64,000 nucleotides of DNA. It comes from Streptomyces sp. NBC_01460. Its GTDB lineage: Bacteria; Actinomycetota; Actinomycetes; Streptomycetales; Streptomycetaceae. Shown in pieces: positions 1 through 64,000 of the stretch (its first letter is position 1; each line of letters starts with the position of its first letter). The notes under the pieces were generated by a model that was not told the origin of the DNA, did no database searches, and saw nothing but the letters and a program-made list of their open reading frames with translations. A program made the position numbers and the translations under genes. The DNA lies in the NCBI RefSeq assembly GCF_036227405.1, contig NZ_CP109473.1, positions 4,774,001 to 4,838,000 on the forward strand, in the 5' to 3' direction.

Positions 1-547
1 ACAGCGTCACCGCGGAGGCCAGGCCCACCACGGCGCGCACGCTTCCGTCCGAGAGGCCGGCCCCGACGAGGGCGAAGCCGACGACCGCGGCGGCGCTCAG
101 CAGCGCGGCCGTCCCCTTGTACTGCCACTGGTCGTAGAGGCGCGCGAGGGGGATGAAGTGCAGGCCCACGACCAGCGCGATGGCCGGCGGGATGAACGAG
201 GGCCGCCCCGAGGCGTTGGAGGCGGCGATCACCGCGAAGATCGCCGCGAGCTCGACGACGTTCACGATGCCGACCGAACGCGCCCAGTTCCGGGGCAGGT
301 CGACCATGCGGGGCGACGGGGCGGCGCCCTCGCGGTAGGCGAGGAACACGGCCAGCGCGGTGACCGGTACGGCGATGATCTCGACGGCCAGGGCCGCGCC
401 TCCCGACGTGAGCCCGGACGCCCCGGCGAAGGCCCAGACGAGGGCGAACACCGACAGGACGACGGTGCCACGGCGGCGCAGGGTCCGGGTGAGCGCGGCG
501 CACTCGGCGTCCGGGGCGGCGGGTGTCGCGGGCGTCGGCTGGATCAT
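1..547 (-). CDS. Multi-pass membrane protein, partial (3' end beyond the window)
   Basis: Reading leftward from an ATG at 547 gives an open frame that runs off the left edge, so about 182 residues are visible. It begins MIQPTPATPAAPDAECA, followed by a first hydrophobic helix near residues 29-45, a second near 50-68, then LPRNWAR and at least two more hydrophobic stretches. The pattern is of a small polytopic membrane protein with a short basic/polar N-terminus. I do not recognise the family and assign no function. It is divergent from nothing nearby: the next gene on the right is read in the same direction, 112 bases upstream of this start. Confidence 0.7.
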   Translation of the reverse strand, partial: MIQPTPATPAAPDAECAALTRTLRRRGTVVLSVFALVWAFAGASGLTSGGAALAVEIIAVPVTALAVFLAYREGAAPSPRMVDLPRNWARSVGIVNVVELAAIFAVIAASNASGRPSFIPPAIALVVGLHFIPLARLYDQWQYKGTAALLSAAAVVGFALVGAGLSDGSVRAVVGLASAVTL

Positions 548-659
548 GCGGCGAGGCTACAGCGGCCACCGGGCCCGGCCGGCGGTTTCGGGACGGAGGG
601 GGAATGCCTCCACTTCCGGAGGCTCCACCTCCGCCCCGCGCGGTCCTGACCTGCGGGTT

Positions 660-1553
660 TCAGGGGATCAGGACGAGCCGGCCCCGTACGCCGCCCTCCG
701 TGAGCCGGGTGTGTGCGCGGCCCGCCTCCTCCAAGGGGTACGTCCCGGCCACCCGGGGAGTCAGGACGCCCTGGTCGACCAGGGCGACCAGGGTGGCGAG
801 GCGCTCGCCGTCGGCGGCCACCTCCACCACCTGGACGCGGATGTCCCGCACACTCGGCGGCCCCGCGTGCGGGATGACGCCCACGTAGTCGCCGCCGTCC
901 CTCACGTACGCCAGCGCGTCCGCGCCGACCACGGCGGCGTCCAGGACGGCGTCGAACAGGCCGGCCTCCTCGCCGCGCCGCAGGAACCCGTCCGCGCCGA
1001 AGGACCGTACGAGCGCCTCGTCGGCGGGCCCGGCCACCCCGGTGACCTCGATGCCCGCCCGGTGGGCCAGCTGCACCGCGTATCCGCCGACCGCACCCGC
1101 CGCGCCCGTGACCAGCAGCGTGGACCCCGGGGCGAGAGCCGGCAGGTCCAGGGCCTGCGCGGCGGTGAGGCTGTTCAGCGGCACGGTCGACGCGTGGACC
1201 GCGTCCACGGAGGCGGGGGCGGGGGCGACCGCCGAGGCGTCCACCACCACGTACTCCGCCTGTGCCTTGACCGGCGCCGGGCCGTAGGCCAGCGCGACGA
1301 CATCGGTTCCGACGGCGTACGGGGCCTCCGCGCCCACCGCGTCCACGGTGCCCGCCACGTCCCAGCCGAGCCCCAGGAGGCCGTCCTCGGGCAGCGGGAC
1401 GAGTACTCCCGCACGGTACGCCACGTCCACCGGGTTGACCGCGGCCGCCGCCACCTTGATCCGGACCTGGCCCGGGCCGGGCTCGGGCACCGCGGTCTCC
1501 ACGAGCTCCACCGTCTCGGGCCCGCCGAACTTCCTGATCACCACTGCACGCAT
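660..1553 (-). CDS. NADP-dependent quinone/alcohol oxidoreductase (MDR family, QOR-like)
   Basis: A 297-residue zinc-free medium-chain dehydrogenase/reductase. The GroES-like N-terminal domain (MRAVVIRKFGGPETVEL, then VNPVDVAYRAG near residues 39-49) is followed by a Rossmann dinucleotide-binding loop VTGAAGAVGG at 148-157. No structural or catalytic Cys/His zinc ligands are visible, as in quinone oxidoreductases. The start at 1553 is preferred over 1625 because family alignment begins at MRAVV. It is divergent from an HxlR regulator 155 bases away, an arrangement like the qor2/QorR pair of Corynebacterium. It probably reduces quinones or reactive enones in the cytoplasm under control of that regulator. 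Confidence 0.88.
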   Translation of the reverse strand: MRAVVIRKFGGPETVELVETAVPEPGPGQVRIKVAAAAVNPVDVAYRAGVLVPLPEDGLLGLGWDVAGTVDAVGAEAPYAVGTDVVALAYGPAPVKAQAEYVVVDASAVAPAPASVDAVHASTVPLNSLTAAQALDLPALAPGSTLLVTGAAGAVGGYAVQLAHRAGIEVTGVAGPADEALVRSFGADGFLRRGEEAGLFDAVLDAAVVGADALAYVRDGGDYVGVIPHAGPPSVRDIRVQVVEVAADGERLATLVALVDQGVLTPRVAGTYPLEEAGRAHTRLTEGGVRGRLVLIP

Positions 1554-1580
1554 GTCGACAACTCCTCGGTAAGGGGGGCG

Positions 1581-1619
1581 GGTTTCTCCCGCCGGTTTCT
1601 CCCGCCGGTTTTTCCCGCC
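1581..1619. repeat. Three 13-bp tandem repeats in the oxidoreductase leader
   Basis: The unit GGTTTCTCCCGCC occurs at 1581-1593 and 1594-1606, and as GGTTTTTCCCGCC at 1607-1619. The block lies in the 5' untranslated region of the quinone oxidoreductase, between its start codon and the palindrome at 1653. It could be slippage-derived; no function is evident. Confidence 0.8.
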
Positions 1620-1652
1620 CCACAAACCTAGGAAGAGTTACTCTCTTTCGGT

Positions 1653-1664
1653 AAGTACGTACTT
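1653..1664. promoter_or_regulatory. Palindromic operator candidate for the HxlR regulator
   Basis: AAGTACGTACTT is a perfect 12-bp palindrome in the 155-bp divergent promoter region between the oxidoreductase (start 1553) and the HxlR gene (start 1709). DUF24/HxlR regulators typically bind GTA/TAC-containing inverted repeats, which this matches. Binding is inferred. Confidence 0.5.
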
Positions 1665-1708
1665 CGAGGTGCGTAGGCCACCCCCAGGTAGGACCGGAGG
1701 CAGGACCC

Positions 1709-2113
1709 ATGGCGACCCGCACCGCGGCCCAGCGCCGCGAGGACGCCCGATCCGCGTACGACGCCTTCCTCAGGGAGTGCCCGACCAACCAGCTGCTGGG
1801 CCGCCTCGGCGACAAGTGGGTCAGCCTCATCGTCAGCGCCCTGCGCGAGGGCCCGATGCGCTACAGCGACCTGGGCCGCAGGATCGCCGGGGTGAGCCAG
1901 AAGATGCTGACCCAGTCGCTGCGCACCCTGGAGCGCGACGGGCTCGTCACCCGCACGGTGACCCCGTCGGTGCCGGTGCGCGTGGACTACGAACTGACGG
2001 AGCTCGGGCACAGCCTGAGCGGACTGCTGTTCGCCGTGAAGACGTGGGCGGAGACCCATTTCGACCAGGTCCACGAGGCCCGCGAGCGGTACGACGAGGA
2101 GGCCGCGGCGTGA
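1709..2113 (+). CDS. HxlR/DUF24 family transcriptional regulator, likely redox-sensing
   Basis: A 134-residue winged-helix protein. The HTH core covers roughly residues 30-95 (LGDKWVSLIVSALREGPMRYSDLGRRIAGV) and the wing follows at SVPVRVDYELTELG. It has one N-terminal cysteine, C24 in RECPTNQ, at the place where YodB, HypR and QorR sense quinones or oxidants through a conserved Cys. It is divergent from a quinone oxidoreductase, so it probably represses that gene and itself until the cysteine is modified. Its stop overlaps the GTG of the next gene (GTGA), suggesting translational coupling. Confidence 0.88.
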   Translation: MATRTAAQRREDARSAYDAFLRECPTNQLLGRLGDKWVSLIVSALREGPMRYSDLGRRIAGVSQKMLTQSLRTLERDGLVTRTVTPSVPVRVDYELTELGHSLSGLLFAVKTWAETHFDQVHEARERYDEEAAA

Positions 2114-2604
2114 ACGCCACCCCGAGGGTCCTGGCGGCGCTGGACGCGCTCCTCGCCTCCGCCGCCCCCGACGAGCGCGGAGCGCTGTGGCACCTGGCCG
2201 AGCAGGGGCGGGAGCTGGACGCCAACGTCGTACGCCTGCCGCCGGGTGCGGAGGTGGGCGAGCACCAGGAGGACGTGCTGGACGTGCTCCTCGTCGTCCT
2301 CGCGGGCGGCGGCCGCCTGCGCACGGGCGGCGGGGACGTGCTGGACCTCGCCCCCATGACGGTCACCTGGCTGCCCCGCACCTCGCGGCGCTCCCTGGAG
2401 GCGGGGCCCGACGGGCTGGTCTCCCTCACGGTGCACCGGCGACGCCCCGGGCTCATGATCAAGCCGGCCGTGCGGACTCCCGCGCACGAGGGCGGCGAGG
2501 CACCTTGCATGCGGGACCTGGTGTGCCCGGAGTGCGGGCGGCTGTCGGCGGACCGGGCGCCCGCCTTCTGCAGCGCGTGCGGGGAGCCGTTCCCGGAGCG
2601 GTAG
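2110..2604 (+). CDS. Cupin-like protein with C-terminal zinc ribbon
   Basis: A 164-residue protein starting at a GTG that overlaps the stop of the HxlR gene. Residues about 25-115 have cupin character: LPPGAEVGEHQED, then LLVVLAGGGRLRTGGG, then LDLAPMTVTWLPRTSRRSL. The C-terminus carries two CxxC pairs (CPECG and CSACG), a zinc ribbon. I do not know a characterised homologue. The coupling suggests it shares the redox/quinone role of its partner regulator, possibly as a sensor or scaffold. That is inference from position. Confidence 0.72.
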   Translation: MNATPRVLAALDALLASAAPDERGALWHLAEQGRELDANVVRLPPGAEVGEHQEDVLDVLLVVLAGGGRLRTGGGDVLDLAPMTVTWLPRTSRRSLEAGPDGLVSLTVHRRRPGLMIKPAVRTPAHEGGEAPCMRDLVCPECGRLSADRAPAFCSACGEPFPER

Positions 2605-2612
2605 CCGCGCAC

Positions 2613-2636
2613 GGGGGCGGGCCGCCCCGCGCCCCC
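2613..2636. terminator. Bidirectional hairpin between convergent genes
   Basis: GGGGGCG at 2613-2619 pairs with CGCCCCC at 2630-2636 around a 10-base loop, between the convergent ends of the zinc-ribbon gene (2604) and the VOC gene (2644). There is no T-tract, as is usual in Streptomyces. Confidence 0.45.
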
Positions 2637-2643
2637 TGGACGG

Positions 2644-3030
2644 TTACGCCCCCTGGAGGATCTGGATCAGGTTGCCGCAGGTGTCGTCGAGGACCGCCGT
2701 GGTGACCGCGCCCATCTCCAGTGGCTCCTGGGTGAAGTGCACGCCGAGTCCGCGCAGTCGGTCGAACTCGCCGGGCACGTCGTCCACGGCGAAGGCGGCG
2801 AGCGGGATGCCGTCCTTGGCCAGGCCGTCCCGGTACGCCTTCACCACGGGGTGGCCGGAGGGCTCCAGCAGCAGTTCGGTCCCGTCGGGGGCCTCCGGCG
2901 AGACGACGGTCAGCCAGCGGTGCTCGCCCAGCGGGACGTCGTGCTTCTTCACGAAACCGAGCACCTCGGTGTAGAAGCGCAGGGCCTTCTCCTGGTCGTC
3001 GACGAAGACGCTGGTCCGTTGGATCTTCAA
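2644..3030 (-). CDS. VOC family protein (glyoxalase/bleomycin-resistance/dioxygenase fold)
   Basis: A single-domain 128-residue VOC protein (MKIQRTSVFVDDQEKALRFYTEVLGF through DTCGNLIQILQG) with the two beta-alpha-beta-beta-beta halves of the fold. Such proteins bind a metal or a small ligand; the substrate cannot be told from sequence. Its start overlaps the stop of the upstream ArsR-type gene by four bases, so the two are co-transcribed and probably translationally coupled. This ArsR-VOC pairing is common in actinobacteria. Confidence 0.87.
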   Translation of the reverse strand: MKIQRTSVFVDDQEKALRFYTEVLGFVKKHDVPLGEHRWLTVVSPEAPDGTELLLEPSGHPVVKAYRDGLAKDGIPLAAFAVDDVPGEFDRLRGLGVHFTQEPLEMGAVTTAVLDDTCGNLIQILQGA

Positions 3031-3320
3031 GGGGTGCTCTCCGGGGTGTCGGGCCTGAGCCAGCGGTTCGCGATGCGCTCAAGGGGTTCGGTGTTCAGGT
3101 CGTGGTACTTGTAGCGGCCCTCGCGCCGCGAGAGGACCAGACCCGCGGACTCCAGGACGGCCAGGTGCTGGCTGATCGCCTGGCGGGACAGCCCCAGGCC
3201 GTACTTGGTCACCAGCCGTGCGCATATCTCGAACAGGGTCTGCCCGTCGCGGTCCACCAGTTCGTCGAGGATGCGCCGGCGGGTGGGGTCGGCCAGTGCC
3301 TTGAAGACATCCTGCGTCAT
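3027..3320 (-). CDS. ArsR-type winged-helix repressor
   Basis: A 97-residue regulator consisting essentially of one winged HTH: MTQDVFKALADPTRRRILDEL, recognition region LGLSRQAISQHLAVLESAGLV, wing SRREGRYKYHDLN. ArsR-type metal-binding cysteine motifs (CVC) are absent; the single Cys in IFEICARL is not at that site. It therefore probably responds to something other than arsenite or cadmium, or is autoregulated. It leads a two-gene operon with the VOC protein. The start at 3320 matches the family N-terminus; upstream in-frame sequence has no domain character. Confidence 0.85.
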   Translation of the reverse strand: MTQDVFKALADPTRRRILDELVDRDGQTLFEICARLVTKYGLGLSRQAISQHLAVLESAGLVLSRREGRYKYHDLNTEPLERIANRWLRPDTPESTP

Positions 3321-3420
3321 GACCCCACCATAGGCAAGCATCGACTTGCCTATCAAGGCGACCGGTCGCCCGTCCGGTGCCCCGTGCCGCCCTGCCGTGT
3401 CCGGTCGCGTCGTCGTGTCG

Positions 3421-3780
<360 letters not shown>

Positions 3781-3909
3781 TCACCCCCGGACAGGGTTCA
3801 GTCAGCACCACCCCATGACCTGGGGGGCACACCCAATGTGCCCGCCCGCTCCCGTCCGTAGCGTCGACGACGTGGCGCAGAGGGCGTCCGACGGGCAGAG
3901 GGGGAGACC

Positions 3910-4698
3910 ATGTTCGCTCGCGAGCGGCAGTCCAGGAGGCGGAGCGCGGAGGCTCTGCGGCTGGTGTCGGTGAGCAAGGCGTACGGGGCCGGGGACAGCG
4001 CGGTGACCGCCCTGGACAGGGTCACCCTGAGCCTGCCGGCGGGGAGCTTCACCGCCGTCATGGGCCCCTCGGGCTCGGGCAAGTCCACGCTGCTCCAGTG
4101 CGCGGCGGGCCTGGACCGGCCCGACCAGGGGCAGATCCTCGTGGACGGCGAGGAGATGAGCGGCGGCAGCGAGGCGGCGCTGACCAAGTTCCGGCGGGAC
4201 CGGATCGGCTTCATCTTCCAGCAGTACAACCTGCTGCCCACCCTGACCGTCGAGGAGAACACCTCGCTGCCCCTGCGGCTCGCCGGCCGGAAGGCCGACC
4301 CGGAGCGCGTCCGCGCGATCCTCACGCAGGTGGGGCTCGGCGACCGCCTCGGCCACCTCCCCGACGAGCTCTCCGGGGGACAGCGCCAGCGCGTCGCGAT
4401 CGCACGCGCCCTGGTCACCCGGCCGGGCGTGATCTTCGCCGACGAGCCCACCGGCGCCCTGGACACGCGCAGCGCACGCGACGTGCTGAGCCTGCTGCGG
4501 GAGGGCGTCCGCCTGCACGGAACCACCGTCGTCCTCGTCACGCACGACCCCGTCGCCGCCTCCTACGCCGACTCGGTGCTCTTCCTCGCCGACGGGCGGC
4601 TGGCGGGGCGCCTCTCCGCACCCACCGCCGAGGCCGTCGCCGCACGCATGGCCCACCTGGGCGACCAGGCGGCCGAGCAGTACGCGATGGAGGTGTGA
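3910..4698 (+). CDS. ABC transporter ATP-binding protein, MacB/LolD type
   Basis: A 262-residue ATPase with Walker [10 protein letters not shown] at residues 52-60, Q-loop in FIFQQYNLL, signature LSGGQ at 154-158, Walker B IFADEP near 175-180 and the switch His at about 212. The TGALD segment and [12 protein letters not shown] region are characteristic of type VII (MacB/LolD/FtsE-like) systems that use energy for mechanotransmission or export rather than uptake. A good ribosome-binding site precedes the ATG. It is followed after three bases by its FtsX-like permease, so the pair forms an operon. Confidence 0.92.
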
Positions 4699-4701
4699 CC
4701 G

Positions 4702-6042
4702 ATGCTGTTCCTGGCCGTCCGCTCGATCCGGAAGCGTCCGGGGCGCTTCCTCGCCACCCTGCTCTCGGCGTTCCTCGGTGCCGTGATCATCATGACGTTC
4801 AGCTCCCTGCACGACACGGCCGCGGCACCCGGGGTCGACGAGGTCAGCTCGGAGTCCATGACCATCTCCGCGAGCGTGGTCGGCGGATACGGCTCGCTCC
4901 TCGTCTTCTTCGCCATCGCCTCCACCCTCACCGTCGCCGTCCGCCAGCGCGCCGAGGAGATCCATCTGCTGCGCTGCACGGGGGCGACCCCCGCCCAGAT
5001 CACCCGCATGGTCGTCGGCGAGTCCGCCGTGGTGGCGCTGGCCGGAGCGGTGCTCGCCATCGGGCCCGCGGTGCTCGGCGGGCGCCTCCTCCTGGACCTG
5101 TTCAAGGACAGCGGCCAGGTCGCCGCACACGTCGACCCGGCCTTCGGAGCGATGGCGCTCGGCTCCGGCTTCGCCATCGCCTTCCTCGCCTCGGTAGGCG
5201 CCGCGTTCCTCGCCGTACGCCGCGCCACCAGGGCGGGCGCCGCCTTCCGCCGCCCGTCGCGACGCAAGGGCCGCACCCTGGCCGGGTGTGCCGCGCTGGT
5301 GGCGGGGGCCGGGGGAGTCCTGACCACGTACGCCGTCGACAGCACCGAGGAGATGCTGATGGCGTTCCCCGCCTACGGGGCGATCCTGCTCTCCGTCGGC
5401 TTCGCCGTCCTCGCCCCGTCCCTGCTCGGACGCCTGCTGGGACTGCTGCGGGGGCCCCTGGCCGCGGTGGGCGGTGCGGGCGGCTACCTGAGCGTCCGTA
5501 ACCTCCGCCGGCGCGGTGCCGAACTGGCCGGGGTGCTCATGCCGATGATCGTCTTCACCGGCATGGCCACCGCCACCCTGTACATGCAGGGAGTGGAGAG
5601 CGACTGGGTCGCCTCGTCCGGCTTGGACAAGACCGTCGAGGACAAGAACCTGGAGACCCTCAACCTCGTCGTCGTCGGCATCATCGTCGTCTTCTCCTGC
5701 ATCATGCTCGTCAACAGCCTCTACGCGGCGACCACGTACCGCAGCCGTGAGTTCGGGCAGCAGCGCCTCGCGGGGGCCACGCCCGGCCAGGTCCTGGGGG
5801 TGGTCGGATGGGAAGCGGCCGTCCTGACGCTGACCGGCCTGGTCCTCGGCACCGTCGCGGGGATCGCGGGGGTCATCCCCTTCACCATGGTCCGCACCGA
5901 CCAGGTCCTTCCCGACCAGGGGCCCGGCACCTGGCTGGCCATCATGGCCGTCGCCGCCGCGGCCACCCTCGGCACGAGCCTCGGGACCGCGCGCAGGACC
6001 CTCCGCACGCCGGCCATCGACGCCGTCACCGTGGCGGCGTGA
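4702..6042 (+). CDS. FtsX-like ABC transporter permease
   Basis: A 446-residue permease with two FtsX domains. An N-terminal anchor (residues 10-30) precedes three helices near 70-175, with the motif RAEEIHLLRCTGATPAQI linking helices. The second half repeats this with SREFGQQRLAGATPGQVLGV and three more helices. This duplicated-domain form occurs in Streptomyces type VII exporters implicated in peptide or antibiotic resistance. The substrate is not predictable here. It begins three bases after the ATPase stop. Confidence 0.9.
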   Translation: MLFLAVRSIRKRPGRFLATLLSAFLGAVIIMTFSSLHDTAAAPGVDEVSSESMTISASVVGGYGSLLVFFAIASTLTVAVRQRAEEIHLLRCTGATPAQITRMVVGESAVVALAGAVLAIGPAVLGGRLLLDLFKDSGQVAAHVDPAFGAMALGSGFAIAFLASVGAAFLAVRRATRAGAAFRRPSRRKGRTLAGCAALVAGAGGVLTTYAVDSTEEMLMAFPAYGAILLSVGFAVLAPSLLGRLLGLLRGPLAAVGGAGGYLSVRNLRRRGAELAGVLMPMIVFTGMATATLYMQGVESDWVASSGLDKTVEDKNLETLNLVVVGIIVVFSCIMLVNSLYAATTYRSREFGQQRLAGATPGQVLGVVGWEAAVLTLTGLVLGTVAGIAGVIPFTMVRTDQVLPDQGPGTWLAIMAVAAAATLGTSLGTARRTLRTPAIDAVTVAA

Positions 6043-6116
6043 CGGCGGCCTCCGGCCTTGTCGCGCGCGTAGGGGCAGCACGGCCCGGTGTCAGTGGCTG
6101 CGCATACGGTCTGCTC

Positions 6117-6797
6117 ATGGCTGAACAGTGGTGGGCGGGCGTACGCGAGCGGGTCGAGGCGGCGGGGACGGGGGCCGGGGGCGGCGACGTGTTCGGGGCG
6201 CTCGGGCACGCGTGGGCCCTGGAGGACCCGCTCACCCCGGATGAGCTCGCCGCTCTCGAAGCGCAGCTCGGCGTGCGACTGCCCGAGGAGTACCGGGCGT
6301 TCCTCCTGTACGTCGGCGCGGGCGGCGCCGGTCCCGCGTACGGCCTCTTCCCCGTGCGGCGTACGGAGGGCGGCTGGTGCTGGGAAGGCGACGGCGCGGA
6401 CCTCGCCGACCTGTCGATGCTCGCCGAGCCCTTTCCCGACCAGGGCCCGGACCCGAAGCTGCTCGCCGAACTCCTCGCCCAACACCCCGACGAGGAGGAA
6501 TTGGACGACATCGAGGACTTCGACGACGCCATGGAGGCGTGGGACGAGCGGTGGGGCTCCGTCATGTTCGCCCCGGAGCGCACCGCTGGAGCTCTCGTGA
6601 TCTGCCACCTGGGCTGCGCGCAGAGGGAGTGGCTGATCGTCAGCGGCACCCACCGCGGCACGATCTGGTCCGACTGCCGGGCGGACGACATCGACCTCGC
6701 GCCCCTCCTCGACGAGGACGGTGCGCCGGTGACCTTCGCCCGCTGGTACACCGGCTGGCTGGAGAAGGCCGAACACACCGCGCTCCCGGCCTTGTAG
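6117..6797 (+). CDS. SMI1/KNR4 (SUKH-1) family protein
   Basis: A 226-residue protein with a SUKH superfamily signature: LTPDELAALEAQLGVRLPEEYRAFLLYVGAGGAG near residues 40-72, then a long acidic stretch (DEEELDDIEDFDDAMEAWDERWG) and the C-terminal W-rich half CAQREWLIVSG...IWSDCR. SUKH proteins are often immunity proteins of contact-dependent toxins, but many Streptomyces copies stand alone. No toxin gene is adjacent, so the role is open. It starts 74 bases after the permease gene. Confidence 0.85.
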   Translation: MAEQWWAGVRERVEAAGTGAGGGDVFGALGHAWALEDPLTPDELAALEAQLGVRLPEEYRAFLLYVGAGGAGPAYGLFPVRRTEGGWCWEGDGADLADLSMLAEPFPDQGPDPKLLAELLAQHPDEEELDDIEDFDDAMEAWDERWGSVMFAPERTAGALVICHLGCAQREWLIVSGTHRGTIWSDCRADDIDLAPLLDEDGAPVTFARWYTGWLEKAEHTALPAL

Positions 6798-6815
6798 GGC
6801 CGGCCGCCGTAGGGG

Positions 6816-7055
6816 TCAGCACTGCCAGTCGTGGCCGAGGAAGGCGGTCCAGGTGGCGGGGGAGAGCGTGAGGGGTGGGACCGTGCGGTCCTTGGAGTCG
6901 CGGACGTGGACGGCGTGGGGGCAGGTGGCCACCTCCACGCAGTTGCCCTGATCGCCGCTGTACGTGGACGCGGTCCAGGAGAAGGCGATCTCTACGCAGT
7001 CTCCGCCCTGGTTGCCGCTGTAACTGCTCGTGAACCAGCTGAGGCCGGTGCTCAT
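6816..7055 (-). CDS. DUF397 protein with two tandem domain copies
   Basis: A 79-residue protein. DUF397 normally is about 60 residues with one W(F/R)TSSYSG...CVEVA unit. Here the unit occurs twice: WFTSSYSGNQGGDCVEIA at residues 7-24 and WTASTYSGDQGNCVEVA at 26-42, followed by the usual VRDSKD...P.LT..P..W..FL tail. DUF397 proteins act as partners or antitoxin-like inhibitors of the adjacent DUF5753 HTH regulators (AbaA/WhiJ/Scr1 families). Its HTH partner directly upstream is damaged. Confidence 0.85.
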   Translation of the reverse strand: MSTGLSWFTSSYSGNQGGDCVEIAFSWTASTYSGDQGNCVEVATCPHAVHVRDSKDRTVPPLTLSPATWTAFLGHDWQC

Positions 7056-7478
7056 GTTCTCGCTGCCACCTGTTCGATGAGCTGCGCGGACTCTTCGGGG
7101 CTCAGAGCCTGGGCGCGTGCGGGTGTAGGACTCGGTCTGGAGCAGGCCAGGAACCAGGTGCGCCTCGTACTCGTGGCGAGCGCAGGCAACGGCCTCCTCC
7201 TCCGCGAACTCGCGGAACCACGGGGCCAAATGGCTGAGGGACAGTTCTGTAGCAGTCGCGACCAGTGCACCTTGTGCACCCAGCACCTCGTCCGCGCGTG
7301 GGACGAAGTCGCCCTTCGGTGGTCTCGCGCCGCGTTCCACCATCGCCACCTGGGACTTGGAGAAACCGATCTTCGCGCCCAGCGCCTCCTGCGACAGTCC
7401 CGACCGTTCGCGGTGGAACCGCAGCAGTGCGCCGAACATCTCCGCGTTACCACTTCCAGGTTCACCGGAGTGCACAAC
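7056..7478 (-). pseudogene. XRE-type HTH/DUF5753 regulator, internally deleted
   Basis: The N-terminus is intact: EMFGALLRFHRERSGLSQEALG, helix pair KIGFSKSQVAMVERG, then the start of DUF5753 up to YEAHLVPGLLQTESYTR. The frame then breaks near 7130. In another frame one reads ALSPEESAQLIEQVAAR, a piece of the domain about 20 residues further on, then a stop. The remaining roughly 150 residues of DUF5753 are missing. The normal protein is about 280 residues. The gene lies immediately upstream of its usual DUF397 partner. The exact start is uncertain (GTG codons at 7475 and 7478). Confidence 0.75.
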
Positions 7479-7557
7479 TCCACTTCCTAAGTACACAACA
7501 GTGCACAGTCGGCCTGTGACGCTGGTCACGTTACGTGTTCACCGTCACGCTTGGCTC

Positions 7558-7983
7558 ATGGATCAGAGAAGTTCACTGGACCCGGCGCCCTGCTGGGTTC
7601 CCGCGAGCGGGCATGCGCTCCGGCACGTCGGCGTCCACTTCGACGCCGTGCGTCTCATCGGGCTGGCGGGTGATCAGGTGGCGTACGAGCTGATGCAGTT
7701 CACGGACTTCCGGGCGGGCCCCATCGTGCGGTCGCGGGTCGGCGACCTGAGTACGTGCTTCCTGCTGCCGCCGCAGAGTGCCGCCGCGCACCGGTGGCCG
7801 GCCGGGGCGCGGCTGATAGGGCGGGACCTCCGGTGCGACGCGTTCGTCGGGATCCCCGCGCTGGAGGGGAGGACCTGGCCGCTGGACTGGCGGTCGCGGC
7901 CGACCGGGGAGGCGCCGTTCGTGGACGCGAAACTGCTGTACGAGGTGGCAGTGGAGGTGCTGGCGGGGCCAGTTGAGCCGTGA
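7558..7983 (+). CDS. Hypothetical protein beside a WhiJ/AbaA-like locus
   Basis: A 141-residue soluble protein starting MDQRSSLDPAPCWVPASG, with no membrane segment or signal peptide. Its core includes GVHFDAVRLIG, then TCFLLPPQSAA, then LDWRSRPTGEAPFVDAKLL. Proteins of this type often sit next to HTH/DUF397 pairs in Streptomyces. I do not recognise a defined fold or activity. It is divergent from the damaged HTH gene, with an 80-base AT-richer intergenic region. Confidence 0.7.
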   Translation: MDQRSSLDPAPCWVPASGHALRHVGVHFDAVRLIGLAGDQVAYELMQFTDFRAGPIVRSRVGDLSTCFLLPPQSAAAHRWPAGARLIGRDLRCDAFVGIPALEGRTWPLDWRSRPTGEAPFVDAKLLYEVAVEVLAGPVEP

Positions 7984-8143
7984 TCGAGGCGTGGGGGCAT
8001 ATGCGAAAAAGCACCCCGTGTCGTGCGGTACCGTAATCGCGTCATCACGTTCCGTGCACGCGGTGTGTGCGGGCGGCCCCCGGGGGTGCTACCAACACCC
8101 GGCCGAGGGCCTTCACCCACGAGTGGATTAGAGGTCCACCGAG

Positions 8144-9168
<1,025 letters not shown>

Positions 9169-9184
<16 letters not shown>

Positions 9185-9783
9185 CGCAGTCCGTCGACGA
9201 GCAGGGCGATCATCCGCCGGGTGTGGCCGCTGTCGTCCTCCTCGGCGGAGAGGGTCAGGTTGCGGGTGGCGGTCAGCAGGTCGTCGGGGCTGATGTCGGA
9301 GCGGATCTCACCGGCTTCGACGGCGGTGCCGACGAGCGTGGTGAGCACGGGCATCAGGCGCTGGTCGAAGTAGGACGGCAGGCTGTCGTAGGCCGTGTCC
9401 CCCGAGTGCAGGGCGGCGCTGAGCCCGCGCTTCGTGGCGAGGAAGAGGGCGAAGCGCTGGAGCCACTCGGCGAGCGCGTCGGCGGGTGCGTGCCGCGCGG
9501 CGAGGGCGGGTGCGGCGTCGGCACAGGCGTCGACCTCGTGGCGGAAGACGGCGGCGATGAGGTCCGAGCGCTGCGGGAAGTGGCGGTAGAGGGTGCCCGC
9601 CCCGACGCCCGCCTTCGCGGTGATCCGTCGTACGGGCGCGTCCACCCCCTCGACGAGGAACACCTCGGCCGCCGCCGTGAGCAGGGCGTCGGTGTTGCGG
9701 CGCACGTCTGCGCGCACGCGCTTGGGGGGCAGGTCGGTGGCCGCCGCGCCGCCCTCGGCTTCCCGGGCCGTGTCCTCGCTCAC
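9169..9783 (-). CDS. TetR family transcriptional repressor
   Basis: A 204-residue regulator. The TetR HTH lies at about residues 28-75 (NTDALLTAAAEVFLVEGV, then RRITAKAGVGAGTLYRHFPQRSDLI). The ligand domain follows, with the usual LxxYFDQRLMPVLTTLV region. It is divergent from an aldo/keto reductase 110 bases away. A 17-bp perfect inverted repeat between them makes autoregulation and control of the reductase very likely. Its 3' end overlaps the convergent HTH gene by 16 bases. Confidence 0.9.
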
Positions 9784-9800
9784 GATGAATCCCTTGCTAA

Positions 9801-9817
9801 ACGGAACAGTGTTCCGT
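9801..9817. promoter_or_regulatory. TetR operator between the regulator and the aldo/keto reductase
   Basis: ACGGAACA-G-TGTTCCGT is a perfect inverted repeat with 8-bp arms, located 18 bases upstream of the TetR start and 77 bases upstream of the reductase start. A second partial half-site (TTGTTCCGTT) lies near 9835-9844. Placement is typical of TetR autoregulation. Confidence 0.75.
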
Positions 9818-9893
9818 ATTGTCGGTGCTGAACGTTGTTCCGTTTTTCAGCTTAGTGCCCGCACCGGGCGTGAGCCACAGCGCGAGGAGCTTC

Positions 9894-10922
9894 ATGAAAT
9901 ACCGCACACTGGGCCGGACCGGCATCAAGGTCAGCCCGTACTGCCTGGGCGCGATGATGTTCGGCGCCATGGGGAATCCCGACCACGACGAGTCCGTCCG
10001 GATCATCCACAAGGCGCTCGACGCGGGCATCAACTTCGTGGACACCGCCGACGCCTACTCGCGGGGCGAGTCGGAGGAGATCGTCGGAAAGGCGCTCAAG
10101 GGGCGCCGGGACGAGGTCGTCCTGGCCACCAAGGCGCACCTCCCGATGGGGGACGACCCCAACATGCGGGGGAACTCCCGGCGTTGGCTCGTCCGCGCCC
10201 TGGAGGACTCCCTGCGCCGCCTGGGCACCGACCACGTCGACCTGTTCCAGGTCCACCGGCCCGACCCGGACACCGACGTCGAGGAGACGCTCTCCGCGCT
10301 CACCGACCTGGTGCGGGCGGGCAAGGTCCGGAACATCGGCGCTTCGACGTTCCCCGCCTCGGACATCGTCGAGGCCCAGTGGGTCTCCGAGCGGCGGGGC
10401 CTGGAGCGCTTCCGCACCGAGCAGCCGCCGTACTCGATCCTCAACCGGGCCGTCGAGCGCGAGGTGCTGCCCGCCTGCGAGCGCTACGGCATGGGCGCCC
10501 TGGTCTGGAGCCCTCTCGCGGGAGGCCTGCTCACCGGCCGCTACCGCAAGGGCCGCACGGCCGACACCCACCGGGCGGCGTACGGCTTCAAGCACCTGAG
10601 CGACGAGCGGCGGCTCGACGCCGTCGAGCAGCTCATCACCGTCGCGCAGGACGCCGGGATGCCGCTGACCCACATGGCGACCGCCTTCGCGATCGCCCAC
10701 CCGGGCGTCACCTCCGCGATCATCGGCCCGCGCACCATGGAGCACCTCGACGACCTCCTCGCGGGTGCGGGGACCACGCTGGACGACGAGCTCCTCGACC
10801 GGATCGACGCCGTCGTGCCGCCCGGGACCGACATCGGAACGCTCGACATGGCCTACCAGCCCCCGGCCATCGCGCAGGCCCGCCTGCGCCGCCGTCTGCC
10901 CGACGAGCGCTCCGCCGTCTGA
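9894..10922 (+). CDS. Aldo/keto reductase
   Basis: A 342-residue (beta/alpha)8 NADPH-dependent reductase. The catalytic tetrad is visible as D and Y in FVDTADAYS, K in LATKAH and H in FQVHRPD. The C-terminal NADP-binding region is AIIGPRTMEHLDD. The start at 9894 has the Shine-Dalgarno GAGGAG and matches the family N-terminus MKYRTLGRTGIKVSPYCLG; the open frame upstream of it is unlikely to be coding. The divergent TetR gene and operator suggest induction by an aldehyde, ketone or xenobiotic. Confidence 0.92.
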   Translation: MKYRTLGRTGIKVSPYCLGAMMFGAMGNPDHDESVRIIHKALDAGINFVDTADAYSRGESEEIVGKALKGRRDEVVLATKAHLPMGDDPNMRGNSRRWLVRALEDSLRRLGTDHVDLFQVHRPDPDTDVEETLSALTDLVRAGKVRNIGASTFPASDIVEAQWVSERRGLERFRTEQPPYSILNRAVEREVLPACERYGMGALVWSPLAGGLLTGRYRKGRTADTHRAAYGFKHLSDERRLDAVEQLITVAQDAGMPLTHMATAFAIAHPGVTSAIIGPRTMEHLDDLLAGAGTTLDDELLDRIDAVVPPGTDIGTLDMAYQPPAIAQARLRRRLPDERSAV

Positions 10923-10985
10923 GCCGCCAGGGGCCGGGCTCCTCACGCCCCTGCGGAGGAGCGAGTGCCTGGCAGAATCGCCCGT

Positions 10986-11879
10986 ATGGCGGACATCATC
11001 TCGCGCGACGGCACATGGGGCTTCGACGGGGACACCGTGCGGATCGTCCCCGGCAGCAAGGTGCACCCGGTGCGGCAGGCCCTCGGTGAATGCGCCGTCC
11101 CGCTCCAGGCGGTGGCGGGCGTCTCCTTCGAGCCGGACCGCAAGGGCGGCCGACTGCGGCTGAGGCTGCGCACCGGCGCGTGCCCCGTCCTGCGGGCGGC
11201 GGACGGACGGCTCAAGGACGCCTCCGACCCCTATCAGCTCCTGGTGGAGAAGGGCCGTACGGGCGTGGCCGAGTACCTCGTGGACGAGATACGCAACGCC
11301 CTGCTGATCGAGCAGGTGCCCGACGGGCCGGTGGACCGCTTCCTGCTGCCCGGGCCGTCGGTGCCGGTGTCGGGAGGAGGCGGGGACGGCACGGCGTCCT
11401 TCGACGGCGAGGCGGTCCGCCTCACCTGGAACTGGAAGGCCGAGGAGTCGAAGGAAGCGGGCGGCCCCGTCACCCTCCCGCTGGCTGAGGTGACCGGGGT
11501 GCGCTGGGTGCCCTCCATCGGGCTGGAGAACGGCTCCCTGCGCTTCGACCGGGGCGGCGCCGTGTCGTCCGCGCCGGCCAAGTTCGACCCGTACTCCCTG
11601 GAGTTGTGGGGGCTGTCGAAGCGGGAGTACACCGCTGTCCTGGTCGCCGCCGCCGTACTCGTACGCCTGCCGGGAACCGCCGCACCCGCTGTGACTGCCG
11701 CGCCGCAGGAGGCCGTAGCGGCGCTCACGCCGGCGTCCGCCCCGGCGGTCGCCCGGGACCCCGACGACCACGACGTGCTGCTGCGGCGACTGCGCGAGCT
11801 GGGGGAGCTGTACGAGGCCGGCATTCTCACGGACGAGGAGTTCGCCCTCGCCAAGCGGGCGGTGCTGAAGCGGCTCTGA
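10986..11879 (+). CDS. DUF4429 protein with C-terminal SHOCT domain
   Basis: A 297-residue protein starting MADIISRDGTWGFDG. Two DUF4429 beta-rich modules (residues about 5-105 and 130-240) are followed by an Ala/Pro linker and a SHOCT tail (LRELGELYEAGILTDEEFALAKRAVL, residues 265-290). SHOCT is a short helical oligomerisation module. The DUF4429 fold resembles PH-like domains. The protein is cytoplasmic and its function is unknown. It starts 63 bases after the reductase, so the two may share a transcript. Confidence 0.85.
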   Translation: MADIISRDGTWGFDGDTVRIVPGSKVHPVRQALGECAVPLQAVAGVSFEPDRKGGRLRLRLRTGACPVLRAADGRLKDASDPYQLLVEKGRTGVAEYLVDEIRNALLIEQVPDGPVDRFLLPGPSVPVSGGGGDGTASFDGEAVRLTWNWKAEESKEAGGPVTLPLAEVTGVRWVPSIGLENGSLRFDRGGAVSSAPAKFDPYSLELWGLSKREYTAVLVAAAVLVRLPGTAAPAVTAAPQEAVAALTPASAPAVARDPDDHDVLLRRLRELGELYEAGILTDEEFALAKRAVLKRL

Positions 11880-11910
11880 ACAAGCCTCCCGCCCTTGGTG
11901 GTTGCCACGG

Positions 11911-12576
11911 CTACGCGGCCACAGTCCGTCTGCTCCTGGCCTCCGGGACGAGTGCGAGGGCTGCCCCCAGCACCGCGCCGGTCACCACGCCGGCGCCATG
12001 GTTGTTCTCCGCCACGCACAGCACCACACCGGCGGCCGGCACGAGCAAGGACACCAGCCGCAGCGGCCGTCGCCGGCCGGTGAGCGCGCAGGACGCCGCG
12101 AGAGCACCGACGAGCCCGCAGATCCCTACGGAGTCACCCCCACCGTGCACGCTCCAGCCCGCCGTGCTCACCCCGTGGGCCACCACACCGGACAGGACGA
12201 GGACCACCGGCATCCACACCGTGCCCAGCCTGCGCTCGGCCGCCGGCGCGACGACCGCGAGGGCCGCCAGGTTGAGGGCGAGCTGGCCCCAGCCCGACGT
12301 CTGCACCAGCAGTGCGGTCACCACCCGCCACCAGGGCCCGTGGGGATCCCGCTCCAGGTGGGGCATGACACCCGGGACGGCGGTCTGCACCACGGCCATC
12401 GCCGCCATCAGGCCGACCAGCACAGCGGCGGCCCTCGGCACCGGCCGCCGCCACAGATCCGCGAGCAGCCCGCCAGGACCGGACCGACGTCCCTCCACCT
12501 GGTCCATGACGAGGCGCGTGCCCGGGACGACGACAGCGGCCGCGCAGCCGTACAGGACCACCGTGTGCAAGCTCAT
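11911..12576 (-). CDS. Rhomboid-like membrane protein with Ser-to-Cys at the catalytic site
   Basis: A 221-residue protein with about six hydrophobic helices. The rhomboid landmarks are recognisable: WWRVVTALLVQTSGWGQLALNLAAL around residues 82-106, the catalytic GxSG region as GICG at 151-154, and a helix with H193 (NNHGAGVVTGAVLGA). The nucleophile position is Cys153 instead of Ser. This is either a pseudoprotease or, less likely, a cysteine variant. The start at 12576 is chosen because upstream in-frame sequence is Arg/His rich and not membrane-like. Confidence 0.75.
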   Translation of the reverse strand: MSLHTVVLYGCAAAVVVPGTRLVMDQVEGRRSGPGGLLADLWRRPVPRAAAVLVGLMAAMAVVQTAVPGVMPHLERDPHGPWWRVVTALLVQTSGWGQLALNLAALAVVAPAAERRLGTVWMPVVLVLSGVVAHGVSTAGWSVHGGGDSVGICGLVGALAASCALTGRRRPLRLVSLLVPAAGVVLCVAENNHGAGVVTGAVLGAALALVPEARSRRTVAA

Positions 12577-12754
12577 GCCGCCATATTGCCGCGCGCCCGG
12601 TGCCGGCCACCAGTGATCCCTGTGGTGGAAGCGCGATGACAAATGTCCTGCACAGAGCGGGCGTTGCCCTCGTATGTAGCGGCTCATGGGATGTCAGCGC
12701 TCCCGCGTAACGTGCACGCCCGACACATCTGTGCGCAGGGGAGGGCGGAGCGGG

Positions 12755-13249
12755 ATGAGCGACCGTGCGAAGTGGCCGGCCGAGCGGGACAAGGACGCCG
12801 CGCTGATCATCAGGACCGACTACGACGACGAACCGGCGTGGGCGGCGGTGAGGGCGGCGCTGATGACGGCCTGGGGGGAGAACGGCGACATCGAGCCCTT
12901 CGTCCACATCGTCGACGATCCGGAGTGGGCCGGAACCACACCCGCCGAGGCGCTCCACGAGGCGTCGGCGCACGCGGAGCGGCACGAGGTCGTCCATCTC
13001 GCCGACCGGACCTCGATGCGCGAGGCTCCTGTCACCTTGCTCGCGCTGTCCCTCCTGACCAGGGACCGGTGTGAGGACGACGAGGAGTTCGAGGCGTACG
13101 GCGGCGCGTTCCGGGTGGTGCCGTACGGAATCCACGAGATGAACGCGAACCTGATGATCGCCGCCATGGACTTCGGTGACTTCGCGGAGGCGGCCAGGAG
13201 CGATCCCGAGGGAGTCTTCCGCGGCTTCTCCGAATCCCCGACGGCGTGA
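12755..13249 (+). CDS. DUF6924-type hypothetical protein
   Basis: A 164-residue acidic cytoplasmic protein. It contains LIIRTDYDDEPAWAAVRAALM near residues 15-35, FVHIVDDPEWAGTTPAEAL and a C-terminal FRVVPYGIHEMNANLMIAAMDFGDFAEA. This matches a widespread actinobacterial family of unknown function (named DUF6924 as I recall). The ATG at 12755 follows GAGCGGG. It is divergent from the rhomboid-like gene across about 180 bases. Confidence 0.75.
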   Translation: MSDRAKWPAERDKDAALIIRTDYDDEPAWAAVRAALMTAWGENGDIEPFVHIVDDPEWAGTTPAEALHEASAHAERHEVVHLADRTSMREAPVTLLALSLLTRDRCEDDEEFEAYGGAFRVVPYGIHEMNANLMIAAMDFGDFAEAARSDPEGVFRGFSESPTA

Positions 13250-13264
13250 GCGCCAGGGGCAGCC

Positions 13265-13636
13265 CTAGCCGATGAGGGTCGTCTTCGGGCGGACGACGCA
13301 GAACTCGTTCCCCTCCGGATCGGCCAGCACCGTCCATGACTCGTCACCGGTCTGCCCGACGTCCACCAGGCGGGCGCCGAGCGCGAGGACACGCTCGATC
13401 TCGGCCTCCCGGTCCTCCGGCGCGGAGGTCAGGTCGAGGTGCAGGCGGTTCTTGTCCGCCTTGCGGTCCGTCACCGGCATGAAGCAGATGCCCACCTCGG
13501 CGGTCTCGTGCGGCCCGATCACGATCTCCCGCTCGCGCTCGGACAGGATCGGCCAGCGCAGGACCTCGGACCAGAACCGGGCCAGGGTGGGCAGGTCGTG
13601 GGTGTCGATGACGATGTGGTGCAGTGCGAGAGGCAT
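13265..13636 (-). CDS. VOC family (glyoxalase-like) protein
   Basis: A 123-residue VOC-fold protein: MPLALHHIVIDTHDLPTLARFWSEVLRW, then NRLHLDLTS, then WTVLADPEGNEFCVV. This is the Glyoxalase_6 type common in actinobacteria, with HHIVID and LHLDL providing the possible metal or ligand face. The substrate is unknown. It is convergent with the DUF6924 gene, 15 bases apart. Confidence 0.85.
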   Translation of the reverse strand: MPLALHHIVIDTHDLPTLARFWSEVLRWPILSEREREIVIGPHETAEVGICFMPVTDRKADKNRLHLDLTSAPEDREAEIERVLALGARLVDVGQTGDESWTVLADPEGNEFCVVRPKTTLIG

Positions 13637-13818
13637 GACGGCCAGTGTGCCCGTGCTGACCCCACGGAGCCCCGGATCAGGACCGGAGACCGGCACCGGT
13701 GGCAGGCTCCGGCGGCCTGGCTGTGAGGCCGCCGGAGCGCTCCCCTCGTGCAGGGCGTCCGCGTCCCCAGGCGGCCAAGGGCTGGAGCGCCTCGTTGAGG
13801 CGCGTGCCGTCCTCGCAG

Positions 13819-13932
13819 CAGGGGGTGAGCCCGGAACTGCTCGACCCGTACTTCGAGCTGATGCGCCGCCGCCTGGCCGAGGGCGGCGGCGAGGAGGACC
13901 TGACAGGGGTGATCGACCTGCTGGGGCGCTGA
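13819..13932 (+). pseudogene. Possible C-terminal remnant of an NAD(P)-dependent oxidoreductase
   Basis: The 348-base stretch 13637-13984 has no convincing intact gene. Its one protein-like segment reads SPELLDPYFELMRRRLAEGG followed by GEEDLTGVIDLLGR and a stop. It resembles the last helix of the imine-reductase/6-phosphogluconate dehydrogenase-like family (usually ...A.A.GHGEEDF.ALIE.L). No start or N-terminal domain precedes it. I treat it as a decayed remnant with low confidence. Confidence 0.3.
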
Positions 13933-13984
13933 CCTGCGGGCCGACCCGTACGGGCCGCTGCGACCCGTACGCACCCGCCACGGG

Positions 13985-14356
13985 TCAGTCGAGCGGGACG
14001 GGCTCCTTCGTCATCGGTCCGCCCGCGTCGCCGGTGTTGACCGTCCCCCCAGGTTCGAGGAGGAGCACGGAGGTCTCCTCCTCCGCCACGGGGCAGTGCT
14101 CGACGCCGCGCGGGACCACGAAGAGCTCGCCGGGGCCGAGCACGACGTCCCCGTCCCTGAGCTGGATCGTCAGACGGCCGGTGACGACCAGGAACAGTTC
14201 GTCCGTCTCCTCGTGCGTGTGCCAGACGAACTCGCCCTTCACCTTGACGAGTTTGACCTCGTAGTCGTTGACACCGGCCACGATCTTCGGCGACCACAGC
14301 TCGGAGAACCGGGAGAGCTTGTCGGCGAGACTGACGGGGACGGGAGGCTGAGTCAT
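13985..14356 (-). CDS. Cupin domain protein
   Basis: A 123-residue single-domain cupin. Motif 1 is [18 protein letters not shown] at about residues 41-58 (the two His and the Glu are putative metal ligands). Motif 2 is [17 protein letters not shown] near 85-101. The intact metal-binding set suggests a metal-dependent enzyme or a sugar/small-acid binder; the substrate is unknown. It is divergent from a TetR gene across 314 bases. Confidence 0.87.
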
Positions 14357-14670
14357 GGGAAGTCCTTCCGGATGCCGGTCGAGCCGGGGCGGCCCCCGCT
14401 CGCACGTACGAGTCTGCCGGGGCCGCTTCTTCCCGTCCTGTGTGTTTCCGACGGGGACCCGATCCGTGGACCTTCTGGGTACGCCTGTGCGAGCACTCAC
14501 CGTTCCTGGCGTACTTCGGGCCGAATCACGCCGTGTGGGAGGAAAAGCGGCGGACGTACCGGGACAATGGCGCACGCGCCATCCCAGAGGCGCCCGAGCC
14601 CATTCCGGCCCTCGCGACGCGCTCGACGGCAGGCGCGCGCACCGGGCATGGGGCAGAACAAGGAGGACCC
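14357..14670. other. 314-base divergent intergenic region
   Basis: This separates the cupin gene (leftward) from the TetR gene (rightward). It must hold both promoters. I see no clear palindrome, RNA gene or supported small gene; open frames crossing it lack domain character. The Shine-Dalgarno AAGGAGGA at 14660-14667 belongs to the TetR gene. Confidence 0.5.
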
Positions 14671-15315
14671 GTGGTGGATGTCCCGGTGGACCAACTGACC
14701 GGCGTGGTCGACGGTGCGCGTGCGCGGGCCCGTGGGCAGCTTCTCGAAGCCGGCCTGGAGCTGTTCGGGGTGTACGGCTACGCCCGGACGTCGGAGCAGG
14801 CCCTGTGCGACATGGCCGGGGTGCCGGAGGAGGTGCTCTGGGAGGAGTTCGGCTCCCGGGAGGGCCTGTTGACGGCGCTGCACAACCAGATCACCACCAC
14901 CGGACTGCGAGCGGCGGAAGTGGCCCTGCTCTCCGAGGGGATGGACGACTGCCCGATGGAGCAGCGCTTCCGCAGGCTCTTCGACGCCTACGTGTCGGCG
15001 GTGACCCAGGACCTGCGCGCGGCACGGGTCACCTTCGTCGAAGTGCTGGGCGTGAGCCCGGCGGTGGACGCGCACTGCAAGGGGTGGCGTGATCTGTGGG
15101 CCGACTTCCTGACCGGTGAGGCCGAGCGTGCGGCGGTGCGGGGCGAGGCGGAGGAGCGTGACCACCGGGTCGTGGTGATGGTGATGGTCGGTACGGTCCA
15201 CGAACTCATGGCCCACCACGCCCGCCGCCCGCGCAGGGCCCGGCCGAAGGAGGTCTCGGAGGAGCTGACCCGGCTCGGGCTGGAGATGCTGGGAGCCGCG
15301 CCCAAGACGGAGTAG
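14671..15315 (+). CDS. TetR family transcriptional regulator
   Basis: A 214-residue regulator starting at GTG, chosen for the strong AAGGAGGA seven bases upstream. The HTH is at residues 18-62 ([21 protein letters not shown], then [20 protein letters not shown]). The C-terminal domain contains [11 protein letters not shown], as in regulators that sense lipophilic ligands. The divergent cupin gene is a plausible target. Confidence 0.87.
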
Positions 15316-15326
15316 GCCCCCGGCGG

Positions 15327-16289
15327 TCAGAGCGCGATGCGGGCCGCCACCGGCAGGTGGTCGCTGGATGTGGCCGGGAGTGTCCACAGGGCGGTGACCT
15401 GTGCGGACCGGGTCAGGATCTGGTCGATCCGGGCCAGGGGCAGAGTCGCCGGCCAGCTGAAGGCGAACGAGGGGTCCGGGCGGCTCATCAGCGAGGTGAC
15501 GGGGGCCAGGCCGCGGTCGTCCAGCGTGCCGTTGAGGTCGCCGAGGAGGATCACCCGGTCCAGGGGTTCGGAGGTGAGGGCCTCGGCCAGGAGCGCCGCG
15601 CTCTCGTCCCGGCGTCCGGAGGTCAGCCCGGTCGTCGGACCCATGCGGACCGAGGGCAGGTGTGCGACGTACACGGCGGTCTCGCCCTGAGGGGTACGGA
15701 CGGCGGCCCGCAGGCCACGGTCCCAGCCCTTCCCCACTCCCTCCGGCCTGATGTCCACCAGCCGTACGCCGGTGAGGGGGTGCTTCGACCAGAGCCCGAC
15801 CGTGCCCCTCGTCGTGTGATGGGGGTAGTCCGCCGCCAGGGCCGCTGCGAAGGCGGGCAGGGCCGGGGCCGTCAGCTCCTCCACCGCGACGAGGTCGGCG
15901 TCCGTCCCGGCCAACGCCCGCGCGGTGGCCGCCGGATCGGGGTTCACATCGCTGATGTTGTGCTGGACCACCGTGAACGCGCCGCCCTCCGCCCCACCCG
16001 TGGACAGCCGGCCGCCGAAGAGGCTCAGCCAGGCGACGGCGGGCAGCAGCAGCGCGACGGCCGCCCCGCGTGAGCGGCACAGGAGCGCCACGAGCAGCAG
16101 GACGGGGAGGGCCAGGCCGAGCCAGGGGAGGAACGTCTCCAGCAGACTGCCCAGGTGGCCGGGGGTGTTGGGGACCAGGCCGGGGAAGACCAGCAGGACC
16201 GCCACCAGGACGCCGAGCGCGGCAACCACGCGGCCCCACGTCCGGGCCCGCCTCGGGGCCGGCGGCTGTGTGCCCAGCTTCCTCGCCAC
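15327..16289 (-). CDS. Membrane-anchored endonuclease/exonuclease/phosphatase (EEP) family protein
   Basis: A 320-residue protein. Three hydrophobic helices occupy residues about 20-90. The EEP domain follows: FTVVQHNISD near 105-114, DADLVAVEEL near 128-137, VAHLPSVR, LLGDLNGTLDD near 248-258, ARIDQIL, and SSDHLPVAARI at the C-terminus. The metal and catalytic Glu, Asp, Asn and His are all present. Such proteins (vancomycin-resistance VanJ-like) act on phosphate esters on the outer membrane face. The start is a GTG. Confidence 0.87.
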   Translation of the reverse strand: MARKLGTQPPAPRRARTWGRVVAALGVLVAVLLVFPGLVPNTPGHLGSLLETFLPWLGLALPVLLLVALLCRSRGAAVALLLPAVAWLSLFGGRLSTGGAEGGAFTVVQHNISDVNPDPAATARALAGTDADLVAVEELTAPALPAFAAALAADYPHHTTRGTVGLWSKHPLTGVRLVDIRPEGVGKGWDRGLRAAVRTPQGETAVYVAHLPSVRMGPTTGLTSGRRDESAALLAEALTSEPLDRVILLGDLNGTLDDRGLAPVTSLMSRPDPSFAFSWPATLPLARIDQILTRSAQVTALWTLPATSSDHLPVAARIAL

Positions 16290-16465
16290 TCGCTCATGCT
16301 CCGGTCCGGACGTCTCTCATGCGGCCCTGTACGTCAGGAGGACGCGGAGCCGCTGGGGGCGGTTCCGGAGCACGGGCAGGTGCGGGCGAGGGCCCGGTGT
16401 CAGTGGTCGTCCTTACTGTGGAGGTGGTCGGCAAGGCCACGACGGACGACGTGCAACGGGGTGTC

Positions 16466-17686
16466 ATGACGGGGACGTTCATCGCGGTGGCGGTACCGGA
16501 GGAGTCCATTCATCCGGAGATCACGCACGGAGCGACACGGCGGTCGCTCACCGCCGGCGTGCTGCCGGCCGCGCACGAGATCATGGCGTTTCCCTACCTC
16601 GCCGAGTCGCGCATGGTCACCGCCGTGCACCTGGTCGAGGAGACGTACGACCCGGGCGATCTGGATCCGCGCATCGCGGGCACCGTGGTCGTCGGCCATC
16701 TGATGATCGACGTGTACGCGTCGCAGGCGGTCGTCCTGGACGGGGAGGGGGGCCGGGTATTCAGCCTGGACATGCATGCCCCCGCACACGCGGAGCTCCA
16801 TCCGCTCGCCCCTTCGCTGGACGCACTCGGCCGCTTCCTGGCGGCCGTCGACGAACTGCGCTCACTCAGCGGCCGGTTCGCGCACCTGCAAGGCCGGACG
16901 GGGCCCGCGGCCACCGAGGAGGCATCAGCACTTCTGCTCTCCGTCTTCACGGACGAGGACTGGGGCGAGGACGGCTGGGGGGACGTGGAGTGGGACGGCG
17001 GGGTGCCGCCGTTCTGGCGGATAGCCGCCCTGTTCCGGCCCATGACCCTGATCGGGGCACCGGGCAGGGGGCTGTGCCTCGATCTGCCACCGGACTTCAT
17101 CGAGGCGGAGTTCGGGCCTGAGGAGGTCGTCCGGACCGCCCCGGCGGATCTGCCCGACGCGCTGGAGCACGAGCCGACCCGGCGGTTCCTGTCCGAGGTC
17201 GGGCTGCCCAGGCACGGGCTGATGTTCTGGCTGGACGAACCGGAGGACCTCCTCAAGACCGTGACCACCACCCGTGCGGAGAGCGAGGCGAACCCGGATC
17301 CGGCACACCTCCGTACCGCCGGGAAGCTGCCGGACGGCTCGGATCACCTGCTGGTCATCGGCGGTCTGATGCACGACTTCGACGTCATCGTGGACGGCCG
17401 CACGGGCGAGGTCCACTACGCGCCCATGGGCACCTCGACGGTGACCCCGGTCAACGCCGACGTGTCGACCCTGGCGTTCACCGTGTGGATGCACAGCCGG
17501 CAGCAGAAACTGGAGGAGGAGCACGGACTCATGGGCGATACGGGGGAGTTCTACCACGAGCTCGCGGAGACGATGATCGCCGTGCTCGCCACGGCCGACC
17601 CCGTCGCCTGCCTCCCCACTACCGGACCCGACGACTTCCGCTACTGGCCGGAGGTGTTCCACGACGCGGCGGGCGGAGTGCTGTGA
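16466..17686 (+). CDS. SUKH-4 family immunity-like protein
   Basis: A 406-residue protein starting MTGTFIAVAVPEE. The N-terminal half (residues 1-190) includes LAESRMVTAVHLVEETYDPGD and VVGHLMIDVY. The C-terminal half is a SUKH-4 domain: EPTRRFLSEVGLPRHGLMF near 233-251, DHLLVIGGLMHDFDVIVDG near 290-308, and ADVSTLAFTVWMHSR near 329-343. SUKH-4 proteins commonly neutralise secreted nuclease or deaminase toxins, but no toxin is adjacent. An upstream in-frame GTG at 16397 is possible. Confidence 0.8.
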   Translation: MTGTFIAVAVPEESIHPEITHGATRRSLTAGVLPAAHEIMAFPYLAESRMVTAVHLVEETYDPGDLDPRIAGTVVVGHLMIDVYASQAVVLDGEGGRVFSLDMHAPAHAELHPLAPSLDALGRFLAAVDELRSLSGRFAHLQGRTGPAATEEASALLLSVFTDEDWGEDGWGDVEWDGGVPPFWRIAALFRPMTLIGAPGRGLCLDLPPDFIEAEFGPEEVVRTAPADLPDALEHEPTRRFLSEVGLPRHGLMFWLDEPEDLLKTVTTTRAESEANPDPAHLRTAGKLPDGSDHLLVIGGLMHDFDVIVDGRTGEVHYAPMGTSTVTPVNADVSTLAFTVWMHSRQQKLEEEHGLMGDTGEFYHELAETMIAVLATADPVACLPTTGPDDFRYWPEVFHDAAGGVL

Positions 17687-17708
17687 CAGGGCGGGCCCGT
17701 GGCCGAGG

Positions 17709-18407
17709 TCAGGCCGCTGCCAGCGCTCCCGCGTACGGGCCGCCCACGCCCCAGGCCTGGTGCATCGCGTCGGCGAAGGCCCCGGCCAGTTTGTGCTCGC
17801 CCGTGGGGCCGGGGTGGGTGCCGTCGTAGGTGTCCGTGTGGATGTCGTAGCCGGCGGGGTGCGGGGCCAGCAGGACCGGGGACGAGGGGGTGTCCAGGTC
17901 GGCCACCGCCTTCGCGAGCAGCGTGTTGAAGCGGTCGCACTCGGCGGCGAAGGGGGCGTCGGACTCCGCCCGGACGTTGGGTATGACGGGGAGCAGCACC
18001 AGCCTGATCCGCGGGTTCGCAGCGCGGGCCGCGGTGATGAACTCCCGTACGTTCACCGCCGTCTGACCGCTGTCGGTGTAGAAGCCGAGGTCTATCAGGC
18101 CGAGCGAGACCAGCAGGACGTCGGCGCGGGTCGCCGTCACCGTGTCCGCGATGACGGGCGCCATGTGGAGCCAGCCCTCGCCCCAGCCCGCCAGGTGACG
18201 GCGTGCGGGCGCGGGGAAGTCCGGGTCGCCGTAGGCGTGGGAGAGCGGGGCGCCGGCCTCGGTGTCGTACAACTCGGCACGCGGGCCCGTGATCGCGTAG
18301 CCGCCGTCGCCCAGGGTCGCCCGGAGGTGCTGCCACATGCGGTAGCGCCAGGTGAAGTCGCCGGAACGCCCGATGGTCATGGAGTCACCGACGAAGAGAA
18401 AACGCAT
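17709..18407 (-). CDS. SGNH/GDSL-type hydrolase
   Basis: A 232-residue lipase/esterase-like enzyme. The block I nucleophile is in FVGDSMT (Ser9), and the block V catalytic pair is in DGTHPGPTGEHKLA (Asp and His near residues 200-203). It lacks a signal peptide from the ATG at 18407, so it is probably cytoplasmic. GDSMTIG...WRYRMWQHL is typical of actinobacterial GDSL enzymes of unknown substrate. Confidence 0.85.
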   Translation of the reverse strand: MRFLFVGDSMTIGRSGDFTWRYRMWQHLRATLGDGGYAITGPRAELYDTEAGAPLSHAYGDPDFPAPARRHLAGWGEGWLHMAPVIADTVTATRADVLLVSLGLIDLGFYTDSGQTAVNVREFITAARAANPRIRLVLLPVIPNVRAESDAPFAAECDRFNTLLAKAVADLDTPSSPVLLAPHPAGYDIHTDTYDGTHPGPTGEHKLAGAFADAMHQAWGVGGPYAGALAAA

Positions 18408-18465
18408 GGCGACATCATGGCGGATCACCACTCCGGCCTGCGACGTGACAGTGGACACTTGTGGG

Positions 18466-19464
18466 ATGAGATCGCTGCTGACCGTCTCCGCCGCCGCTGC
18501 CCTCCTGTTCCTGACGGGGGCGGTGCCCGCCGTCGCGGACGACGGGGACGGGGCGGACAGGACCTTCACGATCGAGGACCCCCGGATCACCGAGTCCAGC
18601 GGGCTCGCCGCCAGCCGCATCCACCCGGGCGTCTACTGGACGCACAACGACAGCGAGGACGGCCCGTACGTCTACGCCGTCGACTCCCGCACGGGGAAGA
18701 CCGTGGCGACGATCACCATGAAGGGGGTGGGGGAGCCCCGGGACGTGGAGGCGATCTCCCTCGGCCCCGACGGGAACCTGTACGTCGGTGACATCGGCGA
18801 CAACCTCGACGGCTCCTGGGACCACGTCTGGATCTACCGCTTCCCCGAACCGAAGCGCCTCGCGGACGCCACGGTGCGGGCGACGCAGTTCGACGTGACG
18901 TACGCGGACGGGGCGCGCAACGCCGAGGCGATGATGGTCCATCCGAAGTCCGGGCGGGTCTACATCGCCTCGAAGAACGAGGACGGCGGCGGTCTCTACG
19001 AGGGCCCCCAGAAGCTCACGACCGGCGGGAACAACGTGTTCCGGCGGGTCGGTGAGGTGCCGTGGGTGACGGACGGGGCGTTCTCGCCGGACGGCAGGAA
19101 CGTGGTCTTCCGCTCGTACTTCAGCGCCCGGGGCTACGCCTTCGAAGGCGGCAGGCTCGGTGCCGACCACGCGGTGAGCGTGCCGCTCCAGGGGCAGTCC
19201 GAGTCGGTGACGTACACGGCGGACGGCTCCGCCATGATGTTCGGCTCCGAGGGGGAGAACAGCGAGGTCGTCCGCGTGGACGTGGAGGGCGGCGGCGACG
19301 GCGAGGGCGGCAGGACACCCTCCCCGAACGGCGGGGGCGGCGGGACGACGCCCGGGGGTGACGGGGACGAGGGCGGTCCCGGCAAGGGCACCGCGACCGG
19401 GGGTGTCGTGGCCGTCGTCGTCATCGTGCTGGCCCTGCTCGCGGCCAAGCGCCGCCGAGGCTAG
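18466..19464 (+). CDS. Secreted, membrane-anchored beta-propeller-like protein
   Basis: A 332-residue protein with a signal peptide (MRSLLTVSAAAALLFLTGAVPAVAD, cleavage after AVA). A repetitive beta-rich domain follows: TIEDPRITESSGLAASR, VYWTHNDSEDG, DVEAISLGPDGNLYVGDIGDN, GAFSPDGRNVVFRSY. The tail is a Gly-rich linker and a final transmembrane helix (GVVAVVVIVLALLAA) with KRRRG, so it is surface-anchored. The propeller suggests ligand or substrate binding; no enzymatic residues are evident. Confidence 0.82.
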   Translation: MRSLLTVSAAAALLFLTGAVPAVADDGDGADRTFTIEDPRITESSGLAASRIHPGVYWTHNDSEDGPYVYAVDSRTGKTVATITMKGVGEPRDVEAISLGPDGNLYVGDIGDNLDGSWDHVWIYRFPEPKRLADATVRATQFDVTYADGARNAEAMMVHPKSGRVYIASKNEDGGGLYEGPQKLTTGGNNVFRRVGEVPWVTDGAFSPDGRNVVFRSYFSARGYAFEGGRLGADHAVSVPLQGQSESVTYTADGSAMMFGSEGENSEVVRVDVEGGGDGEGGRTPSPNGGGGGTTPGGDGDEGGPGKGTATGGVVAVVVIVLALLAAKRRRG

Positions 19465-19527
19465 GACGGTGCCCGCAGTGGCACAGTGGAAGTCCGACCC
19501 ATCTGCCTCCCGGAGACCGATCCCCTC

Positions 19528-20196
19528 ATGCGGCTGCTGCTCATACGCCACGGTCAGACCCCTTCCAACGTCAAGCGCGTCCTGGACACCGCCGAGCCCG
19601 GCGCGGCCCTGACCCCCCTGGGGCAGGAGCAGGCAGCCGCTCTCCCGGACGCCCTCGCGGGGGAGAGGATCGAGGCCCTCTACGCCTCGACGCTGCTCCG
19701 CACCCAGCTCACCGTGGCGCCCCTGGCGGCACGGACGGGGCTGGAGGTCCGGGTCCGAGACGGCATCAGGGAGCTGTCCGCCGGCGACCTCGAGAAGTGC
19801 GGGGACGACCAGGCCATCGAGACGTACATGACCACGGTCTTCGCCTGGGCGGCGGGGGACACCGCGCTCCGCATGCCGGGCGGGGAGAACGGCGTGGAGG
19901 CCTTGCGCCGCTTCGACGCCGTCGTCGAGGAGGCCGCGGGCACCGGGGCCGGGACCGTGGCGATGGTCAGCCACGGCGCCGCCATCCGCATGTGGTCGGC
20001 GGCCCGCGCCGAGAACGTCGACATCCCCTACGCGTCCGCTCGCGAGCTGCGGAACACCGGCGTCGTCATCCTCTCCGGCTCTCCGGACGAGGGCTGGAGC
20101 GTCCTCCACTGGGAGGGACGTGCGGTCGGCGCCGAGGACAGCGGGACCGGGTCGAGCGGACCCGCGGGGGAGGCGGTCGAGGGCGTCGAGGGCTAG
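19528..20196 (+). CDS. Histidine phosphatase family protein
   Basis: A 222-residue phosphoglycerate-mutase-like phosphatase. The catalytic RHG motif is at residues 7-9 (LLLIRHGQTPSN). The second Arg is in STLLRTQLT, the acid in IRELSAGDLE, and the second His in AMVSHGAAIRMW. It probably hydrolyses a small phosphorylated metabolite. The C-terminal 25 residues are low-complexity. The start at 19528 matches MRLLLIRHG; 19486 would add an unlikely extension. Confidence 0.88.
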   Translation: MRLLLIRHGQTPSNVKRVLDTAEPGAALTPLGQEQAAALPDALAGERIEALYASTLLRTQLTVAPLAARTGLEVRVRDGIRELSAGDLEKCGDDQAIETYMTTVFAWAAGDTALRMPGGENGVEALRRFDAVVEEAAGTGAGTVAMVSHGAAIRMWSAARAENVDIPYASARELRNTGVVILSGSPDEGWSVLHWEGRAVGAEDSGTGSSGPAGEAVEGVEG

Positions 20197-20229
20197 GGCC
20201 CCTCGCCCGGACCGTGCGGGGCGCCATGG

Positions 20230-20307
20230 GGGCTCTGCGTGGCACTGCATGGCGTCATGTGGCACCGCGGAGCTCCATGTGGCGCCACAAGGTGCCACGA
20301 GGTGCCA
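20230..20307. repeat. 10-bp-phased array of TGGCGCCA-like sites (upstream cluster)
   Basis: Eight 8-bp motifs begin at exactly 10-base intervals: 20230 GGGCTCTG, 20240 TGGCACTG, 20250 TGGCGTCA, 20260 TGGCACCG, 20270 GAGCTCCA, 20280 TGGCGCCA, 20290 AGGTGCCA and 20300 AGGTGCCA. Another lies at 20219 (GGGCGCCA), and two further ones at 20339 and 20350. The 10-base phasing puts all sites on one helix face, as expected for cooperative binding of a ribbon-helix-helix regulator such as the one encoded just downstream. Confidence 0.8.
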
Positions 20308-20430
20308 TTGGGGGTGTCTGGAACCTCGTGTTTCCGCGTGGCACCGCCTTGGCGCGCCGCGTAGTCGGCTCGTTTTCGCAGGTCAGGGCCGTTGAGTGCA
20401 GGTCGGTCCCCAGGTGGTCGTCGCGGGGGC

Positions 20431-20467
20431 TTGCGTGTGGCGCCATTGTGGTGCCATGATGGCGTCA
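20431..20467 (+). promoter_or_regulatory. Promoter-proximal operator cluster of the RHH gene
   Basis: TGGCGCCA (20438), TGGTGCCA (20449) and TGGCGTCA (20460) are spaced exactly 11 bases apart; the last base of the third site is the A of the ATG start codon. No Shine-Dalgarno precedes the ATG, so the mRNA may be leaderless. TTGCGT at 20431 and CATGAT at 20455 could be -35 and -10 elements 18 bases apart, which would place the sites within the promoter. The promoter is inferred. Confidence 0.6.
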
Positions 20468-20997
20468 TGGACCTCACGCCGTATGTCGACACCCTCCGCC
20501 GTGAACTCGCGGTGGCCGCCGAAGCCGGCGGAGAAGAAGCCCGCGAGCTGGCCGAGCGGCTCACCGCTCCACTGGAGTCGGCGACCCGCCTGACGATGCT
20601 CAACGTGCTCTCCGCCGCGATGGACGAGATCACCCGCGAGCTCGCCCCCGGCTCCGTCGACGTCCGGCTGCGCGGGCTCGACCCCGACTTCGTGGTGACG
20701 CGGCCGGCCGGCGCCGAGGCGTACGAGGCGGCCGAGCGTCCGGCCGAGCCGCTCAAGGCGCCGACCCCGGCGCCGGCCGACAGTGACGACGGCGGCACCG
20801 CCCGCGTCAACCTGCGCCTTCCCGCCCACCTCAAGGCGCGCGCCGAGGAGGCCGCGAACAGCGAGGGCCTGTCGGTCAACGCGTGGCTGGTGCGGGCCGT
20901 GTCGGCCGCGGTCGACGGCGGCCACCCGTCGCGTACGGCGGAGAAGACCCGTGCCACCCGCACCGTCGGACAGAGCTTCACCGGCTGGGTGCGCTAG
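20467..20997 (+). CDS. Ribbon-helix-helix regulator with N-terminal helical domain
   Basis: A 176-residue protein. The C-terminal part (residues 113-150) is a HicB/Arc-type RHH: beta strand RVNLRLP, helix AHLKARAEEAA, turn EGLS, helix VNAWLVRAVSAAV. The N-terminal 80 residues form a separate helical/beta domain (MDLTPYVDTLRRELAVAAEA), and residues 80-110 are a Pro/Ala linker. RHH proteins dimerise and insert the strand into the major groove, usually at tandem short repeats. Two phased arrays in front of this gene fit autoregulation. It leads an operon with a DUF4097 protein and an ABC transporter. Confidence 0.85.
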   Translation: MDLTPYVDTLRRELAVAAEAGGEEARELAERLTAPLESATRLTMLNVLSAAMDEITRELAPGSVDVRLRGLDPDFVVTRPAGAEAYEAAERPAEPLKAPTPAPADSDDGGTARVNLRLPAHLKARAEEAANSEGLSVNAWLVRAVSAAVDGGHPSRTAEKTRATRTVGQSFTGWVR

Positions 20998-21083
20998 CCG
21001 GGCCGCGCCCACCCCGCACCACTTCACCCACACCACGTCCCGTAGGCAGGGACGCCGCGAAGACCCAAGAGGACGGGACAGCC

Positions 21084-21929
21084 ATGCCTTCTTTCGACAC
21101 CCCCGCAGCGATCTCGGTCACCGCCCACGTGGAGGCCGGATCCATCCGCCTCATCGCCACCGACCGTCTCGACACGCTCGTCGAGGTACGGCCCCGTGAC
21201 CCGAAGAAGGACCAAGACGTGCGGGCCGCCGAGCAGACCGAAGTGCACTGCGCGAACGGCCTGCTGACCCTCAGGACCCCCAAGCAGCGCTATCTCGTCG
21301 GGCGTACCGGCACCGTCGACGTGGCGGTCGAGCTGCCCGCCGGGTCGAAGGTGGAGATGACCGGGGCCTGGGCCCAGGTGTACGGCGAGGGCCGGCTCGG
21401 CGACGTCCGAGTGAAGACCTCGTCGGGCGACGTCCGCCTCGACACCACCGGGCCGCTGCACCTGACCGCGTCCCACGGCAGCATCACCGTGGAGCACGTC
21501 GCGGGGTCCGCCGAGATCACCACCAGCTCCGGCAGCATGCGCGTCGGCACCATCGAGGGCACGGCCGTCCTGAAGAACTCGCACGGCACCACGATCATCG
21601 GCGAGGCCCTGGGGGACCTGCGCGTCCGTGGCGCCAACGGAGACATCCACATCGAGCGCGCCGAGGCCTCGGTCTCCGCCACCACCGCCCACGGCACCCT
21701 GCGCGTCGGTGACGTCGCCCGCGGAACCGTCCAGCTGGAGACCTCCTACGGGGCCATCGAGATCGGCATCCGTGAGGGCACGGCCGCCTGGATCGACGCC
21801 GGCTCGGGCTCCGGCCAGGTGCACAACGCGCTCACCGCTTCCGAGAGCCCGGAGTCGTCCGAGGACACCGTCGAGGTCAAGGCCCGTACCCGCTTCGGCA
21901 ACATCGAGATCCGCCGCGCCAAGCCCTGA
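21084..21929 (+). CDS. DUF4097 beta-helix-like repeat protein
   Basis: A 281-residue protein starting MPSFDTPAAISVTAHVEAG. It is built of short repeated beta units: VRVKTSSGDVRLDTTG, LHLTASHGSITVEHV, AEITTSSGSMRVGTI, AVLKNSHGTTIIGEA, LRVRGANGDIHIERA and so on, about ten turns of a DUF4097 solenoid. No signal peptide is present. Proteins of this family are often linked to envelope stress or transport operons. Here it sits between the RHH regulator (86-base gap) and the ABC transporter (61-base gap), so it may be a partner or sensor of the transporter. Confidence 0.87.
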   Translation: MPSFDTPAAISVTAHVEAGSIRLIATDRLDTLVEVRPRDPKKDQDVRAAEQTEVHCANGLLTLRTPKQRYLVGRTGTVDVAVELPAGSKVEMTGAWAQVYGEGRLGDVRVKTSSGDVRLDTTGPLHLTASHGSITVEHVAGSAEITTSSGSMRVGTIEGTAVLKNSHGTTIIGEALGDLRVRGANGDIHIERAEASVSATTAHGTLRVGDVARGTVQLETSYGAIEIGIREGTAAWIDAGSGSGQVHNALTASESPESSEDTVEVKARTRFGNIEIRRAKP

Positions 21930-21990
21930 GCACCACCTCTCCGAAGACCAGCGCGCTCCCGCCCACCTCAGCCTTCAAACGGAGGACTCC

Positions 21991-23010
21991 ATGCCTTTTT
22001 CTGTCATGCCCATGCCTAGTCAAGGTGATGTCCAGCCGTCGTCCGTCGCCGTCTCCGCGGTCGGGCTGCGGAAGTCCTACGGTGACAAGACGGTCCTGGA
22101 CGGCGTCGATCTGCGGATTCCCGCGGGGTCGGTCTTCGCGCTGCTGGGGCCGAACGGTGCCGGTAAGACGACGGTCGTGAAGATCCTGTCCACGCTGATC
22201 TCCGGGAGCGGTGGTCAGGCCCAGGTCGGAGGCCACGACGTGGCCGCCTCGCCTGAGGCGGTGCGCAGTGTGATCGGTGTGACGGGTCAGTTCTCGGCGG
22301 TGGACGGGCTGATCACGGGTGAGGAGAACATGCTCCTCATGGCGGACCTGCACCACCTGTCGAAGGCGGAGGGGCGGCGGGTGACCGCGGAGCTCCTGGA
22401 GCGCTTCGATCTGGTGGAGGCGGCGAAGAAGCCGGCCGCGAGCTACTCCGGCGGTATGAAGCGGCGACTGGACATCGCGATGACGCTGGTGGGCGGCCCC
22501 CGGATCATCTTCCTCGACGAGCCCACCACCGGGCTCGACCCCCGGGCCCGTCACACCATGTGGGGCATCATCCGCGAGCTCGTCACCGACGGGGTCACCG
22601 TCTTCCTGACCACGCAGTACCTGGAGGAGGCCGACGAACTCGCCGACCACATCGCCGTCCTCCACGACGGCCGCATCGCCGCCGAAGGCAGTGCCGACCA
22701 GCTCAAGCGGCTCGTCCCCGGCGGACACGTCCGCCTCCGCTTCACCGACCCCGCCGCCTACCGCTCCGCCACCACCACGCTGAACGAGGCCACCGGCGAC
22801 GACGAATCCCTCACCGTACGCATCCCCAGCGACGGCAGCCAGCGCGAACTGCGCTCCATCCTGGACTGGTTGGACAGCGCCGGCATCGAGGCCGACGAGC
22901 TGACCGTCCACACCCCCGACCTCGACGACGTCTTCTTCGCCCTCACCGGCACCACCGACGACCACAACCAGCCGAGCCAGCCGAACCAGCCGAAGGCGGA
23001 TGTCCGATGA
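21991..23010 (+). CDS. ABC transporter ATP-binding protein, daunorubicin-resistance (DrrA) type
   Basis: A 339-residue ATPase. Walker [10 protein letters not shown] at residues 53-61, signature YSGGMKRRLDIA, Walker [13 protein letters not shown] and the DrrA-type tail (AEGSADQLKRLVPGG, then DLDDVFFALTG) are all present. The start at 21991 has GGAGGACTCC upstream. The DrrA subfamily pairs with an ABC-2 permease and exports hydrophobic compounds. The stop overlaps the permease ATG by four bases. Confidence 0.93.
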   Translation: MPFSVMPMPSQGDVQPSSVAVSAVGLRKSYGDKTVLDGVDLRIPAGSVFALLGPNGAGKTTVVKILSTLISGSGGQAQVGGHDVAASPEAVRSVIGVTGQFSAVDGLITGEENMLLMADLHHLSKAEGRRVTAELLERFDLVEAAKKPAASYSGGMKRRLDIAMTLVGGPRIIFLDEPTTGLDPRARHTMWGIIRELVTDGVTVFLTTQYLEEADELADHIAVLHDGRIAAEGSADQLKRLVPGGHVRLRFTDPAAYRSATTTLNEATGDDESLTVRIPSDGSQRELRSILDWLDSAGIEADELTVHTPDLDDVFFALTGTTDDHNQPSQPNQPKADVR

Positions 23011-23798
23011 GCACCCTCTCCCTCGCCGTGCGTGACTCCACCACGATGCTGCGCCGCAACCTCCTGCACGCCCGCCGCTACCCGTCGATGACCCTGAACC
23101 TGCTGCTCACCCCGGTCATGCTCCTGCTGCTCTTCGTCTACATCTTCGGCGACGTCATGAGCGCCGGCATCGGCGGAGGCGGTGCGGACCGCTCCGACTA
23201 CATCGCGTACATCGTCCCGGGCATCCTGCTGATGACCATCGGCAGCGCCGTCGTCGGGGCCGCGGTGTCCGTCTCGATGGACATGACGGAGGGGATCATC
23301 GCCCGCTTCCGGACGATGGCGATCCACCGCGGGTCGGTGCTCATCGGGCACGTCCTCGGCAGCGTCCTGCAGTCCATCGCCGCCGTCGTCCTCGTGGGAG
23401 CCGTCGGCGTGGCCATCGGCTTCCGCTCCGTGGACGCCACCGCTCTGGAGTGGCTGGCAGCCTTCGGGCTCCTCGCCCTCTTCGCCCTCGCCCTGACCTG
23501 GATCGCGGTCGGGATGGGCATGGCCAGTCCGAACGTGGAGGCGGCCGGCAACAGCGCGATGCCGCTGATCCTGCTGCCCCTCATCTCCAGCGCCTTCACC
23601 CCGGTCGACGCCATGCCCGGCTGGTTCCGGCCGATCGCCGAGTACCAGCCCTTCACCCCCGCCATCGAAACCCTCCGCGGCCTCCTCCTGGGCACCGAGA
23701 TCGGCCACAACGGCTGGCTCGCCCTCGCCTGGACCGTCGCCCTGACCGGACTCGGCTACTACTGGTCGACCTCGATGTTCAAGCGCGACCCGAAGTAG
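23007..23798 (+). CDS. ABC-2 type permease (DrrB-like)
   Basis: A 263-residue permease with six hydrophobic helices (residues about 28-46, 66-90, 110-135, 143-165, 172-195 and 235-253). It carries the DrrB-type motif MTEGIIARFRTMAIHRGSVLIGHV. It is coupled to the ATPase by an ATGA overlap and forms the exporter core with it. A strong hairpin follows the stop. Confidence 0.92.
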   Translation: MSTLSLAVRDSTTMLRRNLLHARRYPSMTLNLLLTPVMLLLLFVYIFGDVMSAGIGGGGADRSDYIAYIVPGILLMTIGSAVVGAAVSVSMDMTEGIIARFRTMAIHRGSVLIGHVLGSVLQSIAAVVLVGAVGVAIGFRSVDATALEWLAAFGLLALFALALTWIAVGMGMASPNVEAAGNSAMPLILLPLISSAFTPVDAMPGWFRPIAEYQPFTPAIETLRGLLLGTEIGHNGWLALAWTVALTGLGYYWSTSMFKRDPK

Positions 23799-23821
23799 GA
23801 CGGAAGGCTCGTCCCGATCGA

Positions 23822-23861
23822 GGACGGCGTACCCCGGCACACCCGCCGGCGTACGCCGTCC
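23822..23861. terminator. Bidirectional terminator hairpin
   Basis: GGACGGCGTAC at 23822-23832 pairs perfectly with GTACGCCGTCC at 23851-23861 around an 18-base loop. It lies between the convergent ABC permease (ends 23798) and LysR gene (ends 23884). Confidence 0.75.
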
Positions 23862-23883
23862 CGTCCGTGTGCGAGGACGCCGG

Positions 23884-24813
23884 TCACCGGCCGGTGTGTG
23901 GTCCCGTACCGGCGGCCAGCTCCCGCGCCCCGGCCAGATAGGCGCGGACCAGCGGCCGTTCGTCGTCGCGGCGCGCCGCCACCGCCAGCTGCGACGGGCT
24001 GACCCCGCGGACCGGCAGGCAGACGACGTTGTCCCGGGCGATCAGCGGGGCGTTCCCGGAGGCCAGCAGTGCCACGCCCTCGCCGTTGGCCACGGCCTCG
24101 TGGGCCTCCTCCGCGCTGCCGACCACTCCGCCGATCCGCGGCTCCCGGCCGCCCCGGGCGTCCAGGGCCAGCCAGTAGTCCCGCATCGGTCCGGATTCCG
24201 GAGGCAGGGAGAGGAAGGGTTCGTCCAGGAAGTCCGCGAAGTCGGCCGTCCCCTCCGGGTCATCGGACGCCCGCGCCGCGAGCGGGTGGTCGTCCGGCAG
24301 CGCGATCAGTCTCGGCTCCTGCGCCACCACCACCCAGCGGTAGCGCTCGGCGTCGGGCAAGGGAAGCCAGACGAACGCCACATCGCACGAGCCGTCCGCC
24401 AACCCCGCGCTCCCGTCAGCCCAGTTGACCTGCCGCAGAACCGGGCGGGCCGACGGGAAGCGGGCGGTGAGACGGGCCCGCAGGGCGGGGAGCAGCCCAC
24501 GCCCGGGACTGGTGGACATCCCCACCGTGAGGGTTCCCCGCTCGGAGTCCTTCGCGGCTTCCAGGGCCGCCTCCGCCGCCTCCCAGGCCGCCAGCACCGC
24601 CCGAGCGTGCGGCAGCAGCGCCTCTCCCACGGTGGTCAGCCGGACGGTGCGCCGGTCCCGGTCGAAGAGTTCGGCACCGACCTGCTTCTCCAGCATCCGT
24701 ATCTGCTTGCTCAGCGCGGGCTGGGAGACGAAGAGCCGCTCGGCGGCCCGGGTGAAGCTCAACTCCTCGGCCACGGCTGTGAAGTAGCGGAGATCGCGCC
24801 CGTGGACGTCCAT
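23884..24813 (-). CDS. LysR family transcriptional regulator
   Basis: A 309-residue regulator. The winged HTH is at residues 1-60 (MDVHGRDLRYFTAVAEELSFTRAAERLFVSQPALSKQI). The periplasmic-binding-like effector domain covers about 90-295. It is divergent from an SDR gene 106 bases away, with an ATAACCCATGGCTAT box at its start. This is a common actinobacterial pair in which LysR controls the short-chain dehydrogenase. Confidence 0.9.
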   Translation of the reverse strand: MDVHGRDLRYFTAVAEELSFTRAAERLFVSQPALSKQIRMLEKQVGAELFDRDRRTVRLTTVGEALLPHARAVLAAWEAAEAALEAAKDSERGTLTVGMSTSPGRGLLPALRARLTARFPSARPVLRQVNWADGSAGLADGSCDVAFVWLPLPDAERYRWVVVAQEPRLIALPDDHPLAARASDDPEGTADFADFLDEPFLSLPPESGPMRDYWLALDARGGREPRIGGVVGSAEEAHEAVANGEGVALLASGNAPLIARDNVVCLPVRGVSPSQLAVAARRDDERPLVRAYLAGARELAAGTGPHTGR

Positions 24814-24826
24814 AACCCATGGCTAT
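24812..24826. promoter_or_regulatory. LysR-type box between regulator and SDR gene
   Basis: ATAACCCATGGCTAT is an imperfect dyad around CCATGG with the T-N11-A spacing of LysR sites. It overlaps the LysR start codon, suggesting autorepression, and lies 94 bases upstream of the SDR gene. Confidence 0.55.
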
Positions 24827-24919
24827 CACAGGAGGTCTTGGACGCGCCCCGGCTTCCGGGCGAAGGATGGGTCGTGCCGGCGGGGGGTTCCCGGGCGGCG
24901 GACGGCGAGGGAGACCATC

Positions 24920-25768
24920 ATGAGCGTGAACGACGGCAAGGTGTGGCTGATCACCGGAGCGAACAGCGGCTTCGGGCGTGCCCTCGCGGAGGCGGCGATC
25001 GCCGCCGGTGACACCGTGGTCGCGGCGGTCCGGCGGACCTCGGCCCTCGACGATCTGGTCGCCGCCCACCCCGGCCAGGTCGAGGCGGTCGCCCTGGACA
25101 TCACCGACGGCGAGCGGATCGACGAGGTCGCCGCCGATGTCCTGGCCCGCTACGGCAGGGTGGACGTCCTGGTGAACAACGCCGGGCGCACCCAGGTCGG
25201 TGCGTTCGAGGAGACCACCGAGCAGGAGCTGCGGGCCCTCTTCGACCTGCACGTCTTCGGGCCCGCCCGGCTGACCAGGGCGCTCCTTCCGAGCATGCGG
25301 GAGAGGCGCAGCGGGTCGGTCGTCATGATGAGCAGCATGGGCGGCCAGCTCTCGTTCGCCGGCTTCTCCGCGTACAGCGCCACCAAGGCTGCGCTGGAAC
25401 AGCTCTCCGAGGGGCTGACCGACGAGGTCCGGCCCTACGGGATCAAGGTGCTGATCGTGGAGCCGGGGAGCTTCAGGACCAATCTCTTCGGCCAGGGCGC
25501 GGCGTACTTCAGCGAGGAGAACCCCGCGTACGCCGACACGGCGGGCCGGACCCGGCAGGTGGTGGGGGCCGGCGGCGGTGACGCCCCGGGCGACCCCGCG
25601 AAGGCGGCGGCTGCGATCCGCCAGGCCCTGGAGGCGGAGCGCACGCCCCTGCGACTGCCCCTCGGCGGGGACGCAGTCGACGCCCTCGTCGGGCACCTGG
25701 ACTCGGTCCGGGCGGAACTCACGGAGTGGGAGAAGGTCTCCCGGGGCACGGACTTCGACAGCGAGTGA
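24920..25768 (+). CDS. Short-chain dehydrogenase/reductase
   Basis: A 282-residue classical SDR. The cofactor loop is TGANSGFGRALAEAA (residues 12-26), NNAG is at about 90, the catalytic Ser lies in MMSSMGG, and YxxxK is YSATK near 153-157. The basic residues after the second beta strand (VRRTS) favour NADP(H). The C-terminal extension resembles the oxidoreductases usually paired with LysR in actinobacteria. The substrate is unknown. Confidence 0.9.
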   Translation: MSVNDGKVWLITGANSGFGRALAEAAIAAGDTVVAAVRRTSALDDLVAAHPGQVEAVALDITDGERIDEVAADVLARYGRVDVLVNNAGRTQVGAFEETTEQELRALFDLHVFGPARLTRALLPSMRERRSGSVVMMSSMGGQLSFAGFSAYSATKAALEQLSEGLTDEVRPYGIKVLIVEPGSFRTNLFGQGAAYFSEENPAYADTAGRTRQVVGAGGGDAPGDPAKAAAAIRQALEAERTPLRLPLGGDAVDALVGHLDSVRAELTEWEKVSRGTDFDSE

Positions 25769-25839
25769 CCCCGACAGCGAGCGACTCCGACGGCCGGGGT
25801 GTGTGGGCGCGCCGCACCCGCACGCCCCGCCCGATCGGC

Positions 25840-26250
25840 TCAGATCTCGTCGGTGACCGGCCGCAGTTCGTAGTGGAGCGTGTGGTCGCGCTTCAGCCGG
25901 TGGGCGAGCGGGACCGCCACGCCCTGGAGGGCCGGGTACTTCCTGGACATCGTCCGGGAGGCGTGGGTGTCCTCCTTCGATCCCTCCTGCAGGAGCCGCG
26001 CCCAGGCCTTCACGGGCGGTCCCGTCGGCGCACCCCGGACGGTGCACGGGGCGATCTCCACCACCGGGTGGTTCCGCATCCGGTCGACCTTCCAGGCCGA
26101 GGAGAACGTGCGGATGTAGGCGTGGTCGCCCTCCACGGCGATGCTGACCGGCGTACGGGCAGCTGATCCGTCCGGCCTGCGGCTGCTGAGCAGGACGGTG
26201 TACTGCTTCACGAAAGGCTCTAGCTCACGGATCGTCTCCATGTATTCCAT
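25840..26250 (-). CDS. PPOX-class F420-dependent oxidoreductase-like protein
   Basis: A 136-residue split-beta-barrel protein: TVLLSSRRPDGSAARTPVSIAVEGDHAYIRTF near residues 18-50, WKVDRMRNHPVVEIAPC near 53-69, then VKAWARLL. It belongs to the FMN/F420-binding PPOX superfamily (FDOR-B type in Streptomyces), which reduces quinones, biliverdin or xenobiotics. It follows the TetR gene in the same direction after 35 bases and may share its transcript. Confidence 0.82.
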   Translation of the reverse strand: MEYMETIRELEPFVKQYTVLLSSRRPDGSAARTPVSIAVEGDHAYIRTFSSAWKVDRMRNHPVVEIAPCTVRGAPTGPPVKAWARLLQEGSKEDTHASRTMSRKYPALQGVAVPLAHRLKRDHTLHYELRPVTDEI

Positions 26251-26285
26251 GGTGCATGAAAACGGGATGATCCGGGCCTTTCGTT

Positions 26286-27059
26286 CTACACTCCCGCACG
26301 CTTCCGGACCAGGGCCTCCAGGCCGTCGACGATGCGGCCGAGGCCGAACGCGAAGTGGTCGAAGTCGCTCCCGAACGCGTCCTCCGACAGGGCGGCCATG
26401 CGCGGATAGCCACCGCTCAGCATGGCCCGCTCCAGGTAGGGGCGCTGGCCCTCCCAGAAGGCGGCGTCGCTGAGGCCCGTCTCCCTGGCGGCCTCCGCGG
26501 CGTGGGTCTCGGTGCGGGCGAGGCCCTCCACGAAGCTGTTCACCGTGATGATCACGCCGATCAGTTCCGGGTCGGTGAGGCCCATCCCCCGGAGCCCGGT
26601 CAGGGCCAGTTCGAGGCCGCGCAGGGCGCTCGGCCCGAGGACCGTGCGAGCCTGGTTGATCTTGAGGAGCCAGGGGTGGGCCCGGAGGGTGGCCCGGTAG
26701 GTGTGGGCCATGACGTCGACCGCCACCCGCCAGTCCCCGGGCACCTCCGAGGCGTCCACTGTGAGCGGCTCGCCCTGGACGCGGTCCAGCATCAGGTCGA
26801 GCAGCTCCGCCTTGCCGGGGACGTACCGGTAGAGCGTCATCGTGCCGGTGCCGAGCTCCGTGGACAGCCGGCGCATCGAGAGGGCGTCGAGGCCCTCCGC
26901 GTCGGCGACGCCGACGGCCGTGGTGATGATCCGGTCGAGCGTGAGGCCCGGCTTGGGGCCGCGGCTGGGGCGCTCGCCGGTGCCCCAGAGGAGCTCCAGA
27001 CTGCGGGCGATGTCGCCACTCCCGGTGGTGGTGCCGTCTGCCGGTCCGCTCTTCGTCAT
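26286..27059 (-). CDS. TetR/AcrR regulator with TetR_C_1 domain
   Basis: A 257-residue repressor. The HTH lies at about residues 38-90 (LTLDRIITTAVGVADAEGLDAL, then RRLSTELGTGTMTLYRYVPGKAELL). The C-terminal domain is of the tetracycline-repressor type (VMAHTYRATLRAHPWLLKI, then FVEGLARTETHAAEAA). It is divergent from a drug-type ABC exporter with a nested palindrome between them. An upstream ATG at 27083 is possible; 27059 is preferred because it does not overlap the operator. Confidence 0.9.
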   Translation of the reverse strand: MTKSGPADGTTTGSGDIARSLELLWGTGERPSRGPKPGLTLDRIITTAVGVADAEGLDALSMRRLSTELGTGTMTLYRYVPGKAELLDLMLDRVQGEPLTVDASEVPGDWRVAVDVMAHTYRATLRAHPWLLKINQARTVLGPSALRGLELALTGLRGMGLTDPELIGVIITVNSFVEGLARTETHAAEAARETGLSDAAFWEGQRPYLERAMLSGGYPRMAALSEDAFGSDFDHFAFGLGRIVDGLEALVRKRAGV

Positions 27060-27085
27060 GGCCTCAGGGTAAGCCTCCGCCATGA

Positions 27086-27129
27086 AACTGGGTACGGTGT
27101 ACTCGTATTCGGGTACGGTGTACCCAGTT
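27086..27129. promoter_or_regulatory. Nested operator between TetR and the ABC exporter
   Basis: Outer arms AACTGGGTAC (27086-27095) and GTACCCAGTT (27120-27129) are exact inverse complements. GGGTACGGTGTAC occurs twice, at 27090 and 27111, 21 bases apart. The second copy is part of the palindrome GGGTAC-GGT-GTACCC (27111-27125). Two tandem TetR dimer sites on the same helix face are likely. Confidence 0.7.
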
Positions 27130-27159
27130 GCTGGGTGACCTGGAAGGGGAGTGGGTGCC

Positions 27160-28230
27160 ATGTCCGCGTCCGGATATGCCGTGCTGGCCGAGAGAGTGGT
27201 GAAGAGGTACGGGGCGAGGAAGGGGGCCCCGGAGACGTACGCCCTCGACGAGTTCGACCTGGCCGTCCGGCCGGGGACCGTGCACGGGCTGCTCGGGCCG
27301 AACGGTGCGGGCAAGACCACCGCCGTACGGGTGCTCGCCACCCTGCTGCGGTTCGACGGGGGCAGGGCGGAGGTCGCCGGTCTGGACGTGGCGCGCGAAC
27401 CGCACCGCGTACGGAGCCGGATCGGGCTCGCCGGGCAGTACGCCGCCGTGGACGAGGTGCTCACCGGCCGGCAGAACCTGGAGATGTTCGGCCGCCTCTT
27501 CCATCTGGGCGGCGGCGGGGCCCGGCGGCGGGCCGGTGAGCTGCTGGAGCGGTTCGACCTGGTGGACGCCGCGGGAAAGGGGGTCAGGGAGTACAGCGGA
27601 GGCATGCGGCGGCGGCTCGATCTTGCCGCCTCGATGATCCTCGCGCCCGCGGTGCTGTTCCTGGACGAGCCCACGACCGGGCTCGACCCCCGGAGCCGCG
27701 GTGAGGTCTGGGACGCCGTGCGGGCGCTCGTGGCCGGCGGCACGACGGTGCTGCTGACGACGCAGTACCTCGACGAGGCGGACAGGCTCGCCTCGCAGAT
27801 CACGGTCATCGACCGGGGGAGGGCGATCGCGGACGACAGTCCGGACCGGCTCAAGGACCGGGTCGGCGGTGACCGGATCGAGGTCGTCGTCGTCGAGCCG
27901 GCCGATCTGCCGGCGGTGGCGGAGGCCGTGGGCCGGGTCGCCGGCGGCGGACCGGTGGTGACGGAGGCGCCGGACCGGCGCGTGCACGCCCAGGTCGCCG
28001 ACCGCGTGGCCGCGCTGACCCAGGTGGCGCGGACCCTGCAGGACGAGGGGATCGCGGTCGAGGACATCGGACTGCGCAGGCCGAGCCTGGACGACGTGTT
28101 CCTGCGGCTGACGGGACACGGAGCGGAGACGGCGCAGGACACCGGGACCGGACAGGACGCCGGGACCATGAGGGACGCCGGGACCGGACAGGACGCCGGG
28201 ACCGTGAAGGGCATGGAGGCCGCCGCATGA
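27160..28230 (+). CDS. ABC transporter ATP-binding protein, DrrA type
   Basis: A 356-residue ATPase. Walker [10 protein letters not shown] is at residues 46-54, then [12 protein letters not shown] and [12 protein letters not shown]. The DrrA tail ends [15 protein letters not shown]. The last about 35 residues are a degenerate Asp-Ala-Gly-Thr repeat ([20 protein letters not shown]) not found in the core family. The ATG at 27160 is preferred to GTG 27151 because GGAAGGGGA ends nine bases before it. It is probably repressed by the divergent TetR protein. Confidence 0.92.
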
Positions 28231-29057
28231 CCACGCTCGGAGTGCACACCACCGTCGCCCGCGAGCGGAGTCGCGCCTACTGGGCGGTCGCCGACTGCTG
28301 GAACGTCACCCGTCGCAGCCTCACCCACTACCAGCGGCAGCCCCTCGCGATCGTCTGGCAGCTCGGCTTCCCGATCATCTCCGTCCTGCTGTACGGCTAC
28401 ATCTTCGGCAGCGCCATGAAGGTCCCCGGGGGCGGCGACTACCGGGCGTTCCTCATGCCAGGCATGTTCGCCACCACCATGACGATGGGCTTCATGAGCA
28501 CCGCCATGGCCGTCGTCACCGACGCGGGCAAGGGCGTCATCGACCGCTTCCGGTCCATGCCCATGGCCCCGTCCGCCGTCGCCACCGGTCGGGGAGCCGC
28601 CGACCTCGTGGTGGCCTGTGCCGAGCTGACGATCCTGGCGGCCACGGCGCTCGCGATCGGCTGGCGGGCGGGCGGCACCCCGCTGGAGGCGGTGGGCGCG
28701 TTCGGGCTCCTGCTGCTCCTGCGGTTCAGCCTGATCTGGGTGGGCGTCTGGCTGGGGCTGGTCGTCCCGAACGCCGAGTCGGCCGGCGGTCTGTACGCCG
28801 TCGCCTTCCCGGTCACGATGATCTCCAGCGCCCTCGTCGCCCCCTCGCTCATGCCGGACTGGCTGGGCGCGGTCGCCGCCTGGAACCCGGTCTCCTCCAC
28901 CGTCACCGCCGCCCGGCAGCTGTTCGGCAATCCGGTGGCGAACGGAGGTACCTGGGTCGAGGAGCACGCGCTGCTGATGGCGGTGGTGTGGCCGCTGGTC
29001 ATCACCCTGCTCTTCCTGCCGCTCGCCGTACGCAGATTCCGGCGGCTCAGCCGCTGA
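28227..29057 (+). CDS. ABC-2 type permease (DrrB-like)
   Basis: A 276-residue permease whose ATG overlaps the ATPase stop (ATGA). Six hydrophobic helices are visible, including [22 protein letters not shown] and [17 protein letters not shown]. The family motif is [25 protein letters not shown]. With the preceding ATPase it forms a drug or lipid exporter. Confidence 0.92.
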
Positions 29058-29078
29058 CCGGCGCGTAGGCTCCCGCCC

Positions 29079-29633
29079 ATGCAGGCCGACGGTGCCCCCG
29101 AACCCTTCTCCACTCCCCGCCTCGACGCGATCCCGCTCGACGTCGGACACGCGGAGGAGATGGCCGCTGTCCTCTTCGACCCCGCCCTCCACACGTACAC
29201 CGGAGGCGCCCCGGAGGACGCCGGCGCCCTGCGCGCCCGCTACCAGCGCCAGAGCGCCGGCTCGCCCGACCCCGCCGAGCTCTGGTGGAACTGGGTGCTG
29301 CGCCTGCGTACCGAGGGGTACCTGACCGGGTACGTGCAGGCCACCGTGCGCGGGGCACGGGCGGAGGTGGCCTGGGTGGTCGGGACCCGGTGGCAGGGCA
29401 ACGGATACGCGAAGGAAGCCGCGGCGGGGCTGGTCCGGCACCTGCTGGACCAGGGTGCCGTCCGTACCGTCGTCGCCCACATCCACCCGGACCACGCCGC
29501 CTCCGCCGCCGTGGCCGCCGCCGCGGGGCTCCTGCCGACGGACGAGCGGGCGGACGGCGAGGTGCGGTGGCGGCGGGACGAGCCCGGGAGGACGGGGGCG
29601 GAACGCCCGATGGCCTCCGGTAACGGTTCCTGA
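29079..29633 (+). CDS. GNAT family N-acetyltransferase
   Basis: A 184-residue protein of the ribosomal-protein/aminoglycoside-like GNAT fold. AEVAWVVGTRWQGNGYAKEAAAGLVRHLL at about residues 88-116 holds the acetyl-CoA pyrophosphate loop (RWQGNGYA). Then VRTVVAHIHPDHAASAAVAAAAGL. The acceptor is unknown. It begins 21 bases after the permease and may be part of the exporter operon. Confidence 0.87.
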   Translation: MQADGAPEPFSTPRLDAIPLDVGHAEEMAAVLFDPALHTYTGGAPEDAGALRARYQRQSAGSPDPAELWWNWVLRLRTEGYLTGYVQATVRGARAEVAWVVGTRWQGNGYAKEAAAGLVRHLLDQGAVRTVVAHIHPDHAASAAVAAAAGLLPTDERADGEVRWRRDEPGRTGAERPMASGNGS

Positions 29634-29721
29634 TCACGACATGGCAGGAATTGTCTTATACCTTCATTGGTAGGCGGTACACGAGGCCGCAGCCTGCCAA
29701 GCGATCGACGGAGGCCCTGGG

Positions 29722-31473
29722 GTGGGCGAACTGGGGAGGTTGGAAGCCCTGCGGCTCGCGGGGCTCACCGCGGCGGCCGATCCGGGCATGGACCGGTTCG
29801 CGAGGCTGGTCACCCGCTTCCTCCGCGTCCCCGTGTCCCTGGTCTCGCTGCTGGAGGCCGACCGGCAGGTCTTCCCCGGCATGGTCGGACTCGCCGAGCC
29901 CTGGGCCGGGCGGCGCGAGACCCCTCTGAGCCACTCCTTCTGCCAGCACGTCGTCGTGGACGGCCGCCCGCTGATCCTGGAGGACACGCGGGTGCACCCG
30001 CGCACCTGCGCCAGCCTGGCCATCCCGGACCTCCAGGTGATCGCCTACGCCGGGATGCCGCTGACCGACGCCGACGGGCACGTCCTCGGCTCCCTCTGCG
30101 CCATCGACCACAAGCCGCGGAAGTGGACCGAGGGCGAACTGCAGGACCTCGGGGACCTCACCGCCGCCTGCTCGGTGGAACTGCGCCTGCGGATCGCCTC
30201 GGAACAGATCCGGCAGGACCGCGACCACGCCGACCTCCTGCTGCGCGCCTCCGTGGAGCTGGGCCACTCCCGTGGCCTCACCGACCTCACCCGCCGCCTG
30301 CGCAGCCTCTTCCGCGGCCCCTCGGACCCGTCCTTCGTGGGCCTGCTGCTCGCGGACGGCCAGGGACTGCGGCGCGTGGTCGACCCCGACGACGTACGGC
30401 CGGTGGAGGTCGCCATCGACCGGCTGGACCTGGACGCCGGCTACCCCAGCACCCTGGCCATGCGCGAACAGCGCACCGTCTTCGTCCCGGACCACGAGAC
30501 CCTTGAGGCCGGATACAGCGCCGAAGCCGTGGCGGGGTACGACTCGCTGGGGCTCCGCTCCGTGCTGTGCGTCCCGCTGGCGGGCAGCCGGGGCGTGCTG
30601 ATGTGGTGCTGGCCCGAGCCCCATGTGCTGGCGGTGACGGAGGAGGCGGCCCTCACCGCCGTCGCGGGGTACGTGAGCCAGGCGGTGGAACGCACCCTGT
30701 TCGTCGAGAACCGGCTCAGCACCGCCGAACGGCTCCAGGCCGCGATGCTGACGGACCTTCCGGCCGTGCCCGGCCTGGACATGTCCGCCCTGTACCTGCC
30801 GGCCACCGACCAGGACATGGTGGGCGGCGACTGGTACGACGCCTACCTCCTGCCGGGGCTCCCGGACGCCACGGGGCACGCCCTGATGCTGTCCATCGGG
30901 GACATCATCGGCCACGACGTCCAGGCCGCGGCCGTGATGGGCCAGGTCCGCAGCATGCTCCGCCAGGCCACCCTCGGCCACCCCGCCCACTCACCCGCAG
31001 CCGCGCTGGCCTCGGTCGACGGGGCCTTCGACGCGCTGCCCCTCGGCCCCGGCGCCACCGCGGTCCACGCCCGCCTCGACCAGGACGGCGCCCGCTGGTG
31101 GCTGACCTGGTCCAACGCCGGTCATCCCCCGCCACTGCTGCGCACACCCGACGGCCGTGTCCGGGCCCTGCGCGCGCACGACCTCCTCCTTCTCGGCGCC
31201 GCCAGCAGCCTCGGCCGTCACGACCACACGGAGGAACTTCCCCCGGGCAGCGTGCTCCTGCTGTACACCGACGGGCTGGTCGAGCGCCGTGACAGCGACA
31301 TCGACGTGAGCATCCAGCAGACGGCGGCCGTCCTGGCGGCACACGGCGACGAGCCGCTCCCGCAGCTCCTGGAGGCGCTCTCCCACGGGCTGGCGGACGT
31401 CCCGCAACGGGACGACGTGGCGGTCCTCGTCGTCCGGGTCGACGGAGATCCCGGGGCTCAGGACGTGGGGTGA
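29722..31473 (+). CDS. GAF-domain PP2C (RsbU/SpoIIE-type) serine phosphatase
   Basis: A 583-residue cytoplasmic protein from a GTG with GGAGG upstream. GAF 1 (residues about 20-160) contains VSLLEADRQVFPGM and PLSHSFCQHVV. A second GAF-like region spans about 185-330. The PP2C phosphatase (about 345-575) has metal aspartates in GGDWYDAYLL, SIGDIIGHD, SNAGHPPPLL, YTDGLVERR and RDDVAVLVVR. Such phosphatases release anti-sigma antagonists in stress or developmental sigma switches. No PAS or kinase domain is present. Confidence 0.9.
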   Translation: MGELGRLEALRLAGLTAAADPGMDRFARLVTRFLRVPVSLVSLLEADRQVFPGMVGLAEPWAGRRETPLSHSFCQHVVVDGRPLILEDTRVHPRTCASLAIPDLQVIAYAGMPLTDADGHVLGSLCAIDHKPRKWTEGELQDLGDLTAACSVELRLRIASEQIRQDRDHADLLLRASVELGHSRGLTDLTRRLRSLFRGPSDPSFVGLLLADGQGLRRVVDPDDVRPVEVAIDRLDLDAGYPSTLAMREQRTVFVPDHETLEAGYSAEAVAGYDSLGLRSVLCVPLAGSRGVLMWCWPEPHVLAVTEEAALTAVAGYVSQAVERTLFVENRLSTAERLQAAMLTDLPAVPGLDMSALYLPATDQDMVGGDWYDAYLLPGLPDATGHALMLSIGDIIGHDVQAAAVMGQVRSMLRQATLGHPAHSPAAALASVDGAFDALPLGPGATAVHARLDQDGARWWLTWSNAGHPPPLLRTPDGRVRALRAHDLLLLGAASSLGRHDHTEELPPGSVLLLYTDGLVERRDSDIDVSIQQTAAVLAAHGDEPLPQLLEALSHGLADVPQRDDVAVLVVRVDGDPGAQDVG

Positions 31474-31532
31474 GCACCCGTGGTCCCGTCGATGCGCGCG
31501 GACGACGTCCGGCACCCGGTGAAGGCACTGCC

Positions 31533-31980
31533 TCAGGCGCGGGGGCGGCCCGCCTTGACCAGCTCGGCGACGTCGAGGGCCATCTCCGCACCGATCGACG
31601 CGGGAAGCGCGGCCGACTGGCCCGGGGCGTAGACCTCGTGGCTGTCGTACGTGCAGCCGCTGGGCTCCGTCAGCACGTGGATGCGGCCATGGCGGCGGTC
31701 CAGGATCACGTACACCGGGATCTTGGCCTCGGCGTACGTCGCGACCTTGTTGCGCAGGTCGCTCTACCAGTTGCTGGAGGTGACCTCCAGCACGAGGCGG
31801 AAGACCGCCGGGTCGTAGAGTTGTTCCCGACCAGGTGCGCGTCGAAGTCGGCGTCGACGACGGCGAGGTCCGGGATGGCGTAGTCCTCGGGCCCGCCGGG
31901 CAGCCACAGACCGATGGCCTGGAGGACTGCCGTCTCCCCGTCGTCGAGCGGGCCCTCCTGGAACGGCTGGTGTCGAGGAC
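31533..31980 (-). pseudogene. Uma2 family endonuclease, decayed
   Basis: Fragments of a Uma2/DUF820 restriction-like fold are spread over two frames. First comes EDYAIPDLAVVDADFDAHLVGNN, then after a frameshift near 31825 LYDPAVFRLVLEVTSSNW. An in-frame TAG follows at 31764-31766, and then DLRNKVATYAEAKIPVYVILD to the natural end RPRA. The catalytic Asp and the ExxK-like core are split by these lesions. The first about 60 residues are also missing. It is one of the many Uma2 copies Streptomyces carry, here inactive. Confidence 0.75.
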
Positions 31981-32047
31981 ATCATCGTAGGACGGGCTGC
32001 CCGGATTCGTCCCGCAGGCGATTCATCACCCGGCTGAGTGAAGCAGG

Positions 32048-32082
32048 AACGGCCCCGCACACCGAGGGTGTGCGGGGCCGTT
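32048..32082 (-). terminator. serC terminator
   Basis: A perfect 16-bp stem: AACGGCCCCGCACACC (32048-32063), loop GAG, GGTGTGCGGGGCCGTT (32067-32082). It lies 16 bases beyond the serC stop and is the strongest hairpin in this part of the window. Confidence 0.85.
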
Positions 32083-32097
32083 CCGGACGGATGACCG

Positions 32098-34516
<2,419 letters not shown>

Positions 34517-34520
<4 letters not shown>

Positions 34521-35752
34521 TTCTGGCCTCCAAGGGCGGGAGTGGGCGTGAAGTGCACCGGCAGGTCCGTCAGTCCGCGCAGCCACGGGGACGGACGCCG
34601 GGTCAGCTTGTCCGCGGGGACGGCGAGGTCCACGTCCGGGAGCCGGTCCAGGAGCACCTCGATCCCCGTACGGGCGATGACCTCCGCGGTCTCCTGGGCC
34701 GGGAACGGGCAGCGGTGCTCGCCGTGGCCGAAGGAGAGGAACGCGTTGTTGCCGCCGGTCAGCGCGGAGCCGTCGGTGCGCACCTGCGGGTCGCCGTTGG
34801 CGGCGGCGATGCCGAGGAGCAGCAGGTCGCCGGCGCGGATGTGGCGTCCGCCGAGATGGGTGTCGCGGGAAGCCCAGCGGCCCGCCACGTTCTGGGTGGG
34901 CGTGTCCTCCCAGAGCACCTCGTTCATGGCCTCGCCGACGCTGTGCCGGCCGCCGGAGAGCGACGCGGCGAAACGGTCGTCGGTCAGCATCAGCCGCAGC
35001 GAGTTGCCGATCCAGTCGGCGGTCGGCTGGTGGCCCGCGGCCATCATCACCATGAGGTCCTGCGCGACCTCCTCGACGGTGAAGCCGCCCGGGTCCTGGA
35101 GCATCCGGCTCGCGACGTCGTCGTCGGGCCGGGCGTGCTTGTCGGCGAGGAGCTGCCCCATGGCGGCGCCCAGGTGCTGCTGCCCGGCCAGCGCGCGCTC
35201 ACGGCCGTCGATCATGTCGTTGAGCGCGCCCACGAGGGGGCCGCCGACCTCGTCGCTGAAGCCGTAGAGCCTCGCGAGGACACGGGCCGGGAGCAGCATC
35301 GCGTACTCGGCGATGATGTCGGTCCGGCCCGTGGAGCAGAAGCGGTCGATGAGGTCGTCGGCGAACTCCTCCGCGTACTGCTTGAGCGCGAACGGGTCGA
35401 CGGCCTCCAGCGCGTTGCTGATCATGGCCGCGCGGACGGTGTGCCGCTCACCGACCGTGTAGAGGATCGACGGCTGCCTGCGTCCGATCATCGGCAGCAG
35501 CGGCCAGGTGTCCGGGATGTTCTCCCACTGGTTCCACAGGTCCGAGTCCCGGCTGAAGAGCACCGGGTCGTTGGTCACCTGGTGCAGCTCGCGGTAGCCG
35601 AGGATCAGCCACGCGGGCACGTCGCCGTCGAGCACGACCGGGGCCACGGCGCCGTGGTCCCGGCGCATGTCCCGGTACAGCTGCACGGGGTCGGTCTGGA
35701 ACCGCGGGCCGGACAGGGGTACGGAACCGTGGGACACGGGGCACTGGGTCAC
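34517..35752 (-). CDS. Cytochrome P450, CYP157-like, lacking the ExxR arginine
   Basis: A 411-residue P450 from a GTG overlapping the previous stop. The heme loop FGHGEHRCPF is intact with Cys348. The K-helix motif reads EVLW (278-281), so the supposedly invariant Arg is Trp. The I-helix reads AGHQPT (239-244) with Gln in place of the acidic residue. Loss of ExxR is the hallmark of the CYP157 family, which pairs with CYP154 in conservons. It may be catalytically altered or act together with its neighbour. Confidence 0.9.
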
Positions 35753-36402
35753 GGGGTGCGCTCCGGGGTCATCGCCGCGGTCCGGTCGCCGGCGAGCGCC
35801 GCTCCGGCGTCCTTCGCGCGGGCCAGGGAGAGTGCGTGGAGGTGCTCGACCAGCGTGATCAGGACGTACTTGCTGGACGAGCGGTCCCGGGCGTCGCACT
35901 CCACGAGCGGGACGTCGGGGGACAGGTCGAGGGCCTCGCGGATCTGCTGCTCCGTGTGGAGCGGGCCGCCGAAGTCGTTGCACGCGACGATGAACGGCGT
36001 GCCGTGGTGCTCCAGCCGGTCGATCGCGTACCAGGAGTCCGCGAGCCGCCGGGTGTCGACGAGCACGACGGCGCCCAGGGTGCCGGAGAAGAGGCGGTCC
36101 CACAGGAACCAGAAGCGTTCCTGTCCGGGCGCGCCGAAGAGGTAGAGGACCGATCGCGCGTCGAGCGTGATGCGGCCGAAGTCGAAGGCGACCGTGGTGG
36201 ACGACTTGGAGTGCACGCCGTCGAGGTCGTCGACGGCCTCGCCCGCGCGGGTCATGGTCTCTTCCGTGTTGAGCGGACGGATCTCGCTCACGGATCGGAC
36301 CATGGTGGTCTTGCCGACCCCGAAGCCGCCGACGACGACGATCTTCAGTCCGTTGTCGGCCGTCGCCTGCAGGGCGGCACGGTCAGAGGTTGCGGAGTCC
36401 AA
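35749..36402 (-). CDS. cvnD: Conservon small GTPase-like protein (CvnD)
   Basis: A 217-residue Ras/MglA-like ATP/GTP-binding protein. The P-loop is GGFGVGKTTMV near residues 25-35, followed by switch residues PLNTEETMT, then YLFGAPGQERFWFLW (DxxG-like) and FIVACNDF in place of NKxD. The TTG at 36402 is proposed because family N-termini begin with DSATS/DSVTS and no ATG or GTG is in frame closer. It overlaps the DUF742 gene by about 20 bases. In conservons this GTPase is controlled by the roadblock and kinase proteins. Confidence 0.87.
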   Translation of the reverse strand: MDSATSDRAALQATADNGLKIVVVGGFGVGKTTMVRSVSEIRPLNTEETMTRAGEAVDDLDGVHSKSSTTVAFDFGRITLDARSVLYLFGAPGQERFWFLWDRLFSGTLGAVVLVDTRRLADSWYAIDRLEHHGTPFIVACNDFGGPLHTEQQIREALDLSPDVPLVECDARDRSSSKYVLITLVEHLHALSLARAKDAGAALAGDRTAAMTPERTP

Positions 36403-36754
36403 CGAGCACCTGTTCCAGGGTGTCGGTGTCGGGGAGCCGGTCCTCGACACGTGCAGTACGGGGGTGGCGGGCGCTGATCCGGCCGGTGTCGAGCAGGTCG
36501 CACAGCATGATGCGGACGATGCTGACGGGCAGATTCAGGGTGGCCGAGATCTCGACGACCGCGGTGGGGCTGTCGCACATCCGCAGGATCGCGACGTGCT
36601 CCGACTGCATCCCGGGGTTCGGTTCGCATTCGGCGACGACGAGTGTCACCAGGTCGAACGCTGCCGAGTCGGACCGGCTGCGGCCACCCGTGAGGGTGTA
36701 CAGCCGGTCCGGGTCGTCGTCGCGTCCGGGGCGGGGGCGCGGGACCGGCGTCAT
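36383..36754 (-). CDS. cvnC: Conservon DUF742 protein (CvnC)
   Basis: A 123-residue DUF742 protein: RLYTLTGGRSRS near residues 17-28, then LVTLVVAE, a winged-helix-like PTAVVEISATLNLPVSIVRIMLCDLLDTGRI, and the terminal LEQVLVGLRNL. In heterotrimer-like conservon complexes CvnC associates with CvnB and CvnD at the membrane. It overlaps both neighbours by a few bases, so it is translationally coupled. Confidence 0.9.
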   Translation of the reverse strand: MTPVPRPRPGRDDDPDRLYTLTGGRSRSDSAAFDLVTLVVAECEPNPGMQSEHVAILRMCDSPTAVVEISATLNLPVSIVRIMLCDLLDTGRISARHPRTARVEDRLPDTDTLEQVLVGLRNL

Positions 36755-37200
36755 ACGTCCGCGGTTTCCGCGACCGAGGCCGCTGAGTCACCGGGCCCCG
36801 CGGGGTCGCGCGGAGGGGCGACGAGGTACTCGCCGAGCTGCTCGACGAGTTCGCTCATGTTGTGGCCGACGAGGCCGACGTCGGAGTCCTCGGCGGCCAC
36901 GACCGCCAGGTGGGCGCCCGCGCCCGCCTCGACGATGAACAGCACGCCGCCGTAGAACTCGGTCATCGCGGACCGTACGCCGCCGCTGCCGTCACCGAAC
37001 TCGATCGACGCGCCGTGCGAGAGGCTCTGGATGCCGGCGGAGATCGCGGCCAGCTGGTCGGCCTGGTCGACGGAGAGTTCGGGGGTACGGCACAGCTTCA
37101 GGCCGTCCCGGGACAGGACGAGGGCGTGCCGGGCGCCGGGCGTGCGGTCGAGCAGCCCCTCCAGCAGCCAGTTGAGCTTCTCGTCGGTGGTCGCGCTCAT
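36751..37200 (-). CDS. cvnB: Conservon roadblock/LC7 protein (CvnB)
   Basis: A 149-residue roadblock-fold protein: LNWLLEGLLDRTPGARHALVLSRDGLKLC near residues 9-37, then ADQLAAISAGIQSLSHGA and GAGAHLAVVAAEDSDVGLVGHNMSELVEQLGEYL. Roadblock proteins act as GAP-like or scaffold subunits for MglA/CvnD-type GTPases. Stop and start overlap with neighbours by four bases at each end. Confidence 0.92.
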   Translation of the reverse strand: MSATTDEKLNWLLEGLLDRTPGARHALVLSRDGLKLCRTPELSVDQADQLAAISAGIQSLSHGASIEFGDGSGGVRSAMTEFYGGVLFIVEAGAGAHLAVVAAEDSDVGLVGHNMSELVEQLGEYLVAPPRDPAGPGDSAASVAETADV

Positions 37201-38711
37201 CGGGTGTTGCCTTCCGGGTGCGGGGAATTGGCTCGTACCGCCTGGCTGAAGGTGCTGAAGCGGGCAGCCTGCACCTTCGGGTCGGTGGCACGGGGCCTGG
37301 GGGAATCGGCTCCGCCGGGGGTGGCGTTGCCTGTACGGGCTTCGGCTGCGGCCAGGGTGCGGCCGCGGCGGCGCTTGGGCAGGCCGCTCTCACCGATCTG
37401 GGGGACGGTGCCGGTGGACTCGGACTCGGACTCCGGCCTCCGGGACGCCTCGTCCGCCCGCGAAGCGGGCCCGGGGGAGCCCGCCGTCGTGGTGGCCGTG
37501 GCCCGGTCCTCGGTGCCCGGCGTCGCGTGGTCCGGCTCCGGCTCGGGGTGCCGGGCGGGCTCCGGGGCGGCTGCGGGCGCGGGCGTGGGCGTACGGGAGA
37601 TGAGCTCCTGCGGCAGCATCATCAGCGCGCCCGTGCCGCCGCGCGCCGACGGCCGGAAGGAGACGGTGAGGCCGTGCTTCCTGGCCAGCCGGCCGACGAC
37701 GGCGAGGCCGAGGCGGGTGCCGGAGATGCCCGTGAGGTCCTGGTTGTCGGCGGACACGGCGCGCTCGGCGCGGCGCAGCTGCACGTCGCTCATCACCAGG
37801 CCGCTGTCCTCGACGGTGACGACGATGCCCGCCGGGACCTCCTCGACGTACACGTGGACCTCCGCCGTGGGCGGCGAGAAGTTGGCAGCGTTGTCAAGGA
37901 GTTCGGACAGGGCGTGCATGACGCCCTCGGCGGCGTGGCCGGCGATCGCCACGTCACTGGTCGAGTGGAGGCGGATGCGCTGGTAGCCGCCGATCCGGCC
38001 CATCGCGCCGCGCAGGATCGACTCCATGACGATCGGCTTCGCCCAGCGGCGCCCGGAGCGCGCACCGGTCAGTACGGCGATGGAGTCGGCGAGGCGGCCC
38101 GCCTGGGCCGTGCGGTGGTCGAGGTGCAGCAGGTCGCCGAGGACGTCCTCGGCGGTGTGCCGGTGCTCCATCTCGCGCAGGTCGGCCAGCATGCTCGTGG
38201 CCAGGGCCTGCATCCGTCCCGCGGCGTTGGCACACGCGGAGATCGCCGCGGAACGCTCGGTCTCGCTGCGCCGGGCGCGGGCGGTGAGGCGCGCGGTCTC
38301 GGCGGTGAGCCGCTCGTGCTGCTCGGCGGCCTCGGTGGTGGCCCGGGCGACCCGGTCGTCCGCCTCGGCGATGGCGCGGGCGGTCTCGGCGGAGGCGGCC
38401 GCTCTGATGCGCGCGGTCTCCGCGGTGAAGCGCTGCGCCTCGGCGGCGGAGGTCGAGACGAGGCGTGAGGTCTCCGCGGTGAAGCGTTCGGAGTCGGTGG
38501 CCCGCAGGGCGCGCAGGTTGCGGGCGGTGGCGAGCGTGTGGACCGTGACGGTCACCGCGACGCACAGCAGGACGGCGGCGGTGCCCGTCCCCCAGGCGAG
38601 GGCGGTCCGTACCGAGGCGGGAGCGGCGGCGACCGCCCACAGGCACAGAGCACCGGTAACGGCTGCCGATATCAGCAGGGCGAGTGCGGTCGGCCGGAGT
38701 GAAGGGCGCAA
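37197..38711 (-). CDS. cvnA: Conservon sensor histidine kinase-like protein (CvnA)
   Basis: A 504-residue membrane protein. Two N-terminal helices (about 8-30 and 36-60) are followed by a long coiled coil made of FTAETSRL/FTAETARI-like repeats (residues 72-160). A dimerisation/phosphoacceptor-like segment LHLDHRTAQAGRLADS follows, then an HATPase domain with N-box ALSELLDNAANFSPP, VEDSGLVMS and GLAVVGRLARKHG. The C-terminal 110 residues are Pro/Ser/Glu-rich and disordered. The extracytoplasmic sensor part is minimal. It heads the conservon operon. Confidence 0.92.
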   Translation of the reverse strand: MRPSLRPTALALLISAAVTGALCLWAVAAAPASVRTALAWGTGTAAVLLCVAVTVTVHTLATARNLRALRATDSERFTAETSRLVSTSAAEAQRFTAETARIRAAASAETARAIAEADDRVARATTEAAEQHERLTAETARLTARARRSETERSAAISACANAAGRMQALATSMLADLREMEHRHTAEDVLGDLLHLDHRTAQAGRLADSIAVLTGARSGRRWAKPIVMESILRGAMGRIGGYQRIRLHSTSDVAIAGHAAEGVMHALSELLDNAANFSPPTAEVHVYVEEVPAGIVVTVEDSGLVMSDVQLRRAERAVSADNQDLTGISGTRLGLAVVGRLARKHGLTVSFRPSARGGTGALMMLPQELISRTPTPAPAAAPEPARHPEPEPDHATPGTEDRATATTTAGSPGPASRADEASRRPESESESTGTVPQIGESGLPKRRRGRTLAAAEARTGNATPGGADSPRPRATDPKVQAARFSTFSQAVRANSPHPEGNTR

Positions 38712-39161
38712 TCGGAGTCCTCGGGGCGGACGGTGCGGAGGAAGGGGACAGGTGTGACGTATGGGGCGATCAGGATGTATCGGTGTGGTGATGGTGAAAG
38801 AGCCACAACTGGAGCTGATTGTTCCTGATCAAGTCACGGCAACTATAGGAGAATTGGCGACTTGTTTGGGGATTCCTTGTGGCCACTTCTGTATGAAATC
38901 TGGCTGGAACCGACTGCGGTCGCGTTCTGTGACGGGTGTTGCCCGGGTCAACCCCAGGTGTGGACGGGTAAGTAGTGCCGTATGTGGCGTTATGCCCCGT
39001 GTGCGGTGCTTGATTTGTCACGATCGTCGCTCGTGGGCCGGTGGCCAGCTAGGGTGAGCGCTCCGGTGCAGTCGATCTGCCAGGTCGGCACTGCCGTAAG
39101 ACACACCGCGCGCCTTGAAGGGGGAGGCGCCGCGTGGCCCCGACGGAGGACGCAGGCAACC
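38712..39161. other. 450-base divergent promoter region, conservon/LCP
   Basis: This lies between cvnA (leftward) and the LCP gene (rightward). The part 38800-38950 is clearly AT-richer than its surroundings and probably holds the conservon promoter. Open frames inside it (for example 38770-39021 leftward) have no domain character and unusual His/Thr/Asn composition, so I do not call them. No palindrome longer than 8 bp stands out. Confidence 0.5.
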
Positions 39162-40928
39162 GTGGACGCGCAAGGCCGTGGGCGGGACGAGGGCATCGAC
39201 CCCGCAGACCAGTGGGTACTCAACCCCGACACCGGTGATTACGAACTGCGACTGACCCCCTCCTCAGGGCGATCATCCGCGGCGGCCGGTACCTCCGACA
39301 CCAGAACGGCGCCGGGACCGCGCCGCAGGACGAAGCCGGAGGCGGAGCCGTCCGGCGACCGGGCCGCCGTGCCCGGTCAGCGCGGCGGGCGCCGGGGTGC
39401 CGGCGGCGGACGCGGGGGCCGCGAGGAGTCGCGGAAGCAGGGCGGCCGGGCGGCCGCTCCGGCCACCGGGCGGCGCAAGGCGAAGCCCAGGAAGTCCGGG
39501 AAGAAGAAGGCCCTGGTGTGGACCGGCGGCGTGCTCGCCTTCCTGCTGGTGGGTGTCGGCACCACGGGCTACTTCGTGTACCAGCACTTCAACGGCAACA
39601 TCACCTCCGTCTCCACCGACGGTGCCGGCACGGGCGGCTTCAGCAAGGACCGGGCGATCAACGTCCTGGTGATCGGGACCGACAAGCGGACCGGTGACGG
39701 CAACGAGGGCTACGGGGACGCGGGCAGCGTCGGCCACGCCGACACCAACATCCTCTTCCACGTCTCCAAGGACCGTACGAACGCCACCGCGCTGAGCATC
39801 CCGCGCGACCTGATAACGGACATCCCGAACTGTCCGACCACCATGGAGGACGGCTCCGAGAAGGACATCCCCGCGACCAGCGGCGGGCGTTTCAACACCA
39901 GCCTCGGGCAGTCGGACCGCACGCCCAGCTGCACCATGCGGACCGTCACCGAGCTCACCGGCATCACGCCCGACCACTTCATGGTGGCCGACTTCAACGC
40001 CGTCAAGTCCCTGACGACCGCCGTCGACGGTGTGGACGTCTGTCTCGCCAAGGACATCGACGACAAGGACTCGCACCTCAAGCTGTCCCAGGGCGAGCAC
40101 ACCCTCCAGGGCGAGCAGGCCCTCGCCTTCCTGCGCACCCGGCACTCCGTCGGCTTCGGCAGCGACCTGAGCCGCATCGAGATCCAGCAGCAGTTCCTGG
40201 GCTCGCTGATGCGCAAGCTGAAGTCCAACGACACCCTGACCAGCCCCACCAAGATGTGGTCGCTCGCGGAGGCCGCCACCAAGGCCCTCACCGTCGACGA
40301 CAAGATCGACGACATCAACAAGCTGCGCAAACTGGGCATGGAGCTGGCCTCGGTCGACCCCAAGAACATCACCTTCACCACGGTCCCGGTGCTGGACAAC
40401 CCGAACGACAAGGCCACCGTCATCCTCGACAAGTCCAAGGCCCAGCAGGTCTTCTCGATGATGCGCGAGGACGTGTCCTTCACCGAGGTGGAGAAGAAGG
40501 AGAAGGCCGCCGCCAAGGCCGCGGACGCCGCCAAGCTCAAGGGCGAGATGGCCGACGCGGCGGACGTCCGGGTCGACGTCTACAACGGCGGCGCGCCTCC
40601 CGGCTCCGCGCAGAACGCCCTGGACTGGCTGCAGAACGAAGAGGGCGTGCTGAAGTCCACGAACCAGGCGAACGCGCCGGAGGACGTGAAGAAGACCACC
40701 CTCGTCTACGCGCCCAACCAGGCCGACCAGGCCCGCAGGCTGGCCGACCTGATGGGCCTCTCGGCCTCGGCCCTCAAGCCGACGACGACGGACGCGGGCG
40801 AGATGGAACCGATGAAGCTGACCCTGGGGCCGGACTTCACGGAGGCGGGCAGCCCGCTCTCGGCCCCGAGCAAGGCGCCCGAGGACATCCAGCGCGTGGA
40901 GGCGGACAAGGCGGTCTGCGCCAAGTGA
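39162..40928 (+). CDS. LytR-CpsA-Psr (LCP) family cell-wall glycopolymer transferase
   Basis: A 588-residue membrane protein. A disordered basic cytoplasmic region (residues 1-112) precedes one transmembrane helix (117-139). The LCP catalytic domain (about 165-330) holds the conserved Asp/Arg residues in INVLVIGTDKR, HADTNILFHVSK, SIPRDLITDIP, and ALAFLRTRHS. A LytR_C domain (about 465-580) ends the protein. LCP enzymes attach teichoic acid-like or other glycopolymers to peptidoglycan on the outer face. The start is a GTG: VDAQGRGRDEGIDPADQWVLN matches the family. Confidence 0.92.
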   Translation: MDAQGRGRDEGIDPADQWVLNPDTGDYELRLTPSSGRSSAAAGTSDTRTAPGPRRRTKPEAEPSGDRAAVPGQRGGRRGAGGGRGGREESRKQGGRAAAPATGRRKAKPRKSGKKKALVWTGGVLAFLLVGVGTTGYFVYQHFNGNITSVSTDGAGTGGFSKDRAINVLVIGTDKRTGDGNEGYGDAGSVGHADTNILFHVSKDRTNATALSIPRDLITDIPNCPTTMEDGSEKDIPATSGGRFNTSLGQSDRTPSCTMRTVTELTGITPDHFMVADFNAVKSLTTAVDGVDVCLAKDIDDKDSHLKLSQGEHTLQGEQALAFLRTRHSVGFGSDLSRIEIQQQFLGSLMRKLKSNDTLTSPTKMWSLAEAATKALTVDDKIDDINKLRKLGMELASVDPKNITFTTVPVLDNPNDKATVILDKSKAQQVFSMMREDVSFTEVEKKEKAAAKAADAAKLKGEMADAADVRVDVYNGGAPPGSAQNALDWLQNEEGVLKSTNQANAPEDVKKTTLVYAPNQADQARRLADLMGLSASALKPTTTDAGEMEPMKLTLGPDFTEAGSPLSAPSKAPEDIQRVEADKAVCAK

Positions 40929-40932
40929 CCGC

Positions 40933-40962
40933 CGGCCGGGCAGTTCCCGCTCTGCCCGGCCG
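40933..40962 (+). terminator. LCP gene terminator
   Basis: CGGCCGGGCAG (40933-40943), loop TTCCCGCT, CTGCCCGGCCG (40952-40962): a perfect 11-bp stem beginning five bases after the stop codon. Confidence 0.8.
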
Positions 40963-41025
40963 TCCCGGCGTGTCCGGCTCCTGAGACCCCGCGCCTGTCC
41001 GGCGGCGCCCGCCCGGGGCGGCGCC

Positions 41026-41073
41026 TGCCTGGGCGCCCGTCCGATGCGTCTGCCTGGGGCGCCCGTCCGATGC
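41026..41073. repeat. Two near-identical 22/23-bp direct repeats
   Basis: TGCCTGGGCGCCCGTCCGATGC at 41026-41047 recurs with one extra G at 41051-41073. They lie in the leader of the FAD dehydrogenase gene, with further CCGTCCG motifs following. Their origin or role is unknown. Confidence 0.75.
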
Positions 41074-41160
41074 ACCCGTCCGCCCGGACAGGCGCAACCC
41101 GTCCGGCACGCCCGGCGGCTGAGGGCCACCCCCGGCCCCCGGGACCGGCATGCTGGGCCC

Positions 41161-43968
41161 ATGCCCGCCACCGACCTCACCCGAGCCCTGGCCCAGGCCG
41201 TCCGCGGCGACGTGGAGACCGGCGCGGCCGCCCGCGCGCTGACGACCATGGACGCGTCCAACTACCGCCGCGTCCCGCACGCGGTCGTGGCACCCCGCGA
41301 CGCCGCCGACGTCGCCGAGGCCCTCCGCGTCTGCCGGGAGCACCGCACGCCCGTCGTCCCCCGGGGCGGAGGCACCTCCATCGCCGGTCAGGCCACCGGC
41401 ACCGGTGTCGTCCTCGACTTCACCCGCCACATGCGGCAGATCCTGGAGCTGGACCCCGCCTCCCGCACCGCCGTCGTCCAGCCCGGTGTCGTCCTCGACG
41501 ACCTGCGGGCCGCCGTCGCCCCGCACGGGCTGACGTTCGGCCCCGACCCCTCCACCCACAGCCGCTGCACGCTCGGCGGAATGATCGGCAACAACTCCTG
41601 CGGCTCGCACTCCGTGGCGTGGGGCACCACCGCCGACAACGTCCGGAGCCTGCGCGTCGTGCGCTACGGGGGCGGCGACGCCCTGCACCTCGGCCGCGGA
41701 CTGCCCGACGCGCCGCCCGGCCTCCACGCGTTCGCCGCCGGCCACCTGGCCCTCCTGCGCACCGGCTTCCCCGCACTCCCGCGCCGCATCTCCGGGTACG
41801 CCCTCGACGCGCTGCTCCCCGAGCACGGCCCGGACCCCGCCCGCGCCCTCTGCGGCAGCGAGGGCACGCTCGCCGTGATCACCGAGGCGACGGTCCGCCT
41901 GGTCGGGACGCCGCGCGCCCGCGCGCTCGCCGTCCTCGGGTACGCCGACGAGCCGGCCGCCGCCGAAGCCGCCCCCGGCCTCCTCCCGTACGGACCGCTC
42001 ACCGTCGAGGGCATGGCCGCCGACCTCGTACGCGAACCGGCCGGGCTGCCGCGCGGCGCCGCCTGGCTGTTCGTCGAGACGGGCGGCGCCACCCCCGCCG
42101 AGGCCCAGGACCACGCGACCAGGATCGTGCGCGCCGCCGACGCCCTCGACGCCACCGTCGTCACCGATCCCGCCGCCATGCGGACCCTGTGGCGCATCCG
42201 TGAGGACGCCGCCGGCACCGCCACCCGGATGCCGGACGGCAGTGAGGCGTGGCCCGGCTGGGAGGACTGCGCCGTACCGCCCGCACGCCTCGGCCCGTAC
42301 CTCCGCGACTTCCGGGCCCTGCTCGCCGAACACGGCCTGCGCGGCACCCCCTACGGGCACTTCGGCGACGGCTGCATCCACGTGCGCATCGACTTCGACC
42401 TGCTGAGCGAGGCGGGCGTGGCCCGCTTCCGCCGCTTCTCCGAGGACCAGGCGGACCTCGTCGTGGCGCACGGCGGCTCACTCAGCGGTGAACACGGCGA
42501 CGGGCAGGCGCGGGCCGAACTCCTGCCCCGGATGTACGGCGACGAGATGGTCGGCCTGTTCACCCGCTTCAAGGACCTCTGGGACCCGGACGGCGGCCTC
42601 AACCCGGGCATCCTCGCCCGCCCCGCACGGCTCGACGAGAACCTCCGCTTCGCCGTCCTCCCCGGCCGCCCCGTGGACGTCGCCTTCGGCTACCCGAACG
42701 ACGGGGGCGACTTCTCGGCCGCCGTACGCCGCTGCGTCGGCGTCGCCAAGTGCCGTACGGCGCAGCCCGGTCCGGACGTCATGTGCCCGTCCTTCCGGGC
42801 GACCGGCGAGGAGGCCCACTCCACCCGGGGCCGCGCCCGGCTGCTCCACGAAATGCTCGCCGGCGAGGTGATCACGGACGGCTGGCGGTCCACCGAGGTA
42901 CGGGACGCGCTCGACCTCTGCCTGTCCTGCAAGGGCTGCCGCACCGACTGCCCGGTCGGCGTCGACATGGCCACGTACAAGGCGGAGTTCCTCCACCAGC
43001 ACTACAAGGGCCGCCTGCGCCCGGCCGCGCACTACGCCATGGGCGGGCTCCCGCGCTGGCTGCGGATGGCGGCCCCCTTCGCGGGCGCGCTCAACGCCCT
43101 GGCACGGATGCGCCTGCCCGCCGCCCTCGCCAAGCGGCTCGCCGGGATCGACCCGCGGCGGACGCTCCCCGTCCTGGCACGTCGCACGTTCCGGGCGTCG
43201 GCCGGGACCCGCGGGGCACCGGAGGCCGGGCCGGCCGTCGTCCTCTGGCCCGACACCTTCACCGACCACCTCTCGCCCGAGGTCGGCCGGGCGGCGGTCC
43301 GGGTCCTGGAGGCGGCGGGCCGGACCCCGGTGCTGCCCGCCCCCGGTGTCTGCTGCGGCCTCACCTACGTGTCGACGGGCCGCCTCGACGCGGCCCGCTC
43401 CGTCATGCGGCGCACCCTGGACCGGATGGGCCCGCTCCTCGGCCGGCCGCTCGTCGTCCTGGAGCCGAGCTGCGCCGCCGCGCTCCGGACGGACCTGCCG
43501 GAGCTCCTCCCCGACGACCCGCGCGCCGCCGGACTCGCCGGTTCCGTCCGCACCCTGGCCCAGTACCTGGAGGAGTACGCCCCCGAGTGGACGCCGCCCC
43601 GCCTGGACCGGCGGGTCGCCGGCCAGACCCACTGCCACCAGCACGCCGTGCTCGGCGACGCGGCCGAGCGCAGGCTCCGCGAGCGGGCGGGGCTGACCGG
43701 TGAGCTGAGCGGAGGCTGCTGCGGGCTGGCCGGCAACTTCGGCTTCGAGAAGGGCCACTGGGACGTCTCCGTGGCCTGCGCGGAGGAACAGCTCCTGCCG
43801 TCCGTGCGGGCGGCGGAACCCGGCACCGAGCTGCTGGCCGACGGCTTCTCCTGCCGCACCCAGCTGGACCAGCTGGCGGGACGGCGGGCCCGGCACCTCG
43901 CCGAGGTGCTGGCCGAGGGGCTCCCCGCCGCTCCACCCGACGGCCCCGGTGCGCAGCGGCGGGCGTGA
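41161..43968 (+). CDS. FAD-linked oxidase/Fe-S dehydrogenase fusion (D-lactate or glycolate dehydrogenase-like)
   Basis: A 935-residue fusion protein. The N-terminal FAD-binding_4 domain has PVVPRGGGTSIAGQATG near residues 62-78 and GGMIGNNSCGSHS near 138-150. An FAD-oxidase C-terminal domain follows to about 530. Then come iron-sulfur cysteines in CLSCKGCRTDCPVG near 588-601 and two CCG-type motifs, GVCCGLTYVSTG and GGCCGLAGNFGFEKGHWD. The whole set corresponds to GlcD+GlcF or Dld-type enzymes that oxidise 2-hydroxy acids and feed electrons to quinones. Upstream open frame to 41044 lies in repeats, so ATG 41161 is chosen. Confidence 0.9.
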   Translation: MPATDLTRALAQAVRGDVETGAAARALTTMDASNYRRVPHAVVAPRDAADVAEALRVCREHRTPVVPRGGGTSIAGQATGTGVVLDFTRHMRQILELDPASRTAVVQPGVVLDDLRAAVAPHGLTFGPDPSTHSRCTLGGMIGNNSCGSHSVAWGTTADNVRSLRVVRYGGGDALHLGRGLPDAPPGLHAFAAGHLALLRTGFPALPRRISGYALDALLPEHGPDPARALCGSEGTLAVITEATVRLVGTPRARALAVLGYADEPAAAEAAPGLLPYGPLTVEGMAADLVREPAGLPRGAAWLFVETGGATPAEAQDHATRIVRAADALDATVVTDPAAMRTLWRIREDAAGTATRMPDGSEAWPGWEDCAVPPARLGPYLRDFRALLAEHGLRGTPYGHFGDGCIHVRIDFDLLSEAGVARFRRFSEDQADLVVAHGGSLSGEHGDGQARAELLPRMYGDEMVGLFTRFKDLWDPDGGLNPGILARPARLDENLRFAVLPGRPVDVAFGYPNDGGDFSAAVRRCVGVAKCRTAQPGPDVMCPSFRATGEEAHSTRGRARLLHEMLAGEVITDGWRSTEVRDALDLCLSCKGCRTDCPVGVDMATYKAEFLHQHYKGRLRPAAHYAMGGLPRWLRMAAPFAGALNALARMRLPAALAKRLAGIDPRRTLPVLARRTFRASAGTRGAPEAGPAVVLWPDTFTDHLSPEVGRAAVRVLEAAGRTPVLPAPGVCCGLTYVSTGRLDAARSVMRRTLDRMGPLLGRPLVVLEPSCAAALRTDLPELLPDDPRAAGLAGSVRTLAQYLEEYAPEWTPPRLDRRVAGQTHCHQHAVLGDAAERRLRERAGLTGELSGGCCGLAGNFGFEKGHWDVSVACAEEQLLPSVRAAEPGTELLADGFSCRTQLDQLAGRRARHLAEVLAEGLPAAPPDGPGAQRRA

Positions 43969-44007
43969 CGCCCTGAGGGAGCCGGGGACGGGGCGGCGGG
44001 GCCGGCG

Positions 44008-45171
44008 TCAGAGCTTCGCGACGGCTTCGCTCACCGCCGCGGAGAGCCGCTCGTTCTCCGGGGCGGCGCCGCCGGGGAGGGCGAAGCGGCGCCGGGTGTA
44101 GCCGTAGGCCACCCCGTTGACGGGGTCGGCGTAGGCCTGCGATCCAGCTGCTCCCGAGTGGCCGAAGGCGCCCTCGCCCAGGGCCGGGTAGTCGGCACCC
44201 ACCGTTTCGAAGCCGAGCGCGAAGTGGTCGGTCTGTCCGGTCACCAGGTCGGTGCCCCGGTACCGCACCCGGCCGGCCTCCGCCACCGTCGCGGGGGTCA
44301 GGAGGGGTGCCCGGCCGTCCAGCCCGTCGACCGCCGCGGCGTACATGCCCGCGAGCCCCCGTGCCGAGCCGACGCCACCGAACGAGGCGGGGCCCAGCGC
44401 CCGCACCGCACGGGTGTTGACGAGGGCGATCAGGTCGAGCGGCGGGTCCGCGGCGAAGCCGAACGCGCGCGCCCGCAGGCTGTCCGGGTCCAGTGGGTTC
44501 GCCGCCGCCTCGGCCGCCTGCGCGGGTGTGGCGACGGGAGGACGGATCGCCGTGTACCGGGGTTCGAGCGCCTCGGGCAGGCCCAGGTGGAGGTCCAGGC
44601 CGTGGGGTGCGCGCACCCGCTCCTCGAAGATCTCCTGGATCGAGCGCCCGGTGACCCGCCGGACCACCTCGCCGGTGAGGGCGCCGATCACCAGCGCGTG
44701 GTAGCCGTACCCCGTGCCGGGCGTCCAGTAGGGCCGCTGGCCGGCGAGCCGTGCGGCGACGCCCCGGTCGTCGGCCAGGTCCTCGATGCCCAGCCCGCCG
44801 TCCGCCCAGATCAGCCCGGAGCGGTGCGACACCAGCTCACGGAAGGTCAGTTGGCCCTTGCCCTCGGCGGCGAACTCCGGCCAGTACGACGCCACCGTGC
44901 GTTCCGGGTCGATGGCTCCGTCCTGGATGAGCAGGGCCACGACGAGGTGGGCGGCGCCCTTGGTGGAGGAGTACACGGCGGGGAGCGAGTCCCCGGTGAT
45001 GCCCTCCCCGGCCCAGAGGTCCACGACCAGTCCGCCGCGGTGGTACACCGCGAGCTGGCTCCCGGGTTCCGTGTGGTCCGCGGCGAGTACGGCGGCGAAC
45101 TCGTCCCGCACGCCCTCGAAGCCGGTCGTGACCGTGCCGTGCACGGTGACGGTGTCCCTGGTGTCCGTCAT
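44008..45171 (-). CDS. Serine hydrolase, class C beta-lactamase fold
   Basis: A 387-residue cytoplasmic (no signal peptide) beta-lactamase/EstB-like hydrolase. The SxxK motif is SSTK near residue 70 (VYSSTKGAAHLVV), the Tyr motif is YGYH near 153, and a KTG-like third motif is replaced by GHSGAAGSQAYADP. This is the esterase-type (EstB/LactB) pattern rather than a true beta-lactamase. The start at 45171 follows AGGGGGAGCTC. Confidence 0.88.
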   Translation of the reverse strand: MTDTRDTVTVHGTVTTGFEGVRDEFAAVLAADHTEPGSQLAVYHRGGLVVDLWAGEGITGDSLPAVYSSTKGAAHLVVALLIQDGAIDPERTVASYWPEFAAEGKGQLTFRELVSHRSGLIWADGGLGIEDLADDRGVAARLAGQRPYWTPGTGYGYHALVIGALTGEVVRRVTGRSIQEIFEERVRAPHGLDLHLGLPEALEPRYTAIRPPVATPAQAAEAAANPLDPDSLRARAFGFAADPPLDLIALVNTRAVRALGPASFGGVGSARGLAGMYAAAVDGLDGRAPLLTPATVAEAGRVRYRGTDLVTGQTDHFALGFETVGADYPALGEGAFGHSGAAGSQAYADPVNGVAYGYTRRRFALPGGAAPENERLSAAVSEAVAKL

Positions 45172-45244
45172 GAGCTCCCCCTGGAGTGATCGACCCGATC
45201 GGTACACGGCTCCCAACTCCCGCACCGCAGGGCTTCATTCCCCG

Positions 45245-46126
45245 TCACCGAGTGGAATTTCCGGGTGGCTCCCGCTGTTCCCGCGCCACGATCTCCCGGG
45301 CGAGCGACACCAGTTGGGGCAGTGCCGGATGGCCGGGGCCGTCCCGGCGGGCCAGCAGGACGGGCAGGGGCGGCGCGTCCGTCAGCGGCACGTAGACGAC
45401 CCCCGCGTGCGGGTGCATCCCGGCGGTGGAGGCCCCCGAGACCCCGCTGCCGCGTCCGGCCGCGATGGCGGTCAGCCAGTCGTCGGTGTTGGCGACGGTG
45501 AGGGTGGCCGCCGGCCGGTCGTGCGGGGGCCAGAGGGCGAGCGTGGTGGCGCCCGAGACGGTGTTCAGGACGACGGCGTCGCCGGTCAGGTCGGCCAGGG
45601 AGAGCGAGGCGCGGGCGGCGAGCGGGCCGTCGGAGGCGACGGCGGCCACCCGGCCCTCCGTGAACAGCACCTCGGTGACGAGCCCCGGGGCGTCCACCGG
45701 CCCACGCAGCAGCGCCGCGTCCACCTCGCCCCGGGTGAGGCCGGCCGTGCGGTCGTCGATGCGGAGGAGTTCGAGCGGGGTCCCGGGATGGCGCCGCTGC
45801 CAGGTCCGCAGCAGCGGTGTGGTGTACGGGCCGAAGGCGGACCAGGCGTGTCCCAGCCGCAGCGGCCAGTCGTGCAGCCGGCCGGGGTCCAGGGCCTCGT
45901 CGAAGGCGCCGACCGCCGCGGCTGCCTTGTCGCGGAAGGCGACGCCCTCGGGGGTGAGGGCGAGGTGGTGGGTGGACCGGTCGACGAGCCGGACGCCCAG
46001 ATGCCGTTCGAGGGCGGCGAGCGTACGGGAGACGACGGGCTGGGTGACCCGGAGGCGGGCGGCGGCGCGGGTGACGCTGCCCTCGTCGGCGACGGCGAGG
46101 AAGGCCCGCAGATGCCGGATCTCCAT
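45245..46126 (-). CDS. LysR family transcriptional regulator
   Basis: A 293-residue regulator. The HTH MEIRHLRAFLAVADEGSVTRAAARLRVTQPVVSRTL covers residues 1-36; the substrate-binding domain covers 88-285. An upstream ATG at 46165 would add 13 Gly-rich residues. It is divergent from an EamA exporter across about 180 bases, so that gene is its probable target. Confidence 0.88.
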   Translation of the reverse strand: MEIRHLRAFLAVADEGSVTRAAARLRVTQPVVSRTLAALERHLGVRLVDRSTHHLALTPEGVAFRDKAAAAVGAFDEALDPGRLHDWPLRLGHAWSAFGPYTTPLLRTWQRRHPGTPLELLRIDDRTAGLTRGEVDAALLRGPVDAPGLVTEVLFTEGRVAAVASDGPLAARASLSLADLTGDAVVLNTVSGATTLALWPPHDRPAATLTVANTDDWLTAIAAGRGSGVSGASTAGMHPHAGVVYVPLTDAPPLPVLLARRDGPGHPALPQLVSLAREIVAREQREPPGNSTR

Positions 46127-46306
46127 CCCGCGCCCGCCGTTCCCCATGCCCTGTCCAGTGCTCATGCCGCCGGAGCATAACGGGAGCACAGCAGGCATTT
46201 CACGGGAGGCGCGCGGGTCTCTACCGTGAGGGCGTGAGCGCCTCGCCGTCGGTGCCGTACTGTGGACCGGGTAGTGCACTCCAGTGAACTGTAGGAAAGG
46301 TGCCCG

Positions 46307-47254
46307 GTGAACGACCCCCGCGTTGCCACAGAGTCGGCCGCAGCCGTCGCCGTCCCCGAGGCGGTGTCCGCGCTCGACGAGCCGGGCCGCGGCCCGGTTC
46401 GCCGCGGCGCCGCGCTCGGTCCGGTCGCGCTGGTGGTCGCGGGCGGGCTCTCCGTCCAGTTCGGCGCGGCGGTCGCCGTCCTGCTGATGCCGAAGGCGGG
46501 CGCGCTCGGCGTCGTCACCCTGCGGCTCGCCGCCGCAGCCCTCATCCTGCTGGTCGTCTGCCGGCCGAAGCTGCGGGGGCACTCGCGGGCCGACTGGGGC
46601 ACCGTGGCCGCCTTCGGCGTCGCGATGGGCGGCATGAACATGCTCTTCTACCAGGCCGTCGACCGCATTCCGCTGGGCGCGGCCGTCACCCTGGAGGTGC
46701 TGGGCCCGCTGGTCCTGTCCGTCGTCGCCTCCCGCCGGCTGGTCAGCCTCGTCTGGGCGGCCCTGGCGCTCGGTGGTGTCGTCCTGCTCGGCGGCGGGGG
46801 CTTCGACCGCCTGGACCCGGCCGGGGCGGCGTTCGCCCTGGGCGCGGGCGCCATGTGGGCGGTGTACATCCTCTTCAGCGCCCGGACGGGCCGCCGCTTC
46901 CCGCAGGCGGACGGACTGGCCCTGGCGATGGTGGTCGCGGCGGTCCTCTCGCTGCCGCTCGGCATCATGGAGTCCGGCTCCAAGCTCGTCGTCCCGTCCA
47001 CGCTGGGCCTGGGTGTCGCCGTGGCGCTGCTGAGCTCGGTCCTGCCGTACACCCTCGAACTCATGGCCCTGCGACGGCTGCCCGCGCCCACCTTCGCGGT
47101 CCTGATGAGCCTCGAACCGGCCATCGCGGCCACGGCGGGCTTCCTCCTGCTCGACCAGGCCCTCTCCTCGACCGAGGCCCTGGCCATCGCCCTCGTCATC
47201 GGTGCGAGCATCGGCGCGGTGCGCAGCCAGGGGCGGGGCTCCCGGAAGCGGTGA
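46307..47254 (+). CDS. EamA/DMT family transporter (RhtA-like exporter)
   Basis: A 315-residue membrane protein with ten hydrophobic helices in two EamA repeats (about residues 40-165 and 175-305). GMNMLFYQAVDRIPLGAAVTLEVLGPL and LMALRRLPAPTFAVLMSLEPAIAATAGFLLL are typical of RhtA-type amino acid/metabolite exporters. It starts with a GTG preceded by AGGAAAGG. It is probably regulated by the divergent LysR protein. Confidence 0.9.
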   Translation: MNDPRVATESAAAVAVPEAVSALDEPGRGPVRRGAALGPVALVVAGGLSVQFGAAVAVLLMPKAGALGVVTLRLAAAALILLVVCRPKLRGHSRADWGTVAAFGVAMGGMNMLFYQAVDRIPLGAAVTLEVLGPLVLSVVASRRLVSLVWAALALGGVVLLGGGGFDRLDPAGAAFALGAGAMWAVYILFSARTGRRFPQADGLALAMVVAAVLSLPLGIMESGSKLVVPSTLGLGVAVALLSSVLPYTLELMALRRLPAPTFAVLMSLEPAIAATAGFLLLDQALSSTEALAIALVIGASIGAVRSQGRGSRKR

Positions 47255-47351
47255 GGCCGTCGGGCCGGGGTCCGTCCGTCCATGGGCCGGTCCTTCCGGG
47301 GGTCCGTCCGTTCTCCTGCGCGGCGGGGCGTCCGATCCTAGGGTGGTCGTG

Positions 47352-47891
47352 ATGGCCGACCTGGAGGAACACATGCCGGAACGCGACGATCTGCTCGCGC
47401 TCGTGACCGATCAGCGCACCAACTTTCTCTACACCGTCGCGGAGCTCGACGACGCCGGGGCCCGCGCCCGGACGACGGTCAGCGAGCTGACCCTCGGCGG
47501 ACTCCTGAAGCACCTCGGACTCGTGCAGCGCAGCTGGCTCGACGTCGTCGAGGGCACGGCCCCCGCCAAGGTCGACTGGGCGGACCTCGACCCCGACGGC
47601 AACCGGATGACCGACGGCGAGACGGTGCCCGGGCTGCTGGAGGCCTTCCACACCGCGGCTGCCGCCTTCGACCGTACGGTGCGCGAGGAGGCCGACCTCG
47701 ACCGCGAGGTCACGCTGCCCTCGTATCCCTGGTCGCCCCCGGAGCCGGTTCGCTGGACCGTCCGCCGCGTGCTGTGGCACGTCTTCCGCGAGATCGCCCA
47801 CCACAGCGGCCACGCGGACATCATCCGTGAGGCGCTGGACGGTGCCAGCACCACGGCGAAGATGGCCGAGGCGGCGTCGAAGGGGCAGTGA
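47352..47891 (+). CDS. DinB-like/DUF664 family protein
   Basis: A 179-residue four-helix-bundle DinB protein. Putative metal-binding histidines are in LLKHLGLVQRSW near residue 50 and in HVFREIAHHSGHADIIREAL near 145-164. Actinobacterial members include thiol (mycothiol or bacillithiol) S-transferases. It starts 97 bases after the exporter gene. Confidence 0.87.
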   Translation: MADLEEHMPERDDLLALVTDQRTNFLYTVAELDDAGARARTTVSELTLGGLLKHLGLVQRSWLDVVEGTAPAKVDWADLDPDGNRMTDGETVPGLLEAFHTAAAAFDRTVREEADLDREVTLPSYPWSPPEPVRWTVRRVLWHVFREIAHHSGHADIIREALDGASTTAKMAEAASKGQ

Positions 47892-47992
47892 CGAGGTCCC
47901 CGCGCGGAGGCGGGGCTCCCGGCGCGGCGTCACCGCGCCGGGAGCGGGCGCGAGGCGCACGATGGAGGGGAGCGAAGGAAGGAGGCCCGCGC

Positions 47993-48160
47993 ATGGGATC
48001 CACCAAGGAGACCGACGAGTACGCCGGGCTGTACTCCCACACCCCCTCCCAGGCCGAGGGCGAACGCGACGAACCGGCCGTGCGCGGCACGGCCGCCGAG
48101 ACCCACCCCGACGTCCCCCGGACCGAACCCTCGCAGGCCGAGGGCGACCGCGCGGAGTAG
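47993..48160 (+). CDS. Small acidic hypothetical protein, 55 residues
   Basis: A 55-residue ORF with a strong GGAAGGAGG six bases before the ATG. The sequence is highly acidic and disorder-prone and contains an internal repeat: PSQAEGERDE near residues 18-27 and PSQAEGDRAE at the end (46-55). It starts MGSTKETDEYAGLYSHT. There is no signal or membrane segment. The good RBS and repeated motif argue that it is real. Function unknown. Confidence 0.7.
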   Translation: MGSTKETDEYAGLYSHTPSQAEGERDEPAVRGTAAETHPDVPRTEPSQAEGDRAE

Positions 48161-48175
48161 CGGTGGGGGTGTGGT

Positions 48176-48610
48176 TCAGCCGCCGACCGGAAGGATCCTG
48201 ACCGCGGTCAGGCCGGGGGTGAGCGGGGTGATCGCCCGGAAGTCGCGCTGGTCCGGCGTGAAGATGCGGTCGGTCCTGCAGCGGTCAGCGAGGACGACGC
48301 CGACCGCGTCCGCGAGATCCAGCCGGAGCCCTGCGTACGTGTGACGCACCGCGTGCGCCGCTCTCAGGCCGGCGGGCTTCAGATCGGCGAGCCTGCACTG
48401 GCCGTCCGCCATGCGTGAGTTGAGTGCTTCCCTCACCTGCATGGTGGCCGGGAAGCCCAGATCCCGGTGGACGAGGTGGTCCAGTTCCGTGACGATCAAC
48501 GGGGAGATGGCCAGTGTCTCGTCGGCGAGGATCTCTGCCGCGCCGGAGTGCTCCGGCTGTGCGGAGTCGAAGGCCGCGTGGAGGGCGGACGTGTCGGCGA
48601 AGATGATCGA
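48176..48610 (-). pseudogene. PIN-domain (VapC-like) toxin without start codon
   Basis: An open frame encoding a complete 144-residue PIN domain: SIIFADTSALHAAFDS at the N-terminus, acid residues D6, E42 and D101 (DLADAVG), and TPDQRDF near 118-124. No ATG, GTG or TTG is in frame until TTG at residue 38, well inside the domain. In intact VapBC pairs the toxin begins M-I-I-F-A-D at an ATGA overlap with the antitoxin stop. Here those four bases read TCGA, which abolishes both the toxin start and the antitoxin stop. Catalytic residues are otherwise retained. Confidence 0.75.
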
Positions 48611-48849
48611 CGGCGCGCCGCTCGTTCCTTGATGTGCGCGTACACCGCGTCGTCCATGGCCTCGGCCGTGAGGGGGCGCCCGCTGTCGAAGACCGGGAGC
48701 TTGTCGCTCCGTTCGGGCCGCTCCGCGTGGTCGAGGATCAGGGCGATGCCCCGCCTGATGAGCTCCGCTTTGCTTGTCCCGGTGGCGGACGCTTCGGCGT
48801 CCAGTCGCACTTCCAGCTCCTCCGGGAGGTACACGGTCGTCTTTATCAC
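48496..48849 (-). CDS. VapB-like antitoxin, reading through into toxin DNA
   Basis: A 117-residue frame starting at GTG. Residues 1-80 are a normal ribbon-helix-helix antitoxin: IKTTVYLPEELEVRLDAEASATGTSKAELIRRGIALIL, then a C-terminal toxin-binding arm ending YAHIKERAARR. The usual stop is missing, and the frame continues 37 residues out of frame through the toxin gene (SSSPTRPPSTR...). A 13-bp inverted repeat 11 bases upstream is its likely autoregulatory site. Confidence 0.8.
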   Translation of the reverse strand: MIKTTVYLPEELEVRLDAEASATGTSKAELIRRGIALILDHAERPERSDKLPVFDSGRPLTAEAMDDAVYAHIKERAARRRSSSPTRPPSTRPSTPHSRSTPARQRSSPTRHWPSPR

Positions 48850-48859
48850 GGTTTCACCG

Positions 48860-48891
48860 TACCGCCCTGCCCTACGTGGGGCAGGGCGGTA
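48860..48891. promoter_or_regulatory. Inverted repeat upstream of the VapB-like gene
   Basis: TACCGCCCTGCCC (48860-48872) and GGGCAGGGCGGTA (48879-48891) are perfect 13-bp arms around TACGTG. It lies 11 bases upstream of the antitoxin GTG and 62 bases upstream of the divergent cupin gene. VapB proteins typically bind such repeats. Confidence 0.6.
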
Positions 48892-48953
48892 ACAGAGGGT
48901 CGTCCGATGGTGTACGGACCTTGAGGCGTCGGTCGCCTGTTACGTTCCGGACC

Positions 48954-49316
48954 ATGGGTGACGGTGTGTACGTGGGGCGCGCGGCGGCGGACGCGGCCCT
49001 GGATCACGGGTGGCTGCTGGGCCACTTCAAGGACCCCTCCGATCCGCGCCACAGCGAGGCCCTGGAGATCAAGTGGGGCGTCCATCCGCAGGGTGAGGAG
49101 CGGCCGGAGTGGGTGCGGGGCGAGGAGCGCACGGCGCTGCTCGTGCTCATCAGCGGGCGCTTCCGGATGCGGTTCCCCGAGCGGGACGTGCTGCTGGAGC
49201 GCCAGGGCGACTACGTCGTATGGGGCCGGGGCGTGGACCACTCCTGGTGCGCGGAGGAGGAGTCGGTGGTGCTGACCGTGCGCTGGCCCTCCGTCCCCGG
49301 CTACCGCGCCGGCTGA
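48954..49316 (+). CDS. Cupin-like signal-sensing protein
   Basis: A 120-residue small beta-barrel: WLLGHFKDPSDPRHSEALEIKWGVHPQGEER near residues 20-50, then LISGRFRMRFPERDVLLERQGDYVVWGRGVDHSWCAEE. The cupin second-motif His (DHSW) is present; the first-motif histidines are mostly absent (one H in GVHPQG). It may therefore bind a ligand without metal. No partner gene is evident. Confidence 0.8.
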   Translation: MGDGVYVGRAAADAALDHGWLLGHFKDPSDPRHSEALEIKWGVHPQGEERPEWVRGEERTALLVLISGRFRMRFPERDVLLERQGDYVVWGRGVDHSWCAEEESVVLTVRWPSVPGYRAG

Positions 49317-49364
49317 CCCCCGCAGGTCCGGAGGGTGGGAGCGTGGGCCCTCGAATAAAATCAT

Positions 49365-49378
49365 GCAAGCATGCTTGC
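49365..49378. promoter_or_regulatory. Operator palindrome in front of the catabolic operon
   Basis: GCAAGCATGCTTGC is a perfect 14-bp palindrome within an AT-rich island (AATAAAATC on the left, TTGTTTTAT on the right), 62 bases before the first gene (GTG 49440). The size and symmetry fit a TetR dimer; the operon's last gene encodes a TetR regulator. Confidence 0.65.
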
Positions 49379-49439
49379 TTGTTTTATGGGCCGCTGGCAT
49401 GCTCCGGGGCACACCGCCACGCCCCGAGGGGAGCGCACC

Positions 49440-50246
49440 GTGCCCGACGCATCGGCCGTGACCGCCGCCGTGCTCGACGACCTGCGTGAGGAGAGCGACG
49501 AACTCGACCTGCTGGTAGCCGGGTTGAGCGCACACGAGTGGACCGTGCCGACGCCCGCCGAGGGATGGACCGTCGCCCACCAGATCGCCCACCTCAACTG
49601 GACCGACGAGGTGGCCCTGGTCGCCGCCGCCGAGCCCGACGCCTTCGCCGCCGAGGTCGACAGAGCCCTGGCCGCCCCCGAGACCTTCGTCGACGAGGCG
49701 GCCGACGAGGCCGTCACCGCCCTGACGCCCCAGGCGCTGCTCGTGGAGTGGCGGGCCGGACGGGCCCGGTTGCAGGAGGCCCTGCGCGCGGCGCCCGCGG
49801 GGACGAAACTGCCCTGGTACGGCCCGCCCATGAGCATCGCCTCGATGGCGACCGCCCGGCTCATGGAGACCTGGGCGCACGGCCAGGACATCGCCGACGC
49901 CCTCGGGGTCACCCGGAAGCCCACCGCCCGGCTGCGGCACGTCGCCAGGATCGGCGTACGGGCCCGGGACTACGCCTACGTCGTGCGGGGACTGCAACCG
50001 CCCGTCGAACAGTTCCGGGTGGAACTGCGCGGCGAGGACGGCGGGTTGAGCGTGTACGGGCCCGAGGACGCCGCCCAGCGGGTCACCGGGCCGCTCCTCG
50101 ACTTCTGCCTGCTCGTCACCCAGCGAGCCCACCGCGACGACCTCGCCGTCGAGGCGGTGGGCCCGGACGCCGGGCAGTGGCTGGACATCGCGCAGGCCTT
50201 CGCCGGGCCCGCGGGATCCGGCCGCCCCCCGAAGGCGGACCGATGA
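49440..50246 (+). CDS. TIGR03084-type DinB/mycothiol maleylpyruvate isomerase-like protein
   Basis: A 268-residue protein starting at a GTG after GAGGGGAG. It has the actinobacterial wHTH-linked MDMPI/DinB N-terminal bundle: [36 protein letters not shown] with metal-ligand His near residue 43, and [15 protein letters not shown] with another near 147. A C-terminal domain follows ([11 protein letters not shown]..., then [16 protein letters not shown]). It is a family of metal-binding proteins of unsettled role. It is the first gene of the catabolic operon; its stop overlaps or nearly abuts the AtuA-like start. Confidence 0.85.
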
Positions 50247-51946
50247 CCCGGCCGTTGCGCATCGGCAACGCGTCCGGCTTCTACGGCGACCGCTTCGACG
50301 CCGTGCGCGACATGCTCACCGACGGCCCGCTGGACGTCCTCACCGGGGACTACCTCGCCGAACTCACCATGCTGATCCTGGGCCGGAGCCGCCTCAAGGA
50401 CCCGGCACGCGGCTACGCCACGACGTTCCTGCGGCAGCTGGAGGAGAGCCTCGGGCTCGCCCACGAGCGGGGCGTGAAGATCGTCGCCAACGCCGGCGGG
50501 CTGAATCCGGCCGGACTCGCCGACGCCGTGCGGGAGCTGGCGGACCGGACCGGCGTGCCCGTGCGCGTCGCGCACGTCGAGGGGGACAGCCGCCCGGTGC
50601 CCGACGGCTTCCTCACCGCCAACGCCTACCTGGGCGGCGGGGGCATCGCCGCCTGTCTGCGGGCGGGCGCCGACGTCGTCGTCACCGGCCGGGTCACCGA
50701 CGCCGCCCTCGTCACCGGGCCCGCGGCCGCCCACTTCGGCTGGGGGCCGGACGCCCACGACGCCCTCGCGGGAGCCGTCGTCGCCGGGCACGTCCTGGAG
50801 TGCGGGACCCAGGCGACCGGCGGCAACTACGCCTTCTTCGGCGACCACGACGTCCGCCGCCCGGGGTTCCCGCTCGCCGAGATCCACGAGGACGGCAGCA
50901 GCGTCATCACCAAGCACGACGGCACCGGCGGGGTCGTCGACCTCGGCACCGTCACCGCGCAGCTGCTGTACGAGACCGGCGGCGCCCGCTACCCCGGACC
51001 CGACGTCACGGCCCGGCTCGACACCGTACGGCTCACGCAGGACGGACCCGGCCGGGTGCGGATCGACGGCGTACGCGGCGAGGCCCCGCCCCCCACGCTG
51101 AAGGTCGGGCTCAACCGGCTCGGCGGATGGCGCAACGAGGTCGTGTTCGTGCTGACGGGCCTCGACATCGAGGCCAAGTCCCGCCTCGTGCGGGACCAGT
51201 TCACCGACGCCCTCGACCGGGCGGGCTCGAAGCCGGAGGAGGTGCGGTGGGAGCTCGCCCGCACCGACCGGGCCGACGCCGCCACCGAGGAGACCGCGAG
51301 CGCCCTGCTCCGGCTCGTCGTGCGTGACCCCGATCCGGAGGCGGTCGGACGCGCCGTGTCCGGGGCCGCCGTCGAGCTGGCGCTCGGGAGCTACCCGGGC
51401 TTCCACGTGACCGCCCCGCCCGGGAAGGGCGCGCCGTACGGGGTCTTCGAGGCCGCGTACGTGCCGGCCGGCGAGGTCGAGCACGTCGCCGTGCTCCCCG
51501 ACGGGTCCCGGGAGACCGTGCCGACGGCCGGCCCGTACCGGGAACTCGCCGAGGTCGCCGAACCGGCCCTGCCCGATCCGCTGCCCGCCGGACCCACCCG
51601 GACCGTGCCCCTCGGACACGTCGCCGGCGCCCGCAGCGGCGACAAGGGCGGGGACGCCAACGTCGGCGTATGGGCCCGCTCCGACGACGCCTGGCGGTGG
51701 CTGGCCCACGAGCTGACCGTCGCCCGCTTCGGGGAACTGCTGCCGGAGACCGCCGGACTCACCGTCGTACGCCACGTCCTGCCCCGGCTGCGGGCGCTCA
51801 ACTTCGTCGTCCACGGCCTCCTCGGCGAAGGCGTCGCCGCACAGGCGCGCTTCGATCCGCAGGCCAAGGCGGTGGGGGAGTGGCTGAGGTCCCGACACGT
51901 CCCCGTCCCCGTACAGCTGCTGGACGCACCGGAGGTGAACGCATGA
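50243..51946 (+). CDS. AtuA-like (DUF1446) protein of acyclic terpenoid/branched-acid catabolism
   Basis: A 567-residue protein. The N-terminal DUF1446 domain (residues 1-440) begins [21 protein letters not shown] and contains [34 protein letters not shown] and [18 protein letters not shown]-terminal AtuA-like ferredoxin-fold domain holds [17 protein letters not shown] near 452-468. AtuA is the founding gene of citronellol/geraniol degradation in Pseudomonas, but its biochemical step is not established. Here it is fused in one chain and precedes the carboxylase by an ATGA overlap. Confidence 0.88.
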
Positions 51947-53538
51947 CCGTCCTGCCCACCGCGCTCGACACCGCGGGGCCCGAGTACGCCGCCCACCGCG
52001 AGGCCATGCTCGCGAAGCTCGCCGAGCTGGACACCGAGCACGCCAAGGCTCTCGCGGGCGGCGGCGAGAAGTACACGGCCCGCCACCGGGGGCGCGGCAA
52101 GCTCCTCGCCCGCGAGCGGATCGAGCTGCTCGTCGACCCCGACACCCCCTTCCTCGAGCTGTCCCCGCTGGCCGCCTGGGGCAGCGACTACGCGACCGGC
52201 GCCTCACTGGTCACCGGGATCGGCGTCGTCGAGGGCGTCGAATGCCTGATCACCGCCAACGACCCGACCGTGCGCGGCGGCGCCTCCAACCCCTGGACCC
52301 TGAAGAAGGCCCTGCGCGCCAACGAGATCGCCTTCGCCAACCGGCTGCCCTGCGTCTCCCTGGTGGAGTCGGGAGGCGCCGACCTGCCCTCGCAGAAGGA
52401 GATCTTCATCCCCGGCGGCGCCCTCTTCCGCGACCTCACCCGGCTCTCCGCCGCCGGGATCCCCACCGTGGCCGTCGTGTTCGGGAACTCCACGGCCGGC
52501 GGGGCGTACGTCCCCGGGATGTCGGACCACACCGTCATGATCAAGGAGCGGTCCAAGGTCTTCCTCGGCGGTCCGCCCCTGGTGAAGATGGCCACCGGCG
52601 AGGAGAGCGACGACGAGTCGCTCGGCGGCGCCGAGATGCACGCCCGCACCTCCGGCCTCGCCGACCACTACGCCGTCGACGAGCACGACGCGCTGCGCCA
52701 GGCCCGCAGGATCGTCGCCCGGCTCAACTGGCGCAAGGCACACCCGGATCCGGGCCCCGCCGAGCCGCCGAAGTACGACGAGGACGAGCTGATCGGGATC
52801 GTGCCCGGTGACCTCAAGGTCCCCTTCGACCCGCGCGAGGTCATCGCCCGGCTCGTCGACGGCTCGGACTTCGACGCCTTCAAGCCGCTCTACGGGACGA
52901 GCCTGGTCACCGGCTGGGCACGCCTGCACGGCTATCCCGTCGGCATCCTCGCCAACGCGCAGGGCGTGCTGTTCAGCGAGGAGTCGCAGAAGGCCGCGCA
53001 GTTCATCCAGCTGGCCAACCAGCGCGACATCCCGCTCCTCTTCCTGCACAACACCACCGGCTATATGGTCGGCAAGGAGTACGAACAGGGCGGCATCATC
53101 AAGCACGGCGCGATGATGATCAACGCGGTGTCGAACAGCCGCGTCCCGCACCTGTCCGTGCTGATGGGCGCCTCCTACGGCGCCGGTCACTACGGCATGT
53201 GCGGCCGGGCCTACGATCCCCGCTTCCTCTTCGCCTGGCCCAGCAGCAAGTCCGCCGTCATGGGCCCCCAGCAGCTCGCGGGCGTCCTCTCGATCGTCGC
53301 CCGCGCCTCCTCCGCCGCGAAGGGGCTGCCCTACGACGACGAGGCCGACGCCGGGCTGCGCGCCATGGTGGAGCAGCAGATCGAGTCCGAGTCGCTGCCG
53401 ATGTTCCTGTCGGGGCGGCTGTACGACGACGGGGTCATCGACCCGCGCGACACCAGGACCGTCCTCGGGATGTGCCTGTCCGCGATCCACACGGCACCGG
53501 TCGAAGGCGCGCGCGGCTTCGGCGTCTTCCGGATGTGA
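51943..53538 (+). CDS. Acyl-CoA carboxylase beta subunit (carboxyltransferase)
   Basis: A 531-residue carboxyltransferase of the methylcrotonyl/geranyl-CoA carboxylase type. The N-half contains VSLVESGGADLPSQKEIFIPGG and FGNSTAGGAYVPGMSDHTVMI; the C-half contains FLHNTTGYMVGKEYEQGGIIKHGAMM and MGASYGAGHYGMCGRAYDPRF. Long inserts with GADLPSQ separate the MCC/GCC group from propionyl-CoA carboxylases. It transfers CO2 from biotin to the gamma carbon of a beta-methyl enoyl-CoA. It is coupled to both neighbours. Confidence 0.93.
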   Translation: MTVLPTALDTAGPEYAAHREAMLAKLAELDTEHAKALAGGGEKYTARHRGRGKLLARERIELLVDPDTPFLELSPLAAWGSDYATGASLVTGIGVVEGVECLITANDPTVRGGASNPWTLKKALRANEIAFANRLPCVSLVESGGADLPSQKEIFIPGGALFRDLTRLSAAGIPTVAVVFGNSTAGGAYVPGMSDHTVMIKERSKVFLGGPPLVKMATGEESDDESLGGAEMHARTSGLADHYAVDEHDALRQARRIVARLNWRKAHPDPGPAEPPKYDEDELIGIVPGDLKVPFDPREVIARLVDGSDFDAFKPLYGTSLVTGWARLHGYPVGILANAQGVLFSEESQKAAQFIQLANQRDIPLLFLHNTTGYMVGKEYEQGGIIKHGAMMINAVSNSRVPHLSVLMGASYGAGHYGMCGRAYDPRFLFAWPSSKSAVMGPQQLAGVLSIVARASSAAKGLPYDDEADAGLRAMVEQQIESESLPMFLSGRLYDDGVIDPRDTRTVLGMCLSAIHTAPVEGARGFGVFRM

Positions 53539-53545
53539 GGCAGAG

Positions 53546-55573
53546 ATGATCACCGCACTGCTCGTCGCCAACCGGGGCGAGATCGCCTGCCGGATCTTCC
53601 GCACCTGCCGGGAGCTGGGCATCGCCACCGTCGCCGTGTACTCCGACGCGGACGCCGGCGCCCTGCACGTACGGGAGGCCGACACCGCCGTACGCCTGCC
53701 GGGGTCCGCCCCCGCCGACACCTATCTGCGCGGCGACCTCGTCGTCGCCGCCGCGCTCGCCGCCGGTGCCGACGCCGTGCACCCGGGGTACGGCTTCCTC
53801 TCCGAGAACGCCGGGTTCGCCCGGGCCGTGCAGGACGCGGGCCTCGTCTGGGTGGGCCCGCCGGTGAAGGCCGTCGAGCTGATGGCGTCCAAGACCCGGG
53901 CCAAGGAGCTGATGGCCGCCGCCGGGGTCCCCCTCCTCGCCCCGGTCGACCCGGGGAGCGCCACCGCGTCGGACCTCCCCCTGCTGCTGAAGGCGGCGGC
54001 GGGCGGGGGCGGGCGCGGGATGCGGATCGTCCGGGAGCTCTCCGCGCTGCCGGAGGAGCTGACCGCCGCCTCCGCCGAGGCCACCTCCGCCTTCGGGGAC
54101 GGCGAGGTCTTCGCCGAGCCCTACGTGGAGCGGGGCCGTCATGTCGAGGTCCAGGTCATGGCGGACGGGCAGGGCACGGTGTGGGCGCTCGGCACCCGCG
54201 ACTGCTCCCTCCAGCGCCGCCACCAGAAGGTGATCGAGGAGGCTCCCGCACCCGGCCTCGACGAGGAGCTGCGCGGCATGCTCCACGACGCGGCGGTCGC
54301 CGCCGCGCGGGCGGTCGGCTACCGGGGCGCGGGGACCGTCGAGTTCCTCGTGTCGGCCGAGGGGCGCCCGTACTTCCTGGAGATGAACACCCGCCTCCAG
54401 GTCGAGCACCCCGTCACGGAAGCGGTGTTCGGCCTCGATCTGGTCGCCCTCCAGCTGCGGGTCGCGGAGGGCGGGGCGCTGCCCGCCGCCACGCCCCCGG
54501 AGCCGGCCGGACACGCCGTCGAGGCCCGGCTCTACGCCGAGGACCCGGCCCGTGACTGGCAGCCGCAGACCGGAGCACTGCTCACGCTCGACGTGCCCCA
54601 CGCACCCGGCATCCGCCTCGACACCGGATACACCGGCGGCGACACCGTCGGGATGCACTACGACCCGATGCTCGCCAAGGTCATCGCCCACGCCCCCACC
54701 CGCACCGAGGCCGTCCGCCTCCTCGCGCGGGCCCTCGAACGCGCCCGCGTCCACGGCCCGGTCACCAACCGGGAGCTGCTCGTACGCTCCCTGCGTCACC
54801 CCGACTTCGTCGCGGGGCACCTCGACACCGGCTTCTACGACCGGCACCTGGGCGTACTGACGGCGACCGGAGCCCCCGGTGACGACGACGCCCGCCGCGT
54901 CGCCGCCACGGCGGCGGCGCTGGCCGCGGCCTCGGCCGCGAGCAGCGGACCGGGCCCCGCGCGCTCCGGGGCCTGGCGCAACCTCGCCTCGCAGGCACAG
55001 ACCAGGCGCTACCGCGCCGAGCCCGACGGGAGCGCGTACGAGATCGCCTACCGCACCGGCCGGGACGGCGTCCCCGCCCCCGTCACCGGCGAACGGGTCC
55101 TCTCGGCCCGCCCGGACGCCGTCACCCTCGAAACGGGCGGCGTGACACGGCACTTCGCCGTCACCGCGCACGGCGACCGCGTCCACGTGGACACGGCCGC
55201 CGGCGCCCACACCTTCACCGTCCTGCCCCGCTTCACCGACCCCGCCGAACGCACCGAACCCGGCTCCCTCCTCGCCCCGATGCCCGGCACCGTCGTGCGT
55301 CTCGCGGACGGACTGGCCCCGGGCGCGCCCGTCGAGGCGGGGCAGCCGCTGATCTGGCTGGAGGCGATGAAGATGGAACACCGCATCCTCGCCCCCGCCT
55401 CCGGCACCCTCACCGCGCTCCACGCCGCCCCCGGACTCCAGGTCGAGGTCGGCGCTCTGCTCGCCGTCGTACAGGACGCACCCGTGCACGCATCCGACGC
55501 ACCCGTGCACGCATCCGACGCACCCACGCAGGCATCCGACGCAACCGCGCACCAGGAGGAGACGACTCCATGA
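53546..55573 (+). CDS. Acyl-CoA carboxylase alpha subunit (biotin carboxylase-BCCP)
   Basis: A 675-residue protein. The biotin carboxylase domain (residues 1-445) has the ATP-grasp loop KAAAGGGGRGMRIV and EMNTRLQVEHPVTE. A BT linker domain is followed by BCCP with EAMKMEH, biotinyl-Lys609. The last 35 residues contain three tandem APVHASD-type heptapeptides, an unusual tail beyond the BCCP. It starts seven bases after the beta subunit. The pair forms the holoenzyme. Confidence 0.93.
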   Translation: MITALLVANRGEIACRIFRTCRELGIATVAVYSDADAGALHVREADTAVRLPGSAPADTYLRGDLVVAAALAAGADAVHPGYGFLSENAGFARAVQDAGLVWVGPPVKAVELMASKTRAKELMAAAGVPLLAPVDPGSATASDLPLLLKAAAGGGGRGMRIVRELSALPEELTAASAEATSAFGDGEVFAEPYVERGRHVEVQVMADGQGTVWALGTRDCSLQRRHQKVIEEAPAPGLDEELRGMLHDAAVAAARAVGYRGAGTVEFLVSAEGRPYFLEMNTRLQVEHPVTEAVFGLDLVALQLRVAEGGALPAATPPEPAGHAVEARLYAEDPARDWQPQTGALLTLDVPHAPGIRLDTGYTGGDTVGMHYDPMLAKVIAHAPTRTEAVRLLARALERARVHGPVTNRELLVRSLRHPDFVAGHLDTGFYDRHLGVLTATGAPGDDDARRVAATAAALAAASAASSGPGPARSGAWRNLASQAQTRRYRAEPDGSAYEIAYRTGRDGVPAPVTGERVLSARPDAVTLETGGVTRHFAVTAHGDRVHVDTAAGAHTFTVLPRFTDPAERTEPGSLLAPMPGTVVRLADGLAPGAPVEAGQPLIWLEAMKMEHRILAPASGTLTALHAAPGLQVEVGALLAVVQDAPVHASDAPVHASDAPTQASDATAHQEETTP

Positions 55574-56733
55574 GCACCGTCCTCGAAACCGAAGAGCACC
55601 AGGCCCTCCGCGCCGCGGTCGCCGCACTCGGCAAGCGGTTCGGCCGTGACTACACCACCGACCTGGCCCGCAGGGGCGAACACCCCCGCGAACTCTGGGA
55701 CGCGGCGGGCGAGCTGGGCTACCTCGGTGTGAACCTCCCCGAGGAGTACGGCGGCGGGGGAGGCGGCATGGCCGAGCTCTCCATCGTCCTGGAGGAGCTC
55801 GGCGCGGCGGGCAGCCCCCTCCTCATGCTGGTCGTCTCCCCGGCGATCTGCGGCACCGTGATCGCCCGGTTCGGCACCGAGGCCCAGAAGCGGGCCTGGC
55901 TCCCCGGCCTCTCCGACGGCTCGCTGACCATGTCGTTCGGCATCACCGAGCCCGACGCCGGCTCCAACTCCCACCGCATCACCACCACCGCGCGCCGGGA
56001 CGGCGACGACTGGATACTCAGCGGCCGCAAGGTCTTCATCTCCGGTGTCGACATCTCCGACGCCACCCTGATCGTCGGCCGCACCGAGGACGCGAGGTCC
56101 GGCAGCCTCAAGCCCTGTCTCTTCATCGTCCCGCGCGAGGCCCCCGGCTTCACACACACCCGCATCGACATGGAACTCCAGGCGGCGGAGAAGCAGTTCG
56201 AGCTGGTCCTCGACGACGTACGGCTGCCGGCCGACGCACTCGTGGGCGACGAGGACGCCGGTCTGCTCCAGCTCTTCGCCGGGCTGAATCCGGAACGCAT
56301 CATGGGCGCCGCCTTCTCCATCGGCATGGGCCGCTACGCCGTCGAACGGGCCGTGGACTACGCGAAGACCCGCACCGTCTGGAAGGGCGCGCCCATCGGC
56401 TCCCACCAGGCCATCGCCCATCCGCTCGCCCAGGCGCACATAGAGCTGGAACTCTCCCGGCTGATGATGCAGAAGGCCGCGCGGCTCTACGACGAGGGCG
56501 ACGACATCGGCGCGGGCGAGGCCGCCAACATGGCGAAGTACGCCGCCGCGGAGGCCTGCGTCAGGGCCGTCGACCAGGCCGTCCACACCCTCGGCGGCAA
56601 CGGTCTGACCCGCGAGTACGGGCTCGCCTCCCTCATCACCGCCGCCCGCGTCTCCCGGATCGCCCCGGTCAGCCGGGAAATGATCCTGAACTACGTCTCC
56701 CACCAGACCCTGGGCCTGCCGAAGTCGTACTGA
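55570..56733 (+). CDS. Acyl-CoA dehydrogenase
   Basis: A 387-residue flavoprotein. The N-terminal helical domain contains LGYLGVNLPEEYGGGGGGMAELSIVLEELG. The middle beta domain contains MSFGITEPDAGSNSHRITTTARRDGDDWILSGRKVFISG (FAD and substrate contacts). The C-terminal helical domain contains HTLGGNGLTREYGLASLI. It introduces the alpha-beta double bond into an acyl-CoA before carboxylation. The ATG overlaps the previous stop. Confidence 0.92.
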   Translation: MSTVLETEEHQALRAAVAALGKRFGRDYTTDLARRGEHPRELWDAAGELGYLGVNLPEEYGGGGGGMAELSIVLEELGAAGSPLLMLVVSPAICGTVIARFGTEAQKRAWLPGLSDGSLTMSFGITEPDAGSNSHRITTTARRDGDDWILSGRKVFISGVDISDATLIVGRTEDARSGSLKPCLFIVPREAPGFTHTRIDMELQAAEKQFELVLDDVRLPADALVGDEDAGLLQLFAGLNPERIMGAAFSIGMGRYAVERAVDYAKTRTVWKGAPIGSHQAIAHPLAQAHIELELSRLMMQKAARLYDEGDDIGAGEAANMAKYAAAEACVRAVDQAVHTLGGNGLTREYGLASLITAARVSRIAPVSREMILNYVSHQTLGLPKSY

Positions 56734-56749
56734 CATGTTCGGTCATGTC
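56732..56749. promoter_or_regulatory. Small inverted repeat before the CoA ligase
   Basis: GACATG (56732-56737) and CATGTC (56744-56749) form an inverted repeat over the dehydrogenase stop codon, in the only larger gap (83 bases) of the operon. It may mark an internal promoter or operator for the CoA ligase. Confidence 0.35.
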
Positions 56750-56816
56750 CCAGGTCTCCCCATCCGCCCCCGCAGGGGCGATTCTGGCTCTCCCACCCGC
56801 GTCGAAGGGGACCGCC

Positions 56817-58394
56817 ATGGTGTTCCACAGCGAGTACGCAGACGTCCCGCCCCTCGAAACACCCATCCACGAAGCCGTCCTCGGCAGGGCGGCGGACTTC
56901 GGTGACACCCCGGCCCTGATCGACGGGACCAACGGGATGACCCTCACCTACGGCCAGCTCGACGCCTTCCACCGGCGCATCGCCGCGTACCTCGCCGCCG
57001 CGGGGCTGCGGAAGGGCGACGTCCTCGCCCTGCACAGCCCCAACACGATCGCCTACCCGCCCGTCTTCTACGGGGCGACCCGCGCCGGCGCCACCGTCAC
57101 CACCATCCACCCGCTCGCCACCCCCGAGGAGTTCGCCAAACAGCTCCAGGACTCGGCGGCCCGCTGGATCGTCACCGTCTCCCCGCTCCTCGACACGGCC
57201 CGCCGGGCTGCCGAACTCGCGGGCGGGATCCAGGAGATCTACGTCTGCGACCAGGCCGAGGGCCACACCTCCGTCCTCGACATGCTGGGCTCCACCGCCC
57301 CCGAACCCGAGATCGACTTCGACCCGGCCGAGGACATCGCCGTCCTCCCGTACTCCTCGGGCACCACCGGCACCCCCAAGGGCGTCATGCTCACCCACCG
57401 CTCCATCGCCACCAACCTGGAGCAGCTGCGGCCCTTCGTCCCCCTCGGCGAGCGCGACCGCATCCTGGCCGTGCTGCCCTTCTTCCACATCTACGGGCTC
57501 ACCGCCCTCATGAACGGGCCGCTCCGCTACGGCGCCACGGTCGTCGTCCTGCCCCGCTTCGAGCTCGCCCAGTTCCTGGAGACGGTCCAGACCCACCGCA
57601 TCACCGGCCTGTACGTCGCCCCGCCGATCGTGCTGGCCCTCGCCAAGCACCCGCTCGTCGGCGACTACGACCTCTCGTCGCTGGAGTACATCGTCAGCGC
57701 CGCGGCCCCTCTGGACGCCGAACTCGCCGCCGCGTGCTCCACCCGGCTCGGCGTCCCCGCCGTCCGGCAGGCCTACGGCATGACCGAGCTCTCGCCCGGC
57801 ACCCACGTCGTGCCGCTCGACGCCGAGAACCCGCCGCCCGGCACCGTCGGCAAGCTGCTGCCCGGCACGGAGATGCGGATCGTCTCGCTCACCGACCCCG
57901 GCATCGACGTCGGCAGCGGCACCGACGGCGAGATCCTCATCCGCGGCCCCCAGGTGATGAAGGGCTACCTCGGCCGCCCCGACGCCACCGCCGCCATGAT
58001 CGACGAGGACGGCTGGCTGCACACCGGGGACGTCGGCCGGGTCGACAGGAACGGCTGGCTGTACGTCGTCGACCGGGTCAAGGAGCTCATCAAGTACAAG
58101 GGGTACCAGGTCGCGCCCGCCGACCTGGAGGCCCTGCTCCTCACCCACCCGTCGATCGCCGACGCCGCCGTCATCGGGGTCTACGACGCCGACGGCAACG
58201 AGGTCCCCAAGGCCTTCCTCGTCCGCCGGCCCGGCGTCGAGGCCCTCACGGAGGAGGACGTCATCGCCTACGTCGCCGACCGCGTCTCGCCGTACAAGAA
58301 GGTCAGACGCGCCGAGTTCATCGAGGCCGTGCCCCGCGCGGTGTCCGGCAAGATCCTGCGGCGCGAGCTGCGTGACCGGGAGAAGCCGCGATGA
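56817..58394 (+). CDS. Acid-CoA ligase, cinnamate/4-coumarate:CoA ligase type
   Basis: A 525-residue ANL-superfamily ligase. Box I is YSSGTTGTPKGVML near residues 180-193, the aromatic-acid pocket region is LPFFHIYGLTALMN, the adenylate motif is AYGMTELSPGTH, hinge and lysine regions are GWLHTGDVGRVD and DRVKELIKYKGYQVAPADLE, and the catalytic Lys is in SGKILRREL. Size and sequence resemble the cinnamate:CoA ligase (ScCCL) described in S. coelicolor, as I recall it. ATG 56817 follows AAGGGGACC; the upstream frame is unlikely. It probably activates the entry acid of this operon. Confidence 0.9.
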   Translation: MVFHSEYADVPPLETPIHEAVLGRAADFGDTPALIDGTNGMTLTYGQLDAFHRRIAAYLAAAGLRKGDVLALHSPNTIAYPPVFYGATRAGATVTTIHPLATPEEFAKQLQDSAARWIVTVSPLLDTARRAAELAGGIQEIYVCDQAEGHTSVLDMLGSTAPEPEIDFDPAEDIAVLPYSSGTTGTPKGVMLTHRSIATNLEQLRPFVPLGERDRILAVLPFFHIYGLTALMNGPLRYGATVVVLPRFELAQFLETVQTHRITGLYVAPPIVLALAKHPLVGDYDLSSLEYIVSAAAPLDAELAAACSTRLGVPAVRQAYGMTELSPGTHVVPLDAENPPPGTVGKLLPGTEMRIVSLTDPGIDVGSGTDGEILIRGPQVMKGYLGRPDATAAMIDEDGWLHTGDVGRVDRNGWLYVVDRVKELIKYKGYQVAPADLEALLLTHPSIADAAVIGVYDADGNEVPKAFLVRRPGVEALTEEDVIAYVADRVSPYKKVRRAEFIEAVPRAVSGKILRRELRDREKPR

Positions 58395-59125
58395 CCCTGG
58401 CACCCGCCGTCCACGAACGGGGCGTCACCACCCTGACCCTCGATTCCCCCGCCAACCGCAACGCGCTCTCGGCCCGGCTCGTCGGCGAACTCACCGAGGC
58501 CCTGGCCGGCTGCGCGGCCGACGACACCGTACGGGCCGTCGTCCTCACCCACACCGGCACCACCTTCTGCGCGGGCGCCGACCTGACCGCGCCACCCGAC
58601 CCCGCGGCGTTCGTCGCCCTGATGCGGGCCGTCGTCGCCCTGCCCAAACCCGTCGTCGCCCGCGTCACCGGGCACGTCAGGGCGGGCGGCCTCGGGCTCC
58701 TCGGGGTCTGCGACATCTCGGCTGCCGGACCGGACGCCACCTTCGCCCTGACCGAGTCCCGCCTGGGCCTCGCCCCCGCGGTCATCTCCCTGCCCCTGCT
58801 GCCCCGCCTCGACCCCCGCGCCGCCGCCCGCTACTACCTCACCGGGGAGCGCTTCGACGCGGCGGAGGCGGCGCGCATCGGCCTCGTGACCCTCGCCGGT
58901 GAGGACGTGGACAAGGCGCTCGTACCGGTACTCGACGGACTACGCAGGGCCTCCCCCCAGGGGCTGGCCGCGTCGAAGGAGCTGGTCACGGCTACTGTGC
59001 TGCAGAGTTTCGACAGTCACGCCGAAGACCTCATCGCCCGCTCGGCAGCACTCTTCGCCTCCGACGCAGCACGGGAGGGGATGACGGCCTTCCTGGAACG
59101 ACGGGATCCCTCATGGGTGCTGTGA
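58391..59125 (+). CDS. Enoyl-CoA hydratase/isomerase family protein
   Basis: A 244-residue crotonase-fold protein. Oxyanion-hole segments are LDSPANRNALSARLVGEL, TTFCAGADLTAP and RVTGHVRAGGLGLLGVCD. The second catalytic Glu region reads FALTESRLGLAPAVI. It hydrates the carboxylated enoyl-CoA or acts as a lyase in the pathway. The ATG overlaps the ligase stop; the 3' end overlaps the TetR gene by 13 bases. Confidence 0.9.
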   Translation: MTLAPAVHERGVTTLTLDSPANRNALSARLVGELTEALAGCAADDTVRAVVLTHTGTTFCAGADLTAPPDPAAFVALMRAVVALPKPVVARVTGHVRAGGLGLLGVCDISAAGPDATFALTESRLGLAPAVISLPLLPRLDPRAAARYYLTGERFDAAEAARIGLVTLAGEDVDKALVPVLDGLRRASPQGLAASKELVTATVLQSFDSHAEDLIARSAALFASDAAREGMTAFLERRDPSWVL

Positions 59126-59715
59126 CACCCCCCAGAACCCCCGCCGCGAAGTCGCCCAAGCAGGACCGCAGCCGCGCCACCCGCCAGCGGCTGCTCGAAG
59201 CCGCGGTCGCCTGCCTCGCCGAACACGGCTGGGCGGGCTCCACGGTCTCCGTCGTCGCCGAGCGTGCCGGGGTCTCCCGGGGCGCCGCCCAGCACCACTT
59301 CCCGACCCGTGAGGACCTCTTCACCGGCGCCGTCGAATACGTCGCCGAGGAACGCTCCGCCGCCCTGCGCGCCCTGCCCGTCCAGGGCCGCACGGCGGTG
59401 GTCGCCGCCCTGGTCGACCTCTACACGGGGCCGCTCTTCCGCGCCGCGCTCCAGCTCTGGGTCGCCGCGTCCAACGAGGCCCAGCTGCGGCCCCGGGTCA
59501 CCGAACTCGAAGCGCGCGTGGGCCGCGAGACCCACCGCATCGCCGTCGAACTCCTCGGCGCGGACGAGACCCGCCCCGGGGCACGCGAGACCGTGCAGGG
59601 CCTCCTGGACATGGCCCGCGGCCTGGGCCTCGCCAACGTGCTCACGGACGACACCGTGAGACGTGGCCGTGTCGTCGCGCAGTGGGCGGCGCTGCTGGAC
59701 GAGGCTCTGGGCTGA
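59113..59715 (+). CDS. TetR family regulator of the catabolic operon
   Basis: A 200-residue repressor. HTH residues about 20-65 read ATRQRLLEAAVACLAEHGWAGSTVSVVAERAGVSRGAAQHHFPTREDLF. The C-terminal ligand domain has WVAASNEAQLRPRVTELEARVG. It is the last gene, overlapping the hydratase, so it is co-transcribed. Its most likely target is the palindrome at 49365, with an acyl-CoA or acid inducer. Confidence 0.9.
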   Translation: MGAVTPPRTPAAKSPKQDRSRATRQRLLEAAVACLAEHGWAGSTVSVVAERAGVSRGAAQHHFPTREDLFTGAVEYVAEERSAALRALPVQGRTAVVAALVDLYTGPLFRAALQLWVAASNEAQLRPRVTELEARVGRETHRIAVELLGADETRPGARETVQGLLDMARGLGLANVLTDDTVRRGRVVAQWAALLDEALG

Positions 59716-59820
59716 CCTTCGGCGGAGCCGTAGGCGCGACATGCGCGTGCGGTGGCCATCGGCTGCGGCGACGTGCGCCGCTCGTCCAGCAGCAGGCCCC
59801 CGTGAACACGTCCCGCCCCT

Positions 59821-59920
59821 CGCCCGTCGGTCGGCACGCGCGCCCGTCGGCCGGTACGCGCGCCCGTCGGCCGGTACGCGCGCCCGTCGGTCGGCACGCG
59901 CGCCCGTCGGCCGGTACGCG
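59821..59920. repeat. Five exact 20-bp tandem units
   Basis: The unit CGCCCGTCGGyCGGyACGCG occurs five times without gaps (59821, 59841, 59861, 59881, 59901), in the order TC, CT, CT, TC, CT at the two variable bases. No spacers are present, so it is not a CRISPR. It lies between the TetR gene and the leader hairpin of the secreted-protein cassette; the stretch 59716-60187 otherwise holds no supported gene. Confidence 0.9.
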
Positions 59921-60131
59921 CCCCGAGCGAACCACCCCGCCGACTCCTCCCGTCGGCTCCGGCACGTGGCACGTTCATATACCCCCGTAGCGGAAAGAAA
60001 CCACCAAGGTGATCACTTGCATGCCACGTGACAAAGGCCTACCAGCGCGACAGTCGACGGCGAGTCCACGCCGTATCCGCTCAACATATTTCCTCTGTCG
60101 ATGAATGACACCGGTGCTACAGTCACGCGGT

Positions 60132-60171
60132 CGTTCGGTTTCGCTTTGAGGGGGGCCTCATCAACCGAACG
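60132..60171 (+). promoter_or_regulatory. Leader hairpin of the small secreted protein cassette
   Basis: CGTTCGGTT (60132-60140) pairs with AACCGAACG (60163-60171); within it TGAGG (60147-60151) pairs with CCTCA (60156-60160) around GGGG. The two-part stem ends just before GGGCAGGGGGG, the ribosome-binding site of the GTG at 60188. It could be a 5' UTR regulatory element or an attenuator. It is drawn from sequence only. Confidence 0.55.
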
Positions 60172-60187
60172 GGCAGGGGGGTTTTCT

Positions 60188-60562
60188 GTGCTCGGAATAC
60201 GCTTGCGCAACGCCTGAGTCGTGATGGCATCCGCTGCCGTGGTCACGCTCGCCGCCAGTCCGTCCGCTTGGGCCTGGGAGACGAATGCGACCACCATGTG
60301 GGGTGATAACGACACGTCGCAGGAATGGGTCGACGAGTCCTACAACGAGATCAATTTCAAGGACTTTCACACGGCGACGACCGAATGGATCCAGGTCGAG
60401 CGCTGGGAGTTGGTCACCTGGGGACAGGACACTCAGCGCGATAAATTCAGATTCACCAACTGCTTCAACGGCACGGACGCCGTCAGCACGGACACGCAGT
60501 CCGGCCTCCCGTACGGCACGTACTACTTCGAAACGGTGCTGCGTGCGTCAGTTGCGTGGTAA
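60188..60562 (+). CDS. Small Trp-rich secreted protein with an in-frame TGA in its signal peptide
   Basis: GTG 60188 has an excellent GGGGGG site and encodes MLGIRLRNA, then TGA at 60215-60217, then in the same frame VVMASAAVVTLAASPSAWA. Together these make a classic signal peptide (basic n-region, hydrophobic core, AWA cleavage) interrupted at codon 10. The sequence downstream is a 95-residue acidic mature protein starting WETNATTMWGDND and rich in Trp (seven) and Thr, with one Cys, ending in Trp. A restart at GTG 60221 or ATG 60224 would give a signal peptide lacking positive charge. No known family is recognised. Either it is a nonsense mutant or translation reinitiates. Confidence 0.6.
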
Positions 60563-60661
60563 GTGTCAGGAAGATCGTCGTGGACACGACTCAGGCTGAC
60601 TGATCCCGCCGCGCCGCTGCGCCTCCGCGCAGCGGCCCGCCTTGCATTTCTTCGAGGCTCC

Positions 60662-61951
60662 ATGCGTTTCTTCACCGCACTACGCACCAATGCCGCCGTG
60701 CTGGCTCTGCCGGTGACCGGTCTCTTCTTCGCCTACGTCTTTTTCGCGACCAAGGGGAGAATGAGTCATTTCGCTTCTCTTCCCTGGCCGGCCGAGGCTG
60801 CCGCCTTCGCCATACACGCGCCAGTTCCTCTGGCTGCCGCCGCGGCCGCAGGACTGGCCGCGGTGGAGGCGACCCGGCTACGGGCGCTCGGAGTGTGGGA
60901 GACGGGTCCCGCACGCTCCGCCGTGCGCATCGCGGTCCAGCCGGTCTTCTTCGTCGTGCTCACCATGGCGACCCTGATGGCCTGCGTCACGGCGGGTGCG
61001 TTGTCGATCGCGGGAGCGGCTCCCGACATATACGTGCTGCAACTGTTCGGCATGGTCGTGGTCCTGCTCACCGCGCACGCGGTCATCGGGTTCCTCCTCG
61101 GGCAACGTTTCCATGCGCTGTACTCCGCACCGCTCGTGTCCATAGCCGTGTTCGTCGGAATCAGCTTCCCCTTGGGCACGAGCAACTGGTGGGCGCACCA
61201 CGTGACCGGGGCCATCGGCCGGATAAGCTTCGGTGAGGCGTACTCCCTCCCCATGACGATCGCCGCCGTTGTGCCGACGGTCTGCCTGGCCCTCGCCCTC
61301 GTCGTGGCCATCGGCCCGCGACGGATCCGTGTGGGCGCCGTGGTGCTGTCCCTCGCCATCGCCGCCAGTGGTCTGCTGGGCGCCTACGCCATCACCCGGG
61401 AGTGGAGCTCGTTCGCTCCTGTGGCCGAGGGGCTGGCCCCGGTCACCTGCGAGGGCGGCGCACCGGAGGTGTGCATGCCCGCCGCAGGTTCGGAAGATCT
61501 CGGGGAGGTCCAGACCGAACTCGCCGGAATGACGACGAGGCTGCGGGCCAGGGGAATCATCTCGGAGATCCCCACCCGTGTCACCGACATCACCGTGTCC
61601 CGCACTCGGCAGTCGGACACCGCGGGGAAGGAGTGGACACTCGACCTCGCGGCCGGGAGCCCGGGCGGTGTCCCCTGGGACGGCGTGGCGATCGGCGTCG
61701 TGGGCATGCCCTGCAGAACGCCGGACTGGAACACCTTGCACTACAGCACTCTGTGGACCGCCCGGACCATGGGGGTGGCAGACGACTACCTCGCCTGGCT
61801 CTCCCGCGAATCGCGCTCGTTCCGGACCGGGGACGGCAAGGAACAACTCCTCGCGGAGATGGACAGGGTGAACGCCCTTCCGCCGGACGAGCAGAAGACC
61901 TGGTACGTCGAGCAGCTCCGGCTCTCCTGCCAGGGCGGCCGATCGGGATGA
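60662..61951 (+). CDS. Polytopic membrane protein with large C-terminal soluble domain
   Basis: A 429-residue protein. MRFFTALRTNAAVLALPVTGLFFAYVFFATKG starts an ABC-2-like membrane region of about seven helices (residues 10-265). A 160-residue extracytoplasmic-type domain follows with cysteines in PVTCEGGAPEVCMPA and VGMPCRTPDW, and a third pair partner in LSCQGG. Helix TALRTNAAVLALPV at the start is seen in ABC transporter permeases. Its ATGA junction with the next gene, and the ATPase two genes on, suggest it is the main membrane subunit. I do not recognise a named family with certainty. Confidence 0.75.
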   Translation: MRFFTALRTNAAVLALPVTGLFFAYVFFATKGRMSHFASLPWPAEAAAFAIHAPVPLAAAAAAGLAAVEATRLRALGVWETGPARSAVRIAVQPVFFVVLTMATLMACVTAGALSIAGAAPDIYVLQLFGMVVVLLTAHAVIGFLLGQRFHALYSAPLVSIAVFVGISFPLGTSNWWAHHVTGAIGRISFGEAYSLPMTIAAVVPTVCLALALVVAIGPRRIRVGAVVLSLAIAASGLLGAYAITREWSSFAPVAEGLAPVTCEGGAPEVCMPAAGSEDLGEVQTELAGMTTRLRARGIISEIPTRVTDITVSRTRQSDTAGKEWTLDLAAGSPGGVPWDGVAIGVVGMPCRTPDWNTLHYSTLWTARTMGVADDYLAWLSRESRSFRTGDGKEQLLAEMDRVNALPPDEQKTWYVEQLRLSCQGGRSG

Positions 61952-62535
61952 TCTGGTGGTTGCGTCAACGCGGCGCCCTCGACCTGCTGCCCTGCGCTCT
62001 GGTCGTCTTCATCCTGAGCATCGCTCTCACCTCGGATCTCGTCCTCGTTCTTCCCGCGTTTCTCGGCAGCCACCCCGTACCGACCGAGCTGAGCGACTTC
62101 TTCTGCCTCGTGCCTTCCCTCGCCCTCGTCGCGTGCCTCGAAAGACGCCTGCCCGGCATGGAACGATCGGCTGTGCGCCGGCTCGACGCGAGGGACATCG
62201 CCCTGGTGACGGGCTTCTCGCTCCTTGCCGGCGTGGCTGCCGCGGCCCTGACTCCGTTGGACCCGGACGCCATGTGGACAGCCGCGCGCAACAGCCTGCT
62301 CTTCTGCGGTCTCGCCCTCGGGAGCTGGCCCCTCCTCGGACACCGGGCAGTCCTCGTCCCCGTGTTCTGGATGATCCTCGCCATGTTCACCGGGGGCAGA
62401 CGGCCCGACGACCCCTATCCCTGGGTGATCGTCACAGAGAAGGCCGATGTCGTCCATGCCGCGACGGGCGCTGTCCTCGTCTTCCTGACGGGGCTCGTTC
62501 TCCTCACCTGCCTCGTGCCAAGGACCGACCGATGA
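61948..62535 (+). CDS. Five-helix membrane protein of the ABC cassette
   Basis: A 195-residue protein beginning MIWWLRQRGALDLLPCALVVFILSIALTSDLVLVLPAF. About five hydrophobic helices are visible, including IALVTGFSLLAGVAAAAL, NSLLFCGLALGSWPLL and VLVPVFWMILAMF. A soluble loop with RRPDDPYPWVIVTEK follows. It is translationally coupled (ATGA) at both ends. It is probably a second membrane subunit of the transporter; no family is recognised. Confidence 0.75.
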   Translation: MIWWLRQRGALDLLPCALVVFILSIALTSDLVLVLPAFLGSHPVPTELSDFFCLVPSLALVACLERRLPGMERSAVRRLDARDIALVTGFSLLAGVAAAALTPLDPDAMWTAARNSLLFCGLALGSWPLLGHRAVLVPVFWMILAMFTGGRRPDDPYPWVIVTEKADVVHAATGAVLVFLTGLVLLTCLVPRTDR

Positions 62536-63281
62536 CTCTCCTGCTCGACCGCGTCACCTTCACCTACCGCCGCAGGCTGCGTCCTGTCCTCTCCCGCTTC
62601 ACCTACGAGGTGCCCCGACAAGGCCTGACGATCCTGCTCGGCCCCAACGGGGCGGGAAAGTCCACGACGCTGGCACTTCTCGCCGGGACGGTCGAACCGG
62701 CCGCGGGCACCGTCCTGTTCACCGACTCGAAGATCACCTCCGCCACCCGCGAGTTCCGCCGTCACGTGGCCTGGCTCCCCCAACGGGTGCCTACGTCCCC
62801 GCAGCTGACCGCACGCGAGTACGTGGCATACATCGCCTGGCTCAAGGGCGAGAACCGCGCCCGCGCGTGGGAGCGAGCCGGCACCGCCCTCGAACAGGTA
62901 GGCCTCACCGAACAGTCCGGGCAGAAGACGGCCGGTCTCTCCGGGGGACAGGTCAGGCGTGTCGGTATCGCCTGCGCCCTCGCCCACGACGCCCGCGTCA
63001 TCCTGCTGGACGAACCGACAGCTGGTCTCGACCCCCATCAGCGGTCCGTGTTCCGTGATGTGCTGAGGGAAGTCGCGGCGGCCACACCGGTGCTGATGTC
63101 GACCCACGACGTGATCGATCTCGCCGACGAGGCCGACACCGTCACCCTCATGGACTCCGGGAAGGTACGCCACCACGGCGGAACCCGGAGCTTCCTCGAC
63201 CACGCCCGCCCTGAGGCCGCCCCGGGACGGCGGGCGGAGTCGGCGTACTCAGCCCTCATGCGTCTCGATGGTTCGCGGTGA
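62532..63281 (+). CDS. ABC transporter ATP-binding protein of the secreted-protein cassette
   Basis: A 249-residue ATPase. Walker A GPNGAGKST is at residues 37-45, signature LSGGQ at 136-140, Walker B VILLDEPTAGLD near 157-168 and the switch His in STHDVIDL. The protein is of the minimal, CcmA/NatA-like export type. The start overlaps the previous stop (ATGA). With the two upstream membrane proteins it forms a complete ABC system next to a small secreted protein. Confidence 0.92.
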   Translation: MTLLLDRVTFTYRRRLRPVLSRFTYEVPRQGLTILLGPNGAGKSTTLALLAGTVEPAAGTVLFTDSKITSATREFRRHVAWLPQRVPTSPQLTAREYVAYIAWLKGENRARAWERAGTALEQVGLTEQSGQKTAGLSGGQVRRVGIACALAHDARVILLDEPTAGLDPHQRSVFRDVLREVAAATPVLMSTHDVIDLADEADTVTLMDSGKVRHHGGTRSFLDHARPEAAPGRRAESAYSALMRLDGSR

Positions 63282-63375
63282 GCGGACGGACGTGGCGCTG
63301 AGCGGGCAGCGGCATCCGGGCCGTGTCCGGCCCGGCAGCCCTCTGCCGCTGCCGCACGGTGTCCTGGGGTTCAAC

Positions 63376-63413
63376 GGGCGCTGAGCGGGGGCGGAGAGGC
63401 CCGCTCAGCGCCC
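63376..63413. terminator. Bidirectional terminator
   Basis: GGGCGCTGAGCGGG (63376-63389) and CCCGCTCAGCGCCC (63400-63413) form a perfect 14-bp stem with a 10-base loop, between the convergent ABC ATPase and citrate synthase genes. Confidence 0.85.
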
Positions 63414-63468
63414 GGGCGTGAACTCGGGCTGGTCGAGCACGGCCCTCTCCTGGATCCGGGCCGTCACC

Positions 63469-64000
63469 TCAGTTCCCCAGGTCCGCCAGCTGGTCGTAGC
63501 CCGCGATCTCGCGGGGGTCGCGCGTGCCGGGGCCGACGTACGTCGCGGAGGGGCGCACCAGGCGGCCCGTCCGCTTCTGCTCCAGGATGTGCGCCGACCA
63601 GCCCGCCGTGCGGGCGCAGCTGAACATCGACGTGAACATGTGCGCCGGGACCTCGGCGAAGTCCAGCACGATCGCCGCCCAGAACTCGACGTTCGTCGCC
63701 AGGACACGGTCGGGACGGCGGGCGTGGAGCTCCTCCAGGGCCGCCTTCTCCAGGGCCTCCGCCACCTCGAAGCGCGGGGCCGCCAGCTCACGGGCCGTGC
63801 GGCGCAGGACGCGGGCGCGGGGGTCCTCGGCGCGGTACACGCGGTGGCCGAAGCCCATCAGGCGCTCGCCCTTGTCCAGTGCCTGCTTCACGTACGCCGT
63901 GGCGTCGCCCGTCCGCTCGATCTCCTCGATCATGCCGAGCACCCGGGACGGGGCACCACCGTGCAGGGGGCCCGACATGGCGCCCACCGCTCCGGAGAGG
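63469..64000 (-). CDS. Citrate synthase, partial (N-terminal part beyond the window)
   Basis: About 177 C-terminal residues are visible, read leftward from the window edge. AMSGPLHGGAPSRVLGMIEEI contains the catalytic-site His region (GPLHGGA), followed by GFGHRVYRAEDPRARVL (second catalytic His and Arg), VEFWAAIVLDFAEVPAHMFTSMFSCARTAGW (catalytic Asp/substrate Arg region) and RPSATYVGPG. It condenses acetyl-CoA (or propionyl-CoA) with oxaloacetate. This is the short GltA/CitA-type; whether it is the main or the second citrate synthase cannot be told from this part. Confidence 0.92.
   Translation of the reverse strand, partial: LSGAVGAMSGPLHGGAPSRVLGMIEEIERTGDATAYVKQALDKGERLMGFGHRVYRAEDPRARVLRRTARELAAPRFEVAEALEKAALEELHARRPDRVLATNVEFWAAIVLDFAEVPAHMFTSMFSCARTAGWSAHILEQKRTGRLVRPSATYVGPGTRDPREIAGYDQLADLGN

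Follow-up and report, generated by a model that had tools for sequence, protein, structure and literature searches.

MetJ regulates its own expression through ribbon-helix-helix (RHH) dimers that bind tandem short operators of 8-bp units. The omega protein of plasmid pSM19035 likewise acts as autoregulatory RHH dimers on tandem short operators, here of 7-bp units (PMC4803016). In type II plasmid partition, the RHH protein ParR binds the direct repeats of parC upstream of its own operon, with repeats of 11 bp in R1 and 10 bp in pB171, and the C-terminal tail of ParR docks its partner (PMC9426499, PMC5016525). In Actinobacteria, comparative genomics has described an operon in which an RHH factor is encoded beside Toastrack (DUF4097) and ABC genes, and Toastrack proteins were proposed to assemble sub-membrane signalling complexes (PMC11237479, mSystems 2024). 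The accessible part of that operon account gives no operator, promoter or DNA specificity (PMC11237479).

Here, we analysed 64,000 nucleotides of an 8.8-Mb Streptomyces genome (C1:4774001-4838000, referred to as the window), which carry an operon apparently of the same type. An array of phased palindromes was identified upstream of its RHH gene, and this array is probably the RHH protein's own switch for the Toastrack and exporter operon.

The array and its operon in the window

The intergenic region 20197-20468, which lies between the end of a histidine phosphatase gene (20196) and the start of the RHH gene (20467), contained ten sites matching TGGYRYCA at 7/8 positions or better, with five pairs spaced at 10 or 11 bp. 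In 5000 dinucleotide shuffles of the same region, the means were 1.55 sites and 0.022 pairs and the maxima 7 and 2; none of the 5000 reached the observed site or pair count. The array region was also the top-scoring tile of the whole window. Single TGGCGCCA-like words showed no enrichment over the window as a whole (35 against 56 expected), and the unusual property was their clustering and phasing. Two tandem repeats were also noted in the window, at 59821-59925 (20 bp, 5.3 copies, 91% match) and 55475-55552 (21 bp, 3.7 copies, 89% match); both are outside the array finding.

As shown in Table 1, the sites fell into distal, intermediate, and proximal groups. The three proximal sites stood at exact 11-bp steps, as the initial annotation had described, and the last base of the third was the A of the ATG. 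The same annotation had counted eight motifs at 10-bp steps in the distal group. This number was reduced to five good sites and one moderate site with a gap, because 20230 (GGGCTCTG) and 20270 (GAGCTCCA) matched TGGYRYCA at four and five of eight positions, respectively, and were ruled out as sites. Among the three single sites that it had listed, those at 20219 and 20339 were retained, while 20350 proved weaker.

Table 1 Features of the array and the operon, in window coordinates (n/8, matching positions of a site)
Feature	Position	Strand	Details
Distal outlier site GGGCGCCA	20219..20226	.	7/8
Distal 10-bp-step cluster	20240..20307	.	20240 (6/8); 20250, 20260, 20280, 20290, 20300 (at least 7/8); 20270 slot degenerate (5/8). 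Sequences: 20240 TGGCACTG, 20250 TGGCGTCA, 20260 TGGCACCG, 20280 TGGCGCCA, 20290 AGGTGCCA, 20300 AGGTGCCA
Intermediate sites, 11 bp apart	20339..20357	.	20339 TGGCACCG (7/8), 20350 TGGCGCGC (6/8)
Predicted -35 hexamer TTGCGT	20431..20436	+	TTG at -36 (71) or -35 (21) in 92/96 N-type loci
Proximal operator site 1 TGGCGCCA (-29)	20438..20445	.	Full TGGYRYCA match
Proximal operator site 2 TGGTGCCA (-18)	20449..20456	.	Full TGGYRYCA match
Predicted -10 hexamer CATGAT	20455..20460	+	Formed by the edges of sites 2 and 3 plus the 3-bp spacer
Proximal operator site 3 TGGCGTCA (-7)	20460..20467	.	Full TGGYRYCA match; overlaps start codon
RHH repressor gene (putative)	20467..20997	+	176 aa; N-terminal domain, linker, RHH, conserved tail GQSFTGWVR
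DUF4097 (Toastrack) protein gene	21084..21929	+	Pfam PF13349, E 1e-12
DrrA-like ABC ATPase gene	21991..23010 (exact start uncertain)	+	TIGR01188, E 9e-93, 310.8 bits, just under the cut-off of 312.45
DrrB-like ABC-2 permease gene	23007..23798	+	PF01061, E 1e-24; TIGR01247, E 2e-17, 64 bits, under the cut-off of 223

Family matches bore out the assignment of DUF4097 and DrrAB-like genes after the RHH gene, and the envelope/export reading of the operon fits the published class of Toastrack-ABC-RHH operons (PMC11237479). In genome G637 (L248:273-1323), what by eye seems a degraded RHH gene lies, together with scattered sites, next to a further DrrA-like ATPase gene that shares 62% identity with that of the window.

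The RHH domain was located at the C-terminus of the protein (about residues 111-149), in agreement with the initial annotation. In the AF2 model (overall pLDDT 73, pTM 0.39), it formed helices at 120-133 and 137-149, and the N-terminal domain (about residues 1-80) consisted of two long helices and a beta hairpin, with block pLDDT values of 84-97 for residues 1-50 and 63-73 for residues 51-80; the linker and the C-terminal end with GQSFTGWVR were of low confidence. A sequence search against solved structures gave weak RHH matches (AtaR at E 0.003, Mnt, and Arc), and a Foldseek search against the PDB gave matches including Arc, NikA, CopG, and FitA, none of them below E 0.001. TAL-effector matches in the solved structures were rejected as sums of many tiny repeat alignments. 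In the search for defence-system families, none was found for the RHH and DUF4097 proteins. Alignment of 25 homologues indicated a ribbon of the form R113-x-N115-x-R117, in which R113 and R117 were invariant and residue 115 was variable. This R-x-N-x-R pattern resembles the Arc ribbon, Q9/N11/R13.

The protein matched Pfam HicB (PF05534) with 25.2 bits against a cut-off of 21, which points to a HicB-like DNA-binding domain. HicB was matched by 48 of 52 family members, and RHH_1, RHH_5, and Arc were matched in other members. Hence the protein might be read as an antitoxin of the HicB type that controls its own toxin-antitoxin operon, and HicB is indeed described as an exception among antitoxins in that its DNA binding is not via the N-terminus (PMC4803016). 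However, no HicA or other toxin family was found in the five neighbouring proteins scanned (DUF4097, ABC ATPase, ABC-2 permease, histidine phosphatase, and LysR), and the partners are Toastrack and an ABC exporter. We consider an antitoxin role very improbable.

Conservation of the array and its promoter

The RHH protein was found (E ≤ 0.001) in 65 of 101 genomes of the genus. We then examined the 330 bp upstream of 70 orthologous and paralogous genes. Sites matching at 7/8 positions or better numbered 545, whereas 100 rounds of shuffling gave 91 on average and 119 at most; such sites started at -29 in 60, at -18 in 52, and at -7 in 57 of these regions. The spacings of distal pairs peaked at 10 bp (115 pairs), 20 bp (74), 30 bp (41), and 21 bp (29), compared with about 0.3 each in the shuffles. 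The phasing in orthologues, on which the initial annotation had staked its proposal, was thus strongly kept in the genus, as it was in the phylum (see below). When one mismatch was allowed, the three-site pattern occurred in 40 of the 101 genomes; all 40 were among the 65 RHH-positive genomes and none among the 36 others. The reversed-pattern control was found in one genome (G042).

Two of the three-site matches were off-locus, both in RHH-positive genomes. One of them (L121:1915-1989, genome G035), inspected by eye, showed the same array and a leaderless-looking ATG before a cytochrome P450-like gene, near a polyketide/reductase-like gene, and it is possible that the operator was recruited there in trans. 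The other (L122:2120-2213, genome G015) was a phased array seen by eye between GtrA-like and DUF4239-like genes. A regulon search of the window's own genome, using two-site patterns with one mismatch, revealed no second array: the matches, the known array included, numbered 4 and 6 at 11 bp and 7 and 2 at 10 bp, which was close to the 6 and 7 and the 4 and 2 of the respective reversed-pattern controls. The sole exact extra pair in the genome (C1:243043, L252) was rejected, as it falls within an inverted repeat that is long and perfect and probably forms a terminator stem.

A separate element, TTCGCAGGTCAGGGC, was noted at 20375-20389 of the window, between the distal and proximal clusters. Within one mismatch, CGCAGGTCAG was present in 27 of the 70 upstream regions (22 forward, 5 inverted only), compared with 3 of 70 shuffled regions. 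It was considered as a component of the switch and set aside, since it occurs in both orientations and is also scattered through the rest of the genome, with one inverted pair at C1:7323118-7323151.

The RHH protein also has homologues in other families and classes, with 38 of 296 genomes positive in one search and 66 of 396 in a profile search; many of the weakest homologues in these searches covered the RHH part only. Among the named records were Acidimicrobiia, Thermoleophilia (Solirubrobacterales), Rhodococcus, Micromonospora, Nonomuraea, Actinomadura, Cellulomonadaceae, and Promicromonosporaceae. We assembled 188 loci with a profile match of E ≤ 1e-8 and distinct upstream sequence, among which close relatives remain. 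Phased perfect TG....CA pairs within 400 bp upstream were present in 153 of the 188 loci, compared with 10 of 1848 background tiles taken from the same loci; the remaining 35 had no perfect phased pair. Phased palindromes occupied -18 and -7 in 105 loci, and exactly -29, -18, and -7 in 83. By the looser criterion of at least 7/8 matches to TGRYRYCA, applied to 80 named records, all three proximal sites were found at the same positions in 3/3 Acidimicrobiia and 2/2 Thermoleophilia. The array was further upstream in several distant homologues (L094, L096, and L106), where a small open frame separates it from the RHH gene. Outside Streptomycetaceae, extra sites tended toward -50, -61, and -72, positions that would extend the 11-bp register through the -35 element.

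A DUF4097 gene was located at most 2.6 kb downstream in 174 of the 188 loci. The GW motif formed the protein end in 160 loci, and many of the other 28 had an R-x-x-G-[YFT]-like ending. The GW tail was kept in 142/142 N-type proteins with DUF4097 downstream, and it was lost in L068 and L069, which have no DUF4097 in the fetched DNA. However, two N-type loci that also lack DUF4097 in the fetched DNA (L064 and L066) kept the tail, which argues against a strict link between tail and Toastrack.

These features bear on the reading in which the RHH protein belongs to a segrosome and the array acts as its centromere-type site, in ParR/parC-like partition or nucleoid organisation. RHH repeats of 10 or 11 bp are the design of parC in pB171 and R1, the R1 repeats flank the par promoter (PMC9426499, PMC5016525), and the family shares with ParR a conserved C-terminal tail. 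On the other hand, no ParM, ParA, or TubZ-like family was found among the five neighbouring proteins scanned, a second array was not found in the window's own genome, the gene was not found in 36 of 101 congeners, and the usual partner (174/188) is a Toastrack gene. Partition is accordingly given hardly any weight here.

Promoter geometry was compared at 123 of the 188 loci. Of these, 96 were N115 loci, drawn from the genus search and the named records added later, that have a perfect site at -18 or -7; the remaining 27 were loci with S/T or other residues as well as N115 loci of distant classes. In the 96 N115 loci, a CAYNAT-like hexamer was present at -12 to -7 (CATGAT in 38, CACTAT in 15, and CATCAT in 10), with a spacer of 18 or 17 bp to the TTG, and this geometry predicts transcription to start at the A of the ATG. 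An SD-like sequence between -16 and -3 was found in 0/96 of these loci and in 2/27 of the others. The -10 hexamer of the array promoters begins with C and not with the usual T; in S. coelicolor, the -10 motif is reported as TANNNT, and leaderless mRNAs arise from 21% of the primary start sites (PMC4895711). The leaderless start put forward in the initial annotation is favoured by the promoter geometry, and the RHH gene is probably leaderless. A2 and T6 of the -10 hexamer coincide with the end bases of sites 2 and 3, leaving exactly 3 bp between the two sites; this may plausibly account for a proximal step of 11 bp where the distal step is 10 bp. These observations suggest that start codon and operator are one sequence, with a leaderless promoter folded into the operator.

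At least three distal sites (7/8 or better to TGRYRYCA, phasing not required) were present in 40/48 Streptomycetaceae and 14/32 other named records. A clear 10-bp ladder outside the Streptomycetaceae label was seen in L175, L192, and L236, and the proteins of L175 and L236 are 83 and 81% identical to the RHH protein of the window. The distal 10-bp cluster is seen mainly in Streptomycetaceae. The between-locus phase coherence of distal sites relative to the promoter, uncorrected for ancestry, was 0.51 at 10.5 bp, 0.57 at 11.4 bp, and 0.34 at 10.2 bp (58 loci), and the best within-locus coherence of the distal cluster had a period of 10.2 bp. These values exceed a chance bound of 0.23, itself ignoring ancestry; since the coherence was not specific to 10.5 bp, no fixed helical phase between the distal and proximal clusters is claimed. 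The distal cluster might serve as a separate store of low affinity, or it might be a duplicate of the proximal operator that is decaying and has no function of its own. The number of distal sites varies from 0 to 9 among the 70 genus-search loci, the cluster is most regular in Streptomycetaceae, its helical phase to the promoter is not clearly fixed, and in the window one slot is degenerate and others are imperfect. Because the 10-bp spacing is nevertheless sharply kept (115 pairs against a shuffle mean of 0.3), we rate this reading as possible but on balance unlikely. It is compatible with our explanation of the proximal sites.

Covariation of residue 115 with operator base 3

The third base of the half-site differed with ribbon residue 115. 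Over all phased sites, it was G in 739, A in 150, and another base in 15 cases at N115 loci, whereas at S/T115 loci it was A in 125, G in 37, and another base in 10. The mean A fraction was 0.16 for N115 and 0.79 for S/T115, with similar G+C (0.714 and 0.693). Tests on a quick tree built without the ribbon residues used 152 of the 188 loci. Each of these had at least one perfect phased pair with an A or G half-site, a ribbon that could be read, and a near-complete N-terminus; in 37 of them residue 115 was not N but S or T, apart from a few cases of A and G. The PGLS slope was 0.46 (p 2e-15 at the fitted lambda of 0.67 and p 1e-5 at lambda 1). Greedy independent pairs, unfiltered for branch support, changed in the same direction in 6/6 cases; on supported branches only, two independent pairs remained, of which 1.8 agreed on average and none was opposed, too few for significance. 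The covariation is evidence that the RHH protein reads the array, and the case that the protein itself contacts base 3 of the operator is good but not conclusive.

An alternative is that another regulator binds the array and controls the operon, the RHH gene being merely adjacent. Binding by the RHH protein is deduced from sequence patterns, and three-site arrays stand off-locus in other genomes, before the P450-like gene of L121 and beside the DUF4239-like gene of L122. However, the RHH gene is present in both of those genomes, the three-site pattern is restricted to RHH-positive genomes (40/40) and usually ends on the RHH start codon, in other classes too, and the third base follows RHH residue 115. 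A different regulator is improbable on this evidence. Self-regulation by the RHH protein, as the initial annotation had supposed, is instead supported by the linkage, the co-occurrence, and the covariation of residue and operator.

Proposed switch and comparison with known systems

Overall, the explanation that we consider most likely, with fairly high confidence, is that the array is the operator of the adjacent RHH gene's product, which would autorepress the RHH-Toastrack-DrrAB operon. Each two-fold symmetric TGRYRYCA would be read by one RHH dimer, and successive dimers would sit about one helical turn apart on the same face of the DNA. Bound at -29, -18, and -7, three proximal dimers would lie over the promoter from its spacer through the -10 element to the start point, and would thereby shut the leaderless promoter. 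In streptomycetes, the distal 10-bp cluster may add cooperative binding, perhaps by wrapping or looping. Induction by tail capture was proposed from the published Toastrack survey and the tail pattern, and is the most speculative step: an envelope stress signal at the exporter/Toastrack complex might lead Toastrack to dock on the C-terminal tail of the repressor and release it, and the operon so induced would feed back on itself. Binding could also activate instead of repress.

A more elaborate form of the model is a chromosomal, non-segregating solenoid of the ParR/parC kind, in which up to about a dozen RHH dimers, one per turn, would wrap the promoter superhelically, with the 11-bp register fused with the -10 element and the ATG, and in which Toastrack would open the structure via the RHH tails. 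The proximal design would have been kept across Actinomycetota, with operator letter and ribbon residue apparently switched together more than once. We regard this composite picture as tentative and, taken whole, rather unlikely.

The autorepressor model offers a candidate DNA target, promoter, and specificity residue for a widespread actinobacterial Toastrack/export operon that was found in print solely as a gene neighbourhood. RHH specificity could be tested directly through the covariation of residue 115 with base 3, and the array offers a case for asking whether transcription control outside plasmid partition makes use of helically phased RHH dimers.

Compared with known systems, the protein fold and the autoregulation are of a known kind. 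The initial annotation had called the operator architecture undescribed. For this operon the statement holds within the literature searched, as no description of an operator of the RHH-Toastrack-DrrAB operon was found in open-licence PMC literature; phased RHH arrays as such are not new, because ParR of R1 and pB171, with repeats of 11 and 10 bp, respectively, is the nearest architectural precedent (PMC9426499, PMC5016525). The present array differs from parC in that its units are palindromes and the start codon lies inside it, and the protein differs from ParR in that its RHH domain is C-terminal after a helical domain and its partners are Toastrack and an ABC exporter, ParM not being found. 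Relative to the units of omega and MetJ, the 10- and 11-bp steps would place successive sites on one face of the helix. As for the phage repressors Arc and Mnt, Arc was among the best fold matches (none below E 0.001) and NFRMP of Mnt aligns with NLRLP of the RHH protein, but the matched chains have 53 and 76 residues and lack the N-domain, the tail, and the long array. A Toastrack protein (PF13349) in the operon is shared with stress operons of the PSP/Lia type. Within the literature searched, three features appear to be new: the operator that this operon carries, the way it is fused to the promoter and the start codon in several classes of the phylum, and the covariation of residue and base.
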